A DNA stretch of 64,000 bases, taken from assembly GCF_000371785.1 (NCBI RefSeq), contig NZ_AQUI01000002.1, positions 4,637,352-4,701,351 of the forward strand, read 5' to 3'. The translations under genes were made by a program, and so were the position numbers. The first letter of the stretch is position 1, and every line of letters starts with the position of its first letter. A model generated the notes under the pieces. The model was not told where the DNA came from. It did no database searches and was given only the letters and a program-made list of their open reading frames with translations. Source of the DNA: Actinopolyspora halophila DSM 43834 (GTDB lineage Bacteria; Actinomycetota; Actinomycetes; Mycobacteriales; Pseudonocardiaceae). This document shows positions 1-64,000 of the stretch, piece by piece.

Positions 1-82
1 TGACCCCGGCCTCGTTCGCGTTGAACGCGTGCTCGTAGTTCTCGACGAGGTCCGCCAGGGCACGGTCGGTTTCGTTCCGCAA
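1..82 (-). CDS. SnoaL/NTF2-like protein, N-terminal fragment
   Basis: Only the first 27 codons lie in the window; the gene continues past the left edge. The start is read as TTG at 82 because a strong GGAGGA ribosome binding site sits a few bases upstream. The peptide has a helix followed by ENYEHAFNANEAGV, which resembles the first helix of SnoaL-like/SgcJ-EcaC small NTF2-fold proteins (typically Y-x-x-A-F-N-A-x-D/E). Function cannot be assigned from the fragment. The ribosome binding site is buried in a perfect hairpin described separately. Confidence 0.45.
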   Translation of the reverse strand, partial: MRNETDRALADLVENYEHAFNANEAGV

Positions 83-84
83 GG

Positions 85-114
85 TTTCCTCCTGTCGTCG
101 TGGACAGGAGGAAA
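85..114 (-). promoter_or_regulatory. Perfect hairpin sequestering the RBS of the left-edge gene
   Basis: Bases 85-96 (TTTCCTCCTGTC) and 103-114 are a perfect 12-bp inverted repeat with a 6-nt loop. In the minus-strand transcript the second arm contains the GGAGGA Shine-Dalgarno of the gene starting at 82, and the first arm is its exact complement, so the folded RNA would hide the ribosome binding site. This could be translational control or a thermosensor-like element; no terminator-type U tract follows. Confidence 0.55.
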
Positions 115-221
115 ACTGCGACTTCGAGTCAACTCGATGTCAAGGGCACCGAACCTTCGCACCGGCGAAACCACCGGCCAGGTCCGCGACCTCAGCGGCG
201 TCCCGGAGGTACTTGCACGGA

Positions 222-536
222 TCAGGCCGCGTACAACTCTGTCCGGGTCTCCAGTACGCGCTGCCGGAAGTGCGGATTCCGCAGGCCGGAGGAACTGACC
301 ACGTCCACCGGCCTGCCCAGTATCCGCTCGAGTCCTTCCTTCAGGCCGAAGTACGTGCCGGAGTGGTCGAAATCCGGTCCTGCGTCGAACTCGACGAGAA
401 CGTCGACATCGCTGGAGGCGGCGTCGAAGGAATCGTCGACGGCCGAACCGAAAAGATCGAGGCGACGCGCCGAGAGCGTCGAGCACAGCTCCTCGATCTC
501 GTTCCGCTTCTCCTCGATCAGCTCGTGCACGGCCAT
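222..536 (-). CDS. MntA-type nucleotidyltransferase, orphan
   Basis: 104-aa protein starting at ATG 536. It carries the minimal nucleotidyltransferase signature: a G-S-A motif (FGSAVDD, near residue 28) followed by S-D-V-D-V-L-V-E-F with the two metal-binding aspartates. Family members are AMP-transferring antitoxins (MntA) usually paired with a HEPN toxin (HepT), or stand-alone small MNT proteins. No HEPN partner lies beside it here: upstream is xthA and downstream is an unrelated SnoaL-like gene. It is separated from xthA by 47 bp on the same strand. Role as antitoxin is uncertain without its toxin. Confidence 0.7.
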   Translation of the reverse strand: MAVHELIEEKRNEIEELCSTLSARRLDLFGSAVDDSFDAASSDVDVLVEFDAGPDFDHSGTYFGLKEGLERILGRPVDVVSSSGLRNPHFRQRVLETRTELYAA

Positions 537-583
537 CACCTCCCGACCGCATCGTGCCCGAGGGATTACGCGCGCAGCACTTC

Positions 584-1420
584 TCACAGATCGTAGGAGA
601 CGGTCACCGGGGCGTGGTCGCTCCAACGCTTGTCGTAGGACGGCGCGCGCTCCACCACGGCCTCGGTGGCGCAGCCGGCCAGCCCACCGGTGGCCACGTG
701 ATAGTCGATCCGCCATCCGGAGTCGTTGTCGAAGGCCTTCCCCCGGTAGGACCACCAGGAGTACGGCCCCGGCCCCTCGGGGAACAGGCTCCGGACCACA
801 TCGGTGTAACCCGCCTCGTCGAACACCCTGCTCAGCCAGGCCCGTTCCTCGGGCAGGAAACCGGCCGACTTGCGGTTGTTCTTCCAGTTCTTCAGGTCGA
901 TCTCCTGGTGCGCGATGTTCCAGTCACCGCAGACCAGCACCTCCTTGCCCGCCTGCTCGGCCCGGGCACGGAGCTCGTGCAGGTACGGCAGGAACTCCTC
1001 CATGAAGCGTTCCTTCTCGTCCTGCTTCGGAGTCCCGGCCTCCCCGCTGGGCAGGTAGAGACTGCCGATGGTCACCTTGTCCAGCTCGACCTCGGCGTAT
1101 CGGCCGCTGGCGTCGAACTCCTCCGAGCCGAAGCCGATCCGGCTGGTCACCGGGGTGACGCGGCTGTAAACGGCTACTCCGCTGCGTCCCTTGTCCGCGC
1201 TCGGGGCGAGCAGGGTGTGCCACCCCTCGGGGGCACGCACCGCGTCCGAGAGCTGGTCGTACTCGGCACGCGTCTCCTGCATGCACACCACGTCGGCCCC
1301 GGTGGCGGCGAGCCACTCGACGAAGCCCTTCTTGGCCGCGGCACGCAGGCCGTTCACATTCACCGTCGAGACAGTCAGCACGCCCCGAGGATAACCATGC
1401 CCGTCGGGCACATCGGTCAT
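584..1420 (-). CDS. xthA: Exodeoxyribonuclease III
   Basis: 278-aa member of the exonuclease III/AP endonuclease family, acting on abasic sites and 3' ends in base excision repair in the cytoplasm. Visible motifs in order: STVNVNGLRAA (metal/phosphate site), MQETRAEYD (catalytic Glu), GRSGVAVYSR, GDWNIAHQEIDLKNWKNN (catalytic Asp and Asn), a C-terminal RIDYHVAT and the WSDHAPV motif with the catalytic His. The start is taken at ATG 1420; GTG 1381 just before the conserved LTVSTVNVNG is an alternative. It diverges from the secreted adenosine deaminase gene, with about 140 bp between starts. Confidence 0.92.
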   Translation of the reverse strand: MTDVPDGHGYPRGVLTVSTVNVNGLRAAAKKGFVEWLAATGADVVCMQETRAEYDQLSDAVRAPEGWHTLLAPSADKGRSGVAVYSRVTPVTSRIGFGSEEFDASGRYAEVELDKVTIGSLYLPSGEAGTPKQDEKERFMEEFLPYLHELRARAEQAGKEVLVCGDWNIAHQEIDLKNWKNNRKSAGFLPEERAWLSRVFDEAGYTDVVRSLFPEGPGPYSWWSYRGKAFDNDSGWRIDYHVATGGLAGCATEAVVERAPSYDKRWSDHAPVTVSYDL

Positions 1421-1559
1421 GCGCCCACCCGCCCCTCAGGAGTTGCTCGAGCGGGTGAAGATCCTCTTGTACCGCTGGTGTAGCGGACCATCATGCGCGA
1501 AGGTGATCGACTCGGATGGTCGCGAAACACCGACCTTCGAGTACACCGGAGGAACACGT

Positions 1560-3188
1560 ATGAGCCCGACCGGCCGACTTTCACGGCCCCACTTCTCCCG
1601 CGGCAGACACAACTACGGCAAGGCGGCCGGAATCGCGGTGGCCGCGCTCGTCACCGCCACCTCGCTGCCCGCGATGTCGGCGCAGGCGCAAGCACAGCCG
1701 CAGCCGGACTGTGCTCCGTGGGACCGCGAATGCCGGGTGAACCAGCACCTGGACGAGATCCGCTCCCAGCCCGAACAACTGGCCGAGTTCGCACGGGCCA
1801 TGCCCAAGGGCGGGGATCTGCACAACCACCTGTCCGGGGCGGTCTCCACGGAGTCGTTGATCCGCTACGCGGCCGAGGACGGCCGCTGCATCGACACCGA
1901 AACGCTGGCCGCCTCGAACGCTCCCTGCACCACGGGGCAGCGCCCGGCCTCCGACGCGGTGAACGATCAAGAGTTCCGCCGGGAGGTCATCGAGGCCTGG
2001 TCCATGGAGGGCTTCGAACCGGGCGGCGCCGAGTCCGGCCACGACCACTTCTTCGCCACCTTCGGCAAGTTCGGCGCGGCAACCGAAGGACGGGACGGCG
2101 ACATGCTCGCCGAGGTGGCGGACGATCTCGCCGAGCAGAACCAGTTCTACCTCGAGACCCTGCTGTCCAAGCAGTCCGCGGAACTCGGCGAGCTCGCCGA
2201 CCGCGTCGGTTTCACCCCGAAAACCACCGACGACTTCCAACGGTTGCGGAACACGCTGCTGAGCAGGGGTCTCGACGACGTCGAGCGGGCCGCGCGCGCC
2301 GACACCGAACGGGACTTCGCCCGCTACCGGGACCTGTTGAACTGCGGGACCCGCACCGCCCTGGCCGGCTGCGACGTGGAGGTGCGGCTGGACTACCAGG
2401 TCTCCCGGGCACGTCCCCCGGCCAACGTTTTCGCGCAGCTGCTGCTCGGCTTCGAACTAGCCCAGAGCGATCCGCACTTCGTCGGGCTCAACATGGTCCA
2501 GCCCGAGGACGCCGAGATCTCGCTGCGGGACTACACGCTGCACATGCGCATGATCGAATACCTGAGTGCGCACTACCCCGAGGTCTCGGTAACGCTGCAC
2601 GCCGGTGAACTGGTCCCGGGACTGGTCAAACCCGAGGACCTGAGCTTCCACATCAACCAGGCCGTCAACATCGCCGGAGCCGACCGGATCGGGCACGGTA
2701 TCGACCTGCGCCACGAGGACAACTGGCGCGCGCTGGCCGCGCGCATGGCAGAACGTGACATCGCGGTGGAAGCCCCGTTGACGAGCAACTGCCAGATACT
2801 CCGGGTGTGCGGGCCGAAGGAGCACCCGCTGCCCACCTATCTGGAACACGATGTTCCGGTGGCGCTGTCCACCGACGACCCCGGGGTCTCCCGCAGCGAC
2901 ATCACGGCCGAGTACCGGCGTGCGGCAGCGGACTTCGGGCTCAGCTACTCGCAACTCAAGGACAGCGCGCGCACCTCGCTGGAACACGGCTTCCTCCCCG
3001 GCGAGAGCCTGTGGGCCGATGCGGACTCCCACCGGATGAGGTCCGAGTGCACCGTGGCGGCACCGGGAAGGGGCAACCTGACCGCCTCCTGCGCGGAGCT
3101 GCTGAGAACCAGCCCGAAGGCCGAGTTGCAGTGGCGCCAGGAGAAGGCGTTCCACGCCTTCGAGGCCCGGTACGCGGCACGCGCCTGA
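1560..3188 (+). CDS. Secreted adenosine deaminase (ADGF/CECR1-like)
   Basis: 542-aa protein starting at ATG 1560, 7 bases after GGAGG. A basic N-terminus and hydrophobic stretch (about residues 20-45, ending ASLPAMSAQAQA-like) predict a Sec signal peptide. The catalytic zinc site of the adenosine/AMP deaminase family is intact: HxH in GDLHNHLSGA (His88, His90), LHAGEL with the proton-donor Glu, IGHGIDL and the zinc-binding Asp pair in LSTDDPGV. It would deaminate extracellular adenosine to inosine for purine salvage. The longer size compared with cytosolic ADA (about 340 aa) and the export signal match the secreted ADGF-like branch. A strong hairpin follows at 3220. Confidence 0.85.
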   Translation: MSPTGRLSRPHFSRGRHNYGKAAGIAVAALVTATSLPAMSAQAQAQPQPDCAPWDRECRVNQHLDEIRSQPEQLAEFARAMPKGGDLHNHLSGAVSTESLIRYAAEDGRCIDTETLAASNAPCTTGQRPASDAVNDQEFRREVIEAWSMEGFEPGGAESGHDHFFATFGKFGAATEGRDGDMLAEVADDLAEQNQFYLETLLSKQSAELGELADRVGFTPKTTDDFQRLRNTLLSRGLDDVERAARADTERDFARYRDLLNCGTRTALAGCDVEVRLDYQVSRARPPANVFAQLLLGFELAQSDPHFVGLNMVQPEDAEISLRDYTLHMRMIEYLSAHYPEVSVTLHAGELVPGLVKPEDLSFHINQAVNIAGADRIGHGIDLRHEDNWRALAARMAERDIAVEAPLTSNCQILRVCGPKEHPLPTYLEHDVPVALSTDDPGVSRSDITAEYRRAAADFGLSYSQLKDSARTSLEHGFLPGESLWADADSHRMRSECTVAAPGRGNLTASCAELLRTSPKAELQWRQEKAFHAFEARYAARA

Positions 3189-3219
3189 GCGTCCCGCCCC
3201 GGCCGGACAGCACTGCGAA

Positions 3220-3258
3220 ACCGGTGCGGTGGACGCCTCCGAGCTCCGCCGCACCGGT
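3220..3258 (+). terminator. Hairpin terminator after adenosine deaminase gene
   Basis: ACCGGTGCGG (3220-3229) pairs perfectly with 3249-3258 and additional inner pairs are possible. It lies 32 bp after the stop codon of the deaminase gene. There is no U tract, as is common in high-GC actinobacteria. Confidence 0.6.
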
Positions 3259-3261
3259 CGC

Positions 3262-3380
3262 TCACGGCATCCGCCGGTCCCCGTCCGTGAACCAGCAGGC
3301 CGTCCGCGCGCAGCCGCCCCATCGGGACGTGCTCCCGCGAGCTGCCGTCGGGCACGAGGTGGGCGACCTCGACACCACGG
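3262..3380 (-). pseudogene. Broken second copy of the 3' end of the DUF488 gene
   Basis: This stretch is about 90% identical by eye to 7177-7300, the last 40 codons of the intact DUF488 gene. It reads PDGSSREH, PMGRLRADGLLV and then shifts frame: one extra base in the segment equivalent to VYDGDWRMP moves the ending out of frame, and a 6-bp in-frame gap removes two alanines. Nothing resembling the first two thirds of the gene is present upstream. It is a truncated duplicate, about 3.9 kb from its parent, between adenosine deaminase and menB. Confidence 0.8.
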
Positions 3381-3472
3381 AAGGCCCCGCGGCGGTGCGA
3401 GTCGCTCGGGCGGTGCTTCGGCGTCGCGAGTGCCGAAGTACCACACCGGCCATCAGCACGGGAAAGAATCGG

Positions 3473-4408
3473 TCAGTAGTACCAGGGGAACTCCGACCAG
3501 TCCGGGTCGCGTTTCTCCAGGAACGAGTCGCGCCCCTCGGCCGCCTCGTCGGTCATGTACGCGAGACGGGTCGTCTCCCCCGCGAAGACCTGCTGGCCGA
3601 CCAGACCGTCATCGATGGCGTTGAAGGCGTACTTGAGCATGCGTTGCGCGGTCGGGGACTTACCGTTGATCTCACGGGACCACTGCAACGCTGTCTCCTC
3701 CAGTTCACCGTGGGGGACAACGGTGTTGACCATGCCCATCCGGTGCGCGTCCTCGGCGCCGTAGGGACGGCCGAGGAAGAAGATCTCGCGTGCGAACTTC
3801 TGTCCGACCTGCCTGGCCAAGTAGGCCGAACCGAACCCGGCGTCGAAGCTGCCGACATCGGCGTCGGTCTGCTTGAACCGGGCGTGCTCCGCGCTGGCGA
3901 GCGTGAGGTCGCACACCACGTGCAGGCTGTGTCCGCCACCGGCGGCCCAACCGGGAACCACCGCGACGACGACCTTGGGCATGAAGCGAATCAGGCGCTG
4001 TACTTCGAGGATGTGCAGCCGACCCGCCTGAGCGGGGTCGACGGTCTCGGCTGTCTCGCCCTCGGCGTACCGGTAACCGGAACGGCCTCGGATTCGCTGG
4101 TCACCGCCGGAGCAGAAGGCCCAACCGCCGTCCTTGGGGGACGGGCCGTTCCCCGTGAGCAGCACGCAGCCGACGTCACTGGTCATGCGGGCGTGGTCGA
4201 GCGCGCGGTAGAGCTCGTCGACGGTGTGCGGGCGGAAGGCGTTCCGTGACTCGGGACGGTCGAACGCGATGCGGACGGTGCCCTTACCAGGGCCGTCCTC
4301 GACGCAACGATGGTACGTGATGTCGGTGAAGTCGAAGCCCGCCACAGGCTGCCACACGGCCGGGTCGAACAGTTCGGAGATAGGCTGCATGCGTGTCGTC
4401 ACGGCCAC
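3473..4408 (-). CDS. menB: 1,4-dihydroxy-2-naphthoyl-CoA synthase
   Basis: 311-aa crotonase-fold enzyme that closes the second ring of the menaquinone head group from o-succinylbenzoyl-CoA. Diagnostic features include the oxyanion-hole segments RPESRNAFRP and WAFCSGGDQRIRG, the VPGWAAGGGHSLHVVCDL helix, the KQTDADVGSFDAGFGSAYLARQVG segment typical of MenB, and the C-terminal DWSEFPWYY. Length fits actinobacterial MenB. No other men genes are in the window. Confidence 0.95.
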   Translation of the reverse strand: MAVTTRMQPISELFDPAVWQPVAGFDFTDITYHRCVEDGPGKGTVRIAFDRPESRNAFRPHTVDELYRALDHARMTSDVGCVLLTGNGPSPKDGGWAFCSGGDQRIRGRSGYRYAEGETAETVDPAQAGRLHILEVQRLIRFMPKVVVAVVPGWAAGGGHSLHVVCDLTLASAEHARFKQTDADVGSFDAGFGSAYLARQVGQKFAREIFFLGRPYGAEDAHRMGMVNTVVPHGELEETALQWSREINGKSPTAQRMLKYAFNAIDDGLVGQQVFAGETTRLAYMTDEAAEGRDSFLEKRDPDWSEFPWYY

Positions 4409-4578
4409 GACGATAGGCTACCGCGTCCGCCACAGGGCTTCCGGTCACTTATCGATTGCGAGTGCTCACTCACGGGAACCGGGGCTCGCGGGCACACCAA
4501 CGAAACTCCGTAGTGTCGCAAAACCGGATTGCTCCGGGGTGCTGGTCGGAGCGGACACGTTTCGCGGGAGGAACACGG

Positions 4579-5373
4579 ATGCCACTGTCCTATGTCAACG
4601 GACGCGAGCTGTACTTCGCGGACACCGGGGGCGACGAAAACCCCGCTGTGCTGCTGGGACACGGCTTTTTCCTGGACCACACCATGTTCGCCGCGCAGGC
4701 CGACGCCCTCGCGTCCCGCGGCTACCGGGTGGTGACCTGGGACGCGCGTGGGCACGGCGACAGTCCGGCCGGGGACGCGCCGTTCACCTACTGGGACACC
4801 GCGCGCGACCTGATCGGCCTGATGGACCACCTGGGCATCGGGAACGCGGTCGTCGGCGGCCTCTCGCAGGGCGGGTTCACCGCGCTGCGCGCGGCGCTGA
4901 TCGCACCGCACCGGGTCACCGGGCTTCTGCTCCTGGACACCGAGGCACACCCACTGTCCGCTGAGGACCACCGCGACTACACCGCCCTGTTCGGCGGGCT
5001 GGCCGAACACGGCCCCGTTGACGAGCTGCTCGTTCCGCTGTCACAGCAGATCATCGGAGACCACCCGCAAGCGAACCACTGGCGGCAACGCTGGAAGATC
5101 CGTCCGCTCCCCCTCGGTTCTCCCGCGCGGTGCCTGCTCGAACGCGACGACATCACTGCTCGCGCCGGTGAGATCGCGTGTCCCACGCTGCTGATGCGCG
5201 GTTCGAAGGACGCTTCCATCCCCCGTGAACGCATGGAGTTCCTGAGCACGGCCATCCCGCAGGCGGGCCCGCTGCACGAGGTGGACGGGGCGGCCCACGC
5301 CCCACCCGTGACGCATCCCGAGGAAAGCACCTCGCTGCTGGTGTCCTTCTTGGATTCCCTGGGGCGCTGGTAA
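4579..5373 (+). CDS. Alpha/beta hydrolase
   Basis: 264-aa alpha/beta-hydrolase; ATG 4579 chosen because GGAGG lies 8 bases upstream. The nucleophile elbow is GLSQGG (Ser about residue 95), the oxyanion region LLGHGFFLDH, an acidic residue after LLMRGSKDAS, and the catalytic His in DGAAHAPPVTHP. It resembles the epoxide hydrolase/haloperoxidase-like branch but substrate cannot be deduced. It runs opposite to menB and its stop is only 4 bp from the stop of the convergent regulator. Confidence 0.85.
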   Translation: MPLSYVNGRELYFADTGGDENPAVLLGHGFFLDHTMFAAQADALASRGYRVVTWDARGHGDSPAGDAPFTYWDTARDLIGLMDHLGIGNAVVGGLSQGGFTALRAALIAPHRVTGLLLLDTEAHPLSAEDHRDYTALFGGLAEHGPVDELLVPLSQQIIGDHPQANHWRQRWKIRPLPLGSPARCLLERDDITARAGEIACPTLLMRGSKDASIPRERMEFLSTAIPQAGPLHEVDGAAHAPPVTHPEESTSLLVSFLDSLGRW

Positions 5374-5377
5374 CGCC

Positions 5378-6157
5378 CTATCCCGCCGGGATTCCCAGGT
5401 AGAGCTGCATCTCCTGGCTCGGGTCCGGAGTCGGGTAGACCTGCGCCAACAACTCGACCTCCCGCCCGCGGTCGAGGTCGTGGACCAGGAAGTGCGGCTT
5501 GTGGCGTCCCAGGATCACCTCCTGCAGGTCCCACATCCGCACGAACTCCGTCGATCGCGAGAGCACCTCCAGGACCTCGGCGAACATCGGGTTACCGGGC
5601 CTGCGCGCCATGAGGGCGCGCAACCAGGCCACCGTCAGCCGTGCCTCGTGCTCCCACTCGACCATGACGGCCTTGGACTCCGACATGTAGAAGAACCAGG
5701 TCAACACGTTGCCGACCTCGGTGATGCGCCGAAAGATCCGCCGGTACTCGGCGTTGGAGTACAGCACGTTCCAGGATTCGTCGACGTAGGCGGCCAAACT
5801 CGGATGCAGCCCGTCCGCCGCCTCGCGCTGCACCGACGTCACCTCCTGCCGCCACGCCGGTTCCACTTGGTCGCCGCGGTGAGCACCGGCCAGGTCGTGG
5901 AGGTGCTGCCGTTCCACCGAGATGCTCCCGAGAGCATCGGCCAGTCGGTCCACCACCGCCGGGGAGGGATTGTCCGCGTGGCCCTGTTCCAGCTTCTGGA
6001 CGTACCCCACGCCGGCGCGCGCCGCCGTCGCCAACTCCGCCCGGTTCATCGCCGGGCGCGGTGTCCGGTAGGTCGGGTCAGGCGCGAACGCGGCAGGCGG
6101 GGCACCCGACCGCAGGTGGCGTAAATAACTACCGAAAGTCGGCGTTTCGATGATCAC
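5378..6157 (-). CDS. XRE-family regulator with MmyB-like ligand domain
   Basis: 259 aa. The N-terminal helix-turn-helix reads MNRAELATAARAGVGYVQKLEQG, followed at about residues 100-255 by a MmyB-like PAS domain (YSNAEYRRIF, NVLTWFFYMS, VEWEHEARLTVAWLRA, HKPHFLVHDLDRG, MQLYLGIPAG). These regulators in actinobacteria are typically local repressors that bind a small hydrophobic ligand, often beside SDR genes. Here the divergent neighbour would be the region 6.2-7.1 kb, which now holds only a decayed MarR gene; the convergent neighbour is an alpha/beta hydrolase. Confidence 0.88.
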   Translation of the reverse strand: MIIETPTFGSYLRHLRSGAPPAAFAPDPTYRTPRPAMNRAELATAARAGVGYVQKLEQGHADNPSPAVVDRLADALGSISVERQHLHDLAGAHRGDQVEPAWRQEVTSVQREAADGLHPSLAAYVDESWNVLYSNAEYRRIFRRITEVGNVLTWFFYMSESKAVMVEWEHEARLTVAWLRALMARRPGNPMFAEVLEVLSRSTEFVRMWDLQEVILGRHKPHFLVHDLDRGREVELLAQVYPTPDPSQEMQLYLGIPAG

Positions 6158-6655
6158 ATCACGATTCTATGTCGAGAAGCTTCCTCTCTGCGTAGCAGGT
6201 TGATCACTGAGAGTGCCCTACGCGCCGAACGTGACCGCGCGAGGCCCCGCGACCGGATCGCCCATCCCCACGGCAACCGAACACGGATCCGCGCAACCAC
6301 CCGACAACGCTCCGTAACAGGTGTTCCTGACAGGGGTATCCCCCGCGGGGATATCCCTGTCGGTCACAGTTGCCCGCCCACGTCGCCGACGCACAAAATC
6401 CGATGTGGTACGCGCTCACCACACCGAATGACCTCCGACCAGCACGACTTCGAGGAGCGCCTCGTGCACTGCCCGAACCGGCCTCGCCCTGCGAGTTCAT
6501 CCGACCGGCTCCGCAACGGCGTTCCGGAAACCTGCCCCTGGGGGAAAGCCTCGACACCACATCGGCGTCGAGGCAGGGGCCGGGGAACTGAGGCTCCCCG
6601 GCCCCGCGGGGGCCAACGGAACCCCGCCGGGCGGCCACCGGCACCCGGTGGAGAC
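6158..6655. other. Gene-free region with strong dyad symmetries
   Basis: No credible gene is seen on either strand. It holds a 15-bp near-perfect inverted repeat at 6329-6343/6347-6361 (one G/A mismatch, 3-nt spacer; arm GACAGGGGTATCCCC), about 170 bp upstream of the XRE regulator start. It also holds nested, mutually exclusive stems at 6534-6614: GCCCCT (6534) with AGGGGC (6575), GCCTCGAC (6548) with GTCGAGGC (6567), and an alternative 11-bp stem GGGGCCGGGGA (6576-6586) with 6595-6605. These may be regulatory RNA or operator sites. Confidence 0.45.
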
Positions 6656-7102
6656 GTGGTGCTCGGCAAACTGCTGAGACAGCTCAACGTCGAACTCGAC
6701 CGGTTCAACGTTCTGTTCGATGAGTTCCACGCTCTGTACCACACCGACCTCAACGCGCTCGTCACGATCCTCGACGCGGCCAACCGGCAGGAGCCGATCA
6801 CACCCGGCCGGTTGGCGGCCGCCCTGGATCCGAGCGTTTCGGCCACCACGGCGCCGCTGGAGCGGTCGGGAATCACCCGGTCAAGTCACCCGCGAGCGCA
6901 GCGAGACCGACCGGCGCAGGGGCGAACTGGACATCCACGACACCGCCCGCAGGTCGGCGGCGACTTCTACCGGCCGCTGATGCGCGAGCTCAGCGGGGTC
7001 TGAGGGCAGTTCAGCGACGAGCAGCGGGGAACGATCAGGCAGTTCCGCACCGCCACGATCGGTGCGGCGGGGCGTGCGCGGGAGGCGATCGAGCGGCACT
7101 GA
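6656..7102 (+). pseudogene. Decayed MarR-family regulator
   Basis: The first part reads as a MarR protein (LLRQLNVELDRFNVLFDEFHALYHTDLNALVTILDAANR, written in parts) with PGRLAAALD as the start of the recognition helix. After APLERSG the frame shifts: the next frame carries VTRERSETDRRRGELDIHDTAR, the wing of a MarR domain, and then the original frame resumes with GGDFYRPLMREL. An in-frame TGA at about 7001 interrupts GQFSDEQRGTIRQF, and the ancestral stop is at 7100. Two compensating frameshifts plus a nonsense codon make a functional protein unlikely. Confidence 0.8.
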
Positions 7103-7176
7103 GAGCGGGGCCGGTGCGGCACCCCACCGCGGAGGACAGCGAGCACGGAAAACGCGTTCCCGCCGGGGAACGGTGC

Positions 7177-7710
7177 TCACGGCATCCGCCAGTCCCCGTC
7201 GTAAACCAGCAGGCCGTCCGCGCGCAGCCGCGCCGCCCCCATCGGGGAGTGCTCCCGCAGGCTGCCGTCGGACATGAGGTGGGCGGCCTCGACACCACGG
7301 GCCAGCATCACGTGATCGGCGATCAAGCGCCGGTGGCAGCGCCACCACACGCTCTCCGCGCACATGACCGCCGTGCCGACCCGTGCGGCCTCCTCGAGCA
7401 GCTCCTCGATCGCGGTGCGGAACTGCTCGGTGCGCATGTGCGCCGCGTAGGCGCGGAACGAGCTGTTCTCCCAGACCACGTCCGGCGAGTTCTCCGGCAG
7501 CTTGCGGAACCCGCCGAGGCGCTTCTCCCAGCGGTAGTCGACACCGGCCTCGGGCAGCCAGTTCCGGAGTTCCGAGTGGTTGAAGTCGGGGGCGCGCCTG
7601 CTGCCCGGCGCGCTGCGCACATCCACGACGGACGAGACACCGGCCTCATCCAGCAACCGGGCGAACTCCTCGCGAGTGGCCGTGCCGTGCCCGACCGTGA
7701 TCAGCCGCAT
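7177..7710 (-). CDS. DUF488 family protein
   Basis: 177 aa from ATG 7710. It begins MRLITVGHGTATREEFARLL and has the DUF488 hallmarks VVDVRSAPGSRR, FNHSELRNWLPEAGVDYRWEKRLGG, and the later MCAESVWWRCHRRLIAD with a Cys and the RCHR motif. The family is widespread and of unknown biochemical role; its conserved Asp/Arg/Cys/His set suggests a nuclease- or phosphatase-like site, but this is not established. A broken copy of its 3' end lies at 3262-3380. Confidence 0.88.
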   Translation of the reverse strand: MRLITVGHGTATREEFARLLDEAGVSSVVDVRSAPGSRRAPDFNHSELRNWLPEAGVDYRWEKRLGGFRKLPENSPDVVWENSSFRAYAAHMRTEQFRTAIEELLEEAARVGTAVMCAESVWWRCHRRLIADHVMLARGVEAAHLMSDGSLREHSPMGAARLRADGLLVYDGDWRMP

Positions 7711-7863
7711 CACCGCTCCCAACCCGCTTCCCGCTGTCACCGAAGCGTCCCGGGAAAGGCTACCCAGTGGAGGAGCACCCGGCCGAACGACGAAGAACGG
7801 CAGTCACGCCGCCCGGGACTCCACCGAGCAACCACCCGGGACGACCCGAGCGGAGAGCCTCGA

Positions 7864-8703
7864 TCAGCCCTGGTCGGAGCCACTCAGCCTGCCGGAACGA
7901 ACAGCGGCCACGACACCACCGTCGACGAGGAGGTCGGTGCCGCTGACGAAGGTCGCTTCCGGACCGAGCAGGAAATCGGCCGCCGCGGCGATGTCCTCGG
8001 GCGTTCCGAGCCGCCCTGCGGCGGAAGCGTCGATCATCGCGCGTACCGCACCGCGCTGCTCCGAGCCCAGTTCCTGCTGCACCATGGGTGTCGAGATGAC
8101 GCCGGGGCTGATCGAATTGACCCGGGTGCCCCGGTCTCCCCAGAGCACGCTGGCTCGTTGCACCCGGAGCTGGTTGGCGCGTTTGGCGATTCCGTAGGCG
8201 CGGCCCGGCTCGGTCACCGCTTCCGGGTCGGCGCAGGGGAGTCGGAGCAACTCCTCGGCCGGAGTGCGGGCCAGCTCCTCCTCCTGCTCCTCGTCGAGGG
8301 ACGTTTCCATGTGCCCGGCCATGCTGGAAACGACGACGGCCGATCCTCCCGTGACGACCACGTTCTCGAACTCCTCGAGAACCAGTGCCGCCCCGAGCAG
8401 GTTCACCCGCAGGATCGTCGCCGCCGACGACCGCGCGGGGGAGAGTCCCGCCGTATGAGCCAGCCGGGTGACCGGCCCCAGCTCGGCGGCGACGCGGGCC
8501 AGCTCGGCGACCGAGTCACGCGAGGAGACGTCCACCCGGTGCGTGGTCACGTCGTGTCCGTCCGAGCGCAACGACTCGGCGGTCGACTCCAGTGCGCTCT
8601 CGTCGAGGTCCGCGAGCAGTACGCGCCTGCCGCTTCCCGTTCGGCGCGCCACGGCCCGCCCCATTCCGCCGCTGCCGATGACGGTCAGCACTTCCTCGTT
8701 CAT
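7864..8703 (-). CDS. Short-chain dehydrogenase/reductase
   Basis: 279 aa from ATG 8703, preceded by GGAGGAAGG. The NAD(P) site is a variant Rossmann motif IGSGGMGRAVA instead of TGxxxGxG. Later features are an NxAG-equivalent HTAGLSP, SSMAGH with the catalytic Ser, YGIAKRANQ with the YxxxK pair, SPGVISTPM, and the C-terminal FVSGTDLLVDGG. It is the last gene of a minus-strand group with an SMP-30-like protein and a Baeyer-Villiger monooxygenase, so it probably interconverts the alcohol and ketone of that route (inference). An insertion between the Ser and Tyr motifs (ETSLDEEQEEELARTPAEE) is typical of one actinobacterial subgroup. Confidence 0.85.
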   Translation of the reverse strand: MNEEVLTVIGSGGMGRAVARRTGSGRRVLLADLDESALESTAESLRSDGHDVTTHRVDVSSRDSVAELARVAAELGPVTRLAHTAGLSPARSSAATILRVNLLGAALVLEEFENVVVTGGSAVVVSSMAGHMETSLDEEQEEELARTPAEELLRLPCADPEAVTEPGRAYGIAKRANQLRVQRASVLWGDRGTRVNSISPGVISTPMVQQELGSEQRGAVRAMIDASAAGRLGTPEDIAAAADFLLGPEATFVSGTDLLVDGGVVAAVRSGRLSGSDQG

Positions 8704-8771
8704 GATCACCCTTCCTCCGGGGGCACTCGCCCCTGCGATCGCCCGACCGCTCTCTCCGCAACGCTCCGGTT

Positions 8772-10358
8772 TCACGGGCGCAGTCGCAGCACGCTGCCCA
8801 CCCCGTTGGCTGTGAGGAGGAGGGAGCCGTCCGGAGCCGCGGCCAGCGCGGCGAACGGACGCGGCCGGTCGCTCGCGTCGGGCCGCCCGTTCGACTCGGC
8901 GCTGCCCGCACCGGACAGGCTCCCGACGCTCAACTCGTGTGCTGTCCTGCTCGTCCCGGTGGCGGGGCAACACCGGACCAGACGGCCGTGCTCGACCTCG
9001 AGCACGAACAGTTCGTCCCCGCTGATGGCGATGCCCTGCGGCGTTCCGAGACCGTCGGCCACGACGACCGGTTCGTCCCCCAGACGCAGGACCCGTCCGG
9101 TGCGCTCGTCGCTGACGTAGCAGTTCCCGTTGTCATCCAGCGCCACACCGACCGGTTGCTTCAGTCCGGTGGCGAGCTCAGTGACCGCGTCCGCCTCGTC
9201 GACGGACAGGACCCGCCCCGACTCCGGGGCCGCGAGCACGACCCGTCCACGCGAATCGGCGGCGACTCCGGCGGGCGCGCCGAATCCGGAAACCCGCCTC
9301 CTGGAGGAGCCGTCCCCGGGGTCGTAGGCGTGGAGCTCGCCGGTCGCCGTGACGAGCTGGAGAACGTCGCCGGTGGCGACCACGTTCCGCACCACGGAGG
9401 GGAGATCTCCGGTTACCACCCCGACCGGGACCGCCTCCCCCGAGTCGGTGAGAGTCTCCAGGCTGAAGTGGTCGGCCGCGTAAACCTTCCCCCACCGGTC
9501 GGCCGTGACCCCGAACGGCCCGTTCAGTCCGCTCGGGACGGTTGCGCGGGACGGACCGTCCGTACCGATCCCGGTGATGCCGCCCCGGACGAAGCTCGAC
9601 ACGAACATGCGGTTGTCCTCGTCGAAGGCCGCGTTGTCCAGTCCCGGGATTCCGGTGGTGAAGCTCGAGGTCCGTCCCGTGGCCGGGTCGACGCGCGTGA
9701 CCACTCCCGCCGGACCGCAGGACAGCACCAGCAGCTGCCCCGCGCGGTCGAAGCGCACGGCGACCGGAAGGTCCACGTCCTCCGCCACGACTTCCGGCTC
9801 TCCTCCGTCCGGGGAGATCCTCCAGACCTGGTTGGTCATCATGTGCGGGTAGTACAGCCACCCGTCGGGGCCGCACTGCATCGCGTTGCCGTGGTTCAGC
9901 CCTTCGGCGAGCGGTACCGGCGAACCACCGTGCGGGAACAGCTCGAACAGTTCACCACCGGCGCGCATCTCGCTGACGAAGAGCCGGTCGCCGAGGCAGG
10001 CGATGCCGTTGGGGTTCCGGAGATCCTCCGCGACGACGGTGCACGCCCCCCGCGGAGTGCGCCGCCACACCCGGCCGGGGACCATGTCGGTGACGTACAT
10101 GTCCCCGTGCGCGTCGAACGCGAGGTCGTCCGGGGTCCGTATCGGCCCGCTCGGCGACACCACGGTCTCGACCGCACCGGAGACCGTGTCGACCGCGCTG
10201 ATCCCCCCGTGGAGGAACTGGGCCACGTACAACAGGCCATCGGGACCGAAGGCGATCCCGTTCGCGCCGCGCAGCGGACTCGGCTCGTTCAGCCGTGTCA
10301 TTTCCGACCGAGTCCCTCCCCGCTCGGACACGTCGGCCTCAGATCCGTTCCGCGTCAT
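8772..10358 (-). CDS. SMP-30/gluconolactonase-like beta-propeller protein
   Basis: 528 aa. Repeated blades of the type NGIAFGPDGLLYVAQ, PDDLAFDAHGDMYVTD, NGIACLGDRLFVSE, VAVRFDRAGQLLVLS, FGVTADRWGKVYAAD, VGVALDDNGNCYVSD and QGIAISGDELFVLE form a long NHL/SMP-30 propeller, roughly twice the size of a single six-bladed SMP-30 domain. ATG 10358 is chosen for its GGAGAG site 7 bases upstream; it overlaps the monooxygenase stop by 20 bp, suggesting translational coupling. Likely role is hydrolysis of the ester or lactone made by the neighbouring Baeyer-Villiger enzyme, but a regulatory or binding role is possible. No signal peptide is seen. Confidence 0.75.
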   Translation of the reverse strand: MTRNGSEADVSERGGTRSEMTRLNEPSPLRGANGIAFGPDGLLYVAQFLHGGISAVDTVSGAVETVVSPSGPIRTPDDLAFDAHGDMYVTDMVPGRVWRRTPRGACTVVAEDLRNPNGIACLGDRLFVSEMRAGGELFELFPHGGSPVPLAEGLNHGNAMQCGPDGWLYYPHMMTNQVWRISPDGGEPEVVAEDVDLPVAVRFDRAGQLLVLSCGPAGVVTRVDPATGRTSSFTTGIPGLDNAAFDEDNRMFVSSFVRGGITGIGTDGPSRATVPSGLNGPFGVTADRWGKVYAADHFSLETLTDSGEAVPVGVVTGDLPSVVRNVVATGDVLQLVTATGELHAYDPGDGSSRRRVSGFGAPAGVAADSRGRVVLAAPESGRVLSVDEADAVTELATGLKQPVGVALDDNGNCYVSDERTGRVLRLGDEPVVVADGLGTPQGIAISGDELFVLEVEHGRLVRCCPATGTSRTAHELSVGSLSGAGSAESNGRPDASDRPRPFAALAAAPDGSLLLTANGVGSVLRLRP

Positions 10359-12192
10359 GGTTCTCTCCGGGATACACGAGCACGTCGGTGAAGCCGTCCT
10401 CCGCGCGCCACCGGCGCAGCAGTTCCGCGAACTCGAGTTCGTCCGGCTTGTAGAAACTGCGCACGACCGAGGAGTGCCCCTCGTTGTTGTAGTAGCCCGG
10501 AGTGCACTCGTCCAGCGCCCCGTCGCCCCCGGCTCTCCCGCTCATCTCGTCGACCCAGGCCTGCTCGGCCGCCGCGGTGGGTTCCACGTAGGCCGCACCG
10601 CGCTTCTCCGACTCGGTGATCACCGCGGCGATGTGAACGGCCTGATCGTCGAGCACGTGCGTGAAATTGGGCGCCACCCCGTTCTGCGAGGGCCCCGTGC
10701 AGAACAGGTTGGGGAAGCCGTGGCTGGTGAACCCGTGCAGCGTGCGCATGCCGTTGCTGAAGTGCTCGGGCAGCGTCACACCGTCCCGGCCGTGAAGCGG
10801 CAGGCCGGAGGCGGCGGGGTGCGAGCCGCCCACCTGGAAGCCGGTCGCGAAGACGAGGCAGTCGACCTCGTACTCGACGCCGTGGCTGACCAGGCCGCGC
10901 TCGGTGATGCGTTCCACCCCGCGCCCCTCCGTGTCGACCAGCGTCACGTTGGGGCGGTTGAAGGCCGGGTAGTAATCGTCGTTGAAGGTCGGGCGCTTGC
11001 ACTCGTAGCGGTACCACGGTTGCAGGGCCCGCGCGGTCCCCTCGTCCTCGACGAGGGAGCTCACCCGCTCGCGCACCTGGCTCATCTTCCTGAAGTCGGC
11101 GATCTCCCGGACGAGCTCGTGCTCCTCCGCGGAGAGCTCCTCCCTGCCGGTCTCGTCCGCGACTTCCCGGTAGCGCAGGGCGAGGTCGCTCCACCGGTCG
11201 GCCACCATGTCCCGGTCCTGCTCGTCCCGATCACCACCGAGCACGGCGAGGAAGTTGTTCCTCCTGCGCTCGTGCCAACCCTCGGACAGGTTGGCGGCCC
11301 ACTCCGGATCGGTGGGGCGGTTCCCGCGCTCGTCCACGACGGACGGGGTGCGCTGGAAGACGTACAGGTGAGCCGCGTCCTCGGCGAGGGCGGGCACGCA
11401 CTGGATCCCCGTGGCCCCGGTGCCGACCACGGCTACGCGCTTGTCCGCGAGCCCGTGCATACCGCCGGTCTGGTCCCCGCCGGTGTAGGCGTAGTCCCAG
11501 CGGCTGGTGTGGAAGGTGTGCCCGCGGAAGGTGTCGATTCCCGGTATGCCGGGCAGCTTCGGCCTGCTGAACGGGCCACTGGAGAAGATCACGTACCGCG
11601 CGGTCGTGTTGTCGCCGCGGTCGGTGGTGACCGTCCAGCGACGCCGGGACTCGTCCCAGGTGGCGCCGGACACCTCCGTCCGGAAGCACGCGTCGCGGTA
11701 GAGGTCGAAGTGCTGGGCGATGCTCCTGGTGTACTGGCGGATCTCCTCGCCGCGCGCGTACTTCTCGCTCGGCACGTAACCGAGCTCCTCCAGCAGGGGC
11801 AGGTAGATGTAGGACTCGACGTCGCAGCGCACTCCCGGATAGCGGTTCCAGTACCAGGTTCCGCCGACGTCTCCGCCCTTCTCCACCACCCGGATCGAGT
11901 CGAATCCGGCCTGCCGCAGCCGCGCCCCCGCGAGCAGCCCTCCGAAGCCCGCGCCGACGATCAGCACCTCCACCTCGTCGGTGCACGGCTCGCGGGCGGG
12001 TTCGGCCTCGACGTAGGGGTCCTCGACGTAATAGCCGAAGTCCCCCGTCGGTGCGAGGTACTGGGTCGATCCGTCCGAGCGGAGTCGGCGATCGCGCTCG
12101 ACCCGGTAGCGGGCGCGCACTTCCTCCGGTTCGAAGCCGAGCTCACCGGGGTCCAGCGGATCCGCCGCGGGTGACCGCTCATCGTTGGTCAT
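10339..12192 (-). CDS. Flavin-containing (Baeyer-Villiger type) monooxygenase
   Basis: 617 aa. The FAD Rossmann site is VLIVGAGFGGLLAGARLRQAG (about residue 76), followed by GGTWYWNRYPGVRCD, which is typical of cyclohexanone-type enzymes. The Baeyer-Villiger fingerprint F-x-G-x-x-x-H-x-x-x-W-D is intact as FRGHTFHTSRWD, and the NADPH Rossmann motif is VVGTGATGIQ. CxxFATGFQ closes the core. It should insert oxygen beside a ketone using NADPH and O2 to give an ester or lactone. It is flanked by a TetR regulator upstream and SMP-30-like and SDR genes downstream, all on the minus strand. Confidence 0.92.
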   Translation of the reverse strand: MTNDERSPAADPLDPGELGFEPEEVRARYRVERDRRLRSDGSTQYLAPTGDFGYYVEDPYVEAEPAREPCTDEVEVLIVGAGFGGLLAGARLRQAGFDSIRVVEKGGDVGGTWYWNRYPGVRCDVESYIYLPLLEELGYVPSEKYARGEEIRQYTRSIAQHFDLYRDACFRTEVSGATWDESRRRWTVTTDRGDNTTARYVIFSSGPFSRPKLPGIPGIDTFRGHTFHTSRWDYAYTGGDQTGGMHGLADKRVAVVGTGATGIQCVPALAEDAAHLYVFQRTPSVVDERGNRPTDPEWAANLSEGWHERRRNNFLAVLGGDRDEQDRDMVADRWSDLALRYREVADETGREELSAEEHELVREIADFRKMSQVRERVSSLVEDEGTARALQPWYRYECKRPTFNDDYYPAFNRPNVTLVDTEGRGVERITERGLVSHGVEYEVDCLVFATGFQVGGSHPAASGLPLHGRDGVTLPEHFSNGMRTLHGFTSHGFPNLFCTGPSQNGVAPNFTHVLDDQAVHIAAVITESEKRGAAYVEPTAAAEQAWVDEMSGRAGGDGALDECTPGYYNNEGHSSVVRSFYKPDELEFAELLRRWRAEDGFTDVLVYPGENHDAERI

Positions 12193-12303
12193 GCGTTCAG
12201 TCCTTCTCGTTCGGGGGTTCCGCTGTGGCCGGCCCGCGACGCTCCCCCGGGCGCACCGCCCTCCGGAGTCGGGGCCACATCGGACAGCGGCGGCGGTTCC
12301 CGC

Positions 12304-12954
12304 TCACGAGCGGGACGTCACCGGGGCCAGCCACAACCCGACGACGGCGTCGATCAGGCCGTTGGCGAAGCTCTCCCAGTCCGCGTGCAGGGTGGGCGCT
12401 CCCTCGGCGAGGGCGCGTTCGCGTTCGACGCACATGTGCGTGGTCAGGTGCCGGCCCATGTTCCAGCGCTCGGTCCGTACGCTGGCCGACAGCTCGGGCA
12501 GGCACCGGTTCATCCCGTCCAGGGCGAACCGCAGCGCGGGGGAGCTCAGCGAGTCCTCGTTCGCGATCTCGTGGAGACCGGGGTCGGCGGCGACCTGGGT
12601 GGCGAACCGCGCGTACCACGTCGGGCTGCCCAACTCCTCCAGGTGCCCGGTCATCGGGCGCACCAGGCAGGAGACCCAGTAGCGCAGGCTCTCGGGGTCG
12701 CCCGGAGCGGCCACCATGTTCGTGCGCAGGTGTTCCATCCGATCGCCGTGTCCGCGCAGGATCGCACGCACCAGCTCGGTCTTCGTGCCGAAGTGGTAGG
12801 TGACCGCGGCGCTGTTGCCGAGTTCGGCCTCCTCGCTGATCCGGCGGTTGGAGACCGTGTATATCCCGTTCTCGGCGAACAACCGCTCCGCCGTGCTCAG
12901 GATCGACTCCCGCGTTGCCGCGCCGCGCTCGCCCCGCGCCGTCCTGCTCGCCAC
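12304..12954 (-). CDS. TetR-family regulator of the monooxygenase cluster
   Basis: About 216 aa from GTG 12954, which has GAGG 8 bases upstream; a longer reading from GTG 13047 adds an unconserved 31-residue extension and would be nearly leaderless. The DNA-binding domain reads ATRESILSTAERLFAENG, then ISEEAELGNSAAVTYHFGTKTELVRAIL. The C-terminal two thirds are a ligand domain with a TetR_C-like MNRCLPELSA segment. It heads the minus-strand monooxygenase, lactonase-like and SDR genes. A palindromic AT-rich operator lies just upstream, so it probably represses itself and the cluster. Confidence 0.85.
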   Translation of the reverse strand: MASRTARGERGAATRESILSTAERLFAENGIYTVSNRRISEEAELGNSAAVTYHFGTKTELVRAILRGHGDRMEHLRTNMVAAPGDPESLRYWVSCLVRPMTGHLEELGSPTWYARFATQVAADPGLHEIANEDSLSSPALRFALDGMNRCLPELSASVRTERWNMGRHLTTHMCVERERALAEGAPTLHADWESFANGLIDAVVGLWLAPVTSRS

Positions 12955-13049
12955 GAACACCACCTCACCGCTGCCGCACGCCTCGCCCGAGCTCGTGGCG
13001 GCCTCCGAAGAGCGTCCGGATCCGCCCGGCTCGTGGCCCGACGACACCT

Positions 13050-13101
13050 TTCAATCAAGTAATTTAATCAGCTGATTGAACTCCGTCAAGCAGTTGATTG
13101 A
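13050..13101. promoter_or_regulatory. AT-rich palindromic operator upstream of TetR gene
   Basis: TTCAATCA (13050-13057) faces TGATTGAA (13073-13080), AATCAGCTGATT (13066-13077) is a perfect 12-bp palindrome, and TTGATTGA recurs at 13094-13101. The sequence is far more AT-rich than its surroundings. Its place directly upstream of the TetR gene suggests an autoregulatory operator with two binding sites overlapping the promoter. Confidence 0.65.
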
Positions 13102-13445
13102 AAAATGCTCCGGCACGGCGCCCTCGGCAGAACACGCCGGGTGAACTCGGACTGGGGACGACGAGGCGGTTCCGGCGGCGGGACGATTCCCACGGTCGTC
13201 GCCCGTGCTCCCGATGACGCACGGCCTCGCGTTGAAACGCTCGTACGCCGTACTGCTTCTTCCGGTTCAGGCACTGTCCGAAAAAGAAAACCCGGAACGA
13301 GTCCCTCACACGAAAGAATCCGAACCACGATGATTTCCTTCAGGATCGCCGATACGGCAGGCGAAACGGACCGAGAAACGCTGTAGGTGGCTAGGCGGCG
13401 CCCCGTCTACGACCCGGTGCGGATCGGACTCGAAAGAAGAGCGAG
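13102..13445. other. Intergenic, no gene seen
   Basis: About 340 bp between the TetR operator and tRNA-Val. No ORF with recognisable protein features, and no strong repeat, is seen on either strand. Confidence 0.5.
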
Positions 13446-13517
13446 TGCGCGATGCTGGGATCGAACCAGCGACCTCTACCGTGTCAAGGTAGCGCTCTCC
13501 CGCTGAGCTAATCGCGC
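13446..13517 (-). tRNA. tRNA-Val (GAC)
   Basis: 72-nt cloverleaf on the minus strand. The acceptor stem GCGCGAT pairs with ATCGCGC, the D arm is TTAGCTCAGCGGGAGAGC, the anticodon stem CTACC/GGTAG encloses loop TTGACAC with anticodon GAC, and the T arm contains GGTTCGATCCC. Discriminator base is A; CCA is not encoded. Confidence 0.97.
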
Positions 13518-13612
13518 CCGTCCGGTCCGCGCCGAACACGAAACATCTTACCGGTCGTGATGATCCTCCTTGACACGGGGGTGGGCGCTGACGCGCACGT
13601 TAGGCTCCCCAC

Positions 13613-14047
13613 GTGTCCGACTTTGCCGATCCTCCTCCCAAGCGCAGCGATTTCGGTGTGCTGTGGCCGATGACCACCCGCTGGTCCGACAATGACGCCT
13701 ACGGCCACGTCAACAACGTGACCCACTACTCGTGGTTCGACACGGCCGTGAACGGCTGGCTGATGCGGGCCACGGGCACCGACGTCCGCCGGCTCTCCGC
13801 GATCGGCGTGGTCGCCGAGACGGCCTGCCGCTACCTGTCCGAGCTGAGCTTTCCCGACGAGGTCGAGGTCGGCATCGGGCTGCGCAGGCTGGGCAATTCC
13901 AGCGTCACCTACGGGTTGGCCGCGTTCGGCAACGGCAGCGAGCAGCCCGCCTCGCTGGGCAGGTTCGTGCACGTCTACGTGGACCGCGAAACGCGCATCA
14001 CCGTCCCCGTGCCGGAGGAGATCCGCGCGGCGCTGCGGCAGCTGTAG
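13613..14047 (+). CDS. Acyl-CoA thioesterase (4HBT, hotdog fold)
   Basis: 144 aa starting GTG 13613. The 4HBT signature is TTRWSDNDAYGHVNNVTHYSWFDTA, containing the catalytic Asp (D-x-D-x-x-G-H-V-N-N). The C-terminal half (FVHVYVDRETRITVPVPEEIR) matches the YbgC/FcbC-type family. There is no ribosome binding site; a TAGGCT -10-like box at 13601-13606 ends 6 bases before the GTG, so the mRNA is probably leaderless. The substrate is unknown. Confidence 0.85.
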   Translation: MSDFADPPPKRSDFGVLWPMTTRWSDNDAYGHVNNVTHYSWFDTAVNGWLMRATGTDVRRLSAIGVVAETACRYLSELSFPDEVEVGIGLRRLGNSSVTYGLAAFGNGSEQPASLGRFVHVYVDRETRITVPVPEEIRAALRQL

Positions 14048-14068
14048 CCCGCCGGTTCCCCGGCGCTT

Positions 14069-14171
14069 CCCAGTTATGGGCAAAACTGGGCGGTCCACCG
14101 CTCCCCTGGTGTCCCTCTCCCCGTTGAGAGCTCGGGCAGTGGGGACAGCCGCCCAGTTATAGGCAAAACTG
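14069..14171. repeat. Two copies of the CAGTTATRGGCAAAACTG hairpin repeat
   Basis: Copies at 14069-14090 and 14152-14171. Each has a 7-bp stem (CCCAGTT/AACTGGG in the first) around the loop ATRGGCAA. They sit between two convergent genes. Further copies occur at 15299, 18383, 18768 and 18823. There is no U tract, so they are either unusual bidirectional terminators or protein-binding sites. Confidence 0.75.
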
Positions 14172-14191
14172 CGGAAACCACGCGGGAGGGG

Positions 14192-15181
14192 TCAGCCGGC
14201 CAGGACGACTCCCGACCGGAGCACCACCAGGGAGAGCACTCCGCCGAGGACGACCACCGGCGCCACGACCGCGAGCACTGCCAGCACCCCGGTTCGCCGT
14301 ACCGACCGCGCCGTCACGCCGAACCCCGCGGCGGCCAGCAGCGTGAACAGGACAACGTCGAACCCGTACCCGATGCGCAGCTCCCACTGATCCCACAGCG
14401 CCCACAGCACCATGCCTGCGAGGACCCCCAGTGCGGCCGAGACACCTACCGCCAGCAACAGCATCGGCACGGGCCTGGTGATCCCGCTCAGCCGCATCGC
14501 GCGGACCAGGAACCACGCCTGCACCACCAGGACCGCGGCGATGACGCAGTAGAGGGAAGCCACGAGGGTCCAGGACTCCTGCTGGGGCGACATGGCCATG
14601 CCGAGCACGGCGAGCCCCCCGAACCTCAGCACCGTCCAAACCACCAGCACGAAATCGCCCCCCAGCACCACGGCGCTCACGACCGCTCCCGCGGAAGCGC
14701 GCAGTGGTGTTCGCGGGACCTCGGAAACGCGCGGCGCGAACCGCACCACCAGGGCGTGTCCAGCAGCGGCCACCAGCGGATACACCAGGAATTCCGCCAA
14801 CACGACCGGGGTCGGCCCCATCGGCGAACGCAGCAGCACACCCGTGAGCGGAATCAGCACCGCGGACACACCGATACTCACCAGCAGCGTCGGCCCCGGT
14901 CTGCTGAGACCGCACAACCTCAGCGCGCGAGCCGTGAACCACAGGTGTCCCACCGCTACGGCGGCCGCGAAGCAGTAGAGCAGGACCCGCAAGATCATCT
15001 CGCCCGCGCCGGGCTGCGCCGACGCGACCACCGTGCCGAGGGGGTCCTGCTGCGTGATCCGGCGCAGTGCCCGGACGAGAAGTACGAGATCGAACCCCAG
15101 CAGCGCCGCGGTGCCCACCGCTCCCGGCGCGACGGTTCCTGGTCTTTCCGGCTCGTCGTCGGCGACATCGTGATCGTTCAT
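14192..15181 (-). CDS. Polytopic membrane protein of unknown function
   Basis: 329 aa from ATG 15181 (GTG 15190 is an alternative three codons upstream). It has about eight hydrophobic segments in what looks like two similar halves: each half has a VLLVRALRR- or VVWTVLRFG-type helix, then AVAVGHLWFTARALRLCGLSRPGP in the first half matching AVLVVQAWFLVRAMRLSGITRPVP in the second. The internal repeat suggests an ancient duplication. I do not recognise the family. It is not obviously in an operon. Confidence 0.75.
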   Translation of the reverse strand: MNDHDVADDEPERPGTVAPGAVGTAALLGFDLVLLVRALRRITQQDPLGTVVASAQPGAGEMILRVLLYCFAAAVAVGHLWFTARALRLCGLSRPGPTLLVSIGVSAVLIPLTGVLLRSPMGPTPVVLAEFLVYPLVAAAGHALVVRFAPRVSEVPRTPLRASAGAVVSAVVLGGDFVLVVWTVLRFGGLAVLGMAMSPQQESWTLVASLYCVIAAVLVVQAWFLVRAMRLSGITRPVPMLLLAVGVSAALGVLAGMVLWALWDQWELRIGYGFDVVLFTLLAAAGFGVTARSVRRTGVLAVLAVVAPVVVLGGVLSLVVLRSGVVLAG

Positions 15182-15298
15182 CCCCGGCACCTCACCAGCA
15201 ACCTGACCGAGCCGAGCAGAGCGAAACTACTCAGCCTAGCCCGATTCGTCCTGAGAGAGCCTGATCAGCTGTTTCACTGCTCGGTACCTCCCGATGTG

Positions 15299-15319
15299 CC
15301 CAGTTATAGGCAAAACTGG
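15299..15319. repeat. CAGTTATAGGCAAAACTG hairpin repeat
   Basis: Single copy, exact to the consensus, lying in the 300-bp gap downstream of the MMPL gene and upstream of the membrane-protein gene start. The rest of the gap shows no gene. Confidence 0.75.
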
Positions 15320-15483
15320 CCGGTCCCCCTCGCCGCCCCCGAGGGCAACGAGTGGAGGCGCCGCGGGCTCGGCACCACCACGGATCCCCGCGGAGCTCGA
15401 GCACCCCCGAAAGCAAGGTGGCCCGGCGCCGAAGGACGCTTCGGCGCCGGGCCACCGGTTCACTCACGGATCGGATCCGACGG

Positions 15484-17712
15484 TCACGAGCCGATTCCGG
15501 CCCGTTGCCGCTCGCCGGAGCCGGTCTCGCCGTGCGATCCGTCGACGTCGGTGAGCGCGGCGCCCTCCACGTCGAGGGCGGGCAGCCACCGCAGCCAACC
15601 GGGCAGCCACCACGCCGCCCTTCCGAGCAGCGCCAGCGCCGCGGGCATGAGGACCATGCGGACCACGAAGGCGTCCACCAGGATGCCGATCGCCAGCGCG
15701 AAGGCGATCGACTTGATGGTGGCGTTGCCCGCCGGAACGAACCCGGCGAACACCGAGAACATGATCAGTGCCGCCGCCACCACGACCGGCGCCGCCTGCC
15801 GGAAGCCGTTCACGATCGCGTCGCGGGGCGCGTGTCCCTTGTGGTAGGCCTCGTGCATCCGGGAGACCAGGAAGATCTGGTAGTCCATCGCCAACCCGAA
15901 CAGGATGCCGATCATCAGGATCGGGGTGAGGCTGATCAGCGGCCCGGTGTCGTCGAGGTTGATCACGTTGCTCAGCCAGCCCCACTGGAACACCGCCACG
16001 GTCGCGCCGAGCGCGGCGCCCAGGGTCAGCAGGAAGCCGAGCACCCCGACCAGCGGAACCAGGATGGAGCGGAACACCAGAACCAGCAGGATCAGCGCCA
16101 ACCCCACGACCAGCACCAGGTAGATCGGCAGGGCTTGGTCCAGGGCCTGGGCGACGTCGACGCTGACGGCGGTGGTTCCGGTCACGTAGCTGTCGGCGCC
16201 GCCGATGCCGTCCAGCCGGTCACGCAGGTCCCCCACGAGCTGTTCGGTCTCCTGGCTGGAAGGACCGGACTCGGGGATGACGGTGAGCATGGCGGCGTCA
16301 CCGCTCGCGTTCGGCACCGGGGGTGTGACGGTGGCGACGTCGTCGAGCCCGGCGATCGCGCCGCTGGCCTGCTGCGCGGTTCGCGGTGCGTCACCGCCCT
16401 CGAAGAAGGCCACGAGGGGACCGTTGACGCCCGGACCGAAGCTGTCGGCCAGCATCTGCTGCGCCCTGGCCTGCGTGGTTCCCTCGGAGGGGGTTTGGAC
16501 CAGCGTGGTCTGCATGGACGCGGCGGGGATCGCCACGACGCCGAGCGCGACGAGCGAGATCAGCAGCGCGGGCACTCGGCCGCGGGTGATCGCGCTGATC
16601 CACTTCTGGTGGAAGCTCCGGTCGTTCGCGGAGCCGTTCTCGGCGTCGGCCGTGGAGCCGTGCTCGGAACCGGCCTCGCCTGCCGGAGCGGTGCGCTGCT
16701 TGCGGGGCAGCACGTGGTGACCGAGGTAGCCGAGGACTGCGGGCACCAGGGTGAGGGCCACGAGCACCGCCACGACGATGGTCGCCGCCGCCGCGAGCCC
16801 CATCTGGGTGAGGAAGGGGATCCCCACGACCGACAGCCCGGCCAGGGCGATGAACACGGTGATCCCGGCCGTGAGCACCGCCGATCCCGCGGTGCCCACC
16901 GCGGTGGCGATGGAGGTCCGGATGTCCGTGCCTTGCCGCAGTTCCTGCCGGTGCCGGTTGATGATGAACAGGGCGTAGTCGATGCCGACCGCCAGGCCCA
17001 GCATCGTGGCCAGGATGGAGGTGGTGGACTGCAACTCCATGAAGCCGGTGGCGATGCTGATGCCCAGCGCACCGATGCCAACGCCCACTCCGGCGGTGAT
17101 CAGGTTCATCCCGGCGGTGACCAGCGAACCGTAGGTCAGCGCGAGGATCACCAGGGCGACGATGACGCCGATCGCCTCCGCGGGGCCTCCGACCGAGGGG
17201 GTGGCCATGACGGCCTGGCCGCTCACTTCGACGGTGAACGCGCCCTCGTCCGCCTGTTCGACGGTGTCGAGCAGCGCCTCGCGCTGTTCGCTGGTGACCT
17301 CACCCGCGGTGGCGTCGTAGGTGACCGTACTGTACGCCGTGGTCCGATCGGGGCTGATCGTCGGCGAGTTCGGGTTCAGCGGGTCGCTGGCCGTGGTCAC
17401 ACCGGGCTGTTCGGACAGCTCGGAGACCAGGCTCTTGATCTCGGCGACGTTGGCGGGGCTGGTCAGTTGTTGCCCGTCCGGGGCCCGCAACACGACCTTG
17501 GCGGTCACCCCACCTCCCGAGTCGAACTCCTCCTGGAGTTTGTCCTGGGCGATGGTGGATTCCTGGCCGGGGATGGAGAAACTGTCCGATGTGGGCCCGG
17601 ACAGCGTCGCCGCGCCCACGCCCGCTCCGGCGAGGGCAACCAGCCACACCAGGACGACGAGTAACCGGTGCCGATGGGCACCGGCTCCCAGTCGGTATAG
17701 CAGACGTGCCAT
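15484..17712 (-). CDS. MMPL-family RND transporter
   Basis: 742-aa MmpL-type permease with two MMPL domains and about 12 membrane segments: the first after a large N-terminal extracytoplasmic domain (about 35-195), with GIDYALFIINRHRQEL in the TM4-5 region, and the second domain with AMDYQIFLVSRMHEAYHKG. These conserved Asp-Tyr pairs belong to the proton-relay region of the family. Members export lipids or drugs using the proton gradient. It starts 6 bp after the stop of its TetR regulator and is doubtless cotranscribed with it. Confidence 0.93.
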   Translation of the reverse strand: MARLLYRLGAGAHRHRLLVVLVWLVALAGAGVGAATLSGPTSDSFSIPGQESTIAQDKLQEEFDSGGGVTAKVVLRAPDGQQLTSPANVAEIKSLVSELSEQPGVTTASDPLNPNSPTISPDRTTAYSTVTYDATAGEVTSEQREALLDTVEQADEGAFTVEVSGQAVMATPSVGGPAEAIGVIVALVILALTYGSLVTAGMNLITAGVGVGIGALGISIATGFMELQSTTSILATMLGLAVGIDYALFIINRHRQELRQGTDIRTSIATAVGTAGSAVLTAGITVFIALAGLSVVGIPFLTQMGLAAAATIVVAVLVALTLVPAVLGYLGHHVLPRKQRTAPAGEAGSEHGSTADAENGSANDRSFHQKWISAITRGRVPALLISLVALGVVAIPAASMQTTLVQTPSEGTTQARAQQMLADSFGPGVNGPLVAFFEGGDAPRTAQQASGAIAGLDDVATVTPPVPNASGDAAMLTVIPESGPSSQETEQLVGDLRDRLDGIGGADSYVTGTTAVSVDVAQALDQALPIYLVLVVGLALILLVLVFRSILVPLVGVLGFLLTLGAALGATVAVFQWGWLSNVINLDDTGPLISLTPILMIGILFGLAMDYQIFLVSRMHEAYHKGHAPRDAIVNGFRQAAPVVVAAALIMFSVFAGFVPAGNATIKSIAFALAIGILVDAFVVRMVLMPAALALLGRAAWWLPGWLRWLPALDVEGAALTDVDGSHGETGSGERQRAGIGS

Positions 17713-17718
17713 GTGAAG

Positions 17719-18312
17719 TCAGTCCTCCAGCGGGTCGGAACCGTACGAAGAAACGTCGGCGCCGGCATGGCCGAGCGCGTCGAAGCAGGTGGCGATGATC
17801 CGGGGCCGCCACGTGGTCTTGTCGCCTTCGCGGTTGGCGGTCAGCGTGAGCACGGCCAGCGCGCTCAGCGCACCGACGACCCGGATGAGTCGTTCCGTGC
17901 CCTGCTCCTCCGGGGCGAGGACGAAGATCTCGTGGATGAGCATGTCCTCCCCGTCGAGCATCACGGGGTGGTCGCCCGGCGCCGTGATCGGCCGGAAGGC
18001 CAGGGAGACCAGGCCGGGTCTTTCCAGGGCGACGTCGGTCAGCAGTTCCAGCGCACGCCGGTCCCGCCCCGGACCGGATGGCAGCCGGGCGACGTCGTCG
18101 TAGACCAGGCGGGCCTGCGCGCGCCCCATCTCCAGCGCGGCCTCGTGGATCGCTTCCTTGCTGGGGTAGTGGTGCAGCAGGCCTGCCTTGGACAGGCCGA
18201 CCGACTCGGCCAGCGCCTTCAGCGATGTCTGGGCGAATCCGTGCTGGGCGAACAGCTCGGCCGCGCGGTCGAGGATCTGTTCGTCCACCTGCTCCCGGAA
18301 CGGTCTTGTCAC
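17719..18312 (-). CDS. TetR-family repressor of the MMPL transporter
   Basis: 197 aa. N-terminal helix-turn-helix: VDEQILDRAAELFAQHGF, SLKALAESVGLSKAGLLHHYPSKEAI. The C-terminal ligand domain contains SLAFRPITAPG and LIRVVGALSALAVLTL. It lies 6 bp upstream of the MMPL gene. A perfect TetR-type palindrome 20 bp upstream of its start argues for repression of both genes, relieved by a transported compound (inference). Confidence 0.9.
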   Translation of the reverse strand: MTRPFREQVDEQILDRAAELFAQHGFAQTSLKALAESVGLSKAGLLHHYPSKEAIHEAALEMGRAQARLVYDDVARLPSGPGRDRRALELLTDVALERPGLVSLAFRPITAPGDHPVMLDGEDMLIHEIFVLAPEEQGTERLIRVVGALSALAVLTLTANREGDKTTWRPRIIATCFDALGHAGADVSSYGSDPLED

Positions 18313-18331
18313 GTCTTCGATGCTACAAGGG

Positions 18332-18354
18332 TTACCGACCGGTTCGGTCGGTAA
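18332..18354. promoter_or_regulatory. TetR operator
   Basis: TTACCGACC (18332-18340) and GGTCGGTAA (18346-18354) form a perfect 9-bp inverted repeat around a 5-bp centre, with a related half-site CGACCGAATCGG just beyond. This is the usual look of a TetR-family operator and it lies directly upstream of the TetR-MMPL operon. Confidence 0.8.
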
Positions 18355-18382
18355 AACGACCGAATCGGTTTGTGACGCTGCT

Positions 18383-18400
18383 CCCAGTTACAGGCGAAAC
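18383..18400. repeat. Diverged CAGTTATAGGC hairpin repeat
   Basis: Reads CCCAGTTACAGGCGAAAC, two changes from the consensus, with the right arm degraded. It borders the left side of a possible decayed gene, with the next copies on the right at 18768 and 18823. Confidence 0.6.
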
Positions 18401-18459
18401 CGAGAAGCGCTCCCACCGTCCCGGCGCGGGCACGACCGCCGACGTGACGGAGGGGATGT

Positions 18460-18720
18460 GGAGCGGGGTCGGCGCGTCCTGCTGAGCGCGGAACTGCGCG
18501 AAGCACGCGACCGGGAGGGGCCGCTTGCGGTCGACACCGCGGAAAAGCCGGGCTGGTACGCGGGCGAGCTCCGAAGGTCGAACGGAGCGGCGCGGGCCCG
18601 ACCGCCGAAGGACCGGCCGAAGCGGCCGAAGTCTTCGGCATCGCGCAGGAGCGCGTGGGAGCACTCGGTGAGCTCGCCGTCGCACGGCGGATAACGCACC
18701 AGACCGGCGGACTCGCTGCC
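18460..18720 (+). pseudogene. Possible remnant of an XRE-type regulator
   Basis: Reading across one frameshift near 18600 gives VLLSAELREARDREGPLAVD, AEKPGWYAGELRRSNGAARARP and then VFGIAQERVGALGELAVARR. This order resembles the N-terminal helix-turn-helix of actinobacterial XRE/DUF5753 regulators (L-x-x-E-L-R-x-x-R, then GW-x-x-x-x-L-x-R-x-E-x-G-x-x-x-x-x-P). Key positions are altered and the frame is broken. The rest of the 18.3-19.0 kb gap has no gene. Confidence 0.35.
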
Positions 18721-18767
18721 GAGGAACGAGACGTCGCGACTCCGGCCGGCCGGGACTCCCCCTCACA

Positions 18768-18840
18768 CAGTTATAGGCAAAACTGGGAGACCACGAGGCG
18801 GCCAACCCCTACCGGTGCTCCCGGTCATGGGCAAAACTGG
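18768..18840. repeat. Two copies of the CAGTTATAGGCAAAACTG repeat
   Basis: A full copy at 18768-18787 and a copy with a degraded left arm (GGTCATGGGCAAAACTGG) at 18823-18840, both just downstream of the icd terminator. Confidence 0.7.
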
Positions 18841-18851
18841 GGGCCAACGGA

Positions 18852-18902
18852 AAAAGCGCCGCCCCACCGTGCGGATCCCCGCACGACGGGACGGCGCCGC
18901 TG
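18852..18902 (-). terminator. Rho-independent terminator of icd
   Basis: On the minus strand a long GC-rich hairpin (arms at about 18852-18872 and 18878-18900, complementary with small mismatches) is followed by a CTTTTT run at 18852-18857. It lies about 130 bp past the icd stop codon and is one of the few terminators in the window with a clear U tract. Confidence 0.75.
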
Positions 18903-19028
18903 CCCTGCCGACCCGAGCGCGACGCGCCCGCGTCGCACCGCGTCGGAGGCGACCATCCTGCCGAGCCGATCACCGGCGGAAGGTTCCGCCGAGCGAACGG
19001 TAGGCCCGGACGCCCCCGGAGGCGAACC

Positions 19029-20249
19029 TCAGCGCTGGGCCATCTTCTTCTGCAGGTTCTCGTCCAGCGCGTTCAGGAACTCCTGGGTGTTCAGGTGCCC
19101 CTGGTCGCCACCGACCAGCAGCGCGAGGTCCTTGGTCATCTTGCCGCTCTCGACGGTCTCGATGACGACCTGCTCCAGCGTCTTGGCGAACTCGACGACC
19201 TCGGGGGTCGAGTCCAGCTTGCCGCGCTGCTGCAGCCCGCGGGTCCACGCGAAGATGGACGCGATCGGGTTGGTGGAGGTCTCCTGACCCTGCTGGTGCC
19301 TGCGGTAGTGCCTGGTGACCGTGCCGTGCGCGGCCTCGGCCTCGACGGTGCCGTTCTCGGTCATCAGCACCGAGGTCATCAGGCCGAGGGAGCCGAAGCC
19401 CTGGGCGACTGTGTCGGACTGGACGTCACCGTCGTAGTTCTTGCAGGCCCAGACGTAGCCGCCCTCCCACTTCAGCGCGGTGGCGACCATGTCGTCGATC
19501 AGCCGGTGCTCGTACTCGATCCCGTTGGCCTCGAAGTCGGCCTTGAACTCGTTCTCGTAGATCTCCTCGAACACGTCCTTGAACAGGCCGTCGTAGGACT
19601 TGAGGATCGTGTTCTTGGTGGACATGTAGACCGGGTAGCCCCGCTCGAGACCGTAGCGGAACGAGGCCCGCGCGAACTCCTCGATGGAACGCCGGTAGTT
19701 GTACATGGCCATCGCCACACCGCCCTCTTCGGGGAAGTTGGCGACCTCGAGCTCCATCGGCTCGGAACCGTCGGCCGGCGTGTAGGTGACGGTCACGGTG
19801 CCCGCGCCGGGGACCTTGAAGTCGGTGGCCTTGTACTGGTCGGCGTGCGCGTGCCTGCCGATGACGATCGGCTTGGTCCAGGTCGGCACGTACCGCGGGA
19901 TGTTGGAGATGACGATCGGCTCGCGGAAGATCACGCCGCCGAGGATGTTGCGGATCGTGCCGTTCGGGCTGCGCCACATCTTCTTCAGCCCGAACTCGTC
20001 CACGCGGGCCTCGTCCGGGGTGATGGTGGCGCACTTGACGCCGACACCGTGCTTGGAGATCGCGTTGGCGGCGTCGACGGTCACCTGGTCGTCGGTGGCG
20101 TCCCTGTTCTCGACGCCCAGGTCGTAGTAGTCGAGGTTGATGTCCAGGTAGGGGTGGATCAGCTTGTCCTTGATGAAGGACCAGATGATGCGGGTCATCT
20201 CGTCGCCGTCGAGTTCGGCGACGGTTCCCAGTACCTTGATCTTGCTCAT
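19029..20249 (-). CDS. icd: NADP-dependent isocitrate dehydrogenase
   Basis: 406-aa dimeric type II (eukaryotic-like, IDH1-type) isocitrate dehydrogenase of the TCA cycle. Visible motifs: [27 protein letters not shown] (substrate phosphate/Ser-Asn-Gly-Thr), [15 protein letters not shown], the metal/substrate segment [20 protein letters not shown], and the NADP-binding [25 protein letters not shown] good AGGAG site precedes the ATG. It is monocistronic, with its own terminator. It supplies 2-oxoglutarate two steps upstream of SucCD encoded at 38 kb. Confidence 0.96.
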
Positions 20250-20539
20250 GGTGGCGGGGTGCTCCTCTCACACGAGAAACGCAAACGGTACAAGCGTACT
20301 GCTAAACCGGCCGACTGTGAGCCCCACCCGTCATCGCACCCGCGCCCGGAGTGAAATGCTCCACCCGGTACGACCCAGCACAGCAGACCGCGCACTCCCG
20401 CGGCACCGCGATACGAGTGAGCAACGACACAACAACGCCGTCGGGTTCTCCCACCGCAGTCGGTGTTCCGGCGCGGGTCCCCCGGTAACGCCCCCCGGGA
20501 AGCTACGCTCGACACAGACCGTGATCTTGGAGGAACCTC

Positions 20540-21370
20540 GTGGCGACCGGACCCACCCACGCGATGAGCGGACTCGCGGCATGGGCCGCCGTGACGGCGG
20601 CGGCGGGTGCGCACACCATCGGCCAGCTCACCCCCAAGACCTGGGTGGTGGGCGCGATCCTGGCGACCGGGGCCGCGCTGCTGCCGGACATCGACCATCC
20701 GAAGTCGACCGTGGCACGCACCTTCGGCGGAATGTCGCGCGGAGTTTCGGCCGCCCTCAGCGGATTCAGCGGCTTTCTGTACCGCCTGACCAGAACCCAG
20801 CACGACAGCGACCGCTCGGGGACGCACCGGGGCTTCACCCACACCATCGTGTTCGCGATACTGGCCGGCCTGATCACCACGGCCATAGTGCAGAGCAGCA
20901 ACGGCACCGCGCTCGGCGTGCTGATGTTCGTCTTCGCCGGGCTCACCGTCCGGGGGCTGATGAACAACTGGTCCCCGCAGAGCGACGCGCTGCTGATCGC
21001 GGCCGTTTCGCTGACCCTGACCATCGTGTGCTGGGCCTGGAGCGGCAACCAACCACACGACGCGGCCGCGTTCGGGGTGGCGGTCATGATCGGGTGCGTC
21101 GCCCACTTCATCGGCGACGCCATCACCGAGCAGGGCTGTCCGATGCTCTGGCCCATCCCCCTCGGCAGCCGGACCTGGTACCCGGTTGCACCTCCGAAGG
21201 CCTTGCGGATGAAGACCGGGGGGAAGGTCGAACTGGCGATCATCGGCCCAGGGCTCACCATCGCCGCCACGATCCTGTCCGCCGTGGTGCTCTACCGGGT
21301 CGGCGCCGTCCCGTGGCTCGCCGAACTGGGGCTCCCGCCGAAGGTGATGGCCTGGATAACACCGAGCTGA
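20540..21370 (+). CDS. DUF457/YdjM-type membrane-bound metal-dependent hydrolase
   Basis: 276 aa from GTG 20540 with GGAGG 7 bases upstream. Features of the family: MATGPTHAMSG with an early His, LLPDIDHPKST (metal-binding D-x-D-H), RSGTHRGFTHTIVF (H-R-x-x-T-H), and later HFIGDAITEQG. Four to six hydrophobic helices alternate with these motifs. The family includes the DNA-damage-inducible YdjM/LexA-binding proteins; the chemical reaction is unknown. Confidence 0.87.
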   Translation: MATGPTHAMSGLAAWAAVTAAAGAHTIGQLTPKTWVVGAILATGAALLPDIDHPKSTVARTFGGMSRGVSAALSGFSGFLYRLTRTQHDSDRSGTHRGFTHTIVFAILAGLITTAIVQSSNGTALGVLMFVFAGLTVRGLMNNWSPQSDALLIAAVSLTLTIVCWAWSGNQPHDAAAFGVAVMIGCVAHFIGDAITEQGCPMLWPIPLGSRTWYPVAPPKALRMKTGGKVELAIIGPGLTIAATILSAVVLYRVGAVPWLAELGLPPKVMAWITPS

Positions 21371-21491
21371 CCACCTCCCCACCGACCCACCAACGGAGTC
21401 GGAACGCGCGAAAGCACCTCCCCCGATTCGCGAAGTCGGTAGGCTGCACGAGGCGGGAGGACGGAGAACCCGCGCCGACGACGGAGGATCC

Positions 21492-22010
21492 ATGCGTATC
21501 CGCAGCAAGTTCGTGATGCTCGTTCTGGCCCTTCCCATGCTGACGGCCGCAGCGGCGTGTGGCGAGTTGCAGGAGGCCCAGCAGGGCGTGCAGAACGCCA
21601 AGGAAGGCGTCGACCAGGCGCAGAAGAGCCTGGACACGGCCCAGAGCTGCGCCAAGGCCACCGGCGCCGTGCAGTTCATGCCGAACTTCTCCGATCCGCA
21701 GCAGGCCCAGGAGAAGGCCCGGAACAAGGCCGAGGAACTCGGCAAGCTCGCGGACCAGACCAACGACCAGGCGCTGCAGGAGGCCCTGCGCGACATGCAG
21801 AGTTCCGCCGAGCGGGTGGCCTCCGGAGAAGTGACCATCGACAACAGCGCCGAGTGGACCCAGCAGAAGCTCGCGCACGCTCAGCGAGTGCTCGACATAT
21901 GCTCCGGTGGCTCCGGTGGTTCGGGTGAGTCCGGCGGCTCCGGCGAGTCCGGCGGCTCCGAGGGATCCGGAGGTTCGGAAGGCGGCGAGGGGGGCGAGGG
22001 CTCCGACTGA
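21492..22010 (+). CDS. Putative lipoprotein with Ser/Gly-rich tail
   Basis: 172 aa. The N-terminus has a lipoprotein signal (hydrophobic VMLVLALPMLTAAAAC, lipidated Cys23). The mature part is a helical, Gln/Ala-rich region with coiled-coil character (AQQGVQNAKEGVDQAQKSLDTAQ) around one Cys pair, and ends in a repetitive SGGSGESGG tail of about 35 residues. I do not recognise the family. It is probably attached to the outer face of the membrane, with the tail reaching into the wall. Confidence 0.75.
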   Translation: MRIRSKFVMLVLALPMLTAAAACGELQEAQQGVQNAKEGVDQAQKSLDTAQSCAKATGAVQFMPNFSDPQQAQEKARNKAEELGKLADQTNDQALQEALRDMQSSAERVASGEVTIDNSAEWTQQKLAHAQRVLDICSGGSGGSGESGGSGESGGSEGSGGSEGGEGGEGSD

Positions 22011-22135
22011 GCCGTTCCGCAGGCCGCCCTTCGAAAATCACCCGTCGGATATACGCGGCTCACTCGACACACACCTGCGAGATGTGGCGCCGGTCACCTA
22101 ATCTGGAGTCACGACTCGCCAGGAGGTGACTACTC

Positions 22136-22330
22136 ATGAAGGCCGCCACAGGAGAACGGTTGTACGTGCACAGCCGTACGGTCGAACAACCGGATCGTGC
22201 CGGGGTGATCCTCGAAGTCCGCGGGGAGAACGGGGAGCCTCCGTACCTGGTCCGTTTCGACGACGGGCACGAACGGCTCGTCTACCCCGGGGGTGACTGC
22301 GAGGTGGAAGGACATCCGGCAGGAGCCTGA
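22136..22330 (+). CDS. DUF1918 domain protein
   Basis: 64-aa protein starting at ATG 22136 behind AGGAGGTG. It is a single DUF1918 domain: KAATGERLYVHSRTVEQPDRAGVILEVRG, then PPYLVRFDDGHERLVYPGGDCEVE. The family is a small SH3-like barrel found throughout actinobacteria, of unknown function. Confidence 0.88.
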   Translation: MKAATGERLYVHSRTVEQPDRAGVILEVRGENGEPPYLVRFDDGHERLVYPGGDCEVEGHPAGA

Positions 22331-22551
22331 ACCGTGTGTCTTCCGAACAGCTCCCCGTCCCCCGGAAGACACCTCAGGCACCTCCAGTCGAGTGACATTC
22401 ACTCCTTCGGAGCTGGAAAGGTCGTATCCCACTCACCGAATCACCGTCCTGCGTTCGGAGTTCTACCCACCGGAATGGCACACTGATCGCCAAAGCGATG
22501 ATCCCGACCCGCCGATCGCGGCGTGTGGCCGCTTGGTGAGGAGGCGGTGCA

Positions 22552-23397
22552 GTGCCATGGGAACCCCCGAAGGGCGAAACCGCGGCGGATCCGTTCGCAA
22601 CGCTGCGGATCGGCTTCGCAGGCCGCGTCGAACTACCGACCGGTGAACTACTGGCCGAGCAGTCCACCAGGATCGACGGAAACCACGATCCCGGCCCGCT
22701 CTGCTGGATAAGTAAGGAGCCACCCTCCGCACAGCTGTTGGCGACACTGCGCGCCGAAAGTAGCTCCAACGGGCTGTGGCCGCTGTTGCTGGTGGACGAC
22801 ACCGAGCTGTACGGCGACCGCTGCACCGTCGGCGTGGTCACTCCGGAGCCCCGGGCCCACATCGGCAAATGGCAACCGGGGCAGGTGATGAGCAGGATCT
22901 GGGACGGGCTGTGCCAGATCGACTCCGAGCTCGGCCCGGCCTACGACGAGGACAGCCTCGCCCCGTTCGGGCACTCCTGTCCCGGACTCGCACCACCCGG
23001 TGACCTGCTGGCCGACTCGACCGTGCTCGCCAACCAGCTCACCCAGCGACTGCTGGACGAGCAGACCCGACTAGGCCTGGTACCGGTCCCCCGGGGAGCC
23101 GACGCGCTCACCGTGCTCGGGTGGTCGGGAGCCACGAACCACGTCTCCCGCTCAGCCGGGCTGTCCGCCGTGCTGCGCAGTTGGGAGGAACGCTTCGGGG
23201 CCCGCGTATTGCGTCTCGGTCCCGATCGGCTGGACCTCAGCGTGGCGGCCCCACCCATCCGCGCGGAACACGCCGCGGCCGTGGCGGCGGAACACTGGAC
23301 GTTCGCACCCGATCGGATCATGCAGGACACGGGCAGCATCTCCGCGTACGCCGAGGAGATACGAGGCCGCAGGCAGTGGACCTTCTGGTGGGACTGA
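22552..23397 (+). CDS. DUF4253 domain protein
   Basis: 281 aa from GTG 22552, with GAGGAGG 7 bases upstream. The C-terminal half matches DUF4253: VPVPRGADALTVLGWSG, SAVLRSWEERFGARVLRLGPD, LDLSVAAPP, EHWTFAPD and a terminal RRQWTFWWD. DUF4253 proteins are cytosolic, related to SMI1/SUKH-type immunity-like folds in some contexts, but no function is established. It ends at a convergent junction filled by a structured repeat. Confidence 0.85.
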   Translation: MPWEPPKGETAADPFATLRIGFAGRVELPTGELLAEQSTRIDGNHDPGPLCWISKEPPSAQLLATLRAESSSNGLWPLLLVDDTELYGDRCTVGVVTPEPRAHIGKWQPGQVMSRIWDGLCQIDSELGPAYDEDSLAPFGHSCPGLAPPGDLLADSTVLANQLTQRLLDEQTRLGLVPVPRGADALTVLGWSGATNHVSRSAGLSAVLRSWEERFGARVLRLGPDRLDLSVAAPPIRAEHAAAVAAEHWTFAPDRIMQDTGSISAYAEEIRGRRQWTFWWD

Positions 23398-23440
23398 TCG
23401 GAAGTTCGGCGACTCGGTCTGCATGGTTGGTTCTGATGAG

Positions 23441-23545
23441 CGGAACCTCTCGCGGGCTCTCGCTGCGAGTGTCCCGACTTCGAGTAGCGACACCAACGTC
23501 TCCGACCGTCCTCGCGAGAGCACCACGAGAGAACCCGCGGCGGTG
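23441..23545 (-). repeat. Structured intergenic repeat, copy 1 (degenerate centre)
   Basis: Inverted arms GGAACCTCTCGCGGGCTCTCGC (given in two parts: CTCTCG and GCTCTCGC) at 23442-23464 and their complement at 23513-23535, in opposite orientation to the other copies. The central stem seen in other copies is degraded, although CGAGTAGCG recalls the conserved apex. It fills the convergent gap between the DUF4253 and DUF3017 genes. Confidence 0.65.
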
Positions 23546-23603
23546 CCGACTGCTCGGGTGGTGGTAAGCGGCTGACGCCTCTCGAAAGACGGAGCCCGGC
23601 CCG

Positions 23604-23897
23604 TCATCCCGCCAGGGGGCCGCCCTTGATCGTGACGGCCACGAACACGATGACCGCTCCGAGCGCCCCGTAGAGCACCACGTCCACCGGGCGACTCCGG
23701 ATGGCCAGCAGACCGACCCGTTCCGTGGACAGCCCCACCCGGAACACCGCGGCGAGCAGGAAAGCACCGCCGAGCAGGGTCGCGCCGTCCCTCCAGTGCG
23801 ACATGGCCACGCGCAGAATCCCGATCAGCGCGACCAGCACCACGAGCGCGAACCACAGGTGCACCGAGCCGCGTCCACCGACGAACCGGTCGAACAT
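23604..23897 (-). CDS. DUF3017 membrane protein
   Basis: 97 aa with three predicted membrane helices (WFALVVLVALIGILRVAM, LLGGAFLLAAVFRVGLS, VVLYGALGAVIVFVAVTI). Matches DUF3017, which characteristically follows folD in actinobacteria, as here (171 bp downstream). Function unknown. Confidence 0.85.
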   Translation of the reverse strand: MFDRFVGGRGSVHLWFALVVLVALIGILRVAMSHWRDGATLLGGAFLLAAVFRVGLSTERVGLLAIRSRPVDVVLYGALGAVIVFVAVTIKGGPLAG

Positions 23898-24068
23898 CGT
23901 CCCTCTCAGAAACCGTCCGCAGGACTTGATCAGTGGGTCGGGGAACCGACGGCTTGCCCGAGCTGAGCACCCGAGCCCGGAACACGGGTTCCGGCACGAG
24001 CGCTCAGAACTCGTGGAACGTGGGACTCACCTGCGGAAGCTCCCGCGTCCCGCGAGCGGGTCGGTCGT

Positions 24069-24920
24069 TCACTCCGCCGCGCGCTCCGCGGCCTCGACCA
24101 CGTTGTTCAGCAGCATCGCGCGGGTCATCGGACCGATACCTCCCGGATTCGGCGAGAGGAAGCCGGCCACCTCGGCCACGTCCGGGTGAACATCACCCAT
24201 CGGGCCGGATTCGCCGCGCGTCACTCCCACATCGAGAACGGCGGCCCCCGGCTTGATCATGTCCGGTGTGACCAGGTTCGGCTTGCCCGCCGCGGCCACC
24301 ACGACATCGGCCCTGGAAAGCTCGGCGGCGACGTCCTTGGTCCCCGTGTGGCACAACGTGACGGTCGCGTTCTCGCTGCGCCGGGTCAACAGCAGCCCCA
24401 AGGGCCTGCCGACGGTGATCCCACGACCGAGGACCGCGACGTGGGCCCCGTTGAGTTCGACACCGTAACGCCGCAGCAACTCGACGATCCCGCGCGGAGT
24501 GCACGGCAACGGGGCGGGCTCGCCCAGAACCAGCCTTCCGAGACTGACCGGGTTGAGCCCGTCGGCGTCCTTGCGCACATCGACCCGCTGCAGCAGAGCC
24601 CCGGTGTCGAGATGCTCGGGGATCGGCAACTGGACGATGTAGCCCGTGCACGCCGGGTCGGCGTTGAGCTCGTCGATCACGCCCTCGAGCTCGGCCTGGC
24701 CGATGTCGGCGGGAAGCTCCCTGCGGATCGACTCGATCCCGACCTGCGCACAGTCGTTGTGCTTGCCGCGCACATAGGAGTGCGAGGCGGGGTCGTCCCC
24801 CACCAGCACCGTGGCCAGCCCCGGCGTGCGGCCCTGTTCCGCGAGCGCGGCCACCCGGGGCCGCAGCTCGTCGTAGATGGCGTTCTTGGTGGCCTTACCG
24901 TCAAGAATCGTGGCGCTCAC
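24069..24920 (-). CDS. folD: Bifunctional methylenetetrahydrofolate dehydrogenase/cyclohydrolase
   Basis: 283 aa. Family signatures: [30 protein letters not shown] (catalytic Tyr and Lys), [45 protein letters not shown] (NADP site) and VGVTRGESG. It converts 5,10-methylene-THF to 10-formyl-THF, the one-carbon donor for both formyltransferase domains of the PurN-PurH protein encoded at 32-34 kb. It overlaps the upstream transporter gene by 20 bp and is followed by DUF3017. Confidence 0.95.
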
Positions 24921-25926
24921 GGTTGGCTATCCTCGCAGATCGCGCACGGGAGGGCACTCCACCCCTTTCCACGGAGGCCACGGCGACCGCGAACAGCGCC
25001 AGACAGATCCCCACCACGGTGCCCACGTCCACGTGCGAACCGCTCACGGGCAGCAGGAGGTCCAACGCCAGCGCGCCGATCAACTGCCCGGAGACGATGC
25101 CCATGCTCAACAGCAGCACCCCGGTGTAGTGCACCAGGATCGCCGAGCCCGACACGACGAATATTCCGAGCAGTCCGCCGATGTACAACCAGGGTGTGGC
25201 GGGCCAGTCCACGGGGAAACCGTGCAGCACGATCTCCACTCCGAAGGCCACCAGCAGCGCGACCGTCCCCGTTCCGAAGTTCAGCGTGGCGGCCGACACC
25301 GCCGAGTCCGCCGTCTGCTTGACGAGACCGTTCATGGCCTGCTGCCAGGCCACCCCGGTGCCTGCGAGCACGGGAAGCAGCACCAACCAGCTCACATGGG
25401 CCACGCCCAGCCGGGCCGAGACGGCGACGACCACGGCCACCAGGGCCAGCACCGCACCGAGCACCCGCGGAACGGTCAGGTAGCGGGCCACTCCCGAACC
25501 GAGTCCCAGGCGGTCCACCACGAGCCCGCTGGCTACCTGCCCGCCGACCGCACCGACGGTGAACAGCGCGACGCCGAGCAGGCTGGCCGCCACGCTCTGA
25601 CTGAACACGAGAAAAGCGCCGCAGACGCCGCCGACGCACTGCCAGGGTCTGATCCCCGTACCTGCGCGGATGGTGCGTGCGAGCCTGCCGAAGCCACGAC
25701 GCGCGCTCGGTGTCACGGCCACCACGACGAGCAGCACCGTCAACCCGCCCCCGAAGGAAACCACCGAAGCGGCCAACGGGTCCCGCAGCTGGGTCCCCAG
25801 CGCACCGTTCACACGGGACTGCAGAGCCAGCAGGAATCCCACGGCGGCGGCCCCCAGCACACCGAAAACACGAGCGAGCAGTTCGGAACCGTGACTGTGG
25901 GGGCGAAGAACGGGCTCGGCACTCAC
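24901..25926 (-). CDS. DMT-superfamily (DUF606/YdcZ) transporter
   Basis: 341 aa from GTG 25926. Ten hydrophobic helices in two five-helix halves, each opening with a segment such as [29 protein letters not shown] and [27 protein letters not shown]. This internal duplication and the R/Q-x-x-x-N-G motif are typical of the DUF606 family. Substrate unknown. It is the first gene of a minus-strand operon with folD and DUF3017, overlapping folD by 20 bp. Confidence 0.85.
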
Positions 25927-26234
25927 GCGACGACCGTAACGACTCACACCCCCTCCGACCGCGCGGTTGTGACGGATCTGCCAACCGCTCCGCGCGGCGA
26001 ATCCCGAGCCGACTCGCGCGACTCCCCGATCGAGCGATAACGACCGCGAAGGGGTGTCCCGCCGAGCCTGCACTGGGCAGAGTGTGCCACGAAACCTCGT
26101 CCGGCCCGCGCGAGGTCCGATTCGTTTCGACCAGCGGAAACCCGAAAGCCGGGCGACGTCTCCGGGCGTCGATCGAGTAACGTCAGTGTGGGGTGGAGTC
26201 GGAGGGCCCGGTTGAGAGGGGGAGGATGACACCC

Positions 26235-28994
26235 ATGTCGCGCCCGACAGCGATCAGCCCGGAAGAGCAGGAACAGATAGCACGCAGGATCGGGGTCCTG
26301 CTGCTGCAGGAGGCACCCGAGGACTGGCAACAGGTTACCGTGGAGTACCGCGCCACGGGTGAGTATCACGACCTGCTCGCGGAAGTGACCCTGCAGGACG
26401 GCGATAGCCGAGCATGGGAGCCGCCGGAGGAGCTGAACGGAATTTTCGAGCACCTCCGTGAGGGCATGTACAGGCCCGACGTCGGCACATGGCTCAGCGC
26501 GCTGTACACAGTGGAGCGCCCGTCGAGCTACCGCATCGACATCAACTTCGACGAGGAACCGCAGTGGCAGCAACCGCTGCCTCCCGAGGCCTACGCCGAG
26601 GAGCTGCGCCGCTACCCGCGTTCCGAGGACAACGTCCCGGACTGGATGAGCGCGCGGCTGACGAGCACGCAGTCGTCGGACGACGCCCTGCCGGTTCGGG
26701 AACCCCGCCGTCCGGAAGCCGAGCTGCCGGGACAGCCCGAACCGCACGAGGGCGTCCCCGCAGCCGAGGAAGCCGCGGGACCCCGACTGACCACGGCACG
26801 CGTGTTCGACGACGCGGACGAGCGGGGACGTCCACTCGTCCAGGGCCGCCCTCCGCTCTCCCCGCAGGAGAACGAACCGCTGCTGCGCTATCTCGAGAGC
26901 GCCCCCGTGGTGCTTCCCGCGGAGAGCTACGGACCGGATCGACTGGATCCGAACCGGCCCGAGGCCGTCCCGGACAGTTGGCACAGCGACGGAACCTGGC
27001 TTTGGCCGGGCGCCGTTCCCTACTACCTGGCGCAGTACGGCATGCCGCCGCAGCCCGAACTGGTCCAGCACATCCGCTCCGCGAGTTTCACGGTCGTCGA
27101 ACTCGATCCCGCCGTGCGAGAAGCCGCCGAGAGGGCCGCTCGTGCCGCGGAGACCGCGGCAGAGGCCGAACACGCCGCGAACATCCCGGACACTCCCGAA
27201 GGACTTCCCCTCGGCGACGGCGCCGCCCTCGGTGAGACCGAAGCCGTCACGACGACCATGGCGGCCACCTCGGAGGAGGCAATTCCACATTCCGCCGAGC
27301 GACCGGACGAGGACGCTCCGGAGCACTCGGAGGAAGGCTTCCGGCAGGATCCGCTTTCCGAGACATCGGCTCGTTCGTACGATCCGCTCGCGGAGTCCCC
27401 GGAGGACCCCGTGTTCACCGCGGAAGAACCCCCCGAGCCGGAACCGTCCGCTCCGGACACCGACGATTCAACCACTGCCCAGGAGGAACCGCGTTCCTTC
27501 GACGAGGTCGTCGCGGCGTCCCGCCACGGACGCTCCGACGATCAGGAGGAGGACGCGGAAACGATCTTCGCGCAGCTGCGGGAACGGTTCGACGAGCTCG
27601 GGGTCCATCCCTCCGAGTACAGCCTCGGTCTCCGTTCGGAAGCGGTCAGGTCGCTGTTCGACGAAGGGGCCGACTGGGTCGTCACGGCCCCGAACGACGA
27701 CGAGGTGATGCGCTTCGTCCGCCCCGACCAGGCCTGCGCCTATCTGCTCGGCAGCCTGCTGCTCGACGGCTCCGTGGACTCCGGAACCGTTCCTCCCCCG
27801 TCCGATTCGGACGTCGCCGAAGAGCCCGCTGTCCAGGACGAGGCGCGTCCCTTCCTCGCGGAGGAACCGCTCGAAACCCCCGAGGTCGCCACCGAGACGC
27901 GGGACGCGGCGTCCACCGAGGGCAGCGGACAAGCGGAGGTGCCTCTCACCGAATCCCCCTTGGGAGAGCTGCCCAGGCGGCGCGGCGCCACCGGCGCGGA
28001 GCCGCCGGCCAACGACTCCGGGGGGAACTTCCTGTTCGCGGCCACCGAAAGCCGTGACGACGCGCCGGAGAACTCCGGCGAACCGGAACCCTCTCCCGTC
28101 ACTGCCGGAAACGACTCCGGAGTTCCCGCGGGCCCTTCCGCCGAGGAGGTCTCACCCGACGGGCAGCAGTCCGTCCCCTCCGAGCCGGGCCCCTTGTCGG
28201 AGCGGGCTCCTGAGCAGGCCCCCGAGCAGGAGATCGATTCGGCGGGCACTCCCCCACCCGGACAGATGCCGCCTCCGTTGCCGAAGCGGCCTCCTCGTTC
28301 CGAGCAGCCGGGGGCTTCCGAGCAACCCGCTCCCGGTCAGGCCGCTCAGCAACCTCCGGCCGCCCCGCCGCAAGCCGCTCCCGGGGCGGACGGTCAGCAG
28401 CCTCCGGGAGTGCCCCCGGCCGCACGACCGGGAGGAGCCGCGCCACAACCGCCCCCGCGCCCACCGCACCCGAACGCACCGGGCGTTCCCGGACAGCCAC
28501 AGCCGGGACCGGGTGCGCAGGGGCCCGCTCCGGGGCCGGCCCAACCACCGCAGAACGGGCAACAGCCCCCGATGGGCCAGCCCCAGCAGGGAGCTCCCTC
28601 CGCACCACAGCCGCCTCGCCCCGGCGGTGAGCAGCCCATTCAGCCGCTCCGGGGCGAACCGCCGCTGACGTTGTACCGCAGCAGGCAGAACATGATGTTG
28701 CAGCCGGGTGCCGAGGTGGACCGCTTCGGTGATCCGGACGGCAACGTCATGTACGCGATCCGCACTCCGTACAACCAGCGTTCACTGCCGCCGCAGTGGG
28801 CGAGCCGGAACTACTTCGCCTACCGCGTGCAGCGTCCCGTGCAAGTGCTGTGCGGCACGGCGGTTCCGTGGTTCGAACAGCCCGGGGGCGGCACCGCCTA
28901 CGTGCTGCCCGCCTCGATCAACGAGCTGCTCGCCGACGGCACTCTGGTGACGTTGAACGGCAATGAGGTGATGCGGCCTCCGATGGAGGGCTGA
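26235..28994 (+). CDS. TNT-domain NAD glycohydrolase toxin with N-terminal YezG-like domain
   Basis: 919 aa from ATG 26235, 9 bases after GGGAGG; an in-frame ATG at 26226 is too close to that site. Domains in order: about 8-125, a YezG/DUF600-like immunity-type domain (APEDWQQVTVEYRATGEYHD); 185-290, a module ending in YYLAQYGMPPQPELVQHIR; a long acidic linker; 440-515, ETIFAQLRERFDELGVHPSEY through AYLLGSLLLDG; a Pro/Gln-rich stretch (about 640-800); and a C-terminal TNT domain (805-919) with LYRSR, EVDRFG, TPYNQRSLPP and the conserved Gln in WFEQPGGGTAYVLP. TNT enzymes hydrolyse NAD+. No signal peptide is seen, so export would need a specialised route. Architecture is known in actinobacteria; the role here is inferred. 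Confidence 0.82.
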   Translation: MSRPTAISPEEQEQIARRIGVLLLQEAPEDWQQVTVEYRATGEYHDLLAEVTLQDGDSRAWEPPEELNGIFEHLREGMYRPDVGTWLSALYTVERPSSYRIDINFDEEPQWQQPLPPEAYAEELRRYPRSEDNVPDWMSARLTSTQSSDDALPVREPRRPEAELPGQPEPHEGVPAAEEAAGPRLTTARVFDDADERGRPLVQGRPPLSPQENEPLLRYLESAPVVLPAESYGPDRLDPNRPEAVPDSWHSDGTWLWPGAVPYYLAQYGMPPQPELVQHIRSASFTVVELDPAVREAAERAARAAETAAEAEHAANIPDTPEGLPLGDGAALGETEAVTTTMAATSEEAIPHSAERPDEDAPEHSEEGFRQDPLSETSARSYDPLAESPEDPVFTAEEPPEPEPSAPDTDDSTTAQEEPRSFDEVVAASRHGRSDDQEEDAETIFAQLRERFDELGVHPSEYSLGLRSEAVRSLFDEGADWVVTAPNDDEVMRFVRPDQACAYLLGSLLLDGSVDSGTVPPPSDSDVAEEPAVQDEARPFLAEEPLETPEVATETRDAASTEGSGQAEVPLTESPLGELPRRRGATGAEPPANDSGGNFLFAATESRDDAPENSGEPEPSPVTAGNDSGVPAGPSAEEVSPDGQQSVPSEPGPLSERAPEQAPEQEIDSAGTPPPGQMPPPLPKRPPRSEQPGASEQPAPGQAAQQPPAAPPQAAPGADGQQPPGVPPAARPGGAAPQPPPRPPHPNAPGVPGQPQPGPGAQGPAPGPAQPPQNGQQPPMGQPQQGAPSAPQPPRPGGEQPIQPLRGEPPLTLYRSRQNMMLQPGAEVDRFGDPDGNVMYAIRTPYNQRSLPPQWASRNYFAYRVQRPVQVLCGTAVPWFEQPGGGTAYVLPASINELLADGTLVTLNGNEVMRPPMEG

Positions 28995-29003
28995 TCAGAA
29001 AAC

Positions 29004-29053
29004 CGCTGCGCGCGGCCGCGGGACGGGCTTGCGCTCCGCGACCGCGCGCAGCG
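29004..29053 (+). terminator. Hairpin terminator of the TNT gene
   Basis: An 18-bp stem with one mismatch (29004-29021 with 29036-29053, outer arm CGCTGCGCGCGG) starts 9 bp after the stop codon. No U tract follows. Confidence 0.7.
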
Positions 29054-29154
29054 TCCTCTCGGACTGCGCACCGGGTGTTTCGCGCGGAACCTCCGAAGCG
29101 CTCCGCCCCGAAGCAGGCGCTTACGGGCCCGAGCAGGACGAGAAGATCCGGTGC

Positions 29155-29241
29155 GTGAGTCGGCTGCGTCGCGAAGCCGGGCCGCTCGCCACGTAGGCCG
29201 CTACTCACCAGCGGCCCAACACTCCCAAGGCGCCGACTCAC
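29155..29241. repeat. Structured intergenic repeat, copy 2a
   Basis: Outer stem GTGAGTCGGC (29155-29164) pairs perfectly with 29232-29241; inner stem GGGCCGCT (29179-29186) pairs with AGCGGCCC (29210-29217); the apex holds GTAGGCCGCTAC, which itself can fold. The stem sequences differ entirely from copy 2b 100 bp away, but the layout and apex are the same. Confidence 0.75.
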
Positions 29242-29336
29242 GTGCCGGCTGACAGGCCATCTACGCCAATCGACCCGCCGAAAAAGTCTCCACTCCAGCG
29301 CAGGCGCTTTGAGCCTACGCAGCCAGCGCCGCCGCG

Positions 29337-29433
29337 GGTTCTCTCGTGGTGCTCTCGCAGGCAAGGCCCGACATTGTGTAGGCCGCTACCCGATGTCGGG
29401 CCTCGCCTTCAGCGAGAGCCCGCGAGAGGTTCC
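29337..29433. repeat. Structured intergenic repeat, copy 2b
   Basis: Outer stem CTCTCG...GCTCTCGC (29341-29358) pairs with GCGAGAGC...CGAGAG (29412-29429); inner stem AGGCCCGACAT (29364-29374) pairs perfectly with 29393-29403; apex GTAG-GCCG-CTAC at 29378-29389. It is preceded by the module GCTTTGAGCCTACGCAG shared with other copies. It fills the convergent gap between the TNT and universal stress protein genes. Confidence 0.8.
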
Positions 29434-29479
29434 GCCACGCAACCATCCAAGCAAAAGGCACCGCCGACTCTCTTCCCCC

Positions 29480-29950
29480 TCAGGGAACGACAACCACCGG
29501 CCGCACCGCCTCGACCACCAACGTCGCGGGAACGGTTCCGAGCAGTCCGCCGCGTCTGCGGGAACGGCCGACGACGATGAGGTCGGAGCGGTACTCCTCG
29601 GCCACCTGCTCCAGTCCCACGGCCGGATCTCCCCGGTGGTGGACGAAATCCCAGTCGATGTCGACCCATTTCAGGTGGGTGACCAGTTCCTGTTTCAGAT
29701 CGGCCACGAGGCTCTCGGCGGCCTCACTGGCCACTGCCACGCCCATCGGTGACCAGTAGGCCACTCCCCCGACGGCTTCTACATAGACGAGCACCAGACG
29801 AGACCGCTCGCGCCGAGCGAGGCCCGCCGCCCATGCCGCGGCATGAAAACTGGCCGGGCTACCGTCCATCCCTACGACGATACCGCCCAGCCCGTCTTTG
29901 CCGATCTCGAAACTCGGCTCCGTGTGATCCATGGAGTCGTTTTCGGCCAC
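29480..29950 (-). CDS. Universal stress protein (UspA family)
   Basis: 156 aa from GTG 29950 (ATG 29932 is an alternative without a ribosome binding site). Begins GGIVVGMDGSPASFHAAAWAAGLA, the UspA nucleotide-binding strand, and ends with VVGRSRRRGGLLGTVPATLVVEAVRPVVVVP, a variant of the G-x2-G-x9-G-[ST] ATP motif. Cytoplasmic stress-response proteins of this type bind ATP or cAMP; the specific role is unknown. Confidence 0.88.
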   Translation of the reverse strand: MAENDSMDHTEPSFEIGKDGLGGIVVGMDGSPASFHAAAWAAGLARRERSRLVLVYVEAVGGVAYWSPMGVAVASEAAESLVADLKQELVTHLKWVDIDWDFVHHRGDPAVGLEQVAEEYRSDLIVVGRSRRRGGLLGTVPATLVVEAVRPVVVVP

Positions 29951-30060
29951 GCCCGGATGGTAGCCCGCTCCCACATCCGAATCGTGCCGGTACGACATAC
30001 TCGACATTCGCCGCGTCGGACTGATCCTTCCGCCCGGGGTGTCGTGGGCACCCGGTCGAC

Positions 30061-30120
30061 GGAACCTCCCGCGAGCTCACGCCGCGGACACCCCGACACC
30101 GGGTAGTGACCGCGGCGGAG
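30061..30120. repeat. Truncated, diverged copy of the structured intergenic repeat
   Basis: GGAACCTCCCGCGAGCTCAC at 30061 followed by CCCCGACACCGGGTAGTGACC resembles one outer arm plus half of the centre of the family, in the orientation of copy 1. The other outer arm is missing. It is in a divergent, not convergent, gap. Confidence 0.45.
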
Positions 30121-30304
30121 ACGGGGAACGGGACGACCAGGCACACCCCGTAAAGCCGTGGCCGTCCCGCGCGGTGCGCGGAAAACGACACCGCCGACGC
30201 GCCTCCGTGAGCCCCGGACAGGCGGAACCCCGCACTTCCGGCCTCCGTCGCCGCGGAGACGACCGTCGTCCGCGCCGCACCCGGCACGGCGCGTTCCCCG
30301 TGCA

Positions 30305-30468
30305 GGTGGCCGACCCCCGACGTCGGCCACCGACTCGTTCGAACTCCTGTTCGAACGAGTCCAGTAAACCGCACCCGAACGCCCGGGTCAAGGCGATCAC
30401 TCGAACTGGTGATCGAATACCACGAAGCCCGATTCGAACATCACGAAATGACAACGAACTATTCGTGA
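30305..30468. promoter_or_regulatory. Four successive inverted repeats upstream of the NmrA-like gene
   Basis: GGTGGCCGAC (30305-30314)/30322-30331, a perfect 10-bp stem; GACTCGTTCGAAC (30332-30344)/30349-30361, a perfect 13-bp stem with a 4-nt loop; CGATCAC (30394-30400)/30409-30415; and TCACGAA (30441-30447)/30462-30468. TTCGAA- or TCGAAC-type half-sites recur through the last three. They lie within 220 bp upstream of the reductase gene and may be regulator-binding sites; the first two could also end transcription entering from the left. Confidence 0.55.
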
Positions 30469-30521
30469 CACCGTCCACAGCTGACTGAATCGGGGCAGCC
30501 GTACCGACGGGAGGACATCGA

Positions 30522-31439
30522 GTGGCCGAAAAGGACGAACACCTGGTGATCGGTTCCAGCGGTTTTCAGGGAGCCGCCGTGGCGCGGACACTGGTGGCGG
30601 AGGGCCACCGGGTTCGCGGTTTCGCACGGGGCACGGGCACACCAGCTCCGCGAGCTCCCGAGCTGGTAACCGTCCACGGCGATCTGGCCGATCCGGACAG
30701 CCTCCGCGAGGCATTCCGCGACGTCACCCACGCCGCGGTGCAACTTCCGCTGCACTTCGACGCACGACTGATCGAGACCTACGCGCACAACGTCGTCGCA
30801 GCCGCCCGCGAGGCGAACGTCCGCCGGCTGGTCTACAACACCAACACACCGGTGCCGGACACCGACACCTCGTACGCGGCCTACGACACCAGGCGGATCG
30901 CGGAGGCGATTCTCCGCGACAGTGGACTACCCGTGGTCGTGCTGCGTCCGCCGGTGTACCTGGACAACCTCTTCAGCCCCTGGAACGGCCCCGAGCTGGC
31001 CGGGGACGGCGTGCTGTCCTACCCGCTGCCCGCCGACCTGCGGGTCTCCTGGCTGTCCCACGACGACCTCGCCGCGGCCACGGTCGCCGCGCTGCACCGG
31101 GAGGGTCTGGAGGACACCACGCTGCGCATCGGCGGACCGGAAGCGGTCACCGGCGCCGAGCTCGCCGCGGAGTTCTCCCGCGGGATGGGCAGGCCGATCG
31201 TCTTCCGGCCGCAGGAGGTCGACGAGTTCGAGAGCAGGCTCGGCCGGGTGCTGGGGCCGGAGGCCGCTTCCGGCGTCGGCGGTATCTACCGCTGGCTGAG
31301 CGGGGAACCGGATGCGGAGTTGTTCGTCGCCGATCACGACACCGTGCGGCGCGAGCTCGGGATCATCACGACACCGATCGCGCGGTGGGTCGCCGCCCAG
31401 CCCTGGCACATCTGGCTCCGGGGGACCGACACCACCTGA
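30522..31439 (+). CDS. NmrA-like NAD(P)-binding reductase
   Basis: 305 aa from GTG 30522 with GGGAGG upstream. Atypical SDR/NmrA fold: LVIGSSGFQGAAVARTLVAEGH (cofactor site), VTVHGDLADPDSL, AAAREANVRRLVYNTNTPVP, YAAYDTRRIAEAILRDSGLPVVVLRPPVYLDN, then SHDDLAAATVAALHRE. The YxxxK-like Tyr-Asp-Thr-Arg replaces the catalytic Lys with Arg, as in NmrA-type redox sensors, so it may be a regulator or a reductase. Multiple palindromes upstream suggest dedicated regulation. Confidence 0.82.
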   Translation: MAEKDEHLVIGSSGFQGAAVARTLVAEGHRVRGFARGTGTPAPRAPELVTVHGDLADPDSLREAFRDVTHAAVQLPLHFDARLIETYAHNVVAAAREANVRRLVYNTNTPVPDTDTSYAAYDTRRIAEAILRDSGLPVVVLRPPVYLDNLFSPWNGPELAGDGVLSYPLPADLRVSWLSHDDLAAATVAALHREGLEDTTLRIGGPEAVTGAELAAEFSRGMGRPIVFRPQEVDEFESRLGRVLGPEAASGVGGIYRWLSGEPDAELFVADHDTVRRELGIITTPIARWVAAQPWHIWLRGTDTT

Positions 31440-31501
31440 CAACAGCGCTCTTGATCCCGGCAAGTCCCGGCTCTGTCGGAGGTGGATGCGAAAGTAGCTT
31501 C

Positions 31502-32299
31502 ATGATCGCCCCGGAACAACGACGCGAGCACATGACCCAGAACCTGGCCCACCACATGGGCACCTCACTGGCCGAACGAATCACGGCGTTCGCACACACC
31601 GGGGTCAAGATGTGCTCGAACAGCGACATCGGCGAACCACTGGGCCTCTCCCGCTTCGGTGGCGACGCGTTGCTACCCCCGGGCACCGGATGGCCGTACG
31701 ATTACAAGCTCCCGGAAATCCCGCTCGAGCTGGCCATGGTCGTCGACCTCACGGTCGTCGGCCCGATGCATCCCGACGGACTACTACCCCACCACGGCGT
31801 ACTCAACTTCTTCGCCAGGTCGGATTATGGTGGTGCCAAGGTGATACACGCGGATCCCGCGACCGCCGTGACAACCTCCCCACCCGAAGGCACCAAACGT
31901 CACGCGGAAGAAGCACTGAACGGACGCACCGTTCTCACGGCTCCGGGCGACGAGGATCTCGAAAGGCTGGCGCCGGATCTGGCACAGGAACTCGAGGACC
32001 TGTACTCGAGCGGCCGGATAGCGGAGGACTACACGCACAAGTCAATCGCCGAGAGCGACAGCGGCGACCCGGAAAAGGACGAGCGGTTCTTCAGCCACCT
32101 GATGGGCGGCTTGCCGAACTGGCAACAGAGTACGATGTTCCACGGCCCCGAAAAAGTGCATCTGCTACTCGAACTGAGAGGCGGAAACCGGCACTTTGAC
32201 TTCGGCGGCCCCTCCAACTCCCTCTACATCGTCATCAAGGAACAGAATCTACGCGCGGGCGACTTCGACAAGGCTTATGGAATAACGCAGTGCGTCTGA
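31502..32299 (+). CDS. DUF1963 (YwqG-like) protein
   Basis: 265 aa from ATG 31502. Family traits: SRFGGDALLPPGTGWPYD, PLELAMVVDLTVVGP, GVLNFFARSDYG, and near the end HLLLELRGGNRHFDFGGPSNSLYIVIKEQNL. These YwqG-type proteins are cytosolic and of unknown function. The AT content is slightly higher than in neighbours. The start is not supported by a well-spaced ribosome binding site (GGAGG is about 19 bases upstream). Confidence 0.8.
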   Translation: MIAPEQRREHMTQNLAHHMGTSLAERITAFAHTGVKMCSNSDIGEPLGLSRFGGDALLPPGTGWPYDYKLPEIPLELAMVVDLTVVGPMHPDGLLPHHGVLNFFARSDYGGAKVIHADPATAVTTSPPEGTKRHAEEALNGRTVLTAPGDEDLERLAPDLAQELEDLYSSGRIAEDYTHKSIAESDSGDPEKDERFFSHLMGGLPNWQQSTMFHGPEKVHLLLELRGGNRHFDFGGPSNSLYIVIKEQNLRAGDFDKAYGITQCV

Positions 32300-32302
32300 C
32301 GA

Positions 32303-32337
32303 ATCGGCGGCGGTTCCCCGGTGGAGCCGCCGCCGAT
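32303..32337. terminator. Bidirectional hairpin terminator
   Basis: ATCGGCGGCGG (32303-32313) pairs perfectly with 32327-32337, between the convergent DUF1963 and purN-purH genes. Confidence 0.75.
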
Positions 32338-32375
32338 CCCGCGAGCAACCATCGCAAGGCGCACGGGAACTTCGT

Positions 32376-34595
32376 TCAGTGGGCGAAGTGCCTGTTTCCG
32401 GTCAGGTAGAGCGGAACCCCCGCGGCGGCGGCCGCCGCGCTCACTTCCTCGTCCCGCACCGAACCACCGGGCTGCACCACCGCGCGCACTCCGGCGTCCA
32501 GCAGCACCTGCAGCCCGTCCGGGAACGGGAAGAAGGCGTCCGAAGCGGCCACCGAACCGCTTACCCGGTCCCCGGAACGGGAGACCGCGAGCCTGGCCGC
32601 GTCGACACGGTTGACCTGCCCCATCCCGACACCGACCGTGGCGCCGTCGTCCGCGAGCAGAATCGCGTTCGACTTCACCGCTCGGCAGGTGTGCCAGGCG
32701 AAGGCCAGATCCCGCAGCGTGGCCTCGTCCACGGGTTCTCCGGCGACCAACGTCCAGTTGGCCGGGTCGTCCCCGGAGGCGTCGATCGCGTCGGCGCCCT
32801 GGACCAGCAGGCCACCCGAGATCGCGCGCATCTCGACCCGACCCTCGTGCGGCGGCTGAGCGGTCAGGATGCGCACGTTCTTCTTGCGCGTGAGCACTTC
32901 CAGAGCGCCCTCGGCATAGCCCGGAGCGACCACGACCTCGGTGAACACCTCGGCGATCTGCTCCGCCATCGGAACCGAGACCTCGCTGTTCGTGGCGATC
33001 ACGCCTCCGAAGGCACTGACCGGGTCGCACTCGTGCGCCTTGCGGTGGGCCTCGGCGACATCGCCGTCCGAGACCGCGATTCCGCAGGGATTGGTGTGCT
33101 TGACCACCGCGACGCAGGTCCGCTCGTGGTCGTGCGCTGCCCGCCAGGCCGCGTCGGCGTCCACGTAGTTGTTGTAGGACATCTCCTTGCCGTGCAGCTG
33201 CGCCGCCGCGGCGAGACCGGTTGCCTCCCCGCCCGAGACGTACAACGCGGCGGGCTGGTGCGGGTTCTCGCCGTAGCGCAGCGCGCTGCGCCGCTGCCAC
33301 GTCTCCCCCATCCAGCCGGGGAAGCTCTCCTCCTCCGGACTGTTGTTCCTGGTCATCCAGCTCGCGACGGCCACGTCGTAGGAGGCGGTGTGCCGGAACG
33401 CCTCCGCGGCCAGCTCGGCCCGCTCGGTGAAGTCGAAACCGCCGTCGCGGACTCGTTCCGCCACCCAGTCGTACTTGTTCGGTTCCACCACGACGGCCGT
33501 GCTCGCGTGGTTCTTGGCCGCCGCGCGCACCATGGCGGGACCACCGATGTCGATGTTCTCCACGATCTCGTCCGAATCGGCTCCGGACTCAACCGTCCGC
33601 GTGAACGGGTACAGGTTGACCACGAGCAGATCGAAGGCGGGAATGTCGAGCTCGCTCAACTGATCGACGTGTTCCCGCTTGCGCTGATCCGCCAGCAGCC
33701 CGGCGTGCACCCGGGGGTGGAGGGTCTTGACCCGACCGTCCAACGCCTCGGGGAAGCCCGTCACCTCCTCGACGGGAGTCACGGGGACGCCTGCTTCCGA
33801 GATCGTCCGGGCGGTGCCGCCGGTGGAGACGATCTCCACCCCGGCCGCGTGCAGTCCGGTGGCCAGCTCAAGCAGACCCGCCTTGTCCGAAACTCCGATC
33901 AACGCACGCCGCACCGGTCGCCGTTGTTGCGAGTTCGTGGTCACGCCGATACTCACCTTTCGTCCCCGCACGGTCCAGCCGTGCTCTGCCAGCCGTTCCA
34001 GCGTTCGCACCAGCGTCCGCCGTTCCTCGGCCTTGATTCTTTCGTGCAGAGTCCGCTCGTCGTCATCGGGAAGCACCTCGACCGCCTGCTGAGCCAGGAT
34101 CGGTCCGGTGTCCACCCCTTCGTCGACGACGAACAAGGTACAGCCGGTCACCCGGACGCCGTATTCCAGCGCGTCGCGGACACCGTGCATACCGGGGAAC
34201 GAGGGCAGCAGCGCGGGATGACTGTTCAGGTAACGCCCCCCGAAGCGGGCGAGGAAGTCGGGGCCGACGAGTTTCATGAAGCCGGCCGAGACCACCAGGT
34301 CCGGCTGGTGGGCAGCACACTCCTCGGCGAGAGCCCGGTCCCATTCCCGCCTGTTCGAATGATCCTTCAGCCGGCAGGTGAACGTGGGAACACCCGCGCG
34401 TTCGGCCCGTTCCGTACCGGTCGTACCCGTGCGATCCGCGCCCACCGCGACCACTCGCACCGGGTAGTTCGGGTCTTCGACGGCGTCCAGCAACGCCTGC
34501 AGCAGGCTGCCGGAACCGGACACCAGGACGACCACCCGCACGGGGTGGGACGGTCGAAAACTCCGGACGCCGGATTCCGCTTCCTCCGGCGACAC
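32376..34595 (-). CDS. purNH: Fused PurN-PurH: GAR transformylase, AICAR transformylase and IMP cyclohydrolase
   Basis: One continuous 739-aa frame. Residues about 18-216 are a complete Pur[32 protein letters not shown] with the catalytic Asn-His, [14 protein letters not shown], and the usual C-terminal [12 protein letters not shown]. Residues from about 218 are a complete Pur[28 protein letters not shown] (cyclohydrolase), then [27 protein letters not shown] (transformylase Lys-His), [10 protein letters not shown] and the C-terminal PGGSVRDEE. No stop lies between them. A GTG at 33944 with AGGTGA upstream could also start PurH alone. The protein would carry steps 3, 9 and 10 of purine synthesis, both transfers using 10-formyl-THF. 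Confidence 0.93.
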
Positions 34596-34775
34596 GCTCT
34601 GTTGCTCCGTGGCGGTGGGGAGTGGGGCGCTCAGTGTGCACTCCTGACGACGGCCTGAGGGTTCCGCTTGATGTCACACGCAGACTAAGCGCCCTGTTCA
34701 CGATCCTCACAGGCAGGTCCCCACCCGAGTGGTGTGCCCCTCAGCACTCTCCGTGTTCCGGTGTCCGCGAGCCCC

Positions 34776-36296
34776 TCAGCCGGAGCGGGACTCGGAAGTG
34801 GCAGCCACGTCGTATGAACCTTCTTCGTTCTCTTCGGAGGGAACTTCCCCGCCCACGCCCACCGGAACGGTCTCCCCGGACTCCGGCACGCCCGCTCCGT
34901 CGGTTTCCTCGACCACCTGCTCCGCCCCCGAAACCTCCACTTCGGCGGGGTCCGCTTCGGCAGGTTCCTCGGTCTCCGCCGACTCCTCCACCGGCTCCGG
35001 TTCCTCGACGGAATCCGGCACCGACTCCGACTCCGCGGAACCGCCCCGTTCCGCCTCCGAATCCGCTCGGGCAGACCCGACCGCGTCCTCCTCCCGGTCC
35101 TCGGCACGCCACACCCCGAGCAACCACACGACCGAGAAGCCCCCCAGCATCAACCATCCGGCCGTGGCCAGGGCCGCAGGCACGGGTCGCAGCTCGAAGG
35201 GGCCGTGAACCCCACCCAGGCCGCCCCCCGCCAGCAGGGCCAGCGACAGCACGAACAGCACCACCGGCACCGTCGCGAGAGCGAGCACGTGCATTCGTCC
35301 GTCCTCCCGCGCGGTGACCCGCCGACAGTGCGTCCCGAGCGCCACCCCGACGAGCACGGGCACCGCGAGCACCCCGACCAACCACCCGGGCGGGCTCTCC
35401 TCCGGCAGCACACCGAACAGCGGCAGCACCGGAAGCGGATCCGGCAACGCCCCCCCGAACGGGGTGAACGTGGTCCCGCCCATCGTGAAACCCGCTCCGG
35501 TGGCGAAGGACCAACCACCGACGACCACGTTCGGCAAGTACAGCACCGCGAGCAGGGAAGCGCCCACGCCCGCTCCCGCGCTGCCCAGTTCGGCCGAACG
35601 TGCCTGCAGCTCGGGCAGGCTCGCGCAGAAGGCGCCCAGGAACACGATCGCTCCCGCGGCGATCACCAGGGCGGAGGCCAGCACCCCCGCGCGCAGGGCC
35701 AGCCACATCGGGCGGGACAGGCGTTGCCACAGCAGGTAGAGAACCCCACATCTGTCCACAGTGCCCACGAAAGCCGCGAAAGCGGCCGTCGAACCGCAGT
35801 TGACGAAAGCCCGCCACGGTGCGGCGCGCACCGGTGAACCGTCGGTGGCGAGCAGCAGGGCGAACGACATCCCGAGCAACGCGTGGGACAGCCCCATCAC
35901 GATAATCACGGGCAGCAGCTGCTCCGGCTTGCGCAGTCGTGCCCGCCGCGCCACCTTCGCCGCGGACCACGCGATCAGCGTCGCCGCCAGCACGGTGGGC
36001 AGCAGCGGCAGCGCCGTCAGGGGCGCCCCCTGGACGTGCAGGGGGACCTGGAAAACGGTCAGCCACCCCGGAACGGCGGCCGCGAGCACACCGGACCAGG
36101 CGAGCTCGGCCCGCGGGGAACTGCCCACGACGCAGGAGAGCAACGCGGCCACGCCAAGGTAACCGGACACCAGAACCAGGACGGACGCCAACAGCGTCTC
36201 GCGGCTCGCGCGTACCCACTGCCGGGTGGTGTAGGACTCGGCAGCGTCGATCTGAGCGGAATCGAGTGCCGTCACACGATCGAAGGTGTCAGCCAC
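34776..36296 (-). CDS. DUF6350 polytopic membrane protein
   Basis: About 506 aa, start taken at GTG 36296 (GTG 36329 also possible; neither has a clear ribosome binding site). About ten membrane helices occupy residues 35-410, for example SVLVLVSGYLGVAALLSCVVG, VIIVMGLSHALLGMSFALLLA and VLYLPNVVVGGWSFATGAGFTMGGTTFTPFGG; the last is a hallmark of the DUF6350/PerM-like family linked to cell division in actinobacteria. The C-terminal 110 residues are a very acidic Glu/Ser/Pro tail. Its position upstream of purN-purH on the same strand is usual. Confidence 0.82.
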   Translation of the reverse strand: MADTFDRVTALDSAQIDAAESYTTRQWVRASRETLLASVLVLVSGYLGVAALLSCVVGSSPRAELAWSGVLAAAVPGWLTVFQVPLHVQGAPLTALPLLPTVLAATLIAWSAAKVARRARLRKPEQLLPVIIVMGLSHALLGMSFALLLATDGSPVRAAPWRAFVNCGSTAAFAAFVGTVDRCGVLYLLWQRLSRPMWLALRAGVLASALVIAAGAIVFLGAFCASLPELQARSAELGSAGAGVGASLLAVLYLPNVVVGGWSFATGAGFTMGGTTFTPFGGALPDPLPVLPLFGVLPEESPPGWLVGVLAVPVLVGVALGTHCRRVTAREDGRMHVLALATVPVVLFVLSLALLAGGGLGGVHGPFELRPVPAALATAGWLMLGGFSVVWLLGVWRAEDREEDAVGSARADSEAERGGSAESESVPDSVEEPEPVEESAETEEPAEADPAEVEVSGAEQVVEETDGAGVPESGETVPVGVGGEVPSEENEEGSYDVAATSESRSG

Positions 36297-36445
36297 ACAT
36301 CGAACGCTGGCGACGACGCGCCGTCGCACCCCCCGAAAGGGTGATCACGGAGTCGTGGGGCCCACCCACCCCGCTCGACGCTCGATCGGAAACCACCCGT
36401 GCGACGACCACGACCGGTCGCCGCACGGCACGAACCCGGGATTCC

Positions 36446-37363
36446 TCAGTTCGGAGGCTGCTGACCGGGATGGGGCATCTGCTGAGTGCCCTGCGGACCT
36501 CCCTGTGGGGCCCCCTGCTGTCCCTGCTGCTCCTGGGAGGACTGCTGGTCGTAGGGATTCGGCCTGGCGTAGGGGTTCTGCTGACCCCCCTGGTGGGGCT
36601 GTTGGGCGAACGAGCCGGGCTGTGCGTACTCCTGCGGTTGAGCCTGCGGCTGGCCCTGCGGTTGAGCCTGCGGCTGGCCCTGCGGTTGAGCCTGCGGCTG
36701 CGCGGGCTGGGGCTGTCCGAACTGTCCGGGCTGGGCCACGCCCTGTCCGGTTCCCGGGACGAAGCCACCCGACTGGGGGCTCCAACCGCCCTGCTGCTGC
36801 GGTGCTCCCTGCTGTTGCGGCGCCCCTGGCTGGGCCGGGTACGGGCCGCTCTGCGAATTCCAACCACCCTGCTGGGGCTGTCCAGGTTGCCCGGCCGGAC
36901 CGGGGTGCGCCACCTGCTGGGTGGCCCCTCCGCCCGTAGCGGGGGGTGTGAGGATCCGGTACTCGAACAACAGCAGCCCCACCACGGCCACCGCCTGCAG
37001 CAGGACCAGCAGCATCAGCACGATGGCGGCGGCTCCACCGGTCGTACCGGGAACGTCGGAGGTCCCCACGAGAACGACCTGCTGCAACATCGACAACGCC
37101 GCGTACACCGCGAGCGGAACCATCGCGACGGTCGAGCTCGGGACCCGTGGGAGCAACCACATCCCGGCCAGCGCGGCAGTGCCGATCACGGCGAGTCCGG
37201 ACACACCGGTCATCGCGTTGGCCGCCGAACCGAAGAATCCGACGAACCAGCTGATCAGACCGAGTGCTGCCGTGGCGAGCGCGAGGATCGACTTCGCGTC
37301 CAGCTCGAATTTCGCCCGCTCCGCCGCGGCGGGTTGCTGGGGGGGTGGGTAGGGGGCGGGCAT
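36446..37363 (-). CDS. DUF5336 membrane protein with Gln/Pro-rich tail
   Basis: 305 aa from ATG 37363, 5 bases after GGAG. Residues about 20-150 hold four membrane helices (ILALATAALGLISWFVGFF, AVIGTAALAGMWLLP, VPLAVYAALSMLQQVVLV, IVLMLLVLLQAVAVVGLLLF), matching DUF5336, the mycobacterial 34-kDa antigen homologue family. The remaining 150 residues are a low-complexity Gln/Pro/Gly tail with tandem repeats. It sits between sucD and the DUF6350 gene, all on the minus strand. Confidence 0.85.
   Translation of the reverse strand: MPAPYPPPQQPAAAERAKFELDAKSILALATAALGLISWFVGFFGSAANAMTGVSGLAVIGTAALAGMWLLPRVPSSTVAMVPLAVYAALSMLQQVVLVGTSDVPGTTGGAAAIVLMLLVLLQAVAVVGLLLFEYRILTPPATGGGATQQVAHPGPAGQPGQPQQGGWNSQSGPYPAQPGAPQQQGAPQQQGGWSPQSGGFVPGTGQGVAQPGQFGQPQPAQPQAQPQGQPQAQPQGQPQAQPQEYAQPGSFAQQPHQGGQQNPYARPNPYDQQSSQEQQGQQGAPQGGPQGTQQMPHPGQQPPN
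36632..36703. repeat. 24-bp tandem repeat inside the DUF5336 gene
   Basis: Three nearly exact copies of a 24-bp unit encode three copies of QPQAQPQG in the protein tail. Such units vary in number by slippage. Confidence 0.8.
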
Positions 37364-37588
37364 GGGAACTCCATCCTGACCGGAGGATCGTTTGACAGCG
37401 GCTCGGCGGTCATTCGTTCGTGGGGGCGCCGGAACCTCGATCACGACGCTACCGAACCCGCGGGGACCGCGTCACAGGAATGCGATGGCCGAGGCGCTCC
37501 CGGCGAACGGCCCCCGCGACACGGAAACGCCGCCCGTCACACCCGCGTGCGGGCCGACGGACGGCGTGTCCGTACTACGGCGCGGTGC

Positions 37589-38473
37589 TCAGCCGTTGAT
37601 GATCGAACGCATCAACTTGGCGGTCGCGCTCGGCGTCTTGCCGACCTTGACCCCGGCTTCCTCCAGCGCCTCCTTCTTCGCGTCCGCGGTACCGGCGGAA
37701 CCGGAGACGATCGCACCGGCGTGCCCCATCGTCTTGCCCTCGGGGGCGGTGAAGCCCGCGACGTAGCCGACGACCGGCTTGCTGACGTTTGCCTTGATGT
37801 ACTCGGCAGCACGTTCCTCGGCGTCACCACCGATCTCACCGATCATGACGATCGCCTCGGTCTCCGGGTCCTGCTCGAAGGACCGCAGCGCGTCGATGTG
37901 GGTGGTCCCGATGACCGGGTCGCCTCCGATGCCGACACAGGTGGAGAAACCGATGTCACGCAGCTCGTACATCATCTGGTAGGTCAGGGTGCCGGACTTG
38001 GACACCAGACCGATCTTGCCGCCCGCCGTGATGTCGGCCGGGATGATGCCCGCGTTGGACCCGCCCGGCGAGATCACGCCGGGGCAGTTCGGACCGACGA
38101 TGCGGGTCCTGTTCCCGGTCGCGTTGGCGTGCGACCAGAAGTAGGCCGCGTCGTGCACCGGGATGCCCTCGGTGATCACCACGGCGAGACCGATCTCGGC
38201 GTCGATCGCCTCGATCACGGCTTCCTTGGCGAACTTGGGCGGCACGAACACCACGGAGACGTCGGCCCCCGTCTCGGCCATCGCCTCTTTGACGCTGCCG
38301 AAGACGGGCAGCTGGCTGCCCTCGATCTCGACGTTCTGCCCGGCCTTGCGGGCGTTCACACCGCCGACGATGTTCGTTCCGGAACGCAGCATCCGAGCAG
38401 TGTGCTTGGTGCCCTCGGAACCGGTGATCCCCTGGACGATGACCTTACTGTTTTCGTTGAGGAAGATTGACAC
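37589..38473 (-). CDS. sucD: Succinyl-CoA ligase, alpha subunit
   Basis: 294 aa from GTG 38473. CoA-binding Rossmann domain at the N-terminus ([28 protein letters not shown]), [19 protein letters not shown], and the phosphohistidine loop [23 protein letters not shown] with the active His. Starts 13 bp after sucC, forming the TCA-cycle enzyme that couples succinyl-CoA cleavage to NTP formation. Confidence 0.97.
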
Positions 38474-38486
38474 AGCAGCTCGCCCC

Positions 38487-39653
38487 TTATTCGCCCGCAG
38501 CCAGCTCGGCGGCCTTGTCGGCCGCGCCGTCCATGGTGTCGACCAATGTGACCAGCGGGTGGTCGGCCTCGGCCAGGATTCGCCTGCCCTCCTCGACGTT
38601 GTTGCCGTCGAGCCGGACCACCAGCGGTTTGGCCGCCTCGTCGCCGAGCATCCTCAGTGCCTGGACGATGCCGTTCGCGACCGCGTCACAGGCGGTGATG
38701 CCGCCGAAAACGTTGACGAAGACGGACTTCACGTCCGGATCACCGAGGATGACGTCCAGTCCGGCCGCCATGACGTCGGCGGAGGCTCCTCCGCCGATGT
38801 CGAGGAAGTTGGCGGGCTTGACGTCGTTGTGCTCGGCTCCCGCGTAAGCAACCACGTCCAGAGTGGACATCACAAGACCGGCACCGTTACCGATGATGCC
38901 GACCTCGCCGTCGAGCTTGACGTAGTTGAGGTCCTTGGCCTTGGCCTTGGCCTCCAGCGGGTCCTCGGCACCCTCGTCCACGTATTCGGACTGCTTGGGA
39001 TGCCGGAACGAGGCGTTGTCGTCGAGGGTGACCTTGCCATCGAGGGCGATGACCTTGCCCTGCGGATCCTTGACCAGCGGGTTGATCTCGAACAAGGTCG
39101 CGTCCTCGGCCACGAACGCCTCCCAGAGCTGGGCGACGATGGTGGTGACCTGATCGACGATTTCCGCCGGGAACTTGGCCGCCTCGACGATCTCGCGAGC
39201 CTTGGCCTCGTCCACACCGTGAACCGGATCGATCGGGACCCTGGCCAACGCATCGGGATTGTTGGCCGCGACCTCCTCGATCTCCACGCCTCCCTCGACC
39301 GAGGCCATCGCGAGGAAGTTGCGATTGGCACGGTCGAGCAGGAACGAGAGATAGTACTCGTCCGCGATGTCGGAGGCCTCGGTGACCAGCACTTGGCGCG
39401 TGGTGTGGCCCTTGATGTCTAGCCCGAGGATCGCCTCGGCCTTGGTTTCGGCCTCGGAAGGAGTCTCGGCCAGCTTGACACCGCCGGCTTTGCCTCGTCC
39501 ACCGGCTTTGACCTGGGCCTTGACGACCACGGGTCCGCCGATTTCTTCCGCGACTGCCTTGGCCCCGTTGGGATCATTGGCCACGGAGCCGGGCAGTGTC
39601 GGTATTCCGTGGGAAGCGAAGATCTCCTTCGCCTGGTATTCGTACAGGTCCAC
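38487..39653 (-). CDS. sucC: Succinyl-CoA ligase, beta subunit
   Basis: 388 aa. The start is GTG 39653 ([18 protein letters not shown]), 7 bases after AGGAGA; the open frame extends upstream but is not conserved. ATP-grasp motifs: [40 protein letters not shown], and the CoA-ligase domain [49 protein letters not shown]. First gene of the sucCD operon. Confidence 0.97.
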
Positions 39654-39816
39654 GCGACTCTCCTGCGACGTCGGTGTCGGACTCCGGTAACCATATCGAC
39701 CTGCGAGAACGACAGAAGCAGCGCATACGGTGAACTCGCTCACCCCCGCCCGGGCGCGACCAGGCAATTCCCGCCGTACGGTGCTGCGGGAGCCGCACGG
39801 AGCGGTCAAGCTCACA

Positions 39817-41514
39817 TCAAGAACGGGAGCGCGCCGCCCGGATCGCCGCCCCGACGGCCAGCACGACACCGGCCAACGCGCACCACAGTCCCGCCCCGGG
39901 AGCGGATTCCGGCACCCCGGAGGACGTCAACGGAGCCTGCAGCGCACGCATCGACAGCACCAGCGCACATCCGGCCAACAACCCGGCGGCGCGCTCACCG
40001 CGCGCCAGGGGGACCAGCACCAGTGCCACCAGCACCGCCAGCACGGCACAGAGCAGCCCCCACGAGGCGATGCCGAACTCGGTCAGGATCCCGAGCGGGA
40101 CGTAGTCCGGCGCGGTCAGCACCGGGAGCGTGAAGGCCGCGATCGTGAGCAGCCCGAGCAGCACCGTGGGCGCGATCTGCGAACGGTCGGCGGTCGTTTC
40201 GCTCAGATCCACCTCGTCGCGCTCGATTCCACCCGCCAGTCCGGCGCAGCAGGCGGCCGCCCCGGACAGCAGGATCGCGGCGACCGTCAGCCACGTGCCG
40301 AAACCGAGCAGTTCGGCGCCGGTGGCCCGAGCCACGTGCAGCACGATGTCCAGGCTCGCGGCGCCCGCGAGAACGACGATCACCCATGCCACGGCCAGCG
40401 CGGGACGCGCCGCTCTGCCCCGGCGGAAGAGCAGGGCAGCACCGAGCAGCGCGAACACGCAGCCCGCGACCAGGAGCTGACGCAGGTTCACGTACTCGGC
40501 CAGTCCGGCCTCCCCGTCGGCAGTACGCAGTTGCGGGGACAGTGCTGCCACGACCGCCAGTACTCCTCCGAGCATCGCCAGGATCCCGGCTGCCGTGGAA
40601 AGCCTGTCGAGACCGGGCAGCTCGATTTCCCCGGAGGCCGGCGCGCTGTCGACCACTCGCCCCGCGGGCAGGGCCAGCACCGCGAGGACGGCCACGGCCA
40701 CCAGCTCGAAGATCGCCCCCCAGCCGATCGACAGCTCCGAGCGGAACAGCACGGCTCCGAGCACTGGGACGGTCGTTCCCGCGAGGGCGGCCGCCAAACC
40801 GAGCAGTCCACCTCGCGCGGTGTCCGCGTCCACCGAGCTCACGGCGACCCCGGCGACGAGGACAACGGTGATCGCCAGCAGCAGGTCCCCCGCGAACACC
40901 GGTACGGAGGCGCCAGGGCCTCCCCCGGTGAGCACGAAGGGATCGGTGGAGACGAAACGGGTGAGCAGGGCACCGATCGCGCCAAGTACCGCGGTGCACA
41001 GCACCCCGGCCAGCAGCCCCTGCCTCCTGCCCACGGGACTGCGCTCGCCCGTGCCCGCCGGGGCGGCTCGAGCGGCCCAGGCGAGGACGCCCGCGCCTCC
41101 GACCAGCACGTGTCCGGCCGACAACAGCCAGGCACCGCTCGACGGGGTCAGTGGGCGGAGGCTCTCGCGCAGGAACAAGGCGGGGTCGGTTACCAGGCCG
41201 GGATCGACCAGCAGTTGGACGTCGTCCAGCAGCGCGCTCGGTGCGAGCGCCCCCGCGGCGAGCAGCACGGCGCGTGCCGCCGCGGGACGGCTCGCGCCGA
41301 GGAAGAACGCGGACAGCGCGGGAGGGAGCAGGCCGAGCAGCAACAGCACCGGCCAGGAGGGATAGGCGGCGGAAACCGACGGCGAGACCACACCGAGCAG
41401 CGGAGCCGCACCGATGCACAGGGCCGCCACCGCGGCGATCCCGGAAGCCGTCCGGAGAAGCCGCGACGCGCGGTTCCCCGAACCGGTGGCCGCACTGTCC
41501 GAAGTGGCCTTCAT
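39817..41514 (-). CDS. Large polytopic membrane protein of unknown function
   Basis: 565 aa from ATG 41514, with about 14 hydrophobic helices spread over the whole length and only short loops (examples [69 protein letters not shown]). No catalytic motif is recognisable. Its position between sucC and a secreted M23 peptidase is seen in related actinobacteria, but its function is unknown. Confidence 0.78.
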
Positions 41515-42173
41515 GTCCGATTTTCCGGGTCGACCGGATCCGACCGCGGCACCGGGATCGGCTCCGGGGTCTTGACCGGAACGGGCATTCACGGCATCGA
41601 CGCTAACAACCTCGAAGAACCCGACCGGGCGCGCCCCGACGCCCTGCGGAGCGCACCGCACCCCGAAATCATCTCTTCGAGCGAAGGGTTTTCAGCACCC
41701 CACACGAACGTGAGACACACAGCGCACCGATTGAACACTTTACGTGTGCATCGTTATCGAACCATCACCCGGACATGCCAACGACCACACCGAACAGCGA
41801 CAACACCGAGTGGTGACTTGAGTCACTTTTCAGGACAGTCGCTCAACCTCGACCTGCTCGGGACGATCACAGCCGACATACTATTTGGACAGTTCTGCCA
41901 TCGCGGGAAAAACGCAGGGAAGACCACGTTCGAACCGCGGGCGAGCACAACGGAAAAACCGCTCCCTCGCGGCCGGCGAAGCGGTGTTCTTCCCGTGTGA
42001 CGAGCAGAGCGGATTCGATCGGGATTTGCCCCTAGGGGACTCCCTTGGTTAATGTCCCGACGTCCGTTGTCACAGTCAGATCACGAACAGGGACAAACAC
42101 CGGTTACCCCGACCGGACCGGGTCTCCCCAACCCGGCCCTGTGGTCCGGCTCCCCGAGACGGAAGGTCAAGCA
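41515..42173. other. Divergent promoter region, no gene seen
   Basis: 660 bp between the membrane protein and the M23 peptidase genes. It contains an AT-richer stretch (41680-41900), a palindrome with arms GTGACT (41813-41818) and AGTCAC (41821-41826), and CCCCTAGGGG at 42029-42038, 135 bp upstream of the peptidase start. I looked for a ydaO-type c-di-AMP riboswitch, common before actinobacterial cell-wall hydrolases, and did not find its conserved blocks. Confidence 0.45.
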
Positions 42174-43025
42174 TTGACTCGACACCGCTCCCCCGGCGGT
42201 CAAGAAAACGCCCCGGTACAACAGCACGATTCGGGCGAGGAGTCCACACCGGACCGAGCACGCAAGCACCGCCCCCCGACGCCTTCCTCGGTGCTGCGCG
42301 GACGAATCGTCGTCGCGGCCGTCGCGGCGGGCGCCTTCGCGGCCGCCGGACAGGCGATGGCCGCCGAACAGGACCAGTCCGATTCCCAGCAGGACGACTC
42401 CACCCCACTGGCTTCCAGCCAGGAAGCCGCCGCCTCGTTGGGAACCGCCACCGAGGAGAGCAACACCGGGACCAAGGGCTCGGACGGCGCGAGCGCGGGC
42501 GTCGGTGGTGCCGCACCTTCCCCCGAGGTGCTGCCCATGGCACGCACCACCAACACCGACGACGAAGTCCGCAAGATAGCCAAGAGCCAGCGCGTCGAGC
42601 GCGCCCGTGAAGCGGCCATCCGCGAGGCACGGCAACCCGACTACGTCTCTCCCGCGGAGGGCACATTCACCTCCGGCTTCGGCGGACGCTGGGGAACCAC
42701 CCACTACGGCATCGACATCGCCAACGGCAAGGGCACCCAAATCTCCTCCGTCGCCGAGGGAACTGTGCTCGAAGCCGGTCCCGCGAGCGGCTTCGGCCTC
42801 TGGGTTCGGGTGCAGCACACGGACGGCACCATCACCGTCTACGGCCACCTGCACAGCATCACCGTGCAGGAGGGCGAGAAGGTGGAAGCCGGCGACCAGA
42901 TCGCCACCATGGGCAATCGCGGCTTCTCCACGGGAACGCATCTGCACTTCGAGGTGTGGAACCAGGGCGGCAAGAAGATCAACCCACTTCCCTGGCTCAA
43001 CGCCCGCGGCGTCAGCCTCACCTGA
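42174..43025 (+). CDS. Secreted M23-family peptidoglycan peptidase
   Basis: 283 aa; start taken at TTG 42174, 7 bases after GGAAGG, although an in-frame ATG at 42045 exists. A basic N-terminus and hydrophobic helix (VVAAVAAGAFAAAGQAMA, about residues 45-65) act as signal or anchor. A Ser/Gly-rich linker is followed by a LytM/M23 domain: GFGGRWGTTHYGIDIA (zinc His and Asp), YGHLHSI and GTHLHFEVW (HxH). It should cleave cross-linking peptides in the wall during growth or division. Confidence 0.9.
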   Translation: MTRHRSPGGQENAPVQQHDSGEESTPDRARKHRPPTPSSVLRGRIVVAAVAAGAFAAAGQAMAAEQDQSDSQQDDSTPLASSQEAAASLGTATEESNTGTKGSDGASAGVGGAAPSPEVLPMARTTNTDDEVRKIAKSQRVERAREAAIREARQPDYVSPAEGTFTSGFGGRWGTTHYGIDIANGKGTQISSVAEGTVLEAGPASGFGLWVRVQHTDGTITVYGHLHSITVQEGEKVEAGDQIATMGNRGFSTGTHLHFEVWNQGGKKINPLPWLNARGVSLT

Positions 43026-43127
43026 TTGGAGGGTCGGTAGCTCGGTTTGCGTGCGTGGTTCCGTGGGGGAACCTCGGTCGGCGCCCGGCTGCGGGAGCGC
43101 GCCCATCGAGTAGCCACCTACGCCACG

Positions 43128-43220
43128 GGTTCTCTCGTGGTGCTCTCGCAGGCAAGGCCCGACGTTGTGTAGGCCGCTACCCGATGTCGGGGCACCCGCT
43201 CACGGGACCGCGAGAGGGTC
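43128..43220. repeat. Structured intergenic repeat, copy 3
   Basis: Left arm GGTTCTCTCGTGGTGCTCTCGC (shared with copy 2b; 43128-43149) and right arm CGCGAGAGGGTCC (43209-43221); inner stem CCCGAC (43158-43163)/GTCGGG (43186-43191), extended by a G-U and a T-A pair; apex GTAGGCCGCTAC identical to copy 2b. The outer stem is partly eroded. It fills the convergent gap between the M23 and GbsR-type genes. Confidence 0.75.
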
Positions 43221-43259
43221 CGCCGCCCGCACCGCCGCGCAAACCGAGCCGACGAACCC

Positions 43260-43745
43260 TTATCCCTGAGCGCGCCACTTCTCCATCAACTTGGGTAGTT
43301 CGGTGCGCAGGAACTCGAAGAAACGACGCGTCTCGTCCAGCCTGCTTCCGGCGGCCGTCTCCGCCCCGAGCGCGGAAACGCCCTCCCGCAGAGTGCTCTC
43401 CCAGCTCAGGAACTGCTCGTCGCGCTGCGCGAACGCCTCGTACCACATGTCGTCGCGAACACGGTAGTGATCACGCCTGCTGCCCGGTTCGCGTTCCCGC
43501 ACGACCAGCCCCACCTGGATCAGGTAACGCACGGCTCCGGAAACCGCCGCCGCGCTGACCTGCAGGGAACGGGCGAGTTCTGCCGCCGTGCAGGATCCCT
43601 CGTCCGTTGCGAGCAGACGCACGAACACCCGCGCGGCCATGCGGGGGAACCCGGCCTCGCTGAAGTCCAGGGCGAAGCGCTCGACGAAGCGAGCCACCGC
43701 CTGCTCGTCACGCCCCTGCGCGGGGTTCGGCGTTGTCTCGGGCAT
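43260..43745 (-). CDS. GbsR/MarR-type transcriptional regulator
   Basis: 161 aa. Winged helix: FPRMAARVFVRLLATDEGSCTAAELARSLQVSAAAVSGAVRYLIQVGLVVREREPGSRRDHYRVRDDMW (given for position, residues about 33-100). The pattern MPRMAARVF-x-x-L and the later DDMWYEAFAQRDEQF are typical of actinobacterial GbsR-like MarR proteins beside ABC exporters. It diverges from an ABC-2 operon and both promoters carry the same 16-bp inverted repeat, so it very likely represses itself and the exporter. Confidence 0.87.
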   Translation of the reverse strand: MPETTPNPAQGRDEQAVARFVERFALDFSEAGFPRMAARVFVRLLATDEGSCTAAELARSLQVSAAAVSGAVRYLIQVGLVVREREPGSRRDHYRVRDDMWYEAFAQRDEQFLSWESTLREGVSALGAETAAGSRLDETRRFFEFLRTELPKLMEKWRAQG

Positions 43746-43804
43746 CCGGACCTCCCGCAGTGCTCGCTCGCCGCCCCGGCAGCTGTTTTACACGTTTGCC
43801 AAAG

Positions 43805-43820
43805 TTCACTGCTTTGTGAA
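43805..43820. promoter_or_regulatory. GbsR operator at its own promoter
   Basis: TTCAC-N6-GTGAA. It lies just downstream of a minus-strand TATACT -10 box (within 43821-43833), where a bound repressor would block the regulator's own transcription. Confidence 0.75.
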
Positions 43821-43916
43821 AACAGTATAACTCAGCAGCGGATGAGCGCGGGCGGCCATCCGAGCTCGGCCGGACGAACGCGGGACACGGCACGCCGTCC
43901 ACCTGTGTTCATACTA

Positions 43917-43932
43917 TTCACGAAATTGTGAA
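43917..43932. promoter_or_regulatory. GbsR operator at the ABC exporter promoter
   Basis: TTCAC-N6-GTGAA again, with the same spacer length as the other site. It overlaps a -35-like TTCACG at 43917-43922; a TATCAT -10 box at 43940-43945 is 17 bp downstream. Confidence 0.75.
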
Positions 43933-44161
43933 ACTTGTGTATCATCCGAACAGTGATACCTGAGGTCGCCGCAGCCACTCGGGTGGGACACCCCGGAACC
44001 GGGCTCTACTCGTCCCGTGCGGGAGCACGCACGGCGGACCCCGATCCGCCCGCAGGCGCAACTCCACCACGTCAACGGCCCGAGACGTGTGCTGAACGAA
44101 CGTGGGAACGAAGCGCCGACACGCGAACGATCTCCCGAACGGGTATCCCGGAGGAATCGAC

Positions 44162-45088
44162 ATGAATTCCGAAACCCCAGCCATCTCCGTCTCCGGACTG
44201 ACCAAGAGCTTCGGAGCGACCAAAGCGCTCGACGGACTCGAACTCGAGGTACGTCCCGGGGAGGTCCACGGCTTCCTCGGCCCCAACGGAGCGGGCAAGA
44301 CGACCACGATCAGGATCCTGCTCGGTCTGCTCCGAGCCGACTCGGGACGCGCTGGCCTGCTCGGCGGCGATCCCTGGAGCGACGCCACCGAACTGCACCG
44401 CCGGATCGCCTACGTCCCCGGCGACGTGACCCTCTGGCCGAACCTTTCCGGCGGCGAGGTCATGGACCTGCTCGGACGGCTGCGCGGCGGAATCGACTCC
44501 CGGCGCAGAGCCGACCTGCTCGAACGGTTCGACCTCGACCCGCGCAAGAAGGCACGCACCTACTCGAAGGGCAACAGGCAGAAGGTCGGACTGGTCGCCG
44601 CCCTGGCATCCGAGTGCGAACTGCTGATCCTGGACGAACCGACCTCGGGGCTGGACCCGCTGATGGAGGAGACCTTCCGCGAGTGCGTCCGCGAGCAGCA
44701 GCGGGAGGGACGCACGATCCTGCTGTCCAGCCACATCCTGTCCGAGGTCGAGGCGCTCTGCGACAGGGTGACGATCGTCCGCGCGGGCAGCACGGTGGAG
44801 TCCGGAACCCTGTCCGAACTGCGACACCTCACCCGCACCTCGGTCACCGCCGAGCTCTCCGCTCCCCCGAGCGGTCTGGAAGACCTCCCCGGCGTGCACG
44901 ACCTCGACGTCGACGGCACCCGGATCCGCTGCGAAGTGGACACCCCCGCGCTGGACGGGCTGCTGCGCCGACTCACCCGGGTCGGCGTGCACAACCTGAC
45001 CAGTCAGCCGCCCACCCTCGAGGAGCTGTTCCTGCGGCACTACGAGCAGGAGTCCGGAACCGCGACGCAGCAGGAGGTGCCCCGATGA
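44162..45088 (+). CDS. ABC exporter ATP-binding protein
   Basis: 308 aa from ATG 44162 with GGAGGA 7 bases upstream. Walker [13 protein letters not shown]-loop equivalent at [12 protein letters not shown], signature [15 protein letters not shown] (S-K-G-N variant of LSGGQ), Walker [13 protein letters not shown], and switch His in [13 protein letters not shown]. The C-terminal 80 residues ([12 protein letters not shown]) are the DrrA-type domain. It overlaps the permease start by 4 bp (ATGA), and with it forms a drug/antibiotic-type exporter controlled by the divergent GbsR-like protein. Confidence 0.93.
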
Positions 45089-46680
45089 ACGGGATGGCCG
45101 GAACGGGCGCACTCGTCAAACTGATCCTGCGCAGGGACCGGATACGCATCCCCGTGTGGATAGCCGGGGTGGCGGTCTTCCTGCTCGGCAGCGTGGCAAG
45201 CTTTCCCACCGCGTACGGGACGGCGGCCGAACGGCAGGCCAGGGCGACCCTGATGGACAACCCGGCCACCGTGGTGCTCACCGGCCCCGGTTTCGGCCGG
45301 GAGGACTACACCTACGGCGCGATGACCGCGAACGAGATGGGCGGGATGACGGCCGTGCTCATCGCGTTGATGAGCATCCTGCTCGTGATGCGGCACAGCA
45401 GGCACGAGGAGGAGAGCGGAAGGACCGAGCTGCTGCGCTCGGCCGTCGTCGGCCGCTACGCTCCGCCCGCCGCGGCACTGATCACCGTACTGGGAGTCAA
45501 CCTCCTGCTCGGACTGGTGCTCGGCCTGGGGCTGCCCGCCACACTGCCCGAGTTGAGCCTGTCCGGATCACTGCTGTTCGCGGCCGGGCTCACTTCGGTC
45601 GGATTCGTGTTCACCGCCGTGGCCGCCGTGACGGCCCAGTTGGTGGAGCACGGCCGCGCCGCGAGCGGCCTCGCCGGAGCCCTGCTGGCCGCGACCTTCG
45701 CCCTGCGCGGCGCGGGAGACCTCGGGGACGGAACGCTGTCCTGGTTGTCCCCCATCGGCTGGGCACAGCGCACCCGGGCCTACGTCGACGGCACCTGGTG
45801 GCCACTGGCCCCGGCACTGCTGCTGACGATCGTGCTGGTGATCCTCGCCTTCACGCTCCGCGGCCGCAGGGACGAAGGGGCCGGGCTCGTCCGGGGAGGT
45901 CTCGGCAGAACATCGGCGTCCGGCCTGCTGTCCGGCCCGTTCGCGCTGGCGTTGCGGCTGCAACGGGGAGCGCTGACGGGCTGGACGGTCGGCTTCGTCC
46001 TGTTCGGCGCTTTCGTGGGAACCATCGCTGAGCAGGCGGCCAGGTTCGTGGAGAGCAACGAGACCGCGCAACGCTTCTTCGCACAGAACGGGCAGGCGGA
46101 CTCGGCCGAGACCATGATCGCCACCTACATCTCGTTGATGGCCATGATCGCAGGCGGATTCGCCCTGCAGTCGGCCGGTCTGTCCCGTGCCGAGGAGTCG
46201 GCGGGACGGCTGGAGCCCCTGCTCGGAGGCACACCGCTGTCCCGAACCCGGTGGGCGGTGGCGAACCTGGCCGCCACGATCTCCGGCAGCGTACTGGTGC
46301 TGGGCGGGGGCGGACTGGGCGCGGGTCTCGTGTACGCGGCGGTCAGCGGGGACGTGAGCAACGTGCTCCGGGTGCTCGCCGCGGCCCTGGTGCACCTGCC
46401 CGCGGTGTGGGTGCTGGCCGGGATCGCCACGCTCCTGTTCGGGCTGGTGCCCGCAGTGAGCGGTCTCGGCTGGCTGGTGCTGGCCTGGGTCGTGTTCGTC
46501 GGGATGTTCGGCCCCCTGCTGCGGCTTCCCGACTGGCTCGCCGAGGTATCACCCTTCGCACACACCCCGATGCTGCCCACCGGGGAGCCGGAAGCCACAC
46601 CGCTGATCGCGCTGACCGCGACGGCGGTGGTCCTGATGGCGATCGGGGTCACCGCGTTCCGGCGACGCGACACGGCGTGA
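45085..46680 (+). CDS. ABC-2 type permease (tetronasin-resistance-like)
   Basis: 531 aa from ATG 45085. About 12 membrane helices in two halves, beginning [26 protein letters not shown] and containing [58 protein letters not shown] and [22 protein letters not shown]; the last two E-E-S-G-R-x-E motifs mark the two halves of this actinobacterial polyketide/tetronasin exporter family. It works with the upstream ATPase, probably in drug export. Confidence 0.9.
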
Positions 46681-46689
46681 CCGGCGGTC

Positions 46690-46731
46690 GGAGCGGCCGG
46701 TGCCGGAACGACTCCGCGCACCGGCCGTTCC
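46690..46731. terminator. Bidirectional hairpin terminator
   Basis: A 14-bp stem with one mismatch (46690-46703 with 46718-46731, core CGGCCGGTGC) between the convergent ABC permease and Gly-rich protein genes. Confidence 0.7.
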
Positions 46732-46807
46732 GGTGAGTGGGGTGCGGGCAACCACCCGGAAGGCGCTCGACTCCGGGACGCCGAACGGGGGACGGGCGCG
46801 GGAGGAC

Positions 46808-47122
46808 TCAGCAGCCTCCCCCACCACCTCCGCCTCCGCCGGAGCCACCGCCGCCGCAACCACCTGCGCCGCCACCTCCACCACCGGGGCCGCCACCTCC
46901 ACCACCGGGGCCGCCACCTCCGACGGCTCCGCCGCCTCCGGCGAAGTGGGCGTGGCCCCCGCTTCGGGACGAGGAGCGGTAACCCGCGTAACCAACCCGG
47001 GTGGGAGTCCACTGGTCACCGCGCTTCGGGGTGTTCGCCCGGAACGCGGTGACCAGCATGACGACCAGGAACAGCGCCAGGAGCAGCACGGGGGCACCGA
47101 CCACGAACAAGGCCTGTGACAC
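46808..47122 (-). CDS. Small membrane protein with Gly-rich, Cys-ended tail
   Basis: 104 aa from GTG 47122, with GAGGTGAG upstream. One N-terminal membrane helix (LFVVGAPVLLLALFLVVMLVTAF) is followed by a short basic stretch and about 45 residues that are almost entirely glycine, with two prolines and two cysteines, ending in GGC. Similar Gly-tailed single-pass proteins exist in actinobacteria with no known role. Codon bias supports translation of this frame. Confidence 0.65.
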   Translation of the reverse strand: MSQALFVVGAPVLLLALFLVVMLVTAFRANTPKRGDQWTPTRVGYAGYRSSSRSGGHAHFAGGGGAVGGGGPGGGGGGPGGGGGGAGGCGGGGSGGGGGGGGGC

Positions 47123-47255
47123 GACAACTCACCTCGCTACGGCAACACGGGCTCGAAAGCACGGAGCATACGCGCGCAGCCGCCGATTCGGGGCGAATCA
47201 GACGATCCGCAACCCGGTTGCCGCAACCCGTCCACCCACGACACCCGGCCCAGAC

Positions 47256-47277
47256 GGACGTTTCGCGCGAAACGTCC
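47256..47277. promoter_or_regulatory. 22-bp perfect palindrome, core GTTTCGCGCGAAAC
   Basis: GGACGTTTCGC followed by its exact reverse complement. Only 10 bp past the stop codon of pcrA. A second copy of the 18-bp core ACGTTTCGCGCGAAACGT occurs at 60268-60285. It differs from the ParB site parS (core GTTTCACGTGAAAC) at two symmetric positions. Confidence 0.7.
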
Positions 47278-47287
47278 CGAGTTCCGG

Positions 47288-49759
47288 TCAGAGCTTGACC
47301 AGTGGAACGCTGCCGATCAGCATCAACCGCAAGGTCCCGGAGTTGCCGAAGTCGATGGTCGCGGTGGCGCGTACACCTTCGCCCTCCGTGGACAGCACCG
47401 TGCCCAATCCGTACTTGTCGTGGTTGACCCTGTCCCCTTCGGCCAGCTTGATCGGCACCGCCTTCTTCCAGTCGGAGGCCGTGGAAGCACGTTCCGCCCC
47501 ACCTCCGGACCTCTTGCCGTCCGCGCCGTCCTTCGGTGACCAGCTGCCACGCTCACGCGGTGCCGAACGCTCGTGTTCGACCCTGCGCCACTCCACGAGG
47601 TGCTCCGGAATCTCGGGGATGAACCGGGACGCCGGATTGGTCATCGGCTGTCCCCACGCGGAACGCATCAGGGCACGGGAGAGGTACAACCGCCTCTTGG
47701 CGCGGGTGATCCCCACGTAGGCGAGCCGTCGCTCCTCGGAAAGCTCCGCGGCATCGCCCAGCGCCCTGGTGTGCGGGAAGATTCCGTCCTCCCAGCCCAC
47801 GGCGAAGACGACGGGGAACTCGAGCCCCTTCGCCGTGTGCAACGTCATCAACGTGACCAGGCCGTCCCCGTTCTCCGGGAGCGCGTCCGCGTCGGCGACC
47901 AGCGACACCCGCTCCAGGAAGGCCCCGAGGGAGTCGTCGGGCAGTCCCTGGTCCGCGTCCTGATCCGCGGGGACCGCTTCACCGACCTCGGAGTCCCCGG
48001 TGGAATCGGCCGCGGTCTCCCGAGCGGCGGTCCGCGTCTCGCCGAACTCCCGCGCCACGGCGATCAGCTCGTCCAGGTTCTCCACCCTGCTCGCGTCCTG
48101 CGGGTCCTCGCTGCTCTCCAGCTCGGCCCGGTAGCCGGTGCGGGCGAACAGGGTTTGCAGCAGGTCGGCGACCTCCGTCGTGGGAACGAGCTCGCGCAAC
48201 TCGTCCAGCAGGTCCACGAAACCGGCCACCGCCCGCGCCGCACGCGAGTTCAACCGCGTGATCTCGCCGCGTGCGCCGTGCCGCAGAGCCGTCGCGAAGG
48301 AGATCCGCTCCTGGTCGGCGTACTCGGAAAGCACCGTCTCCGCGCGCTGACCGATACCCCGCTTGGGAACGTTGAGTATCCGGCGCAGACTCACGGTGTC
48401 CTCCGGGTTGTCCAACACCCGCAGGTAGGCCAGCGCGTCGCGGATCTCGCGGCGCTCGTAGAAGCGCACCCCGCCGATCACCCTGTAGGGCAGGCCGAGG
48501 CGGATGAACACCTCCTCGAACACGCGCGACTGGTTGTTGGTGCGGTAGAACACCGCGATGTCGTTGAAGGTGGCCTCGCCGGAGTCGACCAGCCGGTCGA
48601 TCTCGGCGGCCACGAAGGCCGCTTCGTCGTGCTCGTTGTCGGCCACGTAACCGACCAGGGACTCTCCCTCACCGGCCTCGCTCCACAGCCGCTTCTCCCT
48701 GCGGCCCGTGTTCGACCTGATCACCGAGTTGGCCGCGGACAGGATCGTCTGCGTGGATCGGTAGTTCTGTTCGAGCACGATGGTGTGCGCCTGCGGGTAG
48801 TCGCGCTCGAACTCCTCGATGTTGCGGATCGTGGCGCCGCGGAAGGCGTAGATCGACTGGTCGGCGTCGCCGACGACGCACAGCTCCCCCGGGGGCGTGC
48901 CCTCCGCGCTCGTTTCCGTGCCGACCAGTTCGCGGACCAGGGAGTACTGGGCGTGGTTGGTGTCCTGGTACTCGTCGACGAGGATGTGGCGGAAACGGCG
49001 CCGGTAGTGTTCGGCGACGGCCGGATGGTCCCGCAGCAGCATGACGGTGCGCATGATCAGGTCGTCGAAGTCGAGCGCGTTGGACTCGCCCAGCCGGCGC
49101 TGGTAGGCGGCGTAGACCTCGGCGACCTTGCGCTCCAGGTCGTTGCCCGCCCGTTCCGCGGCCGTGGCCGGGTCGACGAGCTCGTTCTTCAGGTTGGATA
49201 TCTGCCCTGCCAGGGTGCGCACCGGGTAGCGCTTGGAGTCCAGTTCGAGGTCCCTGCTCACCAGGGTGATCAGCCGACGCGAATCGTCCGCGTCGTAGAT
49301 CGAGAAATTGCTGGAGAGGCCGAGCACGCCTGCTTCGCGGCGCAGGACGCGCACGCACATCGAGTGGAAGGTGGACACCCACATCGCGTTGGCGCGACGC
49401 CCCACCAGTTCGGCCACGCGTTCCTTCATCTCGACGGCGGCCTTGTTGGTGAACGTGATCGCCATTATCTGCCCGGGATGCGCACCGCGCGCGTCCAGCA
49501 GGTGGGCGATCCGATGGGTGAGCACCTTGGTCTTGCCCGAGCCCGCCCCGGCCACGACCAGCAGCGGTGATCCGCTGTGCAGCACCGCCTCCCGCTGCTG
49601 CGGGTTCATCTCGTCGAGCAACAGTTCTCCCGTTCGTTCCTCCCGCGCGTGTAGCGCGCTGCCGTGCCTCCCGGCGGGGTCCTCCCCCGTTCTCGCCGGG
49701 GAGTTGGTTCCCTCGGAGTGGCTCGGGCCTTCGGCGGGGACGTCGAACAGGGTGCTCAT
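47288..49759 (-). CDS. pcrA: ATP-dependent DNA helicase PcrA/UvrD
   Basis: 823-aa superfamily 1 3'-5' helicase, starting ATG 49759. Motifs in order: Q-motif MNPQQREAV, Ia/Walker A VAGAGSGKTKVLTHRIA, TFTNKAAVEMKERV, Walker B LVDEYQDTNHAQY, motif III GDADQSIYAFRGA, motif IV EQNYRSTQTIL, motif V TLHTAKGLEFPVVF, motif VI VGITRAKRRLYL. The C-terminal KLAEGDRVNHDKYGLGTVL is the Tudor-like PcrA tail that binds RNA polymerase. Role in repair and replication-transcription conflict. Confidence 0.95.
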   Translation of the reverse strand: MSTLFDVPAEGPSHSEGTNSPARTGEDPAGRHGSALHAREERTGELLLDEMNPQQREAVLHSGSPLLVVAGAGSGKTKVLTHRIAHLLDARGAHPGQIMAITFTNKAAVEMKERVAELVGRRANAMWVSTFHSMCVRVLRREAGVLGLSSNFSIYDADDSRRLITLVSRDLELDSKRYPVRTLAGQISNLKNELVDPATAAERAGNDLERKVAEVYAAYQRRLGESNALDFDDLIMRTVMLLRDHPAVAEHYRRRFRHILVDEYQDTNHAQYSLVRELVGTETSAEGTPPGELCVVGDADQSIYAFRGATIRNIEEFERDYPQAHTIVLEQNYRSTQTILSAANSVIRSNTGRREKRLWSEAGEGESLVGYVADNEHDEAAFVAAEIDRLVDSGEATFNDIAVFYRTNNQSRVFEEVFIRLGLPYRVIGGVRFYERREIRDALAYLRVLDNPEDTVSLRRILNVPKRGIGQRAETVLSEYADQERISFATALRHGARGEITRLNSRAARAVAGFVDLLDELRELVPTTEVADLLQTLFARTGYRAELESSEDPQDASRVENLDELIAVAREFGETRTAARETAADSTGDSEVGEAVPADQDADQGLPDDSLGAFLERVSLVADADALPENGDGLVTLMTLHTAKGLEFPVVFAVGWEDGIFPHTRALGDAAELSEERRLAYVGITRAKRRLYLSRALMRSAWGQPMTNPASRFIPEIPEHLVEWRRVEHERSAPRERGSWSPKDGADGKRSGGGAERASTASDWKKAVPIKLAEGDRVNHDKYGLGTVLSTEGEGVRATATIDFGNSGTLRLMLIGSVPLVKL

Positions 49760-49975
49760 CGGTAGTTCAGAGTACCGCCCGCCCCGGTGGGCGCCGACGA
49801 CAACCGCACCGGAACTCAGCTGCCTGGGCCCCCACGCGCAACGAGATTCCGCGGTGCGTTGTTCCACCGCCCCCGACTCCCCGGTCGGAGCGAACGCGAC
49901 CGGGAGGGGTTTCCCCCGAAAGGCGGAGCACTGTCGCCTTGGCCGAGGAACGACTCCGTGTGGCACACTGGGTGT

Positions 49976-50038
49976 GTGCTTACGCGGCTTTACCAGTTTT
50001 TCTACGGGCGCAGGACTCCGGCGCCCGTAGCTGTGTGA
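49976..50038 (+). CDS. Tyr/Phe-rich leader peptide of chorismate mutase
   Basis: 20-aa open frame, GTG start, containing LYQFFYG: Tyr6, Phe8, Phe9 and Tyr10 in five residues, then TGA at 50036. A -35 TTGGCC (49940) and -10-like CACACT (49964-49969) place the transcript start at or near the GTG, so it would be leaderless, as known for some actinobacterial leader peptides. The downstream gene makes prephenate, the precursor of exactly phenylalanine and tyrosine. Together with the hairpins that follow, this is a classical attenuation leader. Confidence 0.75.
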   Translation: MLTRLYQFFYGRRTPAPVAV

Positions 50039-50079
50039 GCTCCATATCTACGACGCCCCGGAGTCCTCGGACCCGGGGC
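50002..50079 (+). promoter_or_regulatory. Transcription attenuator with alternative hairpins
   Basis: Segment 1 CTACGGGCGC (50002-50011) pairs perfectly with 50021-50030. Segment 2 (50012-50030) can instead pair with segment 3 (50048-50067): ten contiguous pairs (AGGACTCCGG with CCGGAGTCCT) plus five more across an internal loop. Segment 3 can instead form the terminator-like hairpin 50055-50079 (GCCCCGG/CCGGGGC with inner GTC/GAC, one bulged A). A ribosome stalled at the Phe/Tyr codons would cover segment 1, favour 2:3 and prevent 3:4. No U tract follows the last hairpin. Confidence 0.72.
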
Positions 50080-50127
50080 CTTCGCGTATCCGGGTCGAGG
50101 TCTAGGGCCGACGAGCCGGAGGACGAA

Positions 50128-50436
50128 GTGAACACGCCTGTGGACAGCGATCAGAGCAACGCCGAAACACCCGAATCCGAGTGGCCCGCCGACGAGAGTT
50201 CCGGCGAGGATCTTCGGGAGGAGATCGACCACCTCGACGAGGAGATCCTGCGGCTGGTCAAACGCCGCGCCGAGGTCTCCCACCGCATAGGTGCCGAACG
50301 GATGGCGGCCGGAGGTCCCCGCATCGTCTACAACCGCGAGATGGACGTGCTCGCGCGCTACCGCGAACTCGGCCCCGAGGGGCGTGAGCTGGCCATGCTC
50401 CTGCTCCGGCTCGGGCGCGGCAGGCTCGGCCACTGA
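50128..50436 (+). CDS. Chorismate mutase (AroQ type)
   Basis: 102 aa from GTG 50128, behind GGAGGA. The AroQ fold reads LREEIDHLDEEILRLVKRRAEVSHRIGAERMAAGGPRIVYNREMDVLARYRELG (given for position, about residues 25-80), with the catalytic Arg near the start, Lys in VKRR and the R-x-x-x-V/L-Y-x-R-E motif before the last helix. It converts chorismate to prephenate. Expression appears to be controlled by the leader peptide and attenuator just upstream. Confidence 0.9.
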   Translation: MNTPVDSDQSNAETPESEWPADESSGEDLREEIDHLDEEILRLVKRRAEVSHRIGAERMAAGGPRIVYNREMDVLARYRELGPEGRELAMLLLRLGRGRLGH

Positions 50437-50504
50437 ACTCGCGAACGGGGGACCTAGCGGTGAAGCCGCTTGCAGCCTTCCAAGCAGCAGGCACCGCCGC
50501 GGGT

Positions 50505-50596
50505 TCTCGGACGAGTGCCCGGCGAGGACGGCCCCGACGTTGTGTAGGACCGCTACCCGAGGTCGGGGACCCCGCAGCCGGGCGCCGATCCGAGGT
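50505..50596. repeat. Structured intergenic repeat, copy 4
   Basis: Outer stem CTCGGA (50506-50511)/TCCGAG (50589-50594) and GCCCGGC (50517-50523)/GCCGGGC (50577-50583); inner stem CCCCGAC (50532-50538)/GTCGGGG (50562-50568); apex GTAGGACCGCTAC. Compared with copy 2b both arms of each stem have changed together. It fills the convergent gap between chorismate mutase and the SDR gene. Confidence 0.8.
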
Positions 50597-50640
50597 CCCC
50601 CCGCACCACTTGAGCGAACCGAGGCGAAAACTTCGACACC

Positions 50641-51432
50641 TCAGTATGCTGTCCGACCACCGTCCATCGGAAACGAGGAACCGGTGACGGAAACGGCCGA
50701 GTCACCACACAGCCAGACGGCCAGTTCGGCGACCTCTTCCGGCTCGACCAGCCGTTTCACCGGGGTCCTCGCCAGCAGCACGTCGTCGATCACCTGTTCG
50801 CGCGGCACCCGGTGACGCACCGCGTGCTCGCTCACCTGCTGCTCGACGAGGGGGGTGCGAACATATCCCGGACAGATGCAGTTCGACGTGACCCCGTGCT
50901 CGGCTCCCTCCACCGCGACGGTCTTCGACAGTCCCTCGAGGCCGTGCTTGGCCGTGACGTACGCGCTTTTCAGCGGAGAGGCCCGTAATCCGTGGACCGA
51001 CGATATGTTGACGATGCGGCCCCAACCCCTGCGATACATCCCGGGCAGAGCCGCGCGGATGATCCGGAACGGCGCCTGGACCATGACGTCCAACAACAGC
51101 GAGAACATCTCCGGCGGGTACTGGTGCACGGGCGCCACGTGCTGAAGACCGGCGTTGTTGATCACTATGTCGACGTCCTCACCCAGCCCGGCGACGGCCT
51201 CGGGCTCGGAGAGGTCCACGACGGTGTGCCGAGCACCGATCTCGGAGGCGACCGTCTCCAGCGATTCGGCCGCGCGGTCTGCGAGCAGCACATCGGCACC
51301 CGTCTTCGCCAGTCTCCTGGACACGGCAGCGCCGATCCCGCTTCCCGCCCCGGTAACGAGCGCCCGCTTGCCCGCCAGTTCTCCCGCGGATCCTGCTTGT
51401 GGCCGGAACGCGGCAGCCGAGCTCTCACCCAT
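50641..51432 (-). CDS. 3-hydroxybutyrate dehydrogenase-like SDR
   Basis: 263 aa. Classical SDR motifs: LVTGAGSGIGAAVSRRLA (NAD site), INNAGLQHVAPVHQ, the catalytic Ser in VNISSVHGLRASP, YVTAKHG (YxxxK) and CPGYVRTPLVEQQV. The LQHVAPVH and VHGLRASPLKSAYV segments match the bacterial 3-hydroxybutyrate dehydrogenase subfamily, which interconverts 3-hydroxybutyrate and acetoacetate. The gene is alone. Confidence 0.85.
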   Translation of the reverse strand: MGESSAAAFRPQAGSAGELAGKRALVTGAGSGIGAAVSRRLAKTGADVLLADRAAESLETVASEIGARHTVVDLSEPEAVAGLGEDVDIVINNAGLQHVAPVHQYPPEMFSLLLDVMVQAPFRIIRAALPGMYRRGWGRIVNISSVHGLRASPLKSAYVTAKHGLEGLSKTVAVEGAEHGVTSNCICPGYVRTPLVEQQVSEHAVRHRVPREQVIDDVLLARTPVKRLVEPEEVAELAVWLCGDSAVSVTGSSFPMDGGRTAY

Positions 51433-51603
51433 ATCAGCAAACTAGTGGTGATTTCGGTTCTGTCCAACAGCCGCTCAGGGGTTTTCACTGCGGCATCCGA
51501 TGGTCGTTCCACCGATTCACCCGGAACGGCCGAGCCCGAACGGAACACCTCGATCGGGAAATCCGTTGTACCCAACGGCCGCGGCAGCGGGCAGACTGAA
51601 CGC

Positions 51604-51921
51604 ATGGGCACGATTGTCGATGTGGTCGCTTTTCTGGTCACTCTCCTGGCCGTGTTGGCCGCGGCGGGGCACGCGGGTTACCTCGCCCTGCTTTCCAGCG
51701 CGGCCCGGAAGCGCCCCGGTGGGCAGACCGCAGTGAACTTCACCAAGAAACGCGCTCCCGTCGCGGGAGTGACTCTGGGGCTCGGTCTGCTGGCACTGCT
51801 GATCTCCAGCGGCGGCGTCACGGCCGATGTCCTCGCGATCCTGCTCGGTGGCGGAGCGGGCATCGGCTCGATGACGGCGCTGCGCAGCACGCAGGCGGAC
51901 TTTCACGCGGGACGTTATTGA
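51604..51921 (+). CDS. Small membrane protein of unknown function
   Basis: 105 aa from ATG 51604. Two membrane helices: one at the N-terminus (VVAFLVTLLAVLAAAGHAGYLALL) and one near residues 55-90 (LGLGLLALLISSGGVTADVLAILLGGGAGI). No domain recognised. Confidence 0.6.
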   Translation: MGTIVDVVAFLVTLLAVLAAAGHAGYLALLSSAARKRPGGQTAVNFTKKRAPVAGVTLGLGLLALLISSGGVTADVLAILLGGGAGIGSMTALRSTQADFHAGRY

Positions 51922-52331
51922 GAGGAGGTCCCCGGTTCGGTTCGCTCGAGCGGTGCGGGGGCGGCGCGAACTGCTCAGGGTGACTCGCGAGTGGCTGCGC
52001 CGCTTGCCTGATGACCGGCCCCGACGGAGCAAGGGGTCGCCCAAACCGAACCGGGCCGCCCCCGCCGTCGCACGGTCCCCTGGTGAACACGATCGGGTCA
52101 TCCACTCCACGTGTTCCCGTGCTCGCCCTCCCGCTGTCCCGCTACCACCGTGCCGGTGACGACTCCTTTTCGCGGGAACACCGTGACCCCCGCGCGAACA
52201 CCCACCGGTAACCGGTCCCCATCGGGGGAACGCACTTCCCGCGAACAGAGCACACAACCGAGCAGTAACCACCGATCGTGCCCAATACGACCCGTTGCGT
52301 AACGGATCATGGTTCCCCCTAGCCTGTCTCC
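51922..52331. other. Intergenic, no gene seen
   Basis: 410 bp with no recognisable gene. It ends in a promoter-like region: TTGCGT at 52295-52300 and TAGCCT at 52320-52325, 6 bp before ATG 52332. Confidence 0.45.
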
Positions 52332-52496
52332 ATGACAGCCGAGCAAGATCATCCTTCCGCCCTGTCCCAGCGAACGCTCGTGGGCACCGTCCACTCCGGT
52401 CGCATCGACTCCGGGAGCACTGGAACCCGTACGGAGCGCCGCCACGGTTCCGCGAACCGACTGCCCGACCCCTTCCGGACGGCAAGCACGGCCTGA
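52332..52496 (+). CDS. Possible leaderless 54-aa small ORF
   Basis: Starts at ATG 52332 six bases after a TAGCCT -10-like box, so the mRNA may begin at the ATG. It ends 30 bp before the next gene's ATG. The peptide is hydrophilic (MTAEQDHPSALSQRTLVGTV at the start), with no recognisable domain. It could be a small protein or an upstream ORF that couples translation to the next gene. Confidence 0.3.
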   Translation: MTAEQDHPSALSQRTLVGTVHSGRIDSGSTGTRTERRHGSANRLPDPFRTASTA

Positions 52497-52525
52497 ACGC
52501 GAGACGGGACGGAAAGTCGGTTGCG

Positions 52526-53527
52526 ATGGACAGCGCCAAACCGAACGGCTGGTCGGGAGAACTCGACGACTCCCCCGAAGACACCCCTGGTCCGCAGGGA
52601 AGCGCCCCGGAACGACGGTGTGTGCGCCTCGCGGAGTGTCGTGCGGGTAGAGCGGGACCGCCGTCCGCCGGGGGATCCGCCTCCGCTCCCGCGGAGGCGG
52701 ACGACGTGTTGCAGAAGTTCGACCTCGGCATGGTCCCCGCGTCGGTGACACCACCACGGACCTGGCGACGAGCCGGGTGGTTCGCCGTGCTGTCCTCCGT
52801 CGCCACCCTCGGCGGGATCGTGCTCGCCACGGTCGCCCTCGCCCCGAAGGAGCCGCTCCACCACACGGCCGAGGTGCCGCACATGCCGCGCGGTCACGAC
52901 TACCCCCGGCCCGCCGCGCTGAACGATCCGAGCGTCCCCGGCGGATGCGTCCCCGTGCCCCCGCTGCGAACGCCGGGGTCTGCCGAGCCCTCCCCCACGG
53001 AAACGACCACCTCACCGGAAAGCACGAACGTCCGGGCCGTCTCCCCCCGCCACGGGGCCCCGAAGCTCGCCCCTGGGGAGGATTCCGCACCGCACTCCGC
53101 GGAAAGCGGCTCCCGACCGCCGGAGCCACGGCCGGAGCGACAGGTACCGACGGGCACGGAGCCCACCAGCTCGCGCCCCACCACCTCGGATTCCGTCACC
53201 GCGCTGGCGGAGCAGCAGTATGCCGGGACGACGAGCTGGTCACGGATGCACGAACTCACCGAACGGTATTTCTCCAACATCGCGGCGGGGGAACTTCGCA
53301 GTGCCCACCGCATGACGGGCGGACGACTGCGCCGCGCGGACTTCGCGGACTTCGCCGCTCCTTACACGGGTGCGGACGGGATCGCGGTCGTGGCCACCAC
53401 CGCGGCCGCGGACAGCACGGTGACCGAACTGCGCATCGAACGGGACGGAGCGACCCGGACGATCCACCGGCGCTTGGGGTTCGACGCGGACCGACGCCGG
53501 GTGGTCGCCGACGTCCCCGCGAGTTGA
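52526..53527 (+). CDS. Membrane-anchored protein with C-terminal ectodomain
   Basis: 333 aa from ATG 52526. A cytoplasmic N-terminal part (about 90 residues) is followed by one membrane helix (WFAVLSSVATLGGIVLATVAL), a Ser/Thr/Pro/Glu-rich linker, and a C-terminal globular domain of about 110 residues (MHELTERYFSNIAAGELRSAHRMTG through TRTIHRRLGFDADRRRVVADV). That domain resembles NTF2-like or lipoprotein-type ectodomains found on receptor kinases. It stands upstream of two kinases and of a protein of similar layout. Confidence 0.6.
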   Translation: MDSAKPNGWSGELDDSPEDTPGPQGSAPERRCVRLAECRAGRAGPPSAGGSASAPAEADDVLQKFDLGMVPASVTPPRTWRRAGWFAVLSSVATLGGIVLATVALAPKEPLHHTAEVPHMPRGHDYPRPAALNDPSVPGGCVPVPPLRTPGSAEPSPTETTTSPESTNVRAVSPRHGAPKLAPGEDSAPHSAESGSRPPEPRPERQVPTGTEPTSSRPTTSDSVTALAEQQYAGTTSWSRMHELTERYFSNIAAGELRSAHRMTGGRLRRADFADFAAPYTGADGIAVVATTAAADSTVTELRIERDGATRTIHRRLGFDADRRRVVADVPAS

Positions 53528-53736
53528 CCGGAGCCCGGCGGTTCGGTCGTCGTGAGTTGCTGCTCGGACGGGTTCCGCGGCGCCACCCGCGCCGGGACAC
53601 CGGGCTCGACAGCAGCACGCCCCCTGGCCAACAGCCCCTCACCACCGGAAAGGAACAGGACATTCCGAGATCACCGGAGCGGGAGCCCGCGCAGGCCCCC
53701 GAGCAGCCTCACGAGGACGGAGCCGGCGACCGATCG

Positions 53737-54375
53737 ATGTCCGATGCGCGGTTTCCGCGCTCGACGCGGACGACGGCCGGGGTGCTGGCCGCGTTCCTCG
53801 CGTTGGGGGCCGCCGGGGTCACCGGCACCGTGCTTTCCGACTCGATCTCGCGGCCGTCGGGGCGGACCGACCGGCTCGACGAGACGCCCCGGAGCGGGGT
53901 GGCCGGTTCCGCCGCTCTCCGGATCGACGTGTTGTTCGAGCAGGCGGGCTGGCCCTCACCACGACTTCCGGCCGAAACGTCACGGCTGCCCGAGCTCTGG
54001 ACGCGGACGGGGGCCGAGAACTCCCCGGCGAATCCGTCGGCCGGAAGCATGCGGGGGGCCACCGGGGTGGTGCGTGATTTCTACCGGCTGCTGGGCACCG
54101 ATCCCGTACGTGCGCTGAGCCTGGTCTCGACGAGCCTCACGGACCGCCAGCGCGTCCGGATAGCACACGGCTGGCGTGCGCTGAGCTCGGTCAGGCCGCA
54201 CGAGATCGTCCCGACCAGGAACGGAGAAGTACTGGCCACCGTCGCGGCACGCGACGACGCGGGAACCAGCATCGCGCTGCGGTACTCGTTCTCGGTCACC
54301 CGCGGCAGCGACCCGCGGATCTCCCGGGTGAGACTGCGGGCGGCTCGGCTGCAGCGCACCGATGAGCAGGGCTGA
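53737..54375 (+). CDS. Membrane-anchored protein with C-terminal ectodomain
   Basis: 212 aa from ATG 53737. N-terminal membrane helix (TAGVLAAFLALGAAGVTGTVLSD), then a linker and a C-terminal domain: GVVRDFYRLLGTDPVRALSLVSTSL, VRPHEIVPTRNGEVLATVAARDDAGTSIALRYSFSVTRG, ISRVRLRAARL. Helix-then-antiparallel-strand order is like the ectodomains of the previous gene and of the second kinase downstream. Family not recognised. Confidence 0.6.
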   Translation: MSDARFPRSTRTTAGVLAAFLALGAAGVTGTVLSDSISRPSGRTDRLDETPRSGVAGSAALRIDVLFEQAGWPSPRLPAETSRLPELWTRTGAENSPANPSAGSMRGATGVVRDFYRLLGTDPVRALSLVSTSLTDRQRVRIAHGWRALSSVRPHEIVPTRNGEVLATVAARDDAGTSIALRYSFSVTRGSDPRISRVRLRAARLQRTDEQG

Positions 54376-54877
54376 CTCGTCGAGCGGAGGACCCCGTCTC
54401 ACCGATGTTCCCCGTTCTCCCGCGTCGGAAGACGGCCGCCGAGCCGGAAGCTACCGCGCGACGACCGTCACACGCGCTTCCGTCCCGGCGTACGCGGCTT
54501 TCACGCACGAAAACGGGACGGCTACCGCCGGAACACGTTCCGGCCGGTATTCTCACAACGATGCGGCAACGACCGCCACATCTCCGGTACCTGTCGGTCC
54601 GGGACGAGTGGGTGGGATCCGCCGTCGACACGAGCGCAGCGACACCAGCCGTGCTCCACCGATTTCGAGAACTTCGGGCCGCGACCGGTTCCCCGTGGAC
54701 TAAGCTGCCGCATCACGGGCGGTCGACTTCGGTAGCCGACCGGGTCCGCACAGTGAACGTGTACATGTCGGAGGGCCGCACACGGCCCGCGAAAAATCCA
54801 CCGATCCCGACGAACCACCGGACCGGCACCGCCGGCTCGGCAGGGAGCGGGACCGAGAGCAGTACGGGGAGACGTCG
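54376..54877. other. Upstream region of first kinase, no convincing gene
   Basis: About 500 bp. An open frame ends at 54881, overlapping the kinase start by GTGA, but its peptide has no recognisable fold or supported start, so I do not call it. No strong repeats seen. Confidence 0.4.
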
Positions 54878-56353
54878 GTGAGCGACGAAGGTCGCCTGGT
54901 CGCCGGACGCTACCGGGTGCAGCGGCGCATCGGCAGCGGCGCGATGGGTGTTGTGTGGGAGTGTGTCGACGAACGCCTGCAGCGCACGGTCGCGGTCAAG
55001 CAACTGGTGATGCAACCCGGTCTGGACGCGGCCGAGGCGGAAGAAGCACGGCAACGGGCGATGCGCGAAGGGCGCATAGCGGCGAGGTTGCAGCACCCGC
55101 ACGCGGTGTCCGTCTACGACGTGGCCGAGGAGGAGGGGCAACCCGTCCTCGTGATGGAGTACCTGCCCTCCACGAGCCTGGCCTCGATGATGTCCGAGCA
55201 CGGCCCGCTGCCGCCACGTGAGGTCGCCCGCATCGGCGCCCAGGTGGCGGACGCCCTCGGTGCCGCGCACGCGGTCGGGGTGGTCCACAGGGACATCAAA
55301 CCGGGAAACGTCCTGCTCGGCGAGGACGGCACGGTCAAGATCACGGACTTCGGTATCTCGCGGGCGCAGGGAGACATCTCGGTCACCCAGACCGGGATGC
55401 TGGCGGGGACCCCCGCCTATCTGTCCCCCGACGTCGCGTGCGGCAAGGAACCCAGCGGGGCTTCCGACGTGTTCTCCCTCGGGGCCACGCTCTACGCCGC
55501 CGTCGAGGGGCATCCGCCGTTCGGGCAGAGCGAGAACACCCTCGCGCTGCTGCACGCCGTGGCCGCGGGCAAGGTCGAGCCCCCGCAGCAGGCGGGCCCG
55601 ATGGCCGACCCGCTCATGGCCATGTTGCGGGCCAACAACGAGGACCGACCGGACATGGCCCAGGTCAGGCAGATGTTGCAGACCGTGTCCGAGGGCCAGG
55701 CCGTGACCTCGGTCCCGAGCAGACCCGTTCCCATCCAGCCCGCGATGTCCCCGGGCACGGCAGCGGCCACCGAAGCCGTACCCGCGAACAACGACGGCGG
55801 GACCATGGTCGCCGGTTCCTCCCAGGAGGACGACCTCTACAGCGGCGGCGACACCCGCGCGGCCAACGCCTACCTCGGCTCGGACACCCGGGCGGACGCG
55901 GCGGTGAACAAGCGGCGTGGCAAGGGACCGCTGGTGGCCGCGGGCGTGCTGCTCGTCGCGGCCGTCGCGGCGGGGATCCTGGTCGTGACCTCGTTACTCG
56001 GCAACGACGGCGAGGCTGACCGGGTCACTCCAGCGGGCGGGGAGACCAGCAGCGAGCTCGCCCCCACCTCCACGACCACCACGGAGCAGACCACCTCGGA
56101 GCCGCAGTGGGACGAGCGCACCGAGGACGAGGACTACTACGAGACCACCCGGACGCAGGAGACCACGGAGGAAGAGGAGACCAGCACGACCGATCCACTG
56201 CCGGAAACCTCCGATTCGGATCCGACCTCCACCAGCGAGTCGGAGGACACGGACACGACGGCGACCACCACCACGGATACGGGTACGAGTACCAGCGCCG
56301 TCACCGAGGAGCAGACCGGTTCTCTGAACGACACAGGCCCCGGCACCGAGTGA
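54878..56353 (+). CDS. Membrane Ser/Thr protein kinase 1
   Basis: 491 aa from GTG 54878. Hanks-type kinase domain: IGSGAMGVVWECVD (Gly loop), VAVKQL (Lys41), HRDIKPGNVLL (catalytic loop), ITDFGIS (metal), LAGTPAYLSPDVA (activation/P+1 loop). A juxtamembrane stretch, one membrane helix (VAAGVLLVAAVAAGILVVTSLL, about residues 350-372) and a 115-residue Thr/Ser/Glu-rich extracellular tail without a folded domain follow. The sensor input is therefore unclear. Its neighbour at 56485 is a tandem paralogue. Confidence 0.92.
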   Translation: MSDEGRLVAGRYRVQRRIGSGAMGVVWECVDERLQRTVAVKQLVMQPGLDAAEAEEARQRAMREGRIAARLQHPHAVSVYDVAEEEGQPVLVMEYLPSTSLASMMSEHGPLPPREVARIGAQVADALGAAHAVGVVHRDIKPGNVLLGEDGTVKITDFGISRAQGDISVTQTGMLAGTPAYLSPDVACGKEPSGASDVFSLGATLYAAVEGHPPFGQSENTLALLHAVAAGKVEPPQQAGPMADPLMAMLRANNEDRPDMAQVRQMLQTVSEGQAVTSVPSRPVPIQPAMSPGTAAATEAVPANNDGGTMVAGSSQEDDLYSGGDTRAANAYLGSDTRADAAVNKRRGKGPLVAAGVLLVAAVAAGILVVTSLLGNDGEADRVTPAGGETSSELAPTSTTTTEQTTSEPQWDERTEDEDYYETTRTQETTEEEETSTTDPLPETSDSDPTSTSESEDTDTTATTTTDTGTSTSAVTEEQTGSLNDTGPGTE

Positions 56354-56484
56354 GTCGCTTCGCCAACCGCCTTGCGAGGGCTCGTCGTTCACGCAGTACG
56401 GTTGGAGCCGTCGTGTGACGCTGGCTCGTCCGCGGGCCCACCCAGTCCATCCAGTCACCGACACCGCCAGTACCGGGGAGAGCT

Positions 56485-58143
56485 GTGAGCGACGAAGGTC
56501 GTCTGATCGCGGGACGCTACCGGCTGCACAAGAGCATCGGCAGCGGTGCGATGGGGGTGGTTTGGCGCGCGGTCGACGAGCGCCTGCAGCGCACCGTCGC
56601 GGTCAAGCAGTTGTTGCTGCAGCAGGGGCACACCGAGGCCGAAACGAGGGAAGCACGCGAGCGCTCGATGCGCGAGGGTCGCATCGCGGCCCGGCTGCAG
56701 CACCAGAACGCCATCGCCGTTTTCGACGTGGCCGAGGAGGACGGGCAACCCGTCCTCGTGATGGAGTACCTCCCCTCCACCAGTCTGGCCTCGCGGATCT
56801 CCGACGGCGGGCTGCTGCCCCCGATCGAGGCCGCGGGCATCGGAGCGCAGGTCGCCGGGGCGCTGGCGGCCGCGCACCTGGCCGGGATCGTGCACCGGGA
56901 CCTGAAGCCGGGCAACATTCTGATCGGCGAGGACGGCACCTCCAAGATCACCGACTTCGGTATCTCGCGCGCCGTGGGCGACGTGGCCGTGACCAAGAGC
57001 GGGATCCTCGCCGGAACCCCGGCCTACCTCTCACCCGAGGTGGCGCTGGGGCGGGACCCCGCTCCCGCCTCGGACGTGTTCTCCCTCGGTTCCACCCTCT
57101 ACGCCGCCATCGAGGGACATCCGCCGTTCGGGGTGGACGACAACGCCATCAGCCTGCTCCACCGGGTTTCCCGCGGCCAGGTGGAGTACCCGCGTCACGC
57201 GGGCCCGATGGCCCCCGCGCTGATGGAACTGCTGCGCGCCGATCCGGTGGAACGTCCCACCATGGCGCAGGCCAGGGACATACTGCAGGCCGTGCACGAC
57301 GGCAGACCCCTCCCCGGTGTCCAAAGCAGACCGCACCCCTCGGCACCACCCCACCCCGGCGGGAACCACGCCCCGCCGCCCTCGCCGGGGATGATGGGCC
57401 CCTCCGCTCCGCCCGGGCCTTCGCAGCAACCTCCCGCGGCGGCTCGACAGCAGCAGGCCACCGCAGCCGCCCCCACTGCCTCTCCCGCCGGTTCTCCCGC
57501 AGCGGCGAGTCCGCCCACGCGGGTGGGCTCCCCGGCCCGCAGCGGAGCTGATTCCCCCCGGGTCAGGCGTGCGCTCATCGGATGGGCCGTGGCCGTACTG
57601 CTGGCTGCCGTGGTCGGAATACTGGTCGCCAACGCCGTCTCCTCGGAGAGCGGGGACGGTTCGCAAGCGGTTTCCGCCGGAACACGGAGCACTTCCGGGA
57701 ACGAATCCGGCTCGGCGAACGCGGCCGAATCCGCCACGAGCGCGAAGAGCACCACCGCCGAGAGCACGAGCTCCACGTCCGCCGAGTCCGAGACCACCGA
57801 CAGTTCTTCGACGACTTCCTCGACCCCGAGGTCCGTTTCGGACGACCAGCTGGCCCGAACCGTACGAACCTACTTCGCGAAGGTGACCGAGGACACCGAC
57901 GCGGCGTGGAAGATGCTCGGCCCGGAGCTCAAGTCGGTGGGCCAGGACACCTACGAGGACTTCTGGGAGTCCATCGAGGATGTACGCATCGTGAGCGGAC
58001 CACGGGTGATCGGCGACGACCAGGTACAGGCCGTACTGCGCTACGAGCGGGAGGACGGCAAGAACAGCACCGAGAAACACGTTCTCGGCATGATCGTCAG
58101 GGACGGAACGCCGCTGATCAACACCGACAGCGGGACCAGCTGA
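56485..58143 (+). CDS. Membrane Ser/Thr protein kinase 2, with ectodomain
   Basis: 552 aa from GTG 56485. Kinase domain nearly identical in plan to kinase 1 (MSDEGRLIAGRYRLHKSIGS, VAVKQL, HRDLKPGNILI, ITDFGIS, LAGTPAYLSPEVA). A Pro/Ala-rich juxtamembrane region is followed by a membrane helix (ALIGWAVAVLLAAVVGILVAN), a Ser/Thr linker and a folded C-terminal ectodomain of about 95 residues (QLARTVRTYFAKVTEDTDAAWKMLG through KHVLGMIVRDG). It arose by tandem duplication with kinase 1 and has kept or gained a sensor domain. Confidence 0.92.
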   Translation: MSDEGRLIAGRYRLHKSIGSGAMGVVWRAVDERLQRTVAVKQLLLQQGHTEAETREARERSMREGRIAARLQHQNAIAVFDVAEEDGQPVLVMEYLPSTSLASRISDGGLLPPIEAAGIGAQVAGALAAAHLAGIVHRDLKPGNILIGEDGTSKITDFGISRAVGDVAVTKSGILAGTPAYLSPEVALGRDPAPASDVFSLGSTLYAAIEGHPPFGVDDNAISLLHRVSRGQVEYPRHAGPMAPALMELLRADPVERPTMAQARDILQAVHDGRPLPGVQSRPHPSAPPHPGGNHAPPPSPGMMGPSAPPGPSQQPPAAARQQQATAAAPTASPAGSPAAASPPTRVGSPARSGADSPRVRRALIGWAVAVLLAAVVGILVANAVSSESGDGSQAVSAGTRSTSGNESGSANAAESATSAKSTTAESTSSTSAESETTDSSSTTSSTPRSVSDDQLARTVRTYFAKVTEDTDAAWKMLGPELKSVGQDTYEDFWESIEDVRIVSGPRVIGDDQVQAVLRYEREDGKNSTEKHVLGMIVRDGTPLINTDSGTS

Positions 58144-58206
58144 CGACCTCCGGTGGCCGGACCGTCCGAGCGGGAGGGTCCCGCGCGGGCAACCGCGGGC
58201 ACGGGA

Positions 58207-59097
58207 TCAACCGACCACTTCGGAAAGCGCTTCCAACAGAATCCGCGTGCTGGACAACCGCGCCACCGACTCCCGCACCGCGACGTGGATCCGCCGAACA
58301 GGCTCCGGTTTGCGCAGCGAGCGCACCGCGACGTTCGGATGGACCGGGTCCAGGCCGAGTCGCGGGATCAGCGACACCCCCAGCCCGGCGGCGACGAACC
58401 CCTGCGCGGCCTGCGGACTGTCCGGTTCCAGCGTGACGTTGGGCGTGATTCCCGCGGCGGCGAAAGCGTCCTGGAGCGATTCGGCGCAGGGACCCTGCGT
58501 GAACGACTCCTGGACCCACGACTCCCCGGCCAGGCTGCCGAGGTCGACGGGGTCCTCCGCGCCCAGCGGATGCCCTTCCGGAAGCACGAGCCGGTAGGGG
58601 TCGTCGACCAGGTGCGTCACGCGAATCCCGCTGAGCGAGGGAACCTCCCGGCCGACCACGAACACGCCCACATCGGCCGCCCCCGCGACGAGCTGTTCCA
58701 GCAAGCCGTCCTCACGCATGCCCAGGTCGAGCCGCACATCGGAGCAACGCGCGCGGAATCCGGCCACGGCAGGAGGTATCAGGGCGACGCCGGCGCTCTG
58801 GAAGAAGCGGACCCGAAGCACCCCGGTACGCCCCGCCCGTCGTTCCACCAGCTCGGCCTCGGTCTCCGTCAGGATCTCGGACAGCTTTCCCGCCCGCTCG
58901 GCGAGCATGGTGCCCACCTCCGTGGGGCGAAGCCCGCGCCCGGCCTTCTCGAACAACGGCAGGCCCGCCTCGCGTTCCAGAACACCGAGCTGCTGACTGA
59001 TGGCCGAGGGCGTGTAGCCGAGGTTGTCCGCCGCCGCGCTCACCGAACCGCTGTTGACCACCGCGCGCAGTACCTGCATTCGCCGGACATCCAACAC
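58207..59097 (-). CDS. LysR-family transcriptional regulator
   Basis: 296 aa from GTG 59097. Typical LysR winged helix MQVLRAVVNSGSVSAAADNLGYTPSAISQQLGVLEREAGLPLFEKAGRGLRPT, given for position (about residues 7-60), then a periplasmic-binding-protein-like effector domain. It diverges from an EamA transporter gene with about 70 bp between starts, the usual arrangement of a LysR regulator with its target. Confidence 0.9.
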   Translation of the reverse strand: MLDVRRMQVLRAVVNSGSVSAAADNLGYTPSAISQQLGVLEREAGLPLFEKAGRGLRPTEVGTMLAERAGKLSEILTETEAELVERRAGRTGVLRVRFFQSAGVALIPPAVAGFRARCSDVRLDLGMREDGLLEQLVAGAADVGVFVVGREVPSLSGIRVTHLVDDPYRLVLPEGHPLGAEDPVDLGSLAGESWVQESFTQGPCAESLQDAFAAAGITPNVTLEPDSPQAAQGFVAAGLGVSLIPRLGLDPVHPNVAVRSLRKPEPVRRIHVAVRESVARLSSTRILLEALSEVVG

Positions 59098-59169
59098 ATC
59101 CCGGACTTTACAGCAGAGCTGAAAGGTCAGTGAAGCAAAATCCACTTGTCCTAATCGGTAGGGCCCAGC

Positions 59170-60183
59170 ATGGTGGTTGCCGGGCTGAGCCGCCCGCGGA
59201 GCACGATCGTGGAGGAGATCTTGAACAACCGCGCCAATTACGTGCGGCTGATCGTTCTCGCCCTGCTGTGGGGAGCGAGCTTTCTGTTCATCAAGGTGGG
59301 GCTGCAAGCGCTGTCCCCGACCCAGGTGGCGTTCGCGCGGATCGCTCTCGGCGCCGTGGTGCTGATAGCGCTGTGCGTGCTCGGCGGTGGGCGTCTGATC
59401 GGGTTCGGCTCGGCGGAAGCACGCGGTCTGTGGCGGACCATCGCCGTGGCAGCGGTGTTCGGCAACGTAGCGCCCTGGATCCTGTTCGGGATCGGTGAAC
59501 GCACCGTGGACTCGGGGCTCACCGGCGTGCTCAACGCGACAACACCACTGTGGACCGTCCTTTTCGGCCTGCTCTACGGAACGGAGCGCTCACTGCCCAC
59601 TGCCCGCCTGCTCGGACTGCTGACCGGGTTCTCCGGGGTCGTGGTGATCCTGGCACCGTGGCAGGGTGCCGGTGGGCTGCTCGGCTGGGGAGTGCTCGCC
59701 TGCCTCGCGGCAGCAGCCAGTTACGGCATCAGCTTCGTCTACATAGGTCGGAGCCTCAACGGTACCGGCCTGTCCGGACGCCCGCTGCCCCCGCTCACGG
59801 TGGCCGCCATGCAGATGACGGCCGCCACCGGAATCGCGCTGTTCACGCTGCCGGTCGGCGGGCTGACACCGATCGAGCCCGCCCCGCTTCCGCTGCTGGC
59901 GGTGGCGATGCTCGGGGTGTTCGGCACCGGACTCGCCTTCGCGCTGCACATCCGGATCATCTCCGACGAGGGGGCCACCACCGCGTCCACGGTGACCTAC
60001 CTGATGCCCGCCGTCTCGGTGGTGCTCGGTTGGCTGATCCTCGACGAGAGCTTCGGCCCTCGCATGCTCGCCGGTATGGTCGTCGTACTGCTCGGGGTGG
60101 CGCTGAGCAGGACCAAGGTACGCGACTCACGCGGGAGGAACCGCGCGGCCGGCGCCGAACCGAGCGAACCCGCCCGCAGCTGA
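59170..60183 (+). CDS. EamA/DMT-family transporter
   Basis: 337 aa. Ten membrane helices in two EamA repeats: first begins LIVLALLWGASFLFIKVGLQALSPTQVAFARI, second GVLACLAAAASYGISFVYIGRS. The C-terminal helix pair AVSVVLGWLILDESFGPRMLAGMVVVLLGVAL is characteristic. Probably exports a metabolite under control of the divergent LysR protein. ATG 59170 is taken; a start at GTG/ATG near 59200 would trim an unconserved N-terminus. Confidence 0.88.
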   Translation: MVVAGLSRPRSTIVEEILNNRANYVRLIVLALLWGASFLFIKVGLQALSPTQVAFARIALGAVVLIALCVLGGGRLIGFGSAEARGLWRTIAVAAVFGNVAPWILFGIGERTVDSGLTGVLNATTPLWTVLFGLLYGTERSLPTARLLGLLTGFSGVVVILAPWQGAGGLLGWGVLACLAAAASYGISFVYIGRSLNGTGLSGRPLPPLTVAAMQMTAATGIALFTLPVGGLTPIEPAPLPLLAVAMLGVFGTGLAFALHIRIISDEGATTASTVTYLMPAVSVVLGWLILDESFGPRMLAGMVVVLLGVALSRTKVRDSRGRNRAAGAEPSEPARS

Positions 60184-60266
60184 CCCGGCGAGCGTCATCG
60201 GCACCCGGCCACTCACATCCACCCTGCCCACCGACAGGAGCACGGGTTTTCGGATCGCGCGTCGGA

Positions 60267-60286
60267 AACGTTTCGCGCGAAACGTT
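60267..60286. promoter_or_regulatory. 20-bp perfect palindrome, core GTTTCGCGCGAAAC
   Basis: AACGTTTCGC followed by its exact reverse complement, 84 bp past the EamA gene. Shares an 18-bp identical core with the palindrome at 47256-47277. Confidence 0.7.
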
Positions 60287-60334
60287 CTCTCTTGAACGGA
60301 TCCAGCGACAGGAGCTCCCAGCTTGAGGGCTCCG

Positions 60335-60515
60335 CCCCGACACGAGCGCTTACGAGCCTGCGCAGTCGGCACCGCCGAAGGATACCGTGCTCTGAGCCTG
60401 CGCAGTCGGCACCGTCACGAGCAGCCCGAGCCGCTACGAAAACCCGGACAGGAACTCCCAACAGAAGCGGCGCACCAACGCAGGTGCTTACGAGCCTACG
60501 CAGCCCAACCGACCG
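60335..60515. repeat. Three copies of the GAGCCTRCGCAG module
   Basis: GCTTACGAGCCTGCGCAGTC near 60348, CTCTGAGCCTGCGCAGTCGG near 60390, and GCTTACGAGCCTACGCAG at 60486-60503. The same module precedes structured repeat copy 2b (29306) and, in part, copy 2a (29118). The third copy leads directly into structured repeat copy 5. Confidence 0.65.
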
Positions 60516-60517
60516 CG

Positions 60518-60608
60518 GGTTCCCAGTCGAGGGTCTCGCGAGGACAGCCTCGACGTTGGTGCCTACCCGATGTCGAGGATCGGAGCAGCGAGACCCCGAC
60601 TGAGGTTC
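60518..60608. repeat. Structured intergenic repeat, copy 5
   Basis: Outer stem CAGTCG...GGGTCTCGC (60524-60539) pairs with GCGAGACCCCGACTG (60588-60602), one bulged A; inner stem CCTCGAC (60548-60554)/GTCGAGG (60572-60578); apex TTGGTGCCTACCC, lacking the full GTAG-CTAC. It fills the convergent gap between the EamA transporter and the LuxR regulator. Confidence 0.78.
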
Positions 60609-60659
60609 CGCCAAGTGACCACCCAAGCAACAGGACCCACCCACACTCCCCCCTCCCCT

Positions 60660-61364
60660 TCAAATCAGGCGGCGATCGGAGGCCCACTTGGACAGCTCGT
60701 ACCGGTTCGACAGCTGCGTCTTGCGCAGGACGCTGGAGACGTGCGTTTCGACCGTCTTCACCGAGATGAACAGCTCTGATCCGATCTCGCGGTAGGAGTA
60801 GCCGCGTGCGAGCAGCCGCAGCACCTCGCGTTCCCTGCGGGTCAGCTGGTCCAGTTCGGGGTCCCCGACCGGGGCGGAGTTCGGTCCCTCCGCGAAGGCG
60901 TCCAGCACGAAGCCCGCCAGCCGGGGTGAGAACACGGCGTCCCCGTCGGAGACCCGGCAGATCGAGTCGGCCAGCTCCCGCCCGGAGATCGTTTTGGTGA
61001 CGTAACCGCGCGCACCACCGCGGATCGTCGTGATGACGTCCTCGGCCGCGTCGGAGACGGACAGCGCGAGGAAAACCACTCCGGGACACCGCTCGCGCAG
61101 CCGTCGCAGCACCTCGACACCACCGCCGTCCGGCATGTGCACGTCCAACAGCACCACATCGGGCCGCAGGTGCTCGATCCCGGCCACGGCCTCGGCCACC
61201 GAGCCGGCTTCGCCGATCACCCGCACCCTGTCGTCGGCCGTGCCCAGTTCGGCGCGAACACCGGTGCGGAACAGCGCGTGGTCGTCGACGATGTAGACCC
61301 GCACCGCGGACCGCTCCCGTTCCGTCCCCCGGGGTTCCGGGGATCCGTCGTGCTCTTCGGTCAT
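60660..61364 (-). CDS. LuxR/NarL-family response regulator
   Basis: 234 aa from ATG 61364 with AAGGAG upstream. Receiver domain: VRVYIVDDHALFRTGVRAEL, phosphorylated Asp in VVLLDVHMPDGGG, ALSVSD and TKTIS (conserved Lys). C-terminal LuxR helix-turn-helix: LTRREREVLRLLARGYSYREIGSELFISVKTVETHVSSVLRK (position about 165-210). It lies 13 bp downstream of its PspC-histidine kinase. Confidence 0.94.
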   Translation of the reverse strand: MTEEHDGSPEPRGTERERSAVRVYIVDDHALFRTGVRAELGTADDRVRVIGEAGSVAEAVAGIEHLRPDVVLLDVHMPDGGGVEVLRRLRERCPGVVFLALSVSDAAEDVITTIRGGARGYVTKTISGRELADSICRVSDGDAVFSPRLAGFVLDAFAEGPNSAPVGDPELDQLTRREREVLRLLARGYSYREIGSELFISVKTVETHVSSVLRKTQLSNRYELSKWASDRRLI

Positions 61365-61377
61365 GGCTCGAGCTCCT

Positions 61378-62763
61378 TCACTGTCGCCTCTCGGGAGTAC
61401 GCGGGAGGTCGAGGTGTATCTCGGTCCCCGCGCCGGGTGAGGTGCGCAGGCGCACCCGCCCCCCGTTGCGCTCCATCCTGCCCCGGATCGAGTCGGCCAG
61501 ACCGTGTCGATCCTCCGCGACCTCGTCCGGGTCGAACCCGGCTCCCCTGTCCCGCACGAACAGTTCGGCCCGGTCCGGTTGCAGTTCGGCGTAGACGCTG
61601 ACCTCGTCGACCCCGGCGTGCTTGGCCGCGTTGACGACGGCCTCCCGGGCGGCCGCCAGCAGCGCCCGCAACGACTCGTCCAGTCGGCCGTCCCCGACGA
61701 CCACCGGTCGCACCGTGATGTCGAAGCCGTCCTCGATCTCGCCGCAGAGGCGCCCCAACTCGGTCGAGACCGTGTCGGCGACGGCGGCGGGTTCCGCGGT
61801 CTCCTCCGCACCGGTCTCCGGACCGGAGGAGGCGGGCATCGCCACCGGAGCCTCGGCCATGCGCCGGGAGGTCCGACTGTAGCCGCCGGGGCCGTACAGC
61901 CATTGGCGCAGCTCCCGCTCCTGGCTCCTGGCGAGCCTGCGAACCTCCCGTTCCGAGGAGGACTGCTTCTGGATCAACGCCAACGTCTGCAGCACGGAGT
62001 CGTGCAGGTGCGCCGCTATCTCGGCCCGCTCCTGCGATCTGATCCTGGTGGAGCGCTCCACATCGAGATCACCGACCAACCTCATCCACCAGGGCACGGT
62101 GAGCACGGCCATCCCGATCAGGGTCGCGCTCACCGCGGCGAGAACCACGGGAACCTCGCTGCCCGCGGCTCCCCGGACGAAGAAGAGCAGACCGATGACC
62201 ACCAGCAGCGCCCCGGCCAGCACCCGGAGCCTCGCGGCCCGCCCGCCGTCGGCCAGCATGCCCAGCACGCTCGACCTGGCCTCCCGGCGCCACTGGTCAC
62301 GCTGGGATTCGTCCGCCTCCCGCCAGAGCACGGCGCCACCGACGAGTATCGAAGCCAGGGTCCCGACCAGCCACGGGGGAACGGCACTGGCCGATGCCAC
62401 CACCACGGCCAGTCCGATACCGAGAACCAGCAGCACCAGACCCTGCTGACGCTCCCGCACCGAAGCCTGCCCGCCCCCGTCCGCACGCTGGCGCACGAAC
62501 ATCCACAGCAGCCCGTAGGCCAACACCCCGGCACCACCGAAGGAGGCCAGCACGGCGAACGCCGCCCGCACCCAAAGCACGGGAAGTTCCAGGTGCCGCG
62601 CGAGCCCCACGGCCACTCCGGCCACGATCCGTCCGGAACGGAGGCGGTACAGTCTGGGGCCCTCTCCTTCCGCGAAGCGGTACGGCCGGGTCCGTCCCTC
62701 CGGTCCGATCGCTTCTCCCGCACCCGGGGAACGCTTCTTGGGACGTTTGGATCGGACCTGCAC
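61378..62763 (-). CDS. PspC-domain sensor histidine kinase
   Basis: About 461 aa, start GTG 62763 (GTG 62790 also possible). N-terminal PspC domain (LYRLRSGRIVAGVAVGLARHLELPVLWVRAAFAVLASFGGAGVLAYGLLWMFV, given for position), further membrane helices, then a HisKA_3 dimerisation helix with the phospho-His in AAHLHDSVLQTLALIQKQ and an HATPase domain (EAVVNAAKHAG N-box, DRGAGFDPDEV, HGLADSIRGRMERNGG). It probably senses envelope stress and phosphorylates the LuxR regulator encoded 13 bp downstream. A PspC gene diverges from it. Confidence 0.92.
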   Translation of the reverse strand: MQVRSKRPKKRSPGAGEAIGPEGRTRPYRFAEGEGPRLYRLRSGRIVAGVAVGLARHLELPVLWVRAAFAVLASFGGAGVLAYGLLWMFVRQRADGGGQASVRERQQGLVLLVLGIGLAVVVASASAVPPWLVGTLASILVGGAVLWREADESQRDQWRREARSSVLGMLADGGRAARLRVLAGALLVVIGLLFFVRGAAGSEVPVVLAAVSATLIGMAVLTVPWWMRLVGDLDVERSTRIRSQERAEIAAHLHDSVLQTLALIQKQSSSEREVRRLARSQERELRQWLYGPGGYSRTSRRMAEAPVAMPASSGPETGAEETAEPAAVADTVSTELGRLCGEIEDGFDITVRPVVVGDGRLDESLRALLAAAREAVVNAAKHAGVDEVSVYAELQPDRAELFVRDRGAGFDPDEVAEDRHGLADSIRGRMERNGGRVRLRTSPGAGTEIHLDLPRTPERRQ

Positions 62764-62882
62764 GACACCGATGGTTACACGCGCGCCCACAGCCCGACAT
62801 CGGGGAAGCGCGCGATCACGTGCGGGGGATCTCAGGGGTTTCCCCGAGGACGAGGAGACGGATGCGCACGCAGAGTGGAAAC

Positions 62883-64000
62883 ATGAGCGGACCAGTGGGC
62901 AGCGGCGAGACGGGCGGCTCCGGACGGACCGATGAGTCCGGGAGACGTACCGAACCCGACGAGGAGGGCTTCCAGGAATCGCTGCGGCGGATCTGGAACA
63001 CCCGTCCCACGCGTACGGACGGGAACCGCAAGATCGCCGGGGTCTCGGCCGCGCTCGGTGAGCGCTACGGAATCGACCCCGTGCTGTTCCGGGTCGGTTT
63101 CGCGGTCGGCACCTTCTACGGCGGGACCGGCCTGCTGCTCTACGTACTCCTGTGGCTCGCCCTGCCGAAGCTGGACACGAACACGGGCAGGGTCAGGGGG
63201 ACCTCCCCGGTGCTGCTGGTACTGGCCGCGCTGGTGCTGGTACCGACCATGTTCGCGATGTTCGACCTCCCCAGCGTGTTCGGTCTGCTGCTCGGCCTGC
63301 TCCTGCTGTACCTGCTGCACCGGCACTACAGCGGTCGAACACCCCCGGGCCCACCGGCCGGAACGACCGCCGCGCCGACCGAGCACACCACCGCATCCAC
63401 GAACGTCGCACCGACACCCGGCGCGGACGACCCCGTCAACACCTGGGTGTATCCCGGGACGGAAACGACGACCGCGCACAGCGCGGCACCCGCCGAGGAG
63501 CCCCCTGCTCCCGCCACGGCGCACACCCCTCCTCCGGAACAGGGTCCACCCCCCGCCACGCCCCCACCGGTTCCGGAACCACCACGCTCACCCTCGGCCG
63601 AGAGCCGCTCGCGCCACTCGGTGACGCTGTCCACCCTCGGAGCCGCGCTGCTGGCGGGAGGCTTCGCGGTGGCGCTGAGTCTGCCTCCCGTGAAGGTGGG
63701 AGCGCTGATGCTCGGCGTGCTCGGCTGCGGAATGCTGGTGGGGGCGTTCCTGCGCGGCGGCAGAGGGCTGATCGCCTTCGCGATCCCGCTGGCTCTGCTG
63801 AGCATGGTGGCGAGCGTGCTGCCCGACGACCCGTGGCACGGGATCACCCGGGTCACGACCGCCCCGGACACGGCGGCCGAGCTGGCGCCGGTGTACTCGG
63901 AATCGATGGGCAGCATCACGCTGTACCTGGACCGCATGCGGCTGCCACCCGGCGAGGAAACGCACTCCTCGGTGCGCTTGGGTGCGGGAACCACGACCGT
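62883..64000 (+). CDS. PspC-domain membrane protein, truncated by window edge
   Basis: Open from ATG 62883 to the end of the window (372 codons seen). N-terminal cytoplasmic part, PspC domain (NRKIAGVSAALGERYGIDPVLFRVGFAVGTFYGGTGLLLYVLLWLALP, for position), a second hydrophobic pair, a long Pro/Thr/Ala-rich loop, two more helices (TLGAALLAGGFAVALSLPP, GLIAFAIPLALLSMVASVL) and the start of a C-terminal beta-rich domain of the DUF2154/LiaF-like type (SESMGSITLYLDRMRLPP). It diverges from the PspC-kinase and likely belongs to the same envelope-stress system. Confidence 0.85.
   Translation, partial: MSGPVGSGETGGSGRTDESGRRTEPDEEGFQESLRRIWNTRPTRTDGNRKIAGVSAALGERYGIDPVLFRVGFAVGTFYGGTGLLLYVLLWLALPKLDTNTGRVRGTSPVLLVLAALVLVPTMFAMFDLPSVFGLLLGLLLLYLLHRHYSGRTPPGPPAGTTAAPTEHTTASTNVAPTPGADDPVNTWVYPGTETTTAHSAAPAEEPPAPATAHTPPPEQGPPPATPPPVPEPPRSPSAESRSRHSVTLSTLGAALLAGGFAVALSLPPVKVGALMLGVLGCGMLVGAFLRGGRGLIAFAIPLALLSMVASVLPDDPWHGITRVTTAPDTAAELAPVYSESMGSITLYLDRMRLPPGEETHSSVRLGAGTTT

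Follow-up and report, generated by a model that had tools for sequence, protein, structure and literature searches.

The structured intergenic repeats of the window (the whole stretch of 64,000 nucleotides of Actinopolyspora halophila DNA that was analyzed) are probably a MITE-like family of mobile elements with a hairpin core that is kept as a folded strand, likely RNA; the transposase partner, the RNA identity of the folded strand, and a role in isolating genes are putative parts of this reading. The copy number, the rule for position relative to genes, the covariation of the stems, and the existence of a discrete unit in one other genome (G522) are direct results of the comparisons described here. 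The usual view of MITEs is that they are insertion sequences reduced by deletion, with an interior that may drift. In the present family, the shape of the interior is retained in copies of ten genera: the loops are fixed and the stems covary, while stems, apex, and ends vary. Conservation of the hairpin in shape, not in letters, between genera suggests that it does something as a folded strand.

The elements of the window were located with a covariance model (R1) that was built from 17 copies of the A. halophila genome and run over the window and that genome. The five full elements listed in the earlier note are real, and the stem sequences quoted there were correct as written. The best copy is a type I hairpin at 29332–29436 (+; 117.6 bits, z −8.55), about 44 nt from the stop of the − strand gene at 29480. 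The type I hairpin at 43123–43224 (+; 88 bits; about 33 nt to the stop of the − strand gene at 43260) has an altered right arm, and those at 50497–50602 (+; 73.8 bits; about 40 nt to the stop of the − strand gene at 50641) and 60513–60612 (+; 82.9 bits; about 43 nt to the stop of the − strand gene at 60660) each carry another arm haplotype, the latter with a shortened apex. The fifth, at 29146–29249 (+; 31.2 bits), is the second element of one convergent gap. It follows the plan that had been proposed for all copies, but represents a second sub-type (type II) with its own stems, GTGAGTCGG/CCGACTCAC; 22 of 26 further hits hand-picked from the model list belong to the same class. A copy previously called degenerate is a genuine type I match at 23439–23540 (−; 78.7 bits), about 42 nt past the stop of a + strand gene ending at 23397; its outer stems are intact, and only the inner stem and apex are degenerate. 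The supposed truncated copy at 30061 resembles half of a type I element by eye only (30059–30118, −), and none of the 300 listed model matches (E up to 0.92) covers this possible half copy. Single-strand DNA folds of nine stretches gave z scores of −2.3 to −8.6 against shuffles at the six window elements, and a tenth, the 30061 stretch, gave −2.4. All six copies lie in gaps between convergent genes, as called by our own codon-score gene finder. The best copy is flanked by a left arm (29280–29331, +), consisting of a small hairpin (CGCAGGCGCTTTGAGCCTACGC) and a GCCGCC module, and by a right arm (29437–29479, +), the hairpin-to-stop stretch with a CACGCAACCA.. module; both arms recur beside other copies.

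On the 5′ side of the reader strand, the hairpin core runs from GCGG and GTT through an outer stem and a second stem to an internal loop (GCGAGGACAG or GAGGAAGG) and the inner stem; the apex is GTAG/CTAC in Actinopolyspora, and the return side leads via GATCCC-like letters to GTT and CCGC. The internal loops hold many of the best-conserved letters, and GTT/GTT is conserved and non-complementary on one strand. Divergent copies of other genera have new stems and apexes (e.g., GTGAAT..ATTCAT or GACC/GGTC), and the GTAG apex is absent from most of the divergent copies printed. In the A. halophila genome, arm haplotypes are few: both arms could be classified in 83 of 141 copies (58 were left not fully classified), of which 73 match and 10 are mismatched recombinants. 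The inner left arm is GGAGAC or GGAGAT in 17 of the 141 copies and, by eye, pairs only partly with the right arm.

The earlier observation holds and is larger than first described. The check that had been proposed for it, a covariance-model search for more copies, returned 141 matches at E ≤ 0.1 in the two-contig, 5.35-Mb A. halophila genome (of 7623 first-look candidates, 150 were scored), the last two matches being weak, and further copies in the genus and family. Nine of ten genomes of the genus contain 116–140 matches (150 candidates scored in each). The tenth, G006 (4.2 Mb), contains only three, and offers a natural contrast for what the family needs. All of the 78 stretches found by a search of genome contigs for the apex pattern are from Actinopolyspora, and among 200 genomes sampled across the order, matches occurred in five of the genus and four from two other genera. 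A second, cross-genus model, trained on copies of the genus and divergent copies, gave matches in 84 of 390 genomes of the family and 15 of its 46 genera with 10 candidates scored per genome; within genera, occurrence is patchy. A sample of the class yielded matches in 3 of 394 genomes, one of which is weak and from outside the family, and a plasmid collection yielded no element match. All but about five of the 141 A. halophila copies lie within about 1.65 Mb of dnaA, and the strand polarity of the copies around dnaA may reflect gene orientation. At two loci of a genome from another family of the class (L342 and L344 in G774), a hairpin that resembles sub-type II by eye is enclosed by inverted repeats of the GGGGGTGTCYGRTGGAT kind, a hint that sub-type II may have a mobile unit of its own. 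Known Rfam families were rejected as the identity of the repeat: only a tRNA reached a gathering score in the window, 12 loci of other genomes had no match at E ≤ 1, and mraW RNA (RF01746) showed a weak full-length match to the 29332 copy at 26.7 bits, compared with a gathering score of 50.

The discrete unit is seen in G522, in which seven copies form units of 200–203 bp that contain no transposase gene, as is typical of MITEs. These units run from near TAGGACGTGTTTTATAAGCGG to near the inverse of TAGGGCCTGTTTCGAAAGTGG; six are 95–99% identical to each other, and the seventh is 87–89% identical. In the 60 bp outside the units, the flanks of the reference copy (L374) are only 13–33% identical to those of the other six. 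Each unit consists, in order, of a terminus, a small hairpin (AAGCGGCG..AGCCGCTT), GGCACCG, the big hairpin, ACCCGCACCGC, and a second terminus. The modules GCACCG and CCGCACCGCC are also found again next to copies from Actinopolyspora and other genera. The termini are imperfect inverted repeats located exactly at both ends (11–13 of 18 letters), an imperfection that lowered our confidence in the MITE reading; similar termini occur in G545 and, by eye, in G533. TA is present on both sides of six of the seven units and absent from one (L360), and two letters are weak as a target-site duplication. Both outer ends of two G545 hairpin units read CTAG, and the same genome holds three identical 943-bp elements with TAGGGCCTGTTTC ends and TA on both sides. 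The 943-bp elements code for DUF4096 and DDE_Tnp_1 (IS5 family), and their ends are similar, not identical, to those of the G545 hairpin units. By eye, a G522 stretch with the terminus TAGGGCCTGTTTCAGAAGTTG contains an open reading frame like the G545 DUF4096 protein.

Termini of this kind were not recognized in the A. halophila genome, where the best match in the end regions of 92 copies averaged 11.3 of 18 letters, compared with 11.2 for shuffled sequences (one copy reached 15), in a low-powered test that would hardly have detected the G522 termini either. Candidate termini of an IS5 partner were found at two of eight IS5-type loci in this genome and, by eye, are unlike the element ends; no matching partner emerged from these loci. 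DUF4096 genes are present in all ten genomes of the genus, including the three-copy G006, so their presence does not track copy number. A 126-bp stretch (L380), which looks by eye like a simple deletion product of an IS5-type insertion sequence, has no hairpin match. In several features the unit fits a MITE with IS5-like ends, with a putative target duplication and a candidate partner; by the Y1_Tnp and Rfam searches, it is neither a REP/RAYT system nor a known Rfam family. Its hairpin probably has a function.

Gene positions in A. halophila and in other genera were taken from the simple codon-score gene finder, not from annotation. By this measure, 53 of the 141 copies occupy convergent gaps, 54 occupy tandem gaps with the right-hand gene facing the element, 23 occupy tandem gaps of the other direction, and 11 occupy divergent gaps; the gene at the right end thus runs toward the element in 107 copies. 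For 92 of the 107, the distance from stop codon to hairpin is 25–54 nt (35–49 nt in 80 of them). Outside the genus, the right-end gene faces the element in 38 of 58 loci, and the left end faces a stop at 50–60 nt in eight of the 58. In A. halophila, TAG or TAA ends 27 of 92 element-adjacent genes, compared with 50 of the 444 remaining predicted genes (p = 3.0e-5, Fisher test). Outside the genus, TAG or TAA is found in 17 of 32 facing loci (TAG 12, TAA 5, TGA 15), a count from which six of the 38 were dropped (distances −46, −12, 10, 14, 14, and 151). At one locus (L385 in G536), the terminus starts within a TAG stop codon, with the hairpin following after 36 nt. The distance of about 40 nt between stop and hairpin equals the length of the right arm of the unit, and entry at TA-containing stop codons would account for the distance rule. 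A fixed distance from stop codons can arise from target choice and need not mean function. Stop-codon entry does not account for the preferred orientation, however, and TGA is the stop of many neighbor genes in A. halophila.

Turnover was followed in the 213–385 kb region of A. halophila, where 24 rows (23 places, one of which is counted in two loci) were compared with two relatives, G002 and G008. In G002, eight rows were not comparable, seven aligned through, two were gaps with a type I match, and seven were gaps without one (7 of 16 comparable rows); in G008, the corresponding numbers were five, seven, four, and eight (8 of 19 comparable rows). Absence here means absence of a type I match, and at least two such gaps contain type II sequence by eye. 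With this proviso, the dispersed copies are present or absent between relatives, as MITEs are. The aligned stretches are 87–95% identical, whereas identity in the element regions is only 0.43–0.95 in the 14 printed alignments, in two of which the relative shows no element. At five G002 sites, both arms are replaced together, and at two sites type I stands against type II. Whole hairpins are thus replaced at kept sites in Actinopolyspora, which provides natural swaps behind the same gene for testing the role of the fold. Some absences are deletions between short direct repeats (e.g., GGCGG at 300907 in G002). GCGGAACCCGC was considered as a pre-insertion target because of a joined site in G002, and rejected, as most of the genus-wide pattern matches listed are, by eye, the ends of full elements; the joined sites are read as deletions between GAACC repeats.

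Replacement of whole hairpin haplotypes at kept sites, even of type I by type II, would also be expected if the repeats were gene-end RNA elements of a fixed kind (terminators or 3′-UTR stabilizers), selected gene by gene and spread by recombination only, and such a class would fit their location at gene 3′ ends and the unrecognizable termini in A. halophila. We regard this explanation as unlikely, because it does not predict discrete, near-identical units in unrelated flanks or the patchy occurrence in 84 of 390 genomes. In addition, the pattern of a stem followed by a T run, as in a terminator, is absent from both strands of window positions 28990–29490 (other copies were viewed by eye only), and the gene-sense strand forms the less stable predicted fold in 62 of 62 copies, as described below.

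A MITE-like family with a selected hairpin is supported further by covariation. Alignment A3 (MAFFT) contains 28 copies: 15 from A. halophila, two from G006, and 11 from two other genera (four genomes). In A3, 96.0% of cells are paired and changes on both sides occur in 20 of 27 pairs (137 cells). The covariation score is 0.515; shuffled controls score 0.149, with none of 500 reaching the observed value, and slid controls score 0.107 at most. The structure was fixed after inspection of A3 and is favored by that choice. In A4, a model-fitted alignment of 80 distinct rows that takes in reverse-strand and weak rows, 23 of 27 pairs show changes on both sides, and the score is 0.408 compared with 0.123. 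The claim in the earlier note that the fold, not the sequence, is conserved is thus supported in both alignments beyond shuffled and slid controls, which do not model descent. Covariation of the stems holds in the sets that include other genera, but within A. halophila much of the variation amounts to a few arm haplotypes, and the claim therefore rests on the multi-genus sets.

The question of which strand folds was addressed with the 62 of 93 A4 rows that begin like the reader strand (31 were dropped); these include 55 unique copies from nine other genera and G006. In the 55 copies, non-Watson–Crick cells comprise 83 GU, 5 AC, and 47 others, or 31 GU versus 5 AC as distinct pair-by-genus cases; the wobble cells are not independent, and the copies counted came from models partly trained on them. 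Predicted RNA energy is lower on the reader strand in all 62 copies (mean −67.7 versus −56.5 kcal/mol). In A. halophila itself, the reader strand is lower in 123 of 129 copies, but a sequence-only alignment contains 131 GU and 163 AC cells, which speaks against RNA, and a model alignment contains 145 GU and 68 AC cells, with 84 of the 145 GU cells in two columns. The folded reader strand is therefore favored over its complement across genera, and weakly or not at all within A. halophila. Single-stranded DNA would likewise favor GT mismatches over AC, and a strand-specific DNA hairpin fits the data as well as RNA does. IS5-type transposases are not known to need such a hairpin.

The earlier note had offered a structured RNA, a bidirectional terminator, or a DNA cruciform. 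The part of this that concerns folding is upheld outside A. halophila, where the folded reader strand is favored, but the three options miss the mobile behavior seen in the discrete G522 units with unrelated flanks, the IS5-like ends, and the stop distance of one arm length. A cruciform or a double-strand protein site, in which the fold of the duplex would matter equally on both strands, is improbable: wobbles with little or no strand bias in A. halophila and the many copies that match the model on both strands accord with it, but neither a cruciform nor a two-way terminator would predict strand-specific wobbles (83 GU versus 5 AC in other genomes), and GTT/GTT is conserved on one strand despite being non-complementary. 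Still less probable is the absence of any function, with template-switch repair between the arms keeping the stems complementary without selection. In two A. halophila copies, at 3825921 and 71558, the apex has, by eye, become a near-perfect palindrome, the product expected of template switching at a hairpin; such repair should, however, erase the well-conserved internal loops, and the strand-specific wobbles also argue against it. REP/BIME-like sequences moved by a RAYT (Y1 transposase) are likewise intergenic hairpins near gene 3′ ends that occur in many copies and turn over fast, and the GTAG of the Actinopolyspora apex also fits them, but they are a very remote candidate, as the elements have no link to Y1 transposases (G008 and G009, with 124 and 116 element matches, lack any Y1_Tnp match, which largely refutes such a partner) and most of the printed divergent copies lack GTAG.

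The mobile, MITE-like reading can be extended into a mechanism. The element would be a non-autonomous unit of about 200 bp, with an end arm that contains a small hairpin, a 104-nt imperfect hairpin, a second end arm, and termini in imperfect inverted repeat. IS5-family transposases probably move it in trans, with entry at TA or CTAG sites. Genes of GC-rich genomes probably contain few of these, yet TA forms part of TAG and TAA stops, so surviving copies would sit just behind genes. Selection probably keeps the big hairpin as a folded single strand, most likely reader-strand RNA, with fixed internal loops (GUU/GUU and GCGAGGACAG/GAUCCC) and stems that change but stay complementary. Our best guess is that it serves as a transcript-end structure, isolating the gene from any transcription that crosses the insertion, which would make the element tolerable; the folded RNA would thereby render insertion harmless, or useful, at gene ends. 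The Actinopolyspora copies appear old, and recombination probably exchanges whole hairpins between sites. If the fold works as RNA, this would be a mobile element that shapes gene ends genome-wide. A bolder form of the proposal is tentative, and we hold it with some doubt: a transposable family with a strand-specific non-coding RNA as its only cargo, the GUU/GUU and GCGAGGACAG/GAUCCC loops of which are kept by compensatory evolution across many actinobacterial genera, located behind a few percent of genes (an estimate from 141 matches in 5.35 Mb), and supplying a common 3′-end RNA part to the host.

Among known systems, IS5-family MITEs resemble the element in their length of about 200 bp and lack of a transposase gene, and probably also in their inverted-repeat termini and TA/CTAG ends, and G545 contains both the elements and an IS5-family insertion sequence with similar ends. 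The present element differs in its interior, which is no insertion-sequence remnant but a 104-nt hairpin in which the loops are fixed and the stems covary. Integron attC sites also place a hairpin past a stop codon, keep structure over sequence, and fold on one strand. Unlike attC sites, the present elements have AAC at both ends in the gene sense, with no complementary R boxes, and are dispersed instead of arrayed. QMITE1 and QMITE2 of Coxiella burnetii are described as MITEs that are predicted to fold stably and that overlap loci of small RNAs, one QMITE2 being located at the 3′ end of a gene (PMC5896051). The article contains no word beginning with "covaria" and reports that BLASTn gave no QMITE1 orthologues in other genomes, whereas the fold of the present element is common to several genera (PMC5896051). 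No earlier description of the hairpin repeat is among the literature matches listed, which cover few subscription journals and no preprints, and its absence from print is not claimed.

Other repeats were also noted. A shorter hairpin like GCAGGCGCTTACGAGCCTGCGCAG occurs at window positions 29104, about 29300, 60333, and 60471, next to the elements, and is found again with many other copies. Gaps that bear elements (L064, L068, L083, and others) repeatedly contain a third short palindrome, of the TTCGGCGC..GCGCCGAA type, and look like mosaics of a few modules. A GTTATAGGCAAAACTG-like motif occurs five times within 5 kb (window positions 14073, 14156, 15303, 18770, and 18824) and is possibly a regulator site; the similar TATAGGCAAAATT and TATGGGCAAAATT are present in one gap of both the A. 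halophila genome and G008. Two adjacent predicted genes have in common a 300-bp stretch of 80% identity (54878–55177 and 56485–56784), and a 24-bp tandem repeat is present in three copies within a predicted gene (36631–36702).
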